Positions 1-37,877 of a stretch of 37,877 bases of DNA are shown piece by piece. Source of the stretch: Bacteroidota bacterium (lineage in GTDB: Bacteria; Bacteroidota; Rhodothermia; Rhodothermales; Rubricoccaceae); the NCBI GenBank assembly GCA_022561755.1, contig JADFQN010000011.1, positions 1 to 37,877 on the forward strand, read 5' to 3'. The translations under genes were made by a program, and so were the position numbers. How positions within the stretch are numbered: position 1 is the stretch's first letter; each line of letters opens with the position of its first letter. The notes under the pieces were generated by a model. It was not told the origin of the DNA, did not search any database, and saw only the letters and a list, made by a program, of their open reading frames with translations.

Positions 1-152
1 CACAAAAGGCCGAGAATCGCGAAGACGATGGCCAGGAGCAACGTGCCTCGCGACTTCGGCCTGATGCTCAGCAGATACAACCCGAAGACGAGGAGTAGCA
101 TGGCCTGGGACAAGGCAAGCACAGAGCCTGGCTGAAGCAGATACCAATCCAT
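1..152 (-). CDS. Partial CDS, N-terminus of a membrane protein (MDWYLLQPGSVLALSQAMLLLVFGLYLLSIRPKSRGTLLLAIVFAILGLL...)
   Basis: Reverse-strand open frame from ATG at 152 running off the window; alternating hydrophobic segments. Not in the ORF track because it is truncated. Confidence 0.55.
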   Translation of the reverse strand, partial: MDWYLLQPGSVLALSQAMLLLVFGLYLLSIRPKSRGTLLLAIVFAILGLL

Positions 153-353
153 GATTTTATCTCCTCAAGATGCTCGGTGCAAGAGGGCGCTAGGGCGGTC
201 GGGGTCCAGGTTTCGAGTTCTATCCAATATTTTCACGCCTCGCCTAAAGTAGCCATCAGACGTCTTCAGCACAGACGGCCTCTCGCGCCGTAGTTCAAGA
301 ATTTCTGGGCCTCGCCCAACTCCCGCTGCTGTTATCAGCCACGCGGGCTCACT

Positions 354-1751
354 TCAAACTTCCACGACCGTCACTTTGGTCCGCACCCGATCCTTCGGGA
401 TCAGCGCCGGCCAGTAGGCAATGACCTCGCTCGGGCGCGGGCGGCCACCGGCAAAGCCCGTCACAGCGCTGGGGCCGGTTAGAATCAAGGGTGCGATTTC
501 GCGGCCGAACTGGGCGATGGCCTCCTTGTCCTGCCCGCGCACGGAGACACGGAGCATGACTTCGTCGAGGTCGGCTTCCTTGGCGGCCCTGGCCTGCGGA
601 TCTTCGCAGAGCGCGTTCAGGCCGATGAGTTCGGCGCGGTACTCCTCAAACTCCAGCCCGAGGTTGTCGAGACGGGTTTTAAGGATATCGGCGGCAGCTC
701 GGGCCTTCTTTGCCGCGTCCGGCCACGCGTAGACGAGCGTGGATGTGGCTTTCCAGCCGTCGGCGTACGCCGCGGAGACTTTGTAGAACTCCGTCTTCGG
801 TTCACCGGCAATGCCGTGAACTCGCACGCGATCTTTGCCCTCGTTTTCGATGTGGATGGACGTGAAGTCGGCGATGCAGTCGGGCGTGATGTAGTCCTTC
901 GGATCTCCGATTTCGTAGAGGAGTTGCTCGGAGACCGTCCCGACCGAGACAAGGCCGCCCGTGCCCTCGTGCTTGGTGACGGTGAACGTACCGTCCGGAT
1001 GCGCCTCTACAATCGGGAAGCCGATCTCGGCCATGTTGGGCACGGTGTCCCAGTCGGTGAAGTTGCCTCCGGAGGACTGCGCGCCGCACTCCAGGATGTG
1101 CCCGGCCACCGTGCCGGCCGCCATCTTGTCCCAGTCGTCTATCGACCAGCCGAACTCGTGGATCATGGGGGCGAGCGTGAGGCCCGTATCGGTCGTGCGG
1201 CCCGTCACCACGACATCCGCGCCCAGCCTGAGGGCCTCCACGATGGGCTCGGCGCCGAGATACGCGTTAGCGCTCACGAGGCGATCGCGCACCGTTGACA
1301 TCGGCTCGCCGGTTTCCATGTGCTTCATCTCGATGCCGTCGGCAAGCAGGTCGTCCAACTGGTTGAGTAGATCATCCCCTGTCACCACGGCCACCTTCAG
1401 TCCCGTCACCCCGCGCTTTCTCGCGTTCCGCACGATGGCATCCGCGCAGCCCGTGGGGTTCACGCCGCCCGCGTTGGAGATGATCGTGAACCCTTTCTCC
1501 TTGATGTCGGGCAGCAGCTCCGTCACCACATCCACATAGTCGCGCGCGTAGCCCATCTCAGGGTTGCGCAGCTTCTGCTTCTGCATGATGGACATGGTGA
1601 CCTCGGCGAGGTAGTCCATCACGAGATAGTCGATCGGGCCGTTGCGCGCCTGATCGATAGGCGCGCGCTGGAGGTCGCCCCAGAAGCCCTGTCCCGAGGC
1701 GATGCGGATGGTGTCTTTCATAAACCGGCAGTCAATAAAAGAGCTTGCCAA
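354..1751 (-). CDS. Acyclic terpene utilization AtuA family protein (DUF1446)
   Basis: 465 aa ORF; IRIASGQGFWGDLQRAP, NAGGVNPTGC and DVVVTGRTTDTGLTLAPMIHEFGW motifs typical of AtuA/DUF1446. Start may be the internal Met at IRIASGQ. Confidence 0.88.
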   Translation of the reverse strand: MASSFIDCRFMKDTIRIASGQGFWGDLQRAPIDQARNGPIDYLVMDYLAEVTMSIMQKQKLRNPEMGYARDYVDVVTELLPDIKEKGFTIISNAGGVNPTGCADAIVRNARKRGVTGLKVAVVTGDDLLNQLDDLLADGIEMKHMETGEPMSTVRDRLVSANAYLGAEPIVEALRLGADVVVTGRTTDTGLTLAPMIHEFGWSIDDWDKMAAGTVAGHILECGAQSSGGNFTDWDTVPNMAEIGFPIVEAHPDGTFTVTKHEGTGGLVSVGTVSEQLLYEIGDPKDYITPDCIADFTSIHIENEGKDRVRVHGIAGEPKTEFYKVSAAYADGWKATSTLVYAWPDAAKKARAAADILKTRLDNLGLEFEEYRAELIGLNALCEDPQARAAKEADLDEVMLRVSVRGQDKEAIAQFGREIAPLILTGPSAVTGFAGGRPRPSEVIAYWPALIPKDRVRTKVTVVEV

Positions 1752-1763
1752 CTTACCACGGCG

Positions 1764-2537
1764 TCACTGCGTGATAGGCTCCAACCGCACATCCTCCAGT
1801 TGAATATCTGACACCACCCGCAGCTCGCCCGCTTCGAACATCAGGCCCATCTCGGCGAGATCCGTGCCGGCATCTGCCGTGAGGTTACGGTAGTCTTGCA
1901 CGCGGTAGCCGTTTACATCGCGGACGTTGCCGGCCTCACGGAAGCGGATTCCGGTGGCGTTGGGGCCGGTTTCATCCGCACCTAAAATGTAGGAGTAGGC
2001 GAGATAGTCCATCGTGTGCCGCTCGGTGTGGAACCAGTACACGAAGACATCCTGATAGTCGCGGCCGCCGCCCTCCTGTGCGAACGTTCCCTCCACCATA
2101 TCGTAGGCCTCGCCGTTGATAATCTGCGAGCCGAGGTACCGCTTCTGCATCGCCGGGTCGTTCAGCGGAATCGGTAGCAGCGCGAAGTAGGCCACCGAGT
2201 TCACGTCTGTGTTGATGCGCCGCGTGGTGATGGAGTCGATGGCAACCTCCTCGCCCTCCACAAACCGGTGCGCGCCTTGGTTGTCCACGATGTCTTCGAT
2301 GGTCTGGCGGAGCGAATCCGTGGTCGTCCGCTTATACGTAAACCGGCCTCCATCCCGCATAACAGAAAACGGCGTGCCTCGGAAGTCGAAGGACAGTTCG
2401 GCGTGCTCGAGAACATCTCCTCCATGGGCTTCTATGGCCGCATCAACCATGGCCTGCGGATCGTCGGTCTGGCTCTCTGATACGCAGCCGGCGGTGATCA
2501 CAACGGCGAGAAGGAATACAAATGGTGCTCTAAGCAT
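1764..2537 (-). CDS. Lipoprotein, DUF6503-like
   Basis: 257 aa ORF with lipobox (LLAVVITAGC); architecture resembles Bacteroidetes outer-membrane lipoproteins. Confidence 0.7.
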   Translation of the reverse strand: MLRAPFVFLLAVVITAGCVSESQTDDPQAMVDAAIEAHGGDVLEHAELSFDFRGTPFSVMRDGGRFTYKRTTTDSLRQTIEDIVDNQGAHRFVEGEEVAIDSITTRRINTDVNSVAYFALLPIPLNDPAMQKRYLGSQIINGEAYDMVEGTFAQEGGGRDYQDVFVYWFHTERHTMDYLAYSYILGADETGPNATGIRFREAGNVRDVNGYRVQDYRNLTADAGTDLAEMGLMFEAGELRVVSDIQLEDVRLEPITQ

Positions 2538-3744
2538 AGGGACTTTGTTTTGCCGCGAGGGCCAGTTTCATGGCATCCTGCGCGATCACCAGCTCTTCGT
2601 TCGTCGGAACCACCCAGACCTGGACAGAGCTGTCGTCGGTGGAGATTTGCGCTTCGGTACCGTTTGCCGATTCGTTGCGCCCCGCATCGAGTACGATCCC
2701 GAGTCCATCGAGGTCGGCGCAAATTTGCTCCCGGATGACATCGGAGTACGTGCCGATGCCTGCCGTGAACGCAATAGCGTCGCAGCCGTTGAGGGCGGCC
2801 ATATACATTCCGAGGTAGCGTTTGATCTGGTAGCAGAAAACGTCCACGGCCTGTTGGCAACGCGCATCGCCTGCGGACGCCTCCTCCAGCAGATCGCGCA
2901 TGTCGCCGGCGTATCCGGAGAGCCCGAGCAATCCGGAATAGCGGTTGAGTAGGGCGTGTACTTCGGCCAATGTCATCTCCTCTTTGTCAACGATATCAAA
3001 GATGAGGCTCGGGTCGATGTCGCCGCATCGCGTTCCCATAACAAGTCCGGAAAGCGGCGTCATCCCCATCGACGTATCCACGGAGCGCCCATCGCGGATG
3101 GCGGCCATCGAGCAACCATTCCCGAGATGGCAGATGATCACCTTACTGGCGTCGGGCTCCAGCCCGGCCAATTCGTACAGTCGGCGGCTCACGTACGCGT
3201 AGCTCGTACCATGAAAACCGTAGCGCCGCATCTTGTGGCGGCGATAGAGCCGGTTTGGAAGCGCGTAGAGGTAGGCCTCGGGCTCGAGTGTCTGATGAAA
3301 CGCCGTGTCGAAAACGGCTACGTGTGGGACGTCCGGGAACGCCTGCTGCGCCGCTCGAATGCCCTTCAGGTTTGCGGGATTGTGGAGCGGCGCGAGGTCG
3401 AAGGCGTCGTGGATAGCGTCGATAACCTCGTCATCGATGAGAGCGGATTCGGCGAAATGCTCGCCACCATGCACCACCCGATGGCCGACCGCTTCCACGT
3501 TGCCGTCGCCTTCAATGTCCGGGTGATCGCGGAGCTGTTTTAGCAGGAAGTCGAGCGCCGCGCCGTGGTCCCCGGCATCCAGACTGTGCCGGACGGGCTT
3601 CTCGTCGCCGACCTGAAACGTGGCCAGGGCCGCTACCGCGCCGATCCGCTCCACGAGGCCCGAGGCGATCTCCCGGCCCGCCGGCATCGTCAGCAGATCG
3701 AATTTGAGGGACGACGATCCGCAATTGACGACGAGAATGTTCAC
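2530..3744 (-). CDS. ackA: Acetate kinase
   Basis: NILVVNCGSSSLKFDLL, VAVFDTAFHQTLEP, YGFHGTSYAYVSRR, ICHLGNGCSMAAI, DTSMGMTPLSGLVMGTRCGDIDP. Likely GTG start at 3744; the ORF-track extension to 3855 runs through the ParDE operator. Confidence 0.95.
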   Translation of the reverse strand: MNILVVNCGSSSLKFDLLTMPAGREIASGLVERIGAVAALATFQVGDEKPVRHSLDAGDHGAALDFLLKQLRDHPDIEGDGNVEAVGHRVVHGGEHFAESALIDDEVIDAIHDAFDLAPLHNPANLKGIRAAQQAFPDVPHVAVFDTAFHQTLEPEAYLYALPNRLYRRHKMRRYGFHGTSYAYVSRRLYELAGLEPDASKVIICHLGNGCSMAAIRDGRSVDTSMGMTPLSGLVMGTRCGDIDPSLIFDIVDKEEMTLAEVHALLNRYSGLLGLSGYAGDMRDLLEEASAGDARCQQAVDVFCYQIKRYLGMYMAALNGCDAIAFTAGIGTYSDVIREQICADLDGLGIVLDAGRNESANGTEAQISTDDSSVQVWVVPTNEELVIAQDAMKLALAAKQSPYA

Positions 3745-3818
3745 AGTAGGCTCTCCAGGCAGGGTGAATGGCGGCGGCGTTTCAGGCAGAACGTAATCAC
3801 TCCGCCGGAACAAATCCT

Positions 3819-3839
3819 CGATGTCAACAATTGACATCG
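3819..3839. promoter_or_regulatory. Palindromic operator upstream of ParDE module 1 (CGATGTCAA-CAA-TTGACATCG)
   Basis: Perfect 9 bp arms with 3 nt spacer, directly upstream of the antitoxin gene; repeated upstream of module 2. Confidence 0.65.
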
Positions 3840-3872
3840 CTGATCGAATCGACAACCTGAACCACCACTGCC

Positions 3873-4136
3873 ATGAACGTTTCGCTTCCTAAGAAGCAGG
3901 AGCAGTATGTGAAGGCCCTCGTCAAGAAAGGGCGATACAACTCGGCCTCCGAGGTCGTCCGCACCGGCCTACGGCTTCTTGAGGAGAAGGAGCGCGTCAA
4001 CGAACTTAAGCTCAAGGAGTTGAAGCGCCTCATTCAGGAAGGCATCGACAGCGGCCCGGCAGCGCCGCTCGATATGGAGGAAATCAAGGCAACGGCACGC
4101 AGGCAGTTCGAAGAGCGCAAAGCCAACCCCGCCTAG
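3873..4136 (+). CDS. parD: Type II toxin-antitoxin system ParD family antitoxin (module 1)
   Basis: MNVSLPKKQEQYVKALVKKGRYNSASEVVRTGLRLLEE is a canonical ParD/CopG RHH N-terminus. Confidence 0.92.
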   Translation: MNVSLPKKQEQYVKALVKKGRYNSASEVVRTGLRLLEEKERVNELKLKELKRLIQEGIDSGPAAPLDMEEIKATARRQFEERKANPA

Positions 4137-4137
4137 T

Positions 4138-4449
4138 ATGGCGCTGCGCATTGACCGGCTGCCGGAGGCTCGTCTCGACCTTATCGAAATCTGGCATTAC
4201 ATCGCAGCCGACAATCCGAAGGCCGCCGATCGCGTACTTGATAGCATAAACACGAGCATTGGCCGGCTAGCAGTGTATCCCGAACTCGGCCGCGCAAGCC
4301 CAGAGATCCAGAAGAACCTCCGCAGCATGGTCAGTGGCCACTACGTTGTGTTTTATACACCACGCCGAGAAGCGATTGAAGTAGTTCGTGTCATCCGCGC
4401 GGAGCGGGACGTCTCACCCGAGATGCTTGAGGGTGCCGGGGACAAATAG
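4138..4449 (+). CDS. parE: Type II toxin-antitoxin system RelE/ParE family toxin (module 1)
   Basis: LPEARLDLIEIWHYIAADNPKAADRVLDSI...YPELGR...LRSMVSGHYVVFYTPR...IEVVRVIRAERDV ParE pattern; directly follows parD. Confidence 0.92.
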   Translation: MALRIDRLPEARLDLIEIWHYIAADNPKAADRVLDSINTSIGRLAVYPELGRASPEIQKNLRSMVSGHYVVFYTPRREAIEVVRVIRAERDVSPEMLEGAGDK

Positions 4450-4506
4450 GGCAAATGCGCGCTGCCTCCGGCAGAACGTAATCAAACGCGCCGGAACATA
4501 GTGGCG

Positions 4507-4523
4507 ATGTCAACAATTGACAT
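4507..4523. promoter_or_regulatory. Palindromic operator upstream of ParDE module 2 (ATGTCAA-CAA-TTGACAT)
   Basis: Same palindrome core as 3819-3839, at a comparable distance from the antitoxin ATG. Confidence 0.62.
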
Positions 4524-4558
4524 TGCCGAGAGAATCGACAACCTGAACCCCCACCGCC

Positions 4559-4867
4559 ATGAACGTCTCGCTCCCAAAGAAGCAGGAGAATTACGTAAGG
4601 AGCCTCGTCAAGAAGGGCCGCTACAACTCGGCTTCCGAGGTCGTCCGCACCGGCCTACGGCTTCTTGAGGAGGAGGAGCGCGTCAACGAACTCAAGCTCA
4701 AGGAGCTGAAGCGCCTCATTCAGGAAGGCATCGACAGCGGCCCAGCAACGCCTTACAGTCGCGAGGAAATGCGCGCGCTCGTCGGAAAGCGCATTGCCGA
4801 ATTGCGCGGCGAGGTCGAACGGGGTGAACGCCCAGCGCCGGGAGGCCCCGACTCGATCCCCGTTTAA
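4559..4867 (+). CDS. parD: Type II toxin-antitoxin system ParD family antitoxin (module 2)
   Basis: N-terminal half nearly identical to module 1 ParD; C-terminus different. Confidence 0.9.
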   Translation: MNVSLPKKQENYVRSLVKKGRYNSASEVVRTGLRLLEEEERVNELKLKELKRLIQEGIDSGPATPYSREEMRALVGKRIAELRGEVERGERPAPGGPDSIPV

Positions 4868-5191
4868 ATGGAGCCGTACGACCTCCTTCCGCGAGCACAG
4901 AAGGACTTTGTAGATTTGGCGACATACGCGAGCGAGTACAACGACGCTGCGCGCGACCTAATCACGGACACGCTGTTTGACTGCTTCGAGCTTCTCGCGG
5001 AGTACCCGCAGATCGGCCGAAGCCGTGAGGGTCTGGCTCCGGGATTACGCAGCTTCCCGGTGAATCGCCTGAAAGTGACCGTGTTCTACTTTCCGACGAC
5101 CGATGCAACGGGGCCTCCCCTCATTGCGCGCATCCTCCGCCAGGAGCGGGACATCTCACCCGAAATGTTCGAAAGTGCCGGGGACAAATAG
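4868..5191 (+). CDS. parE: Type II toxin-antitoxin system RelE/ParE family toxin (module 2)
   Basis: LLPRAQKDFVDLATYASEYNDAARDLITDTLFDCFELLAEYPQIGRSREGLAPGLRSFPV...ILRQERDI ParE pattern; abuts the parD stop. Confidence 0.88.
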   Translation: MEPYDLLPRAQKDFVDLATYASEYNDAARDLITDTLFDCFELLAEYPQIGRSREGLAPGLRSFPVNRLKVTVFYFPTTDATGPPLIARILRQERDISPEMFESAGDK

Positions 5192-5265
5192 GGCAAACGC
5201 GCGATGATTCGCTCAGAACGTAATCAAGCGCAACGGGTTCTAGCGGACCAACTAGCCGCTCTCCC

Positions 5266-5505
5266 GTGGACGAATCCGATTTCTACATCGCGATTGCCGT
5301 GTCCTTCGTCGGCTTCTTCGTGCTGGCGTTCGTGCTCCTCTACCCTGTCTATCGCTTCATGAAACGCGAGGAGAGACGCAGCGAGGCGTGGACGGATTCT
5401 GCGATTGCGGATAGACGGCGGCAAGCTCTCGAACAAGCCGAGCGAGCGAGCTCCGAGGGCGACGGGAGCGGCGGGCCGGGAGAGCCGCCGGAGGTGATTG
5501 GGTGA
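5266..5505 (+). CDS. Small single-pass membrane protein, unknown function
   Basis: 79 aa ORF (GTG start) with one TM segment YIAIAVSFVGFFVLAFVLLYPVYRF. Confidence 0.4.
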   Translation: MDESDFYIAIAVSFVGFFVLAFVLLYPVYRFMKREERRSEAWTDSAIADRRRQALEQAERASSEGDGSGGPGEPPEVIG

Positions 5506-5697
5506 TTACGTGAGGGGCGTGAGGATGGCGACCGGCGGGGATTCGCCGCACGCTGGACATCCGTGCACCAACACGTGTGATAACGCAGAGATGCTGTGCT
5601 CATGTTTGGATCGTCCAACCGGAGGAGCGCCTCCGATGAGCGTGATACCGTGGGACTGCCATTAACTACGCATTCACGTAATCACGTAATCACGTAT

Positions 5698-6234
5698 TCA
5701 CTCCACGTATATCCACGGCGCCATCTTTTCCAGCGTCTTCTCGCCGATCCCGCGCACATTGACGACCTGATTGATGCTGGTGAACGGCCCCCGGTCCCGC
5801 CGGTAGGCGATGATGCGGCCTGCTAGCGCCGGGCCGATCCGGGGCAGGCGTTGCAGCAATTCGACATCCGCCGTATTGAGATTCATCCGCACAGGATTGT
5901 TGGCGCTGGAGCGGGTGCGCGACCTTCTTGTGCGCCGGCGGGGAGAGGCATCGGCGTACCCGGACGTGGGAATGACGACTGAATCGGCAGGGACAATCCG
6001 CGTTGCGAATCGAACCGGCGTTGCGGTATCCGCGTCCTCGGCGCTCGCCAGACTATCGCGCTCTGCCCATTGCGCATCCACTTCGCTGAAGAGATCGGCG
6101 GCGGGCTCGGTCGGTTGGCCCTGAAGCTGCCGAACGCCGAAGCCAACTGTGAGCGCGCCGCAAAGGACGAGGATGGCCGTGGCTTCGATGCTTGTGATGG
6201 ATAGACGCTGCTGGAGGCGATAGATTCTGTGCAT
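5698..6234 (-). CDS. ComEA-like helix-hairpin-helix DNA-binding protein
   Basis: MNLNTADVELLQRLPRIGPALAGRIIAYRRDRGPFTSINQVVNVRGIGEKTLEKMAPWI is a typical ComEA HhH domain; N-terminal TM segment. Confidence 0.88.
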   Translation of the reverse strand: MHRIYRLQQRLSITSIEATAILVLCGALTVGFGVRQLQGQPTEPAADLFSEVDAQWAERDSLASAEDADTATPVRFATRIVPADSVVIPTSGYADASPRRRTRRSRTRSSANNPVRMNLNTADVELLQRLPRIGPALAGRIIAYRRDRGPFTSINQVVNVRGIGEKTLEKMAPWIYVE

Positions 6235-6338
6235 GGCGGGTTGCGTTTTGTGACGCCCTCATAGACATCTGCGAACATGCGGATCTAACCTCGCCCACCC
6301 GCTCTTCACGCTGATTCCACACTACGACACGCCATCCG

Positions 6339-7103
6339 ATGATCGTTCGCACCGACGCCGTTGTACTCCGCGCCTTCGACTACCGCGAGACGAGCACCAT
6401 TGCTACGCTGTTCACGCGCCGCGACGGGGTGATCAGCGTGCTGGCGCGAGGGGCTCGGCGTCCGAAAAGCCGCTTCGGAGCTACGCTGCAACCGATGTCG
6501 TACATCCAGATCGTCTACTACGTCAAGGAAGGGCGGACGCTGCAAACGCTCACGGAGGCCGCGCACGTCCATCGCTTCCCCGACCTCACAGCCAACATCG
6601 ACCGCGTGACCGCGGGGCTACGGATGGTGGAGCTTGTCCGCGCCATGCTCCACGAAGGCGACAGCCAACCGATGGTGCTGAAGCTGCTCGTGCAATCCCT
6701 CACATGGCTCAACCACGCCGAGGACCGCATTGCCAACGCGCTGCCGTGGTTCCAACTCCGGCTGGCAACACTGCTGGGCTTCGCTCCGGATGTTCAGAAG
6801 GATGATCTCGATGCCCTGAATGATGACGGCGGCTGCCTTCTGCTCGACACCGGCGGCGCGGCATCATCGAGCGGCGGGAAGAACTCCGTGAAGGCCTCAA
6901 GAGCTGCCCTCCGCGCGTTTGCCGTGTTCGCGCGGACTGAACTGGACACGGCCGGGCGCATGGACCTCGGCGACGGCTGTCGGCATGAAGTGGAGGCGAT
7001 GGTCGATGCCTACCTCCGCTATCACGTGGAAGGCAAATACCCTGACCGTGTGCACAAGGTGGCCGTGCAACTCGAACGTGGACTCGCCCGAATTGCCGAG
7101 TAG
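6339..7103 (+). CDS. recO: DNA repair protein RecO
   Basis: MIVRTDAVVLRAFDYRETSTIATLFTRRDGVISVLARGARRPKSRFGATLQPMSYIQIVYY is the RecO OB-fold N-terminus. Confidence 0.93.
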   Translation: MIVRTDAVVLRAFDYRETSTIATLFTRRDGVISVLARGARRPKSRFGATLQPMSYIQIVYYVKEGRTLQTLTEAAHVHRFPDLTANIDRVTAGLRMVELVRAMLHEGDSQPMVLKLLVQSLTWLNHAEDRIANALPWFQLRLATLLGFAPDVQKDDLDALNDDGGCLLLDTGGAASSSGGKNSVKASRAALRAFAVFARTELDTAGRMDLGDGCRHEVEAMVDAYLRYHVEGKYPDRVHKVAVQLERGLARIAE

Positions 7104-7180
7104 CCTTCACCAGTTCCTCCCGAACCGAACGCAGCGCAGATGGTTGACGGCAGGTTCCGTTTTTCAAAGTTCACCGCCTC

Positions 7181-7858
7181 ATGCTCCACCACTCGTTTTC
7201 CATCCTCCTTGCCGCTTCCCTTGCCCTCTCCGCCTGCGCCGATGTTGGCGATGCCCCCGAAGCCGAAACCACGGCGGTCGAATCAATCGAATCGACCTCC
7301 GAAACTACCTTCTCCGGCACGGCCCTTCCGCTGAATCCCGATAACAGCGCAATCGAATGGACGGCGGCCAAAATTACGCGGACGCACAACGGCGGCTTCA
7401 ACACATTCAGCGGCGTGATCTACCTCGACGGCGAAACCATTTCGGGCATCGAGATCACGATAGACGCCGCGTCCATTTTCAGCGACACGGATCGACTGAC
7501 CAACCACCTTAAGAGCGACGACTTCTTTGATGTCGAAGCCTGGCCCGAGGCCCGTTTTGAGGCGACCTCGTTCGAGCCCATCAGCGAAGGATTAGACGGA
7601 TCCGGCGCTACGCATACGGTGACGGGCACGCTCACCTTGCGCGATCAGACGAACCAGATCATATTTCCGGCAATCGTAGCTGTAGAAGCCGATGTCGTTT
7701 CGGCCGACGCCGACTTCCTCATCGACCGCCAGTTGTGGGGCCTCTCGTACCCCGGCCGACCCGACGACCTGATTCAGGACGAGGTGCGAATCTGGCTGAC
7801 AATGAATGCTGACCGTGGCATCGAAACCGGGCCTGAGGAAGAGCAAACGACGGATTAA
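7181..7858 (+). CDS. YceI family lipoprotein
   Basis: Lipobox; SAIEWTAAKITRTHNGGFNTFSGVIYLDGETISGIEITIDAASI...LTNHLKSDDFFDVEAWPEARFEATSF is a YceI signature. Confidence 0.92.
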   Translation: MLHHSFSILLAASLALSACADVGDAPEAETTAVESIESTSETTFSGTALPLNPDNSAIEWTAAKITRTHNGGFNTFSGVIYLDGETISGIEITIDAASIFSDTDRLTNHLKSDDFFDVEAWPEARFEATSFEPISEGLDGSGATHTVTGTLTLRDQTNQIIFPAIVAVEADVVSADADFLIDRQLWGLSYPGRPDDLIQDEVRIWLTMNADRGIETGPEEEQTTD

Positions 7859-7937
7859 GTCGGGCTTGGGACGGGCCGATACCTCTGCGGTCATCAGTAT
7901 CACTACCTTAACTGTTCGCGTCTACGCGCTTTCCGCC

Positions 7938-8486
7938 ATGTTTTCTCGTCGCCTGTCCCCCGCTTTCGTAGGATTGTGCCTGTTCCTAGGAGCCTTTTCG
8001 CTGCTGGCAGCCTGCGATTCGGTAAATACGGACAACTTGTCCGGTGTTTGGGTTGGTACGGCAACCTTCACGGCCGATAGCATCTTGGCCGACCAAAACC
8101 TCCGTATCCAGGCGGATTACACGGCATCGTTCACCTTCCGCATCACCGACGACGGCGGCCTCATTACCGGCACGTTAGACGCTGCGTTCAACGGCACTCG
8201 CACGACGACGGAGGCCGGGCAGCCTTCCCAGACGCTCACGTTCGATCCGACTACTCCGTTTACCGACGAATTTTTCGGGACATACATCAAGCCGGTTCTG
8301 GAGATGGACGTGGCGGGCGAGCGCTACGAGGAGAATCTCTGGACGTTTGATGTCTCAGGCAGTGGGGCGGACCTCGACCGCTTCCTGACGCACAACCACA
8401 CCATTGTGCTGGCCGACAGCTCCGAGTTCACGTTCTCCATCGACTCGGACGATTTTTTCGAGATGGATTACGAGAGCAGCAACTAG
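7938..8486 (+). CDS. Lipoprotein, unknown function
   Basis: ORF with signal peptide/lipobox (FSLLAACDSV) from ATG at 7938; the longer ORF start at 7806 overlaps the preceding gene. Confidence 0.6.
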   Translation: MFSRRLSPAFVGLCLFLGAFSLLAACDSVNTDNLSGVWVGTATFTADSILADQNLRIQADYTASFTFRITDDGGLITGTLDAAFNGTRTTTEAGQPSQTLTFDPTTPFTDEFFGTYIKPVLEMDVAGERYEENLWTFDVSGSGADLDRFLTHNHTIVLADSSEFTFSIDSDDFFEMDYESSN

Positions 8487-8517
8487 ATCGGGCCGAACCA
8501 CTATCGACAAATCGGTC

Positions 8518-8551
8518 ACAGGGCGTCGCAGATGTGGCGCCCTGTTTTTTT
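8518..8551 (+). terminator. Rho-independent terminator
   Basis: ACAGGGCG ... CGCCCTGT followed by a T tract, just after the 8486 stop. Confidence 0.8.
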
Positions 8552-8589
8552 GTACATCCGTTGGAGAGAGAGGCTGCTAGCTTGGCTGC

Positions 8590-9588
8590 ATGTCTCACCC
8601 CCCTCCCCCGCACCGCGGCCGCTTTGCTCCCAGCCCCACGGGAGGCTTGCACCTCGGAAGTGCCCTGGTTGCACTCGTGGCATGGCTTTCGGTGAGGTCG
8701 CAGGGAGGTGTCTACATATGGCGCATCGAGGATATCGACGGGCCACGCGTCGTTCCGGGAGCAGCAGAGCAGCAGATGAAAGAGGCCCGGTGGCTTGGGC
8801 TGAATTGGGATGAGGGGCCGGATATTAGCGGACCCATCACGCCGTATTCCCAATCTGAGCGGAGCGAAGAGTATGAGGCCGCGTTGGCCACGCTAGCCGA
8901 CGCGGGGCGTCTTTTCCCCTGCAAGCTCTCCCGGAAGGATCTTCGCAAAATTGCTTCGGCTCCGCACGGCCGCGACGGGCAGCCGCCCTATCCCAAAGAG
9001 CTTCGACCCGCCGATCTGCAGGAAGACTGGTTTGAGATCCACCTTGCTGCCGAGAACCAGGATGCGGCCTTACGTTTCCTGGTAAACGACCACCCCGTCG
9101 CCTTCAACGATGTGGTGATGGGAGAAGTGACCGAAAACGTAGCCGAGACCACCGGCGACTTCGTCCTCAAGCGGCGCGATGGTGTGTACGCCTACCAATT
9201 GGCTGTTGTGGTGGATGACATCGAAATGGGCATCACGGAGGTCGTGCGCGGCGCCGATCTGCTCGACTCGACCGCCCGTCAGATTCAGTTAACAGAAGCC
9301 CTCGGCGGACGCATCCCAGCGTACGCCCACCTTCCCCTCATCTTGAATGAGAACGGAGACAAGCTCTCGAAACAGAATGAAGCTCTCACGCTTGCGGAGT
9401 TGCGCGGAGCGGGAGTTTCGCCCCAGGCGATTTCGGGATGGCTGGCGCATGCCGTCGGCCTTGCAGATACCTTTCAAACCATTCATCCACGCGAACTCGT
9501 CGATTCTTTCGTTTGGGAGCGCGTGCGTACTGAACCCATCATCGCCCCGAATAACCTCGTGGAACTGCTCCGCACCCTGTCATCGTAA
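8590..9588 (+). CDS. gluQRS: Glutamyl-Q tRNA(Asp) synthetase (GluRS-like)
   Basis: RGRFAPSPTGGLHLGSALVALVAWL, WRIEDIDGPRVV, DDIEMGITEVVRGADLLDSTARQIQL; short GluRS without the anticodon-binding domain. Confidence 0.92.
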   Translation: MSHPPPPHRGRFAPSPTGGLHLGSALVALVAWLSVRSQGGVYIWRIEDIDGPRVVPGAAEQQMKEARWLGLNWDEGPDISGPITPYSQSERSEEYEAALATLADAGRLFPCKLSRKDLRKIASAPHGRDGQPPYPKELRPADLQEDWFEIHLAAENQDAALRFLVNDHPVAFNDVVMGEVTENVAETTGDFVLKRRDGVYAYQLAVVVDDIEMGITEVVRGADLLDSTARQIQLTEALGGRIPAYAHLPLILNENGDKLSKQNEALTLAELRGAGVSPQAISGWLAHAVGLADTFQTIHPRELVDSFVWERVRTEPIIAPNNLVELLRTLSS

Positions 9589-9613
9589 CATGATCCGTCC
9601 GTACCATTGCGCT

Positions 9614-10000
9614 ATGCGTCTTCTCCTTCTCACATCGCTGGTGCTGCTGGCCTCCGCGGCGTCAGCCCAAACCCTGACCACCGGCGAATGGACCGGGGAG
9701 TTAGCGTGGAGCGACGCCGAGCCCGTAACCCTTACCGCGAACATCGAAACGTGTGCTGAAGGGCTCAAAATCAGACTGGAATCGAACGACGAGCGGTATC
9801 GAACAAACACTACCGTCATCGCACAGAGCGGACCCGTAGAGTTTACAATCCACAACAACCAGCGAGGCTATACGCTGGCCTGCTCGCTCAGCCGGCAAAA
9901 CGACGGCAGCCTTTCCGGTAGCTGTGCAACCGGTTCTTCGCGTGCCCGCGTGACGCTGCAGCCGCCTGCGCAAAGCACCATAGGGTGCTCGGACGGCTAG
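9614..10000 (+). CDS. Small secreted protein, unknown function
   Basis: MRLLLLTSLVLLASAASAQ signal peptide followed by a compact domain with paired Cys. Confidence 0.6.
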   Translation: MRLLLLTSLVLLASAASAQTLTTGEWTGELAWSDAEPVTLTANIETCAEGLKIRLESNDERYRTNTTVIAQSGPVEFTIHNNQRGYTLACSLSRQNDGSLSGSCATGSSRARVTLQPPAQSTIGCSDG

Positions 10001-10056
10001 TCGTGCAGGGGCGATTCATGAATCGCCACTACCCCATTTCTAACAATTACGCGGCG

Positions 10057-12783
<2,727 letters not shown>

Positions 12784-12820
12784 AACGGGTGGGCGTTGGC
12801 AGTGCGGGTGGATGGGGCGG

Positions 12821-13001
12821 GAGCCTGTTGAAGAAGTGCTCCCCGCAACGAGCGCGGGGCGGGCTGTCGCCGAGGCGAGCAGACCTCGGTCGAGATCAAG
12901 GCGCGGGATCGCGGGCGAATCGGTGATTCGTCGAGATACTCACAACGCTTAGATCGGCCGAGAGATGCCGCCGCAGGCAGGATGACTATTTCAACAGGCT
13001 C
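12821..13001 (+). repeat. MITE-like repeat family A, copy A1
   Basis: TIR GAGCCTGTTGAA / TTCAACAGGCTC; core GAGATC(A/G)AGGCGCG..ATCGC.GGCGAATCGGTGATTCGT.GAG shared with A2. Confidence 0.8.
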
Positions 13002-13111
13002 ATCAAGTATACGCGGCAGACGGCCTCCGGAGCCTGCATCCGGACGTGTCCAAAAAACCTTCATACGTTTCCTTGCTGAGCCGTACACTATAGAGAGCAA
13101 AATCTCCGCCC

Positions 13112-13277
13112 TAGGAGCCTGTCTGACTAAGGACGGATCTACTGCGGCGGCGATAAATCGGCCCATTTCTCCGATCTTTTTCGTTACGTAGCCCCATTAT
13201 GCGCCTCAAAAGATCGATTAAATGGACTCGATTCCTCACTCGCCTCGCTACAATCTCCTGAGTCAGACAGGCTCCTA
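13112..13277 (+). repeat. MITE-like repeat family B, copy B1
   Basis: 166 bp; perfect 17 bp TIR TAGGAGCCTGTCTGACT / AGTCAGACAGGCTCCTA; core shared with B2 and B3. Confidence 0.9.
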
Positions 13278-13280
13278 CCT

Positions 13281-13676
13281 ATGAAACGCCTCCTTGCAGC
13301 CTCGTTCTTTTTGTCCAGCTTTGTCGCTATGGCTGGGTGCAACCAGGCTACACGCCTTGCCCAGAATGTCGTCACCATCAACGCAAGCTGGGCGGACAAT
13401 GCGGTTGAACATCGTGGCAACCAGAACATCCGATACGTGTATGTTTGCCCTCCAAATCTGTCGAAATCCGGAGTGGGCACGGTTTGGGGGACGGACACCT
13501 ACTCCGACGACTCATCGGTTTGTGCGGCAGCAGTTCATGCGGGCGCCATCACCTTTGCCGGCGGCTCCGTGACGGTGGAGATGCGAAGCGGCCTGGATAG
13601 CTACTCCGGTTCAACCCGCAACGGAGTAGGCACACAAGACTGGGGTTCATGGTCGGGCAGCTTCGTTGTCCTCTAG
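13281..13676 (+). CDS. LCCL domain-containing lipoprotein 1
   Basis: Lipobox (FVAMAGCNQ); VGTVWGTDTYSDDSSVCAAAVHAGAITFAGGSVTVEMRSGLDSYSGSTRNGVGTQDWGSWSGSFVV matches the LCCL pattern. Confidence 0.82.
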   Translation: MKRLLAASFFLSSFVAMAGCNQATRLAQNVVTINASWADNAVEHRGNQNIRYVYVCPPNLSKSGVGTVWGTDTYSDDSSVCAAAVHAGAITFAGGSVTVEMRSGLDSYSGSTRNGVGTQDWGSWSGSFVVL

Positions 13677-13717
13677 CCCTGTCTCACAGCCCACGCTTTC
13701 ACCAATCGAGCACTACC

Positions 13718-14119
13718 ATGACACGCATGCTCACACTCATTCTCGCTTGCACATTTCTTGCTGCCTGTGGCGGCGGCGCAAACGGGAGCGGCTTTTCCTC
13801 CGACGGCCCCGTAACCAATGCCGGGTGGACAACCAGCGCAATGGAATATCGCGGACAGAACGGCGTCATTGTGGGGTACGAATGCGCGCCCAACCCGGAT
13901 CGCGTTGCGGTAGGCACCGTGTGGGGTACGGGCACGTACTCGGATGACTCGTCGGTTTGCGCCGCAGGCGTCCACGCGGGAGCCATCACGTTTGCGGAGG
14001 GCGGCGTTGTGGTTTTCGAGGCGTTAGCAGGCCAGGAGAGCTACACCGGCTCTAACCAGAATAGCGTTGAATCGGCCAACTGGCCTTCCTGGCAGGGGAG
14101 CTTTTCAATTCTCCAGTAG
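13718..14119 (+). CDS. LCCL domain-containing lipoprotein 2 (tandem paralogue)
   Basis: Lipobox (TFLAACGGG); VGTVWGTGTYSDDSSVCAAGVHAGAITFAEGGVVVFEALAGQESYTGSNQNSVESANWPSWQGSF. Confidence 0.82.
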   Translation: MTRMLTLILACTFLAACGGGANGSGFSSDGPVTNAGWTTSAMEYRGQNGVIVGYECAPNPDRVAVGTVWGTGTYSDDSSVCAAGVHAGAITFAEGGVVVFEALAGQESYTGSNQNSVESANWPSWQGSFSILQ

Positions 14120-14178
14120 AACCTGGCACGCTACCGCCAAACCATCAAGTTCTAGCGGCTGGCCAAACGCCGAGGGCC

Positions 14179-14347
14179 TAGGAGACTGTTGAAATACTAC
14201 GCCGTAAGCGAGGCGCGCGAATCTTGGCTGAGATCGAGGCGCGAAATCGCAGGCGAATCGGTGATTCGTTGAGTATTTCGCAACGCAGAGATCGGGCAAT
14301 CCTGCCGTATGGCGGGAAGGTAGGTGGAGTTTTTCAACAGCCTCCTA
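14179..14347 (+). repeat. MITE-like repeat family A, copy A2
   Basis: TAGGAGACTGTTGAAAT ... TTTTTCAACAGCCTCCTA; core as in A1. Confidence 0.82.
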
Positions 14348-14362
14348 GGAGTTTGTTGAATT
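14346..14362 (+). repeat. Solo/truncated family A terminal repeat abutting A2
   Basis: TAGGAGTTTGTTGAATT begins where A2 ends (shares the terminal TA). Confidence 0.5.
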
Positions 14363-14489
14363 ACGTAGGATTCACGGGCTCATCCTTTTGACTGGCTTCG
14401 ACCCGCACGAATATCGGCGCCATATCGACATTCATTGCGATCCTGGGTATCATGCACACTTGTGGTTTTCTTCCCTTTGCCAACACCCC

Positions 14490-16281
14490 ATGCAACGCTC
14501 GCTACTACTTTCCCTGATCCTTTTCGGAGTCTCCATCTCACTTTCAGCGCAATCTCTGTTCGTTCCTGCGAATGTCAGTCCCGGCGATTTGTTAGGTCGC
14601 CAGGCAGCTTTATTGCAGCATCTCCAGGATATTCCTGCCTATGTTGAGTCTGAGTTGGTGACTGTCAACTTGGACGCGCTTCAGCAGTCGTCGGCGCTCA
14701 TTTACGTGCCGTCGGTCGGAGAAATTCCGATGGCGCGAACCAGGACGCAAGCCAACTTGAGGGAAGACGTGTACTCCTACACCTGGTATGGTAGTGAGCA
14801 GGGTTCCAGCGCGAGTGCGATTCTGGTCGTCAGAAACGACGACGTCACAGGAACGATCCGGGCCAGTGGCCAACTTTACTTCGTCCGTCCACTTACCGAT
14901 GGTTTGCACGCCATAGCCAGAATGGACGAGAGCGGATTCGTAGACCATGACGCCGGTTTCTCGGACGTAGAAGATGCCTCGGCTGATTTTTATGAAACGC
15001 ATGACGTGAACTCCATGCTTGAGGCCTCCGAACCAGGCGTACTGGGAGGCATCGTTATCTACTTGATCGTCGCCTACACGCCCATAGCCGCGTCCGAAGT
15101 TGGAGATATCGATGCCTTGATCCTACTGGCTGTAGCCGAAACCAACACGTCTTATGCGAATAGCAACATTGAACCCCGCGTTGCGCTCACACACAAGTTC
15201 GGTCTCACTCAGAACGAGAGCGGGTCGTTCTCGACAGACCTCAGCCGGTTGATCAATACGTCGGATGGGTGGTACGACGAAATCCACCCGCTCCGTGACG
15301 CCCATGGCGGCGACGTGGGCCTTATGATTACGCGCGACTATGGCGGATCATGTGGGCTTGCCAGTTCGATTTTGGCGCCGAACGACGCGCTTGGCCTTTG
15401 CCGCCGCATCGCAATCGTATGCGACCGGCTATTATACGTTTGGTCATGCGATTGGCCATCTCCAGGGGGCACGGCACAATCCTGAGGCCGATGGGTCGAC
15501 TTCGCCGTTCGCGTACGGGCACGGCAAATATTACCAGGCCGGAAGCTGGCGCACGGTCATGTCGTACAACTGCCCCGGCGGGTGCACCCGCGTAACCCAA
15601 TTCTCCAACCCGGACGTGGACTATCAGGGCCAGCCGACGGGAGATGTATCGACGCGCGACAACGCGCGAGTTCTGGATGAAACGGGGGCTTACATCGCCG
15701 ACTTCCGGCCGGACCCGATTCCCGTAGAACTCATCTCCTTCGAGGGATTCCTGGACAATCAACTCGTGCGTCTTTCATGGGCAACGTCAAGCGAGACCAA
15801 CAACGCGGGGTTTGAAGTGCAGCGGGCTGTTGCCGACGGATGGGCAGTCCTCGGTTTCGTACCAGGCCACGGTACAACCACAGAGGAACACACCTACGCG
15901 TTCACTGACGTCGGCCTCTCCACACCGGCAGGCAGTGCAATCTATCGACTAAAACAGGTAGACTTCGATGGTGCATTCGAGTACAGTGGACAGGTTGAGG
16001 TTGCACTCGGGGTGCCGGATGCGTTTGCGCTTTCCGCTGCATATCCGAACCCATTTAACCCCTCGACGACGATTGGTTTTAGCCTACCGGCAGCGGCTGA
16101 CGTGACAATCGAGGTTGTCGATGTCCTTGGTCGGCAGATCGCGCTACTCGTACAATCCTCCATGGATGCCGGCTATCACACCGCCACGTGGCAGGCTGGG
16201 AATACACCAAGTGGCACGTATGTCGTTCGTATGACGGCCAACGGACAATCATCTTTTCGGCGCTTGACGCTGCTCAGGTAG
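14490..16281 (+). pseudogene. Reprolysin-like/peptidyl-Asp metalloendopeptidase-type secreted metzincin with T9SS C-terminal domain, frameshifted
   Basis: N-part in frame of 14490 (signal peptide MQRSLLLSLILFGVSISLSAQ); C-part in another frame (FGHAIGHLQGARHNPE ... YPNPFNPSTTIGFSLP ... GTYVVRM). Frame switch near 15390-15396. Confidence 0.8.
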
Positions 16282-16656
16282 CACACACGATTTTCGCAGA
16301 ACTGGACGGTGCCGCATGAATACTGTGGCGCCGTCTCCATTTTGTCGCGTGTTTGGGGCTATGGCTTGGCGGCAGAGCCTTTGACTGGAGGATCGGAACC
16401 GGCTCGGACAAGCACGGTGCTGAGCCGGCAGGTTGTCCTCGCCGCCAAGGAAAGTTCTCCTACTAAAACTCTCCTATTAAAACGAGGTAGCACGCCGTAT
16501 TAGCCGTGCCTGAGCGAGGAACAGAGTCACGTTGGGCCAGGTCAGGTCGTTCACGCAACGCAGATGGCTTGTGACGCATTCCGTTGCGTGCCATCATCCT
16601 TGGCCGGCCTTGGCAATGGCATACATTCAACATTCTCCGCTCAAACCACCTGACAC

Positions 16657-19419
16657 ATGTACTACCGACACGTACTTCTGGCAATCGGCCTCCTGCTTGT
16701 CGCCTTGCCGTCGATTGCACAGGCCCCTCGCGTTCAGGACGCGCTCAGTTACATCACCCAGGAAGCGCCGAGCCTCGGGCTTTCCGTCGACGACGTTGCT
16801 GACCTTTCCGTTACAGACGCCTTTACGAGCCGCCGAAGTGGCACCACGCACGTGTACCTCCGCCAGCGTATTGATGGTATCGAGGTCATCGGATCCGAGA
16901 TGACTGTAAACGTTGGCCGCGACGGGCGCGTGTTCCACACAGCAGGCCAGATGATCGCTGGTCTCGACCAGCGGATTCACATGCAGCATCCGTCCCTGGA
17001 CGCAATCTCTGCTGCACTGCGAGCAGCAGCCTACGTTGGAATCCGGGCCATGCCCACACTCCACGTTTTAGAGTCGGGTTCGGGTAACGACAGAACGACA
17101 ACGTTCTCGACAAGCGGATTGGACGATAATCCGGTGCGCGCAAAGCTGGTGTACAAGCAGGACGCGAACGATGCCTACCACTTGTCGTGGGAAATCGAAC
17201 TGGCGCTGAAAGCCCAGAGTGAGTACTGGCTGGTTTATGTGGATGCAGTTACCGGCGAAGAAGTTGCCCGAATCAACCTGACCGTCACCGAATCGTTCGG
17301 GCACGCTGCCGAGAATAAGCCGGTGTCGAATGCCACAGAGAGCTTTGCGCCCTTTGAATCCACCGAACACGCATTGGCAGTGATGGCCCCAACGGCTCTG
17401 GTTGGGTCGTACCGTGCTTTTCAGCTTCCGGTCGAGTCGCCAGACCACGCATCCCCGCCGCTTCCTACCGACGGACGGACACTTCACGCGAACCCGGATG
17501 ATGCCACGGCCTCTCCGTTTGGATGGCATGACACGAACGGTGCTCCAGGCGCCGAATCCACACTCACGACAGGTAACAATGTCGATGCGCACAAAGGCGC
17601 GACGCGCCCAAACGGCGGTGCCTCACTGATCTTTGACAACCCTGCCGACTTTTCATTGTCACCTCTCAACTTTATTCCGGCGGCTATCACCAATGCCTTT
17701 TACCTCAGCAACATCTTTCACGACATCGCCTACCAGTACGGGTTTGATGAGTCTTCCGGCAACTTCCAGGAGAACAACTATGGAAATGGAGGCGCAGGTA
17801 GCGACGGGATAAACGCGAACGTACAGGCGTCGGGCAATTGTAACGCGACGTTCGGCACACCAAGTGATGGGTCGAACCCGACGATGAACATGTTCCTGTG
17901 TACGACGCCCAATCCGGATGCGGACACCGACTTCGACACGGGTGTACTCTTCCACGAGATTGGCCACGGTGTCTCGAATCGGCTGACGGGTGGCCCGGGC
18001 AACGTGGGATGCCTGAATAACGCCGAGCAGATGGGCGAAGGCTGGAGCGACTTTTACGGTGTCTCACTCACCATGGAAGTCGGAGACGCGAGGTCCGATA
18101 CGCGCGGACTAGCAACGTATTCCTTGACGAACCAAGGGCCCAACGGCCCGGGCATCCGCCTTGCCCCGTACGACACGGATTTTGCGGACAACGACTACAC
18201 GTACGGTTGGACGTCGACAATGTCGTCGGTCCACCAGATTGGTTTTGTGTGGGCAACCATTCTGTGGGAAGTCATGTGGGACTTGGTAGACCTGCATGGG
18301 TTTAGCCCGGACTTCTACAATGCCTCCGGGACAGCCGGCAACCAGATCGTGCTTAGCCTCGTGACCACAGGCATGAAGCTTCAGCCTTGCTCACCGGGCT
18401 TTGTGGACGGGCGTGATGCGATCCTTGCTGCCGATGTCGCCCTCTACAGTGGAGTGCACGTAGACGACTTATGGATTGCATTCGCTCGGCGCGGCCTAGG
18501 CTTTTCGGCCAACCAGGGATCGACGAACACGAACTCGGATAACACCGAGGCATTCGACGTTCCGCCGACCGGCAACGTGCCCCCGAATGCCGCCTTCACC
18601 TTTTCGTGTACAAACCTGGCTTGCGACTTTACGGATCAGAGCACCGATTCTGACGGCTCTATCGTGAGTTGGGATTGGTCGTTCGGAGACACCGGATCAT
18701 CGAGCTCCCAGAATCCCTCGCATACGTATGGCGCCGACGGAACGTACACAGTCGAACTTACTGTGACTGACAACGAGGGTGCTACAGACATGGCGTCGCA
18801 ACCGGTCACCGTGACAAGTGGCGGTGGATTTCCGATCACGCTCAACGTAGGGTTTCATACGCAGGGACGGAATACTTATGCTGACCTGTCATGGAGTCCG
18901 GCGGATGGTGGCAAGGTTGATGTTTTCCGAAACGGTTCAGTGGTTCGTCGGACAAAAGACGATGGCGCCTATTCCGACCGGCTCGGCCAGAATCCAAGCG
19001 GCACGTTCACTTATCAGGTGTGCGAAACCGACTCGGGCGATTGCTCGAACATGGCATCGATAACATTCCTGAATGGAAATCCGATCGCATCCGCAGATGG
19101 GTCGTCTGCTGCTGCCCAAGCGGATGCAACAAACGACTCTGCGTCCGGCCTTCCCGAGACGGTAGAACTCACTGGAGCCTACCCTAATCCGTTCAACCCT
19201 ACCTCGACGATCACGTACGCGCTTGCTGAGAGTGGCCCGATCGAATTGTCCGTCTACAATACACTCGGGCAGCGTGTAGCCATACTGGCAAGTGGCGTGC
19301 AGGATGCCGGCCGGCATGACGTCCGGTTCGACGCGTCGTCGCTCCCGAGCGGCGTATACGTTTACACGCTGCGTGCGGAAGGCCAACTACTCACAGGGCG
19401 TCTCCTGTTGGTCAAATAG
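16657..19419 (+). CDS. M36 (fungalysin-type) metallopeptidase with PKD domain and T9SS C-terminal sorting domain
   Basis: FTP-like propeptide; NAFYLSNIFHDIAYQYGFDESSGNFQENNYG; VLFHEIGHGVSNRLTGGPGN; PKD (DFTDQSTDSDGSIVSWDWSFGD); YPNPFNPTSTITYALAESGP... CTD. Confidence 0.93.
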   Translation: MYYRHVLLAIGLLLVALPSIAQAPRVQDALSYITQEAPSLGLSVDDVADLSVTDAFTSRRSGTTHVYLRQRIDGIEVIGSEMTVNVGRDGRVFHTAGQMIAGLDQRIHMQHPSLDAISAALRAAAYVGIRAMPTLHVLESGSGNDRTTTFSTSGLDDNPVRAKLVYKQDANDAYHLSWEIELALKAQSEYWLVYVDAVTGEEVARINLTVTESFGHAAENKPVSNATESFAPFESTEHALAVMAPTALVGSYRAFQLPVESPDHASPPLPTDGRTLHANPDDATASPFGWHDTNGAPGAESTLTTGNNVDAHKGATRPNGGASLIFDNPADFSLSPLNFIPAAITNAFYLSNIFHDIAYQYGFDESSGNFQENNYGNGGAGSDGINANVQASGNCNATFGTPSDGSNPTMNMFLCTTPNPDADTDFDTGVLFHEIGHGVSNRLTGGPGNVGCLNNAEQMGEGWSDFYGVSLTMEVGDARSDTRGLATYSLTNQGPNGPGIRLAPYDTDFADNDYTYGWTSTMSSVHQIGFVWATILWEVMWDLVDLHGFSPDFYNASGTAGNQIVLSLVTTGMKLQPCSPGFVDGRDAILAADVALYSGVHVDDLWIAFARRGLGFSANQGSTNTNSDNTEAFDVPPTGNVPPNAAFTFSCTNLACDFTDQSTDSDGSIVSWDWSFGDTGSSSSQNPSHTYGADGTYTVELTVTDNEGATDMASQPVTVTSGGGFPITLNVGFHTQGRNTYADLSWSPADGGKVDVFRNGSVVRRTKDDGAYSDRLGQNPSGTFTYQVCETDSGDCSNMASITFLNGNPIASADGSSAAAQADATNDSASGLPETVELTGAYPNPFNPTSTITYALAESGPIELSVYNTLGQRVAILASGVQDAGRHDVRFDASSLPSGVYVYTLRAEGQLLTGRLLLVK

Positions 19420-19452
19420 AAATCGGCTGAAACCGAATAACGATGCCTGATC

Positions 19453-19490
19453 GAAAGCCCGAATGCCTCATCACATTCGGGCTTTCTGTC
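19453..19490 (+). terminator. Rho-independent terminator of the M36 protease gene
   Basis: Perfect 13 bp stem GAAAGCCCGAATG / CATTCGGGCTTTC with 8 nt loop. Confidence 0.82.
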
Positions 19491-19585
19491 GTCGTATGCG
19501 TCGATGCAAACTTCGGGCATCCTACGCCGGCTACCGCAATCGAACGCCGAACCAAGCAGCACCGCCGCCTCATATTTCGTTCCTC

Positions 19586-19660
19586 GGGGCTATAGCTCAG
19601 TTGGTAGAGTGTCCCCGCAATTCTGTGGGGAAGGTCTGCACGTGCAACGACCACTTGACG
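19586..19660 (+). pseudogene. tRNA-like relic (intact tRNA-Ala 5' part, aberrant anticodon arm and 3' half)
   Basis: GGGGCTATAGCTCAGTTGGTAGAG identical to the 5' end of the tRNA at 19684, but no standard 7-nt anticodon loop, T-arm or acceptor complement follows. Confidence 0.6.
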
Positions 19661-19683
19661 CGCCTGCGTATATTTGAGTTCAC

Positions 19684-19756
19684 GGGGCTATAGCTCAGTT
19701 GGTAGAGCGCTTCGTTCGCAATGAAGAGGTCAGCGGTTCGAACCCGCTTAGCTCCA
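19684..19756 (+). tRNA. tRNA-Ala (anticodon CGC)
   Basis: Cloverleaf by eye: acceptor GGGGCTA/TAGCTCC with G3-U70 identity pair, D-arm GCTCAGTTGGTAGAGC, anticodon loop TTCGCAA, T-arm with GGTTCGAACCC; CCA not encoded. Confidence 0.92.
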
Positions 19757-20125
19757 CGAGATCGGCACGAGGGATGCAGGGTGAACGACTTCGGGCGGCG
19801 CACTGCCTTGTTGCAGTCGGCGTATTGATTTGTTCAGCGTGGCAGATCCGAAAGCCAATGATTCGCTAAAGAACCAGGTTTGGCTACCAATCTGGTGGTG
19901 CGAAAGCGTGACACGTTATGAAGGTGTTTTTCAGAGGCCGGGAAGTGCTGATACCGAGGTAATAAGCGGCTCACTCGTGGTCGTCACCCTGAATTCCTCC
20001 GGCCGTCCGATCACCTGCCTCCTCTCATTGAGACACCCAATACCCTTATGTATACTTCATCGACGCGTTTCGCTGCTGCTAACGGCCTTCCTTGTCTACG
20101 CTAGCACGTTTGCGGCCCGCCAACC

Positions 20126-20857
20126 TTATGGCAGCGTCCACTCTGCCTGTAGCCGCTTATACTCGCTCTGTGGGAGCTGAACGAACATGGGGTTCTCGGC
20201 AGCATCGAGCCACGCGGCTACGTCTTCCATGGCGTTCGAGGTCATCGCCGTACAACCGGACGTAGTGGTACCTGGGCCGCGCCAGATATGGAGGAAGATG
20301 CACGAGCCACCGCGCGGGACGGCAGCCTCGTTGTGCGCCACCACGACCCCGAGCCGGTATAATTCGTCCCGCCGGCGCATCTCCTCGTGGCTCACCCAAT
20401 CAACTTCGACCTCGCTGCGATTCAACACGCGGTTGTAGAACTGCGAGTCCGAGTCATCTACGCATTCTACGTCACGCGTGGCGTGGACATAAGGCAATCC
20501 GGTCGCTTCCGATTCCGCGTAGCCGAACGTCTCGGTCAGCGAGAAAACGCCGGCAGGAGCGCGTCCATCCCCCTCTCGCTTGGTTGGGCCATTGGTTTGT
20601 TCGGGATGCAGCCCTGTCCCCCATCCCAGGCCGGCCCTCCCGACCACAACCGGGATGAGATCAGAGACTGGCTCCCAGTTGCCTTCAACTCGCTCGAAGA
20701 GCTGTAGGCTGCCTGAGGTGGCCTCCCACGAATCCGTTGTCACCACGATCAACTGCCGGCTGTCCGCAGGTAGGACTGATGAATCTGCAGATACTGTGGG
20801 CTGCGCGCTGCACCCAATCGCAACGAAAGCAAGTGCCAGTATAGCTCGATATCGCAT
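20126..20857 (-). CDS. L,D-transpeptidase (YkuD) family lipoprotein
   Basis: GDGRAPAGVFSL and catalytic-type SCIFLHIWRGPGTTTSGCTAM; lipobox VAIGCS. Confidence 0.85.
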   Translation of the reverse strand: MRYRAILALAFVAIGCSAQPTVSADSSVLPADSRQLIVVTTDSWEATSGSLQLFERVEGNWEPVSDLIPVVVGRAGLGWGTGLHPEQTNGPTKREGDGRAPAGVFSLTETFGYAESEATGLPYVHATRDVECVDDSDSQFYNRVLNRSEVEVDWVSHEEMRRRDELYRLGVVVAHNEAAVPRGGSCIFLHIWRGPGTTTSGCTAMTSNAMEDVAAWLDAAENPMFVQLPQSEYKRLQAEWTLP

Positions 20858-20987
20858 GATTGGTCAGTTCGAAGCCGGGAAGCGGTGCGTCTCTGTTCCG
20901 GTGGAGTCATAGTAGCTGAGACGGCCCGGCCGGTTCCCTGCATGTACGGTTCGAATGTACTTTGGTGGACTATCCACTATCTCAAAC

Positions 20988-21545
20988 ATGTCGCTCTCGA
21001 ACCCTCCACGTTACTCTGCCGAAACAGCCCGCGCGTACGTTTCGGCGCTGATCGAACTTCTCGGCGACCGCGACCCGATGCACGTGATGGCTGCTACGCC
21101 CAAATCGCTACGTGAGGCCGTGAGCCGGCTCTCGGGCGAAGCCCTTCGTTCGCCGGAGGCCGACAACAAGTGGTCGGTATTGCAAGTGGTGCAGCACCTG
21201 GCCGACTCGGAGCTGGTGTACGGCTACCGGATGCGGCTCATCGTTGCGGAGGATGCGCCGGACATCCCTGGGTACGACCAGAACGCGTGGGCGGCAAATC
21301 TCCGCTACAACAGCGCGGAAATGACCGAAGCCCTCGCCGACTTGACAGCAATGCGCACCATGAACCTGCGTTGGTTACGCGGCCTTGCGGATGATGAGCT
21401 TGACCGGACGGGCATGCACAGCGAGCGCGGTGAAGAGTCCGTCCGCCACATCGTGAAGCTCCTGGCTACGCACGATATGGTTCACCTAAGCCAGATCGAG
21501 CGGATTAAAGCGGCGCTCGGCCAGGAGAGGATCTCGCAAAGCTGA
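20988..21545 (+). CDS. DinB family protein
   Basis: NKWSVLQVVQHLADSELVYGYRMRLI...HIVKLLATHDMVHLSQIERIK DinB-like four-helix fold with three His; start chosen at MSLSNPP. Confidence 0.85.
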   Translation: MSLSNPPRYSAETARAYVSALIELLGDRDPMHVMAATPKSLREAVSRLSGEALRSPEADNKWSVLQVVQHLADSELVYGYRMRLIVAEDAPDIPGYDQNAWAANLRYNSAEMTEALADLTAMRTMNLRWLRGLADDELDRTGMHSERGEESVRHIVKLLATHDMVHLSQIERIKAALGQERISQS

Positions 21546-21687
21546 CGGCAGATAGAAGCCGGGATCAGCGGATCGAGAGCAGAGAACAGAGGACGGAAGA
21601 CCGAGGACGGGAGTCAGGGGGCAGCACCCCGAAGAACGAAACACAAAGCTCGAAGAACGCCTTTTCGGACGCCTCGGCGATGCGTCC

Positions 21688-22500
21688 CTACCCCTCGCCC
21701 TTCACCGCATACCCCACGTATCCTACTGCCTGCGAACGCGTCTTCGTGAAGGAAAAGTCCGGATGGATGCGGCGGTGGAACACCGACCACCAGAAGGCGC
21801 GGTTTACCATGGGCCGGACGCCCTGTATCTCCTTGACAGCGAGGCCAACTTGGCCGGCCATCCGGCCTAACTCGGCCGGCGCAATAAAGAGATCGTAGAC
21901 ATGCACATGCTCCGGCGTATCGCGCGCAACGATTTTCATGCCGTGGATGGCCAGCAGTTGTGCAGCGAGAGTCCGATTGAATGTGTGGAAGACAACAACA
22001 CCACCCGGCTGGAGCACCCTGGCCGCTTCGGTCAGCACATCAGCGGGACGTTCCACATGCTCGAGCATATCGAGCAGAAGTACGGCATCGTAGTGCGCAT
22101 CCGGCTCACCGGTATCGTATGCATCGGCAACAGCAAACGAAGCGTCGGTTCCGGCCGAGGTGTGCGCCCGAGCCGTTTCAATGGCGCCCTCCGCCAGATC
22201 AATCCCGCGTACCAGAAAACCGGCCTCGGCCAATGGAAGGGCCACCAGACCGGCTCCGCAGGCCACATCCAACACACGAGTACCCGGTTCGATGCCCACC
22301 TTCTCAAAGACCGCGTGCACGTAATCGATCTTGATGACCGATTCTGCCCTCAACAGTGCAATGGCGTGGTCGTCGCCCTCAAACCAGCGGTCGCCGAGAT
22401 CTGAATAGAAGGCGTTGTTGATCGTGGGCACGGCAGTTTTCCGTAATGCATATTCCGTAGTATCGTGTGTAAGGGTACCCCGCCTACCCACTTTATGCAA
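21688..22500 (-). CDS. UbiG-like SAM-dependent methyltransferase
   Basis: VLDVACGAGLVALPLAEAGFLVRGIDLAEGAIETAR, DAVLLLDMLEHVERPADVLTEAARVLQPGGVVVFHTFNRT match the UbiG pattern. Confidence 0.88.
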   Translation of the reverse strand: MHKVGRRGTLTHDTTEYALRKTAVPTINNAFYSDLGDRWFEGDDHAIALLRAESVIKIDYVHAVFEKVGIEPGTRVLDVACGAGLVALPLAEAGFLVRGIDLAEGAIETARAHTSAGTDASFAVADAYDTGEPDAHYDAVLLLDMLEHVERPADVLTEAARVLQPGGVVVFHTFNRTLAAQLLAIHGMKIVARDTPEHVHVYDLFIAPAELGRMAGQVGLAVKEIQGVRPMVNRAFWWSVFHRRIHPDFSFTKTRSQAVGYVGYAVKGEG

Positions 22501-22514
22501 TACGAACTACGTAC

Positions 22515-22681
22515 GAGGAGCCTGTCGAACTTAGGAGAATTCTACTGCGGCGGCGGTAAATCGGCCCATTGTTTCCGATCTTTTTCGTTTCATAGCCCCA
22601 CTATGCGCCTCAAAAGATCAAAAAAATGAACTCGATTTCCCACTCACCTCGCTACGAACCCCTAAGTCCGACAGACTCCTA
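22515..22681 (+). repeat. MITE-like repeat family B, copy B2
   Basis: GAGGAGCCTGTCGAACTTA / TAAGTCCGACAGACTCCTA; core CTACTGCGGCGGCGGTAAATCGGCCCATTG...GATCTTTTTCGTTTC...CTCAAAAGATC shared with B1 and B3. Confidence 0.9.
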
Positions 22682-23872
22682 GGTCACCTGCATCAGGTTC
22701 ACCGCTACCGTCAGTCCTGGGCCGAACGCGACGGAGCAAACCAGGTCGCCGGAAGCCACCTCTTCATCAGCCGACATCGCTGCCCAAATGTGAGGAATAG
22801 TAGTGGACGACATGTTGCCGCGCTCGTAGAAGACCTGTTTGCTGTGGCGGACGGCTTCCTCGGAAAGCTCGAGCGCCTCGGCCGTGCTTTCTATCACCCG
22901 CGGCCCCCCCGGATGGACGGCCCACCAGCGGACATCGTCCACGACGAGGCCGTTCTTGCCCAGGAATCGCTGCACAACCCTCCCAAGATTGTCGTTGATG
23001 TGCTGGGGGATGCGGCGGCTCAGCGTCATCCGAAACGCAGAATCAGCAACACGCCACGTCATTTCATCCAGCGTGTCGGGAATGAGTGCCTCTGCATGAT
23101 CGAGAAGGCCGAAGCTGCCCGCCATGGGTTCGGACGTCACGTCTACACGCACAGCCCCATCGGCGAACAGACACTGCTGGACGATTTGCTCGACATCGGT
23201 CGTGGCCGGATTGTGGTGAAGGGTGCACAACTCAACCAGGAAAATAGCTGCGTTGGAGTGTGCTAACGGATTAGAGGTAGTAGTCAAAAACCTGTGGGCA
23301 CCTACATTATCTGCCGCCATAGCCACGGCCGGAAGCGCCGCATAGCATCCCATATGGCCCAGATGGAGGATGCGGGTATTCCGCCACCCCTTCTCCACCG
23401 CCACGCGCTGAACGGCGGTTGGGCTATCGTACCCCGTACAGGAAACCTGCACGAGCAGGTCCGGCGCCTCAGCATCTGCGCGGAATGCCACGCGAGCCAG
23501 TTTGAGAGCGGTCTCGGCAAACACCTCCATTCGAGCATCCAGCGACGCCTGGCGCCACTGCGAGGAATCGGCTACAACCTGACCGTCCCCGGAGATCGGC
23601 GCCACATGAACACGCATCCGATCCCAGTCCAGGTGTGTGTAGTCGTCGAGGCAGGTCGTTCGAGAACCAATTGCCGACACCCTCAACAGGAGGTCGTAAA
23701 ACCGTAGGGCACGCTCCGTACCTGGGGCGGATACCGAGTCGCCGCTCTGTAGCGCAGCTTTCATCCATCCGATGCCATCAACCTGCGAAACAGCATGCCC
23801 GAATACGAGAGGCTGAGAGGATACGTAGGCACGAGGGTTCATGGCGGCGTTCTGGTTTGCGTACCCCATCAT
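22679..23872 (-). CDS. Type III polyketide synthase (chalcone/stilbene synthase superfamily)
   Basis: Nucleophile region LGHMGCYAALPAVAMA, HFLTTTSN-like segment, WWAVHPGGPRVIESTAEAL (catalytic His) and ERGNMSSTTIPHIW (catalytic Asn). Confidence 0.88.
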   Translation of the reverse strand: MMGYANQNAAMNPRAYVSSQPLVFGHAVSQVDGIGWMKAALQSGDSVSAPGTERALRFYDLLLRVSAIGSRTTCLDDYTHLDWDRMRVHVAPISGDGQVVADSSQWRQASLDARMEVFAETALKLARVAFRADAEAPDLLVQVSCTGYDSPTAVQRVAVEKGWRNTRILHLGHMGCYAALPAVAMAADNVGAHRFLTTTSNPLAHSNAAIFLVELCTLHHNPATTDVEQIVQQCLFADGAVRVDVTSEPMAGSFGLLDHAEALIPDTLDEMTWRVADSAFRMTLSRRIPQHINDNLGRVVQRFLGKNGLVVDDVRWWAVHPGGPRVIESTAEALELSEEAVRHSKQVFYERGNMSSTTIPHIWAAMSADEEVASGDLVCSVAFGPGLTVAVNLMQVT

Positions 23873-24066
23873 GCCGGAGTGGAGAGTTGGTTCCTGGATA
23901 GGTGAATGCCCGGCTGCGCGTCTCGAAGGCGACTTTCATCGGAGGAAAAAACCTATTATCATACCATCTGAGCAAACTGAATTGATGTATTGGGCTGGGC
24001 TAAAGAGTACGGTGAGAGTGCCGATAACGGACCTCGACCCCCCAATCCACCATTCTCAACCGCATC

Positions 24067-24489
24067 ATGAAGAAGTATTTCGCCTTCGCCGCCTGCGCGG
24101 TTCTGCTCGCTGGCTGCGACTTCCTCGGAGGCTCCGACGCCCCAGTTGCCTCGGTAGCCAATATCACTATCACCGAGGCAGCGCTCGGTGGCGCTTCCAG
24201 CATCCGCGTAGAGGTTCAGGATATTGCCGGACGCTCATATTCAGAGAGCAACCATACCGACGTCTCACTTCCACTTTCGCTGGGCATGCAGTTTGACGTG
24301 CACAATGGAGCACGCGGCCTAGCCATCATTGTTATGCGCGACAACGGAGCAAGCAGTGCTCAGCGCTACTCATTCCTCGCTGCATCCGACCTGTTCACCG
24401 GTGACGGCCTTGCCTCAGCCGCTGGTTCTTCGCTGCAGGTTGGCGGAAGCGTCTCGGCTACGATCGACGTTGCCGAATCTGCCGAATAA
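24067..24489 (+). CDS. Small lipoprotein, unknown function
   Basis: Lipobox (AVLLAGCDF), 140 aa ORF followed by a strong terminator. Confidence 0.65.
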   Translation: MKKYFAFAACAVLLAGCDFLGGSDAPVASVANITITEAALGGASSIRVEVQDIAGRSYSESNHTDVSLPLSLGMQFDVHNGARGLAIIVMRDNGASSAQRYSFLAASDLFTGDGLASAAGSSLQVGGSVSATIDVAESAE

Positions 24490-24518
24490 CACAACCTGGC
24501 CAATACCATTCGACGATG

Positions 24519-24552
24519 AGCGCCGTCCGGGATTCCCGGGCGGCGCTTCTTT
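24519..24552 (+). terminator. Rho-independent terminator (convergent intergenic)
   Basis: AGCGCCGTCCGGG-ATT-CCCGGGCGGCGCT followed by TCTTTATT. Confidence 0.8.
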
Positions 24553-24563
24553 ATTGTGGAGGC

Positions 24564-24893
24564 CTAGAAACTCATGATGCGCCGCAGCCGCACGCCTTCA
24601 ACATCGATGTCCAGCGACCATTCGAATCCTTGAATATCCCCCGCCCCGATGCGTTCTACCGGCACGTGTATCTCCCCAACCCGCTCGTTCTCGGTGCCAA
24701 AAAGTGTTATGACCAACTGCGCGCTCCGCATGCGGCCGCTCGAGTTGCGCACCACGCCACTCACGAATTGGGATCCATCGCGCTCGCGCACAAGCCGCAG
24801 GTTTTCGACCTCAAGAGTAGCTTCTGTGGCCTCCGGCTGTGCGCAGCCGACAGAAAGGTATAAAACGGAGAAGAGGGCGATGAAACGGAGCAT
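24564..24893 (-). CDS. Lipoprotein with FxLYD-like domain
   Basis: Lipobox (YLSVGCAQ); LVRERDGSQFVSGVVRNSSGRMRSAQLVITLFGTENERVGE. Confidence 0.7.
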   Translation of the reverse strand: MLRFIALFSVLYLSVGCAQPEATEATLEVENLRLVRERDGSQFVSGVVRNSSGRMRSAQLVITLFGTENERVGEIHVPVERIGAGDIQGFEWSLDIDVEGVRLRRIMSF

Positions 24894-24951
24894 GTTCGGC
24901 GGGGGGACGGCTGCGATAGAAGGTACCGGGCCTTATCACCTGATCGAAGGC

Positions 24952-25137
24952 TAGGAGCCTGTCGGATTTATGATGATTCTACTGCGGCGGCGGTTAATCG
25001 GCCCATTGTTCCGGTCTTTTTCGATACATAGGCTCACTATACTCCTCAAAAGATCGAAAAATGGCCTCGATTCTCCACTCGCCTCGCTACAGCCTGCCCC
25101 GCCTTGGCGGGGAACCCCTGAACCCGACAGGCTCCTA
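24952..25137 (+). repeat. MITE-like repeat family B, copy B3 (with 21 bp internal insertion)
   Basis: TAGGAGCCTGTCGG ... CCCGACAGGCTCCTA; core shared with B1/B2; extra AGCCTGCCCCGCCTTGGCGGG near the 3' end. Confidence 0.9.
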
Positions 25138-25324
25138 GTTCAATTCTTCGAACGAACTGAACATAATGAATCTCCTCGAATGTCTCCGGACGTAAATGAA
25201 GGGTATTGCAGCGCGTGAGGCCCGTTCTTATCTTCAGGGAGATTCGGAGAGATTCCGCGAGATTAGGCAATTGCCTTTCATGATGCTTGCGTAATACTTC
25301 CCCTTCTTCTAAACCCGGCTCGCC

Positions 25325-26545
25325 ATGGCCGTCAGATTTTACCTCAACACTCGGTCCGACACAGGAAATAAACCCGTGTCGATCTGTCTCGTGGCCATGC
25401 GTGGGGGCACGCAGATTAAGATCTCCACACCAGTTAGGGCGCGGCCCTCCGACTGGGCGCGCAAACAGCAGCGCGTTCGGTCTTCCGTGCCCGGTGCTGC
25501 CGAAGTGAACGGGGCGCTAGCGAGGCTGAAGGCCGATGCTGAAAGAATGCTTCTGGATTGCCGCACCGAAGCCGAGCTTAGGCAGGCTCTCCGGGAACGG
25601 CTTGGGAAGGGTGAGGCCAATCAGGAATCGGACATACTCGAACTCTTCGACAGGTTCATTGAGCATAAGCGAACGCGGTGCAGTGTCTCTACGATAAATG
25701 GATACCGGGCGGCACGGGGGCATCTTGCGGCATTCCTCGACGACCGCACCATCGCGCCTTCGGCCATCGGCCCCAGCTGGTTGGATGATTTGGCCACGTT
25801 CCTCGCGGGCACAGGAGCTCAGAACAGCACGGTCAACAAGATTCTAACACGAACGAAGAGCTTCCTTCGGTGGCTAGTGAGGCGAGAAATGCTGGCGAAG
25901 GTGCCGGTCTCCGAACCGCTTCCTACTGCGCAGAACTTCACTGTTTACCTTTCCCTTGATGAGCTGGCTACCCTTGCCGGCCTCGACTTGTCCGAGTACC
26001 GGGAAAGCTATGAGGCAACACGAGACCACTTCATTCTTGGGGCCGTCACCGGGCAGCGGTTCAGCGACGTGCAGGCCCTCCGGTGGGAAGACCTCGTGCC
26101 ACCTAGTGAGCCACATATTTGGCGACTCGCGGTGAAGAAAACAGGCGATACGATCACCGTGCCGCTCGCAGCCCCAGCCCGCTCCATTTTGGAACGCCGC
26201 AGGGGTGAACCCCGGCCTCTACCCCGGCTCACGAATCAGAGGGCGAACATCATCATCAAAGAGCTTTGCAAACTGGCGGGGATTGATGAGCCGGTGACGA
26301 CACACCGCGTGAAGGGTAGTGGGCGGAGTTCCGAGACGAGACCCAAACACGAGGTCATTTCCATGCACGCGGCGAAGAGATCGTTTGTCACGGTGACGCT
26401 TCAGTCAGGGCTCGCGCCGCATGAATTGTTGGGTTTCACACACCGAGACCTGAAAACACTGGAATTGTATGCCGGGAAGGACCAGGGCCGACTTACGACG
26501 GCTCTAGGGCTCGCCTTCGACGACCTGGAGTTGAGGGCGGGGTGA
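25325..26545 (+). CDS. Site-specific integrase (tyrosine recombinase, Bacteroidetes-type with phage SAM-like N-terminal domain)
   Basis: VRFYLNTRSDTGNKPVSICL arm domain; GAVTGQRFSDVQALRWEDL; HAAKRSFVTVTLQSGLAPHELLGFTHRDLKTLELYAG (catalytic H-R-H-Y region). Confidence 0.9.
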   Translation: MAVRFYLNTRSDTGNKPVSICLVAMRGGTQIKISTPVRARPSDWARKQQRVRSSVPGAAEVNGALARLKADAERMLLDCRTEAELRQALRERLGKGEANQESDILELFDRFIEHKRTRCSVSTINGYRAARGHLAAFLDDRTIAPSAIGPSWLDDLATFLAGTGAQNSTVNKILTRTKSFLRWLVRREMLAKVPVSEPLPTAQNFTVYLSLDELATLAGLDLSEYRESYEATRDHFILGAVTGQRFSDVQALRWEDLVPPSEPHIWRLAVKKTGDTITVPLAAPARSILERRRGEPRPLPRLTNQRANIIIKELCKLAGIDEPVTTHRVKGSGRSSETRPKHEVISMHAAKRSFVTVTLQSGLAPHELLGFTHRDLKTLELYAGKDQGRLTTALGLAFDDLELRAG

Positions 26546-27834
26546 GCGAAGGAGGGCCCTATCATATTAAGGGGAAGCACGTCTCGCGCTGGGAGTATCT
26601 CACCGAGTGCCATGGAGAGGTAATTGCCGACGCCGCGGAGCGGGGGCGCTACGGGTATTCGGACGAGGGGTGGGGCTATCTATATCTCCGTACCGACAGC
26701 ATCATTCCCAGACCCGAGCGGGTTAGTATTGAGAGGGTCTTTCCGATAGACGTGTCGGCCTTGGCAGACCCCGCCACGCACTTTCGTGGGCTGGCTTCGT
26801 GGACCCGGTTCTTGCAGTGGTCTCCTCAGATACAGGATAATGACGCCGCCGTGACAGAGCGTGACTACTCCTATCCGGCAAAGCATTTCGATTCCAAGGC
26901 CCCAAAACGCGTCGGAGAGCAATATGATAGGCTTCGAAGCGACCACTTTGCAAGAGGCAAGCCGAGGGCCGGGGCTGTAGCAGACCTCCGAGCACTCAAG
27001 AATGAAGCGCGGGAAAGCCTCCAGCATTGGGCAAAGCAGATAGGCTCAAAGCTGGAATCGCTCAGGAAAGTGGTGGCCGTGCTGTTCCTGGAAACATGGT
27101 GGGCTATGGACGTCGAGCCGGAGACGCCATGGGAAGACCTCCCGGAAGAGAGGCGAAACCGGCTTGATAGCCTGGAGGCCCTATTCGTAAGCAGATGGCG
27201 CGATGCGATATTCGGCGCTAGCCGGACCTGGGCGATTGGAAGAGATATCACTAACTGGTCGTGGGGCTGGGAGGATGCCCCGGAAGTACTCTATGAACTT
27301 CAAGGATCTCGGATTCTCAGCCTCTGGGACAGACGGGATGCAATCATAGATGAGGTTTTCCCCGTAGAGGTTCAGCGCATGGCGTGCGAGAACATTCTCG
27401 CTAAGATTGTTCGCGGGGAAGAAGTGGGCCCGTGGAGCAAAAAGGACGAAGAGAGCCTATTGCCTCCCAGAGAAGACTTCGTGTGTCAGTCTCGCGAAGC
27501 CAGACGGGACATTTTTGACCTCTACGACGCACTGAATGAGGGGGGATATCGTGAGGAGGAGTGGACGATCCACACTGATATATATCGGGTGTTGGCAAAA
27601 AGAGAGGCAGAAACGAAATCACCGAACACCTCCAGGTCCAAGTTTATTGCTGGCGAGGTTGAAAGGCTAGCCCTGATGGTAAAGCGGACGCTTGAGTGGC
27701 GAGGCGCTAATGGCTTCCCTGGCGATAATGCTGTCCTATCGGGGACCAGCGAGGAGGCTGCGAAGCATGTTTGTGACTGGCTTTTTGAAATAGGGTGCTC
27801 GCATAAGTCCGAGTGGATGCGCAAAATGGCGTAA
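26542..27834 (+). CDS. Hypothetical protein, translationally coupled to the integrase
   Basis: 430 aa ORF (GTG start) overlapping the integrase stop codon; no family recognised. Confidence 0.7.
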   Translation: MSEGGPYHIKGKHVSRWEYLTECHGEVIADAAERGRYGYSDEGWGYLYLRTDSIIPRPERVSIERVFPIDVSALADPATHFRGLASWTRFLQWSPQIQDNDAAVTERDYSYPAKHFDSKAPKRVGEQYDRLRSDHFARGKPRAGAVADLRALKNEARESLQHWAKQIGSKLESLRKVVAVLFLETWWAMDVEPETPWEDLPEERRNRLDSLEALFVSRWRDAIFGASRTWAIGRDITNWSWGWEDAPEVLYELQGSRILSLWDRRDAIIDEVFPVEVQRMACENILAKIVRGEEVGPWSKKDEESLLPPREDFVCQSREARRDIFDLYDALNEGGYREEEWTIHTDIYRVLAKREAETKSPNTSRSKFIAGEVERLALMVKRTLEWRGANGFPGDNAVLSGTSEEAAKHVCDWLFEIGCSHKSEWMRKMA

Positions 27835-27840
27835 GGAATT

Positions 27841-27879
27841 TCCGACAGCTGTCGAAGCCTGTCGGAAGAACTGTCGGAA
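27841..27879. promoter_or_regulatory. CTGTCGGA iteron/palindrome cluster upstream of the AlpA-like gene
   Basis: TCCGACAGCTGTCGAAGCCTGTCGGAAGAACTGTCGGAA: 12 bp palindrome CGACAGCTGTCG plus two CTGTCGGAA direct repeats. Confidence 0.55.
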
Positions 27880-27925
27880 TGGGTTAGTTGTCTTTAGGGG
27901 AAATCGACAACCTTTAGGCTCCATC

Positions 27926-28153
27926 ATGCACCGACACCCATCACCCGCTCAAGACGAAGTTGAGCCCACGCCGTACCTCAGCATCGAGCAAGTGACGCGG
28001 CGGCTGCACATCTCCAAAACGACCTTGTGGCAATTGCGCCGTGACGGCAAAATCCGAGCCTTCCACGTCGGACGTCGCGTTCTCTTCAAATCCGACGATG
28101 TCACCGCTCTCGTCGAGCAGGACGGCGCAGAACCCATCCTCCAGCCCGCCTAA
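27926..28153 (+). CDS. Helix-turn-helix (AlpA/excisionase-like) DNA-binding protein
   Basis: YLSIEQVTRRLHISKTTLWQLRRDGKIRAFHVGRRVLFKSDDVTALVEQ is a typical MerR/excisionase HTH_17. Confidence 0.9.
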   Translation: MHRHPSPAQDEVEPTPYLSIEQVTRRLHISKTTLWQLRRDGKIRAFHVGRRVLFKSDDVTALVEQDGAEPILQPA

Positions 28154-28258
28154 CCCCCTTTTAGCCCAAAACCCCGCCCCGGTATTCGCCGGAGACGGGG
28201 CTCGGGTACTCACGGCGCAGAGGCAGGTCAAAGCATTTGCGCGCATCACGTAGTAACA

Positions 28259-28756
28259 ATGCCTAAGAACATCATCACGACCGAACAAGATACGGCAGAT
28301 TCCCAGGAAAGGTCCAATAACGGTCATCGCCCAGACGGAATCCCCCGACAGGCTCTTGGGCGCTTCGTTAACCCGGGAAGCCATCGCATCATTTATAGTG
28401 GAGGTCCAGACAGCACGCTCCGATGGGCCTCCACAGTGTATGGCCGACAATCCGGCTCCGTTCTCCGCCTGGTAGAATTTCTCGTATCCAGAAACCGGAG
28501 ATTACTGGCCCTGCGGAAGAGGAATTTCCCCGTTCTACTCCCTGAAAGAATCTGCGAGCCATCGAATCAGACGTGGCGGCGGCGGCTCGTGGGCACGCCC
28601 GCGTACCAGGCTGATCGCCGGGCGCGGCGAGCCCGTGCGATAGTTGAGCTCTTGAAGCGGAGGCGAATACTCGGCAAGCAAGGCAACGCCCTGCCAACGC
28701 CGCGGCTGGTGCGGGGCGATTCTCGCCAGGCCCTTCAAGCAGCCGGGGCAGTATGA
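28259..28756 (+). CDS. Hypothetical protein of the integrative element
   Basis: 165 aa ORF whose TGA overlaps the ATG of the downstream DUF3987 gene (ATGA). Confidence 0.5.
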   Translation: MPKNIITTEQDTADSQERSNNGHRPDGIPRQALGRFVNPGSHRIIYSGGPDSTLRWASTVYGRQSGSVLRLVEFLVSRNRRLLALRKRNFPVLLPERICEPSNQTWRRRLVGTPAYQADRRARRARAIVELLKRRRILGKQGNALPTPRLVRGDSRQALQAAGAV

Positions 28757-30552
28757 GCACTGACGTGACAGCACAAGAGAGGGTAGACCAGAAAGCTGCC
28801 GAATCCCGCAAGGCAGCGAAGGCGGATCCGGCAATGCTTCGCCAATTTCTACGCCTCACCGATAGCACTTCTGACGAAATGGTAAAGATGATCGCAGAGG
28901 CCGACGCGGCTGCGGTCACATTGCAGGGCGAGTACCAAGGTGCGAGAGTTCGCGCACGACAGCTACGCGAGGGGCAGGAGAAGTTGACACCGGACGGCTC
29001 GCTGCCTTTCATGCCCTTCCCAGTTGAGGAGGTATTCGCAGAGCCTCTAGCCAACTTCGTACGTACTCAGGAGGCTTCTATCGGCTGCGATGCAGCGGCT
29101 ATTGCCCTCCCCGTTATTGGGCAGATGGCGGCCGGAGTAGGTAACTCGCACCGCGTCGAAGTGATCGAAAACAACTGGTACGAGCCTTCGACTGTTTGGG
29201 TGTTCAACCTCGGCAAGTCCGGCACGCACAAGTCCGTCGTGCAGCGCGCCGCGTTGAAGCCCATGAAGAAGTGGGCGACAGATGCGTATGACGAGTACGC
29301 CTTTTCGATGGAATCGTACGACAACACGCTTGCCGAGTGGAGCGCAAAGCCGCCCAACGAACGAAAGGACAAGCCCACGCCGCCGGTATGCCAGCGATAC
29401 GCCGTCAATGATATCACGATTGAGGCGCACGCGATCATCCAATCCGAAAACCCGCACGGTGTGCCGCTGGCTAGGCCCGAGGGCAGTGGTTGGCTGAAAG
29501 GCATGGGCCAATACAAGAAAGGCGGTGGTGGCGAAATGTTGAGTTGGATAGAGTTCTGGGATGGTGACGAAATGACCATCGACAGGAAGACGGGCACGCA
29601 CCGCACCGTCCACATTCCCGCGCCATGTACTACCGTGATATCAGGAACACAACCGGGAGCATTGCGCCGGGACTTGACAGCTGAGCATTTTGACTCAGGA
29701 TTCGCCCCTCGTTTGCTTTTATGCGAGCCTCCCACGAGGCCCAGAAGGTTCACCTGCACGCCCGTGTCCACCGAGGTGTGGTACGAATACCACGCAGCGA
29801 TAGACGGGCTCTACGCCCGGCCCGATGGCGGCAGGCCAATCCCCTTCTCGCCAGAAGCCGAGGTGCTCTGGGAGAGATACTACAACACCTGTGCGGATGC
29901 CATTGAGCTGATCAAGTCTGATCGCTTGCGGGCCGCGTTCGTCAAGCTCGAAACGTATTGCGCTCGGTTCGCCTTGATCCTGCACCTCTTGGATGTTCAC
30001 CTGGATGGCGTGCCCCCCAATGAGGCGCCGCCGCCAATTTCGTTTGATGCGATGCGCCGGGCCGTTATTCTGGCGGTGTGGTGGAGGCACGAAACGGCGC
30101 GGATCTACGACAAATATGGATTCTTAGGCTTTGCCAACAGCAAGTTCGCTGAAAAGGCGGATGAGCTACCCGAGGTGTTCACCGCGAGAGACGTTGAGGA
30201 CGTTTGGAATGTCCAGCGGGCGCAGTCCTTCAAGATCATCAAGGGCCTGGTTCGTGATGGGATCGCGCGGCAGGACCAGCACGGCGAATACCGGAAAGAG
30301 ACGGTAGACTTTGGAGACTTTGGAGACTTTGCAGGCGTGACGATAGACACAAAGGCGTTACTTGCTGGGCTTGGGGCCAATAGTCTCGAAAGTCTCCAAA
30401 ATCCACAGTCCACACGGCCAGAAATCGAAACGGAGCCCGAGCCCTTGGAAGCCCGGCAAAACGGTAGCCACGAAGCGCCCGCCGGCGATGGGGTTAGCAC
30501 GGATGAGCCCGCCTTTGTTTGGGATGCAGACGACCAAGAAGGTGAGGCATAA
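28753..30552 (+). CDS. DUF3987 domain-containing protein (mobile-element replication-type)
   Basis: FVRTQEASIGCDAAAIALPVIGQMAAGVGNSHRVEV...WYEPSTVWVFNLGKSGTHKSVVQRAALKPM..., ERYAVND..-type central region, TVISGTQPGALRR. Confidence 0.85.
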   Translation: MSTDVTAQERVDQKAAESRKAAKADPAMLRQFLRLTDSTSDEMVKMIAEADAAAVTLQGEYQGARVRARQLREGQEKLTPDGSLPFMPFPVEEVFAEPLANFVRTQEASIGCDAAAIALPVIGQMAAGVGNSHRVEVIENNWYEPSTVWVFNLGKSGTHKSVVQRAALKPMKKWATDAYDEYAFSMESYDNTLAEWSAKPPNERKDKPTPPVCQRYAVNDITIEAHAIIQSENPHGVPLARPEGSGWLKGMGQYKKGGGGEMLSWIEFWDGDEMTIDRKTGTHRTVHIPAPCTTVISGTQPGALRRDLTAEHFDSGFAPRLLLCEPPTRPRRFTCTPVSTEVWYEYHAAIDGLYARPDGGRPIPFSPEAEVLWERYYNTCADAIELIKSDRLRAAFVKLETYCARFALILHLLDVHLDGVPPNEAPPPISFDAMRRAVILAVWWRHETARIYDKYGFLGFANSKFAEKADELPEVFTARDVEDVWNVQRAQSFKIIKGLVRDGIARQDQHGEYRKETVDFGDFGDFAGVTIDTKALLAGLGANSLESLQNPQSTRPEIETEPEPLEARQNGSHEAPAGDGVSTDEPAFVWDADDQEGEA

Positions 30553-30824
30553 TGAAGCCGATGACACAGGCCGAACTAAGCCAAGCCACAAGCAACGCGG
30601 CGCGGTGGTTTGACCATCATCGCAACCGCTACACAGCGGAGGACGAGGACCTGTTCGACGCGTTGCTCCAGTTGATTGAAACGCGCCTGCATCTGCTCGC
30701 GCTCAGCGAAGAACTGGAGCGCCGCCAGCTGCACGAACCAATGGCACAGGACCGCGCCGCCAACCCATCACCACACCACACACCGGTGCACTCACCCGCC
30801 TCCATCACCATCCCGACAAACTAA
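30552..30824 (+). CDS. Hypothetical small protein of the integrative element
   Basis: 90 aa ORF, TAATG overlap with the upstream gene. Confidence 0.5.
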   Translation: MKPMTQAELSQATSNAARWFDHHRNRYTAEDEDLFDALLQLIETRLHLLALSEELERRQLHEPMAQDRAANPSPHHTPVHSPASITIPTN

Positions 30825-30829
30825 TAGCT

Positions 30830-31288
30830 ATGGGCACCCGACTACAGGACACCTACTCAGACGACTTTAGAGCAGCCGCCCTTACGCTCGTAGAGGCTTC
30901 CGGCGGTAAGGGGCACGTCATGCGCGTGGCTGACCAGCTGGGCATCCCTGTGAGTACCCTGCATCACTGGTTCGCGACGAGCCAGAAGCAGAATGAGACC
31001 CCTGAGTTTGCAAGAACACGAGACATTAAAAAAGGTGAGCTTGTGGACTTGCTGGAAAGCCTCGTGTTAACCGCCCTGGGCGTACTCGACGACGCCGACA
31101 AGCTCAGCAGTGCACAGGTCCACCACGTGAGTACGGTCATGGGCACGGCGTTCGACAAACTCCAGCTATTAAAAGGAGAAGCGACACAGCGCACAGAAAC
31201 CACTATCGAGCGGGGAATCTACACGGACCTCCGGTACATACCGGATGTCGAAGAGGCTGAGATAGTCGAGGAACTGCGAAACGAGTGA
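30830..31288 (+). CDS. HTH (transposase/terminase-small-subunit-like) DNA-binding protein
   Basis: YSDDFRAAALTLVEASGGKGHVMRVADQLGIPVSTLHHWF is an IS3/terminase-gpP-like HTH; no downstream catalytic partner. Confidence 0.65.
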   Translation: MGTRLQDTYSDDFRAAALTLVEASGGKGHVMRVADQLGIPVSTLHHWFATSQKQNETPEFARTRDIKKGELVDLLESLVLTALGVLDDADKLSSAQVHHVSTVMGTAFDKLQLLKGEATQRTETTIERGIYTDLRYIPDVEEAEIVEELRNE

Positions 31289-31436
31289 TAATCATTGCGA
31301 GGATGATGGCGATGCGGACTAAAATGCCAGCGAAGAAGCGAAGAGGGCGTTAGGTACGAAGCGAGAGAACTCGCGCTATAAAAAGGAGGTCGGGGGCCAC
31401 GGCATTATCAGACCGCCCCCCCACGCCTCCCGCTTC

Positions 31437-31925
31437 CTACTCGACCAGTAAGATCTCGAACGGCCCGTCTCCGTGGAGCTGGATGACGGTATAGCCCGTC
31501 GCTCCCCCGAAGTGAGGATGCTCGGCCGGGATGTTGAGGAAATCACCGGGTCCATAGCCGACGAGCTGACTCTCATCGACGGTGTCGCCCATGGCCAGGA
31601 GCAACGTGCCCGAAATGACGGTTAGATTCTCGTCCATGGGATGAAAGTGGGCGGGAAAGCGGTAACCGTCAGGGAACGAAAGACGGAGCGCGTATGGGCC
31701 CTCCGCGGTGAAGTCACCGTACAACGCGGCGAACTCCATTCCCGAATCAAAGCCGGGAACCTCGAGGGCAGCAAATTCCAAATCGTCGGCCATGATCATC
31801 GTCGCGGCGGTCATGTCTTCCGTGTGTTCCGCATTCTGAGGGCCGTCCTGAGCTTGAATCGAAATAGGTGCCAGCGCCAGCGCGAGGCTGCACACCATAA
31901 GTAGTGTTGTTAGGCGGTTGTTCAT
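31437..31925 (-). CDS. Secreted cupin domain-containing protein
   Basis: Signal peptide; PDGYRFPAHFHPMDENLTVISGTLLLAMGDTVD...GPGDFLNIPAEHPHFGGATGYTVIQLHGDGPF cupin motifs. Confidence 0.88.
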   Translation of the reverse strand: MNNRLTTLLMVCSLALALAPISIQAQDGPQNAEHTEDMTAATMIMADDLEFAALEVPGFDSGMEFAALYGDFTAEGPYALRLSFPDGYRFPAHFHPMDENLTVISGTLLLAMGDTVDESQLVGYGPGDFLNIPAEHPHFGGATGYTVIQLHGDGPFEILLVE

Positions 31926-32187
31926 TGGTTCACCTCCAGGGGTGATTGTGAGAGTGGAGGGACCGAAATCCCTTGGCAGTGCTGAATGTAGAGGGCAGGG
32001 TACATATGGTGCCGGTTTTTTTTGCGGAGCTGGACTGGCAATTGGTTCAGGTCGAAATGATTTCGTCCTGCTGAGAAGTGAATTGCGTCGCTGCGATTGC
32101 GTCGTAACGGGTGTCTTGTGTATGTTCGTTCATGCCTACCATGGCATGAGGACGCGAAGGTTCATAGCGTCCTTTGTGAGAGTACAG

Positions 32188-32216
32188 AAACCCTCGGGCT
32201 ATGGCCTGAGGGTTTT
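32188..32216 (+). terminator. Strong hairpin terminator (probably bidirectional)
   Basis: AAACCCTCGGGC-TATG-GCCTGAGGGTTTT, 12 bp stem with flanking A and T runs. Confidence 0.75.
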
Positions 32217-32236
32217 CTGCGTTCTCGGCATTTAGC

Positions 32237-32347
32237 GGGCACGCGAGGCGATCTCCCATGCGGATGGTCTACCTAGCGGTACGTACCTCTACCGGCTGGA
32301 GACGCCGCAGGGTAGCCATGTGCGGACGATGCTGCTGGCGAAGTAGG
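32237..32347 (+). pseudogene. Orphan T9SS C-terminal sorting domain remnant
   Basis: Frame at 32263: DGLPSGTYLYRLETPQGSHVRTMLLAK-stop; one inferred deletion upstream would restore AGTHEAISHADGLPSG. Confidence 0.7.
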
Positions 32348-32504
32348 AGAACCCCCAATTCAGCATAAAACACCTTCCGCCCATGAGAGACCCGAGGGCT
32401 TCGAGCCGCCCCTCGTCGGCGGGCGGGCGTCGTGTGCGAACTAAGTGATGCTGTCCAGTTGGCCCAACTCGCTCCGTCTAACCCGCACGGACGGTCGGCG
32501 GCAG

Positions 32505-32533
32505 GCTCAGCCCGTAGAAGACGCGGAGTTCGC
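32505..32533. repeat. 29 bp perfect direct repeat, copy 1
   Basis: GCTCAGCCCGTAGAAGACGCGGAGTTCGC, identical to 33592-33620. Confidence 0.85.
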
Positions 32534-32829
32534 CGCCGTTGCCACCTGAGCAGCGCTTTGCCAGTAGCCATGCCGATGGTCGATTCGGAGTAGGCGCCCA
32601 ATATGCGGCGTTGACGTAACACTAATGTTCCCTGCGGCCAAACTGAATCACGCTGGGGCCCGGGGGCTCGATAGCTGCCCGCCTTGTTGTACTGGAGCGC
32701 GATACGCCAACCGGTGCTCGTTTCGCACTCTTGGGCTACTCAAGCACAAGATTGCATACGCGCCAACTCTGGGTTCTGAAAACCTCTCGACAAGATCGAC
32801 GTTACTAAGGAAAACCTTCCCCTTCTATC

Positions 32830-33408
32830 ATGAAACTGCAGATCTCCCTTCCTCTTGCAGTATTCTTGCTCTGCTCGTTTGTTGTAGGCTGCGATGCAAT
32901 CGAAACGTTACGCGGCGAGCACACTGTGGTAATTAGCGGCGACGTGACCGACGCATTCACCGGCGACGCCGTTTATTCCGTTCTCGATGGCACATCTGGC
33001 CCGCGGTTCGTGTTGTTGCTTTCCCGCGACGACTTGTCCGACTGGGAAGACGACGACTACACCTACATCGTGATGACCCGCCGAGGCGACACGCCGGGGG
33101 TCGGCGTATTTGCAATTGCGGCGGACGATGCGTCGAACGATACGTTCTCAGGCAGCTTTGCCGACCTCCAACAGGCCGACGAACCGCTCGAAGTTAATGG
33201 TCCGGCACTGACTGCTAGCACTGGCGTGCTCACCATCACGGACATAAACGCAGGGCACCTGGTTGGAGCCTTTCGGTTTGAGGCCCGAGGACTGAATCTT
33301 CCAGACCGGTCCAGCTTCATCGATGCTGTGTTGGACGGTTCGTTCGACGCCCGACGCGTCAGCCCAAGTACGCTGAACAATCTTGAAGTCGACTTCGATT
33401 TTAACTAG
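32830..33408 (+). CDS. Lipoprotein, unknown function
   Basis: 192 aa ORF with lipobox (CSFVVGCDAI). Confidence 0.7.
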   Translation: MKLQISLPLAVFLLCSFVVGCDAIETLRGEHTVVISGDVTDAFTGDAVYSVLDGTSGPRFVLLLSRDDLSDWEDDDYTYIVMTRRGDTPGVGVFAIAADDASNDTFSGSFADLQQADEPLEVNGPALTASTGVLTITDINAGHLVGAFRFEARGLNLPDRSSFIDAVLDGSFDARRVSPSTLNNLEVDFDFN

Positions 33409-33591
33409 ACTGCCTTGGGGCCATCCCACGGCCTAAAGCAGCCCGCGTTGCTCGGCCGGGATTGATTCCACAATTGAAATCCTTGATAGCCGTGCTAGGG
33501 CGGATCGAGCGTCCTGATGACGAAGCCTTGATTCTTACTGGCCGTACGCTTGAGCGAGAAGCCGAAACACTGAATCGTCGCTTAGCACAAC

Positions 33592-33620
33592 GCTCAGCCC
33601 GTAGAAGACGCGGAGTTCGC
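33592..33620. repeat. 29 bp perfect direct repeat, copy 2
   Basis: GCTCAGCCCGTAGAAGACGCGGAGTTCGC, identical to 32505-32533. Confidence 0.85.
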
Positions 33621-33827
33621 GGTCGTTGGGGCGTGAGCCGCTGCGACCGGAAGAGCGCGGCAGTGCCCCAGGGCGTTCTCCCTTCATTCGCAGACCCTTG
33701 ACTTTTGGAGAATTAGTCGTACATAGTGGTACACGTTTGAGCTGTGCCGCCAGCGCCTAGCTGGCCTGACGACCGTGTCCCCCCTCCTTCAGACGCCCCG
33801 AAGCCACCCTGATTGGAGGAACCACCG

Positions 33828-35366
33828 ATGAAAACACAGCTATCGAGACCCCCCGTGTCTCTGGCCCTGCCGCTCTTAGCGGTGCTGCTGAGCCTGACCA
33901 CAGTGACCGCTGCCCAGGTAACAGAGCACAAGCTCACCGCCTCCGACGGCGCCGCGGAAGACATCTTCGGCTTTTCGGTGTCGCTTTCGGGGGACCGCGC
34001 CCTCGTAGGGGCAATCGGAGACGACGACCTGGGTTCTGCCAGTGGTTCGGCGTACGTGTTCGAGCGGCAGGGGGATGGCTCCTGGCTCGAGGTGGACAAA
34101 CTCACAGCCTCCGACGGCGCAGCGATTGACGCCTTCGGCAATTCGGTTTCGCTTTCGGGGGATAGAGCCCTCGTAGGGGCTCGGGGGGACGACGACCTGG
34201 GCAATAGAAGCGGCTCGGCCTACGTGTTCGAGCGGCAGGGCGACGGCTCCTGGCTCGAGGTATTCAAGCTCACAGCCTCCGACGGCGCCGCGGAAGACTT
34301 GTTCGGTTCTGTGTCGCTTTCGGGGGACCACGCCCTCGTAGGGGCCCAATGGGACGACGACCTGGGCACGGACAGCGGCTCGGCGTACGTGTTCGAGCGG
34401 CAGGGGGACGGCTCCTGGCTCGAGGTGGACAAGCTCACCGCCTCCGACGGCGCAGCGTTTGATCGCTTTGGCAGTTCGGTGTCGCTTTCGGAGGGGACCC
34501 GCGCCCTCGTAGGAGCCAGAGATGACGACGACCCTGCGGAAAGCGGCTCGGCCTACGTGTTCGAGCGGCAGGGGGATGGCTCCTGGCTCGAGGTGGACAA
34601 ACTCACAGCCTCCGACGGCGCAGCGGATGACGTCTTCGGTATTTCGGTGTCGCTTTCGGGGGACCACGCCCTCGTGGGGGCCAACGGGGACGACGACCTG
34701 GGTTCTGCCAGTGGTTCGGCGTACGTGTTCGAGCGGCAGGAGGATGGCTCCTGGCTCGAGGTGGACAAACTCACAGCCTCCGACGGCGCAGCGTTTGACG
34801 CCTTCGGCTTTTCGGTGTCGCTTTCAGGGGATCGCGCCCTCGTCGGGGCTCTGGGAGACGACAACTTTAGCGGCTCAGCGTATGTGTTCGCGCAACAGGG
34901 AGACGGCTCCTGGCTAGAGGTCGACAAGCTCACAGCCTCCGATGGCGCTGCGTTTGATCGCTTTGGCAGTTCGGTGTCGCTTTCGGGGGACCACGCCCTC
35001 GTGGGGGCCACGGAAGACGACGACCTGGGCCTGAGCAGCGGCTCGGCGTACGTGTTCGGTAACCTCTTGCCGACCGCGGTAGAAATGGCCGCCTTGCCCC
35101 AGGGCTATCTGCTATCGGCGCCTTATCCGAACCCGTTTAACCCTCGCGCCGTGGTGCCGTTCGAGGTGCCGGAAGCGGCGCACGTCCGGTTGACGCTCGT
35201 CGACATCTTTGGCCGTGAGGTTGCAATTCTATTGGACCGACAGGTAGCCGCCGGAAGCCACGAGGCTGTGCTCAACGGTGGCCGTTTGGCCAGTGGAGTG
35301 TATCTCGTTCGCATGGAGGCAGAAGGAATTATCCACGCGACACAAAAGGTGCTGTTGCTACGATAG
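33828..35366 (+). CDS. FG-GAP/integrin-type beta-propeller repeat protein with T9SS C-terminal sorting domain
   Basis: GGAGGA RBS then ATG at 33828; seven LTASDGAAxDxFGxSVSLSGDxALVGAxGDDDLG..SGSAYVFERQGDGSWLEV units; YPNPFNPRAVVPFEVPEAAHVRLTLVDIFGREV...GVYLVRMEAEG CTD. Confidence 0.92.
   Translation: MKTQLSRPPVSLALPLLAVLLSLTTVTAAQVTEHKLTASDGAAEDIFGFSVSLSGDRALVGAIGDDDLGSASGSAYVFERQGDGSWLEVDKLTASDGAAIDAFGNSVSLSGDRALVGARGDDDLGNRSGSAYVFERQGDGSWLEVFKLTASDGAAEDLFGSVSLSGDHALVGAQWDDDLGTDSGSAYVFERQGDGSWLEVDKLTASDGAAFDRFGSSVSLSEGTRALVGARDDDDPAESGSAYVFERQGDGSWLEVDKLTASDGAADDVFGISVSLSGDHALVGANGDDDLGSASGSAYVFERQEDGSWLEVDKLTASDGAAFDAFGFSVSLSGDRALVGALGDDNFSGSAYVFAQQGDGSWLEVDKLTASDGAAFDRFGSSVSLSGDHALVGATEDDDLGLSSGSAYVFGNLLPTAVEMAALPQGYLLSAPYPNPFNPRAVVPFEVPEAAHVRLTLVDIFGREVAILLDRQVAAGSHEAVLNGGRLASGVYLVRMEAEGIIHATQKVLLLR
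33933..35058 (+). repeat. Seven tandem coding repeats of about 168 bp
   Basis: Unit of 53-56 aa; large nucleotide-identical blocks between units. Confidence 0.92.
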
Positions 35367-35686
35367 CGGCGGCCCCCCTCTCGGGTACCCCGGTTCCGAG
35401 TGCGATACACTCTCCTTTCCGAAACCTGTACCCCTCATAGGTCAGTTATCGAACCAGTTCCGAAAGGTCTTAGGTAGATTAGCCGAACTTGAACCAATCC
35501 TACCAGTCACGCTGCTAGAGCCGTGCAAACACTTCTTGGCAGCCTATCACGAACGGTAACACCGGCACGTTAAACCTCCCTCATGGAGATAGAACCTGCG
35601 CAGTGGCTTCGACGCTCAGACGCGCTCCGCACATAGATGATTTGACACTCCGAGGCGGCTTCCTCCATGACTAAACGGGAAATCCC

Positions 35687-36235
35687 ATGGTTGCGGCTTG
35701 GGCAGTCACGCAAGATTTCATGCAGAAGTATTTCCGATCCTTGGCCACTCCAGGTCATGACAATCATTTCGACGGGGGTAAACGATACTCCTCCCACCAT
35801 GCGACGCCCGGTGCCTGGATTCAGATATTTACCGACACTGGTTCTGCCAACGAAGAAGATTATCCTCTTGATCACCCAGACGGACCTTCTACGTCTGAGG
35901 CTAGACGAGCATTCATAAATGCGATATCTGATCACGGTGACCGAGCAGACGCCTCCTTTACCCTTGAAGAGCTAGAAGCTGTTGGGCAGGTACAGGGTCT
36001 TTTCGCATTCCGCACACCCCAAGATGCCATCGAATACTCGAATGAAAATGTTTACACACGCTCAGGGAAAGACCGCTATGTAGTACTGACCGGGAAGGTA
36101 GTAGGAACTGCCGTTGAAGATCGCTCCGTAGTTATTGCGGATCATCGCCTGGTGGATGGCCCTATGTCCCGTGCTGACCTACTTGCTAGCTATTCAGAGG
36201 AGGCCGAGAGCGAGTCTTCTTCCTCGTACGAATAA
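35687..36235 (+). CDS. Hypothetical protein, first gene of a two-gene operon with DUF4238
   Basis: 182 aa ORF; TAA immediately followed by the next ATG. Confidence 0.6.
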   Translation: MVAAWAVTQDFMQKYFRSLATPGHDNHFDGGKRYSSHHATPGAWIQIFTDTGSANEEDYPLDHPDGPSTSEARRAFINAISDHGDRADASFTLEELEAVGQVQGLFAFRTPQDAIEYSNENVYTRSGKDRYVVLTGKVVGTAVEDRSVVIADHRLVDGPMSRADLLASYSEEAESESSSSYE

Positions 36236-37150
36236 ATGGGAATCGAATCTCGACGGCATCACTTCGTTCCACAGTTCTTTCTTAAACGATTCGGCAGGGT
36301 CGTAGACGGAAATACTCAACTCTACGCGATAGATCTCAAAGAAGGGAATCGTTTCAAGTCGGGGACGAGAGGCCTCGCGGTGAAGAAAGACTTTCATCGA
36401 GTTGAGTTTGGTGATATCGCTCCAGATTATGTTGAAAATGAGCTCTCCAAGATCGAGGGGCGAGTTGCTTCAGTATTTCGTGAGATAGATCAATCCAGAC
36501 TCCTGCCACATCTGGAAAGCGAGAATTACGCATTCCTGATGACGTTCATAGCCCTTCTTGGTGTCAAGCACCCCGCAGTGCGAAAACAATACGAGGAATT
36601 TCTGAGGCGCGAAGACCAAGCATTAAATGAACTCATTGTATCTACTCCTGAAGTCTGGGCCAATGTGGTTTCCCGCATGAGAAGAGATGGATACGTTGAC
36701 CCAGTCCTACCGTACGACGAGATGCGGCAGTTCGTCATGGAAGGAGAGAACGAGACTAGGTTCGTTCCTGGAGACAGCTTGCTACGCGAGCTTCAAGGTG
36801 TAGACAAAATCGCCCCCATCCTCGGCCAAAGAAACTGGCATCTACTCGAAGCTGACCCCACTGCGAGTCACTTGATTTGCTCAGATAGACCCGTGAGTTT
36901 GCTTCCGAATCAGTTTGGCGTCAGTCTGCAGGCATACGGCTTTGGAACTCCTGGAACAGATCTCATTTCCCCTATCGGTTCCAAGATGGTGATGGTCGGT
37001 CGTATGGAAGAGGGGCTGTCGGATGGGCAGCTAGACAAACAGGGAGTGGCGGCAATCAACAGTAAGACTGTCCGGACTTGTGACCGATTTGTTTACTCCG
37101 CGGAGGAGACATTCTCGTGTCTAACGACAATGGGAATTGAACGAGGTTAG
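36236..37150 (+). CDS. DUF4238 domain-containing protein
   Basis: N-terminal RRHHFVPQFFLKRFGR and later HLICSDRPVSLLP characteristic of DUF4238. Confidence 0.88.
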   Translation: MGIESRRHHFVPQFFLKRFGRVVDGNTQLYAIDLKEGNRFKSGTRGLAVKKDFHRVEFGDIAPDYVENELSKIEGRVASVFREIDQSRLLPHLESENYAFLMTFIALLGVKHPAVRKQYEEFLRREDQALNELIVSTPEVWANVVSRMRRDGYVDPVLPYDEMRQFVMEGENETRFVPGDSLLRELQGVDKIAPILGQRNWHLLEADPTASHLICSDRPVSLLPNQFGVSLQAYGFGTPGTDLISPIGSKMVMVGRMEEGLSDGQLDKQGVAAINSKTVRTCDRFVYSAEETFSCLTTMGIERG

Positions 37151-37246
37151 CGATCAGTCGTCTCGTCGGATAGGGAAACCCAATCTCTCCAGTTGGGCTC
37201 CAATCTCTACTATGGTTGCGGGTGTTAGAGTCTCTCGACTGACTCG

Positions 37247-37293
37247 TACCCCCTGTAGGACTCGAACCTACGACAGCCTGATTAAGTCAGGTC
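37247..37293 (-). pseudogene. tRNA-like 3' fragment (anticodon arm to acceptor 3' strand)
   Basis: Reverse strand CCTGACTTAATCAGG-CTGTC-GTAGGTTCGAGTCCTAC-AGGGGGT: perfect T-arm and a shortened anticodon arm, no matching D-arm/acceptor 5' half. Confidence 0.55.
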
Positions 37294-37669
37294 CTCCCAG
37301 CGGTTCGCGGCTTTTGCGAGCTATTGGTCGTCCTTCGTCAATTGGACCTGCCTAACGGGGCAACTAGGGGCTCTACGGGAACAGACTTGGGGAGCTTCCA
37401 TGGGGTGCCTTGTCTTCCATGGGGTGCTTTTTCGAGCCATGCCGGTGGCTATTTCTTCAAATAACCAACTTCGATCTCTTGTTTCGCCAATGCCAGCGAC
37501 ACATCGGTCTGGGGACTCGCAGCATTTGTTATCTCAATCCTCGAATGATTCGAGAGGATTCAGTTCTAGCCAACGGAGATTGAACCAGCCAGTGGGCTGA
37601 AGTAACTACATTCGATGGAAAATCGGATAGTCCGATTAATCAGCAATTAGACCGCACGAGGTCGGGAGT

Positions 37670-37877
37670 TTGAAACGCACCGTTCTATCTATTCTCGTGG
37701 CCAGTGTGTGTCTGGCGTTCGCTTCATGCTCCGACTCGCCAGAACGCTTGGTTGTTGAAGATCTGATAGTGATTCAGGGCGGCACTCTGATCGATGGAAC
37801 CGGAGCGCCTCCCTCCCCGAACGCAGCGATTGTCCTGAGTGGCGATTCTATCCTCCGCGTCGGTACCGTTGGAGATT
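37670..37877 (+). CDS. Partial CDS, amidohydrolase-family lipoprotein N-terminus
   Basis: TTG start; LKRTVLSILVASVCLAFASCSDSPERLVVEDLIVIQGGTLIDGTGAPPSPNAAIVLSGDSILRVG: lipobox plus amidohydrolase N-terminal strand motif; runs off the window. Confidence 0.75.
   Translation, partial: MKRTVLSILVASVCLAFASCSDSPERLVVEDLIVIQGGTLIDGTGAPPSPNAAIVLSGDSILRVGTVGD

Follow-up and report, generated by a model that had tools for sequence, protein, structure and literature searches.

Two tandem type II parDE operons with a common regulatory shell and different specificity halves, one of them probably recombinant, in a Rubricoccaceae genome

The window analysed was a stretch of 37,877 nt (contig JADFQN010000011.1) from a draft genome of the Rhodothermales (198 contigs, 88% complete). 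Between ackA and a comEA-type gene it carried two intact parDE operons in tandem on the + strand (unit 1, 3873-4449; unit 2, 4559-5191; Table 1). The parD1 stop and the parE1 start were separated by 1 nt, and the parD2 stop and the parE2 start by 0 nt. The flanks on both sides were colinear with those of the sister species G001, the only other genome of the genus compared. The same site was empty in G001, with 346 bp from ackA to the comEA-type gene and one copy of the repeat GAACGTAATCA in between.

Both antitoxins were of the ribbon-helix-helix (RHH) type, with PF03693 and TIGR02606 scores above the curated cut-offs and with 7YCS (PrpA), 6X0A and 7B22 (V. cholerae ParD2) as the nearest solved structures. 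A predicted toxin of the ParE/RelE superfamily, a kind expected to arrest growth (through gyrase in the ParE proteins studied) and to be neutralised by its cognate antitoxin, was encoded directly 3' of each antitoxin (PF05016 above the curated cut-off); the nearest solved structure was the ParE of 6X0A for ParE1 and 7R5A for ParE2.

Table 1. Features of the parDE tandem (positions in the window).
Feature	Coordinates	Strand	Description
Direct repeat copy 1	3789..3799	+	GAACGTAATCA, left edge of array
Operator 1 (putative)	3821..3837	.	palindrome ATGTCAACAATTGACAT, overlaps TTGACA -35-like hexamer
parD1	3873..4136	+	probable hybrid antitoxin, 87 aa; PF03693 53.2 bits, TIGR02606 83.2 bits
ParD1 layout			residues 1-64, shell common with ParD2; tail 65-87, another type
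Exchanged segment, unit 1 (putative)	4065..4401	+	from ParD1 codon 65 to near ParE1 codon 88; breakpoints approximate
parE1	4138..4449	+	predicted toxin, 103 aa; PF05016 63.9 bits; 6X0A ParE 65.5 bits
Trailer 1	4433..4455	+	23 nt, same as trailer 2; spans parE1 stop
Direct repeat copy 2	4474..4484	+	GAACGTAATCA, between units
Operator 2 (putative)	4507..4523	.	17-bp palindrome, same as operator 1
parD2	4559..4867	+	antitoxin, 102 aa; PF03693 53.3 bits, TIGR02606 83.4 bits
Matching segment, unit 2	4751..5137	+	from ParD2 codon 65 to near ParE2 codon 90; similar to the G034:C73 module
parE2	4868..5191	+	predicted toxin, 107 aa; PF05016 42.8 bits; 7R5A 32.3 bits
Trailer 2	5175..5197	+	23 nt, same as trailer 1
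Direct repeat copy 3	5216..5226	+	GAACGTAATCA; flank, no third module

The preliminary description of this DNA had reported tandem modules with conserved ends and divergent middles, and both the coordinates and the pattern were borne out by direct repeats and sliding identity, which changed block by block without uniform divergence along the unit. Direct repeats linked 3803-4084 with 4489-4770 (282 nt, 87%) and 4391-4494 with 5133-5236 (104 nt, 82%), and a further repeat was found in three places (3774-3799, 4459-4484 and 5201-5226). Nucleotide identity between the units was about 82% in the leader, which had been described as common to both. The near-identity described for the DNA-binding half of ParD was found in the parD middle (95-98%), with only about 80% in the parD 5' part. 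Alignment was poor across the 3' part of parD and the bulk of parE, and identity rose again to 80-88% at the parE 3' end and trailer, as described. The longest identical blocks were of 39 nt (3948/4634), 37 nt (4021/4707) and 23 nt (the trailer, 4433/5175), with further blocks of 19 nt at the operator (3819/4505) and 18 nt (3846/4532).

At the protein level, identity between units was 92% for ParD residues 1-64 (complete for residues 1-10) and 76% for the ParE tail (last ~17 residues), and the divergence described for the ParD C-terminus and most of ParE amounted to 30% identity in the ParD tail and 29% in the ParE body. Third positions were identical in 34/36 of parD codons 27-62. Codons 1-26 differed from codons 27-62 in mismatch density (Fisher p = 0.002, for a boundary picked post hoc). 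A test of run lengths for a recent conversion tract within parD gave no significant result (p = 0.20; p = 0.11 for third positions).

ParE identity tracked ParD identity among 569 ParD pairs with N-terminal identity of at least 80%. Median ParE identity was 77% (5th percentile 66%) in the 155 pairs with 90-95% N-terminal identity. The pair formed by units 1 and 2 (93/29) was the most extreme of the 569, which argues that the mosaic did not arise by chance. In G034, which belongs to the same order but a different family, each of the two specificities occurred in a module by itself, joined to a distinct and less similar N-terminal half (tail/ParE identity of 62/45% between unit 1 and G034C10, and of 61/48% between unit 2 and G034C73).

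Trees were built from short alignments (68-87 columns). With ParE, the grouping of units 1 and 2 was rejected (AU p = 0.004), and unit 2 joined G034C73 and module C167 of its own genome (97/94). With the ParD N-terminal half, units 1 and 2, C167, C112 (also of this genome) and G034C73 came together (87/82). In that tree, the grouping of unit 1 with G034C10 plus G022C184 was rejected (AU p = 0.0009), as was that of unit 2 with G034C73 (p = 0.006); unit 1 with G034C10 alone was not rejected (AU p = 0.097). Maximum chi-square placed breakpoints near ParD 66 and ParE 88 (p = 0.002, the lowest value attainable with 500 shuffles). Incongruence by AU tests and defined breakpoints mark a mosaic gene pair, and together with the outlying identity they uphold the earlier proposal that the operator and DNA-binding half stayed in place while the ParD tail and ParE, which make up the specificity half, were exchanged. 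Since the relatives of unit 2 are the same for its two halves, recombination is more likely to have produced unit 1. No direct donor was found, the nearest relatives of either specificity half being 45-62% identical. A plasmid source was also considered and rejected: plasmid relatives of ParE1 (rhizobial and other) reached no more than 52% identity, and this over a portion of the protein, and there was no plasmid match for ParD2.

In type II parDE operons a palindromic operator over the promoter is bound by the antitoxin; a palindrome that may serve as one was present in both units and almost specific to parDE modules in the genome. At up to one mismatch, TGTCAANNNTTGACA had six sites in the draft genome: it was exact at units 1 and 2 and C112, carried one mismatch at C167, and occurred elsewhere at two sites only, each with one mismatch. 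These four modules contain the four ParD genes of the genome above the family cut-off, and those of C112 and C167 are on contigs separate from the tandem. The shared operator proposed earlier thus extends, as a putative operator, to four related parDE modules. It is very likely that ParD1 and ParD2 bind each other's operators and cross-regulate, because ParD residues 1-10 and the 17-bp operator are identical. The DNA is read by the beta-strand in RHH proteins, and in PrpA, a PF03693 antitoxin among the nearest solved relatives, the N-terminal 54 residues suffice for promoter binding (PMC7848731, PMC9731233).

The right arm of the operator is the TTGACA -35-like hexamer. In the promoters of units 1 and 2 (3838-3870 and 4524-4556) this hexamer was kept and the -10 was poor (at most 3/6). 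C167 had a perfect -10 (TATAAT) at 17 bp, and several relatives had a good one. Expression from the tandem promoters is uncertain because the -10 is poor in both; the two units could be weakly expressed, or driven from another promoter.

Across Bacteroidota and the class of the window (104 upstream regions), a CAA-N3-TTG palindrome lay about 26-87 bp upstream of most ParD genes. As a 15-bp palindrome with this core it was found upstream of 72/104 distinct ParD genes (0.64 expected from shuffles), and no description of it was found in the literature searched. Its outer bases went with the ParD beta-strand (TACCAA vs TGNCAA). ParDs of the window's order with an NVSL or NVSI strand had TGNCAANNNTTGNCA (TGNCAA type) in 9/9 cases, all nine TGNCAA operators had such a strand, and an NVS(L/I) strand was recorded with TACCAANNNTTGGTA (TACCAA type) in 0/62, a coupling of strand and operator that is confounded by shared ancestry. 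Six of the 62 TACCAA operators were scored as SVSLG, and those read by eye were TSISLG.

Specificity of ParD is set in M. opportunistum ParD3 by positions 60, 61 and 64 (PMC7354431, PMC7669267). By gapless alignment to 6X0A (offset 6), their equivalents are 54, 55 and 58, occupied by I, Q and I in both ParDs; the equivalent of position 80 is 74, T in ParD1 and L in ParD2. The view of the middles as specificity-determining is therefore retained for the ParD tail and the toxin, and does not apply to the equivalents of 60/61/64, which lie in the shared half. With 54/55/58 identical, it would fall to the ParD tail to insulate the pairs; should there be no insulation, either antitoxin may protect against ParE1 and ParE2 alike.

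The locus is most probably explained as two chromosomal type II parDE operons with one regulatory shell and two specificity halves, unit 1 being recombinant and a shared repression circuit being expected. The shell consists of the operator, the RHH half of ParD, the ParE 3' end and the trailer, and the specificity half of the ParD tail and ParE. Unit 2 is congruent with its own ParD subfamily, and the block of unit 1 between roughly ParD codon 65 and ParE codon 88 would derive from another parDE lineage. The most likely order of events would be gain of a module at the site, tandem duplication, and replacement of the tail and toxin of one copy by recombination, perhaps with later conversion of a stretch of the parD shell. 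Each toxin would be bound by its cognate antitoxin through the tail. Both antitoxins would bind both identical operators over the -35 region, and probably also those of C112 and C167, which would place the modules on one repression circuit.

Rather unlikely, and the best of the alternatives, is that an independent second parDE was inserted alongside the first and had its ends later overwritten by gene conversion from its neighbour, which would yield the same mosaic through a different sequence of events. The uneven identity of the shell (about 80% in the leader and parD 5' part, 97% in the parD middle and about 86% in the trailer) suggests at least one later conversion tract, but both ends would have to be converted, including the non-coding leader, repeat and trailer, and no relative is known that carries, at this locus, the specificity of unit 1 within a shell of its own. 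A course without recombination, in which the copies of a duplicated module diverged rapidly at the interface and in the toxin because insulation was selected for, is very unlikely here, although duplication and divergence is the standard account of paralogous ParDE (PMC7669267): the matching third positions and the identical trailer stand beside a 29% identical toxin, the two specificity halves fall in different lineages, and the AU test disfavours it.

A third partial leader had been described at 5214. Only 11-13 nt (CAGAACGTAATCA) were common to the leaders and this site, which is merely the 11-bp repeat. Because the empty site of G001 carries one GAACGTAATCA, copy 3 is taken as flanking or target sequence, and a third decayed module was ruled out. 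That the locus is a site-specific cassette array, integron-like or otherwise, in which GAACGTAATCA is the recombination core, is highly improbable. Three repeats flank the two modules and one is present in the empty site, but GTTRRRY (the attC core) was absent from all three junctions on either strand, which rejects integron cassettes. The other parDE modules of the genome were without the repeat, and its three further genomic copies were in contexts that look unrelated, against a genome-wide recombination site. PF03693 matched in 24/245 genomes of the class; no other tandem ParD was seen in the 245, this genome alone having two adjacent. With a locus-specific repeat, no other tandem and no third module, the earlier suggestion of an array that swaps repeatedly was not sustained, and within the genomes searched this is one exchange event and no repeating cassette system. 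The arrangement looks as though a module bordered by a short direct repeat had been inserted and then duplicated in tandem. A chimera assembled from two separate modules is extremely improbable in spite of the draft contigs, given that the sequence on either side is colinear with that of G001, that collapse is unlikely for units that differ in sequence, and that the other two parD loci are on separate contigs.

As a separate observation, copies of CACGTAATCAC, inverted and tandem and resembling GAACGTAATCA, occurred in the window at 5494-5513 and 5674-5701 and were absent from the locus of the sister species.

The recombinant tandem with its shared operator is a variant form of the known type II ParDE kind. 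It resembles ParD2-ParE2/ParD3-ParE3 of M. opportunistum (6X0A, 5CEG; PMC7669267) in the families involved and in having paralogous pairs in one genome, and the 6X0A ParE is the closest solved ParE to ParE1 (65.5 bits). In M. opportunistum, however, few residues (60/61/64, and 80) insulate the pairs after duplication and divergence, whereas here 54/55/58 are identical and tail and toxin appear to be exchanged as one block. PrpA/PrpT of Pseudoalteromonas rubra (7YCS; PMC7848731, PMC9731233) likewise has a PF03693 antitoxin with a modular RHH N-terminus, but is a single module that acts in plasmid copy-number control with the operator motif TTTG(T/A)AAT. The antitoxins of yefM-yoeB and axe-txe cross-bind operators owing to similar DNA motifs (review PMC10305079), on different replicons and in different hosts, whereas here the modules are in tandem in one genome, one is a probable hybrid and the binding is predicted. 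NetFlax (PMC10440598) likewise treats the DNA-binding and neutralising parts of antitoxins as separable and describes toxins and antitoxins that swap partners; those swaps are between whole protein families, unlike the exchange proposed here within the antitoxin gene, with visible breakpoints and adjacent products. A ParDE-like module of Microcystis aeruginosa (PMC7935541) is similarly fenced by direct repeats, but these are 152-bp repeats with inner inverted repeats around a single module.

Paralogous toxin-antitoxin pairs are usually seen as the outcome of duplication and stepwise divergence until cross-reaction ends. Here the specificity of one pair has apparently been replaced by recombination with the control half unchanged, and both products are adjacent; a new toxin would be gained in one step and the old on/off switch kept. 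A possible though doubtful generalisation is that ParD modules consist of an invariant shell (RHH strand and matching CAA-N3-TTG palindrome) and a specificity block (tail and toxin) recombined as a unit. If so, new toxins would arise pre-paired with an antitoxin tail and pre-wired into an existing operator circuit, and identical shells would let tail and toxin go together, with no free toxin left. The tandem offers a direct test of whether the ParD tail by itself suffices for insulation, given identical helix-3 specificity positions, and of whether several different toxins can be under one operator circuit in one cell.

Further features were seen at the other ParD modules of the genome. The C112 parE was interrupted near its start by a 163-bp element (L026, G000:C112, 479-641) that resembles a MITE of the mariner/IS630 type, its 19-bp terminal inverted repeats being perfect and TA flanking it at either end; the parD upstream was intact. 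The parE remnant ran into a stretch (860-999 of L026) weakly like a phage integrase end (PF00589, 14.6 bits, below the cut-off), which suggests that it is fused with a recombinase remnant. Directly 3' of the C167 parDE lay a gene for a HEPN-type protein (PF18735, 29.1 bits; G000:C167, L025 1113-1796, - strand).
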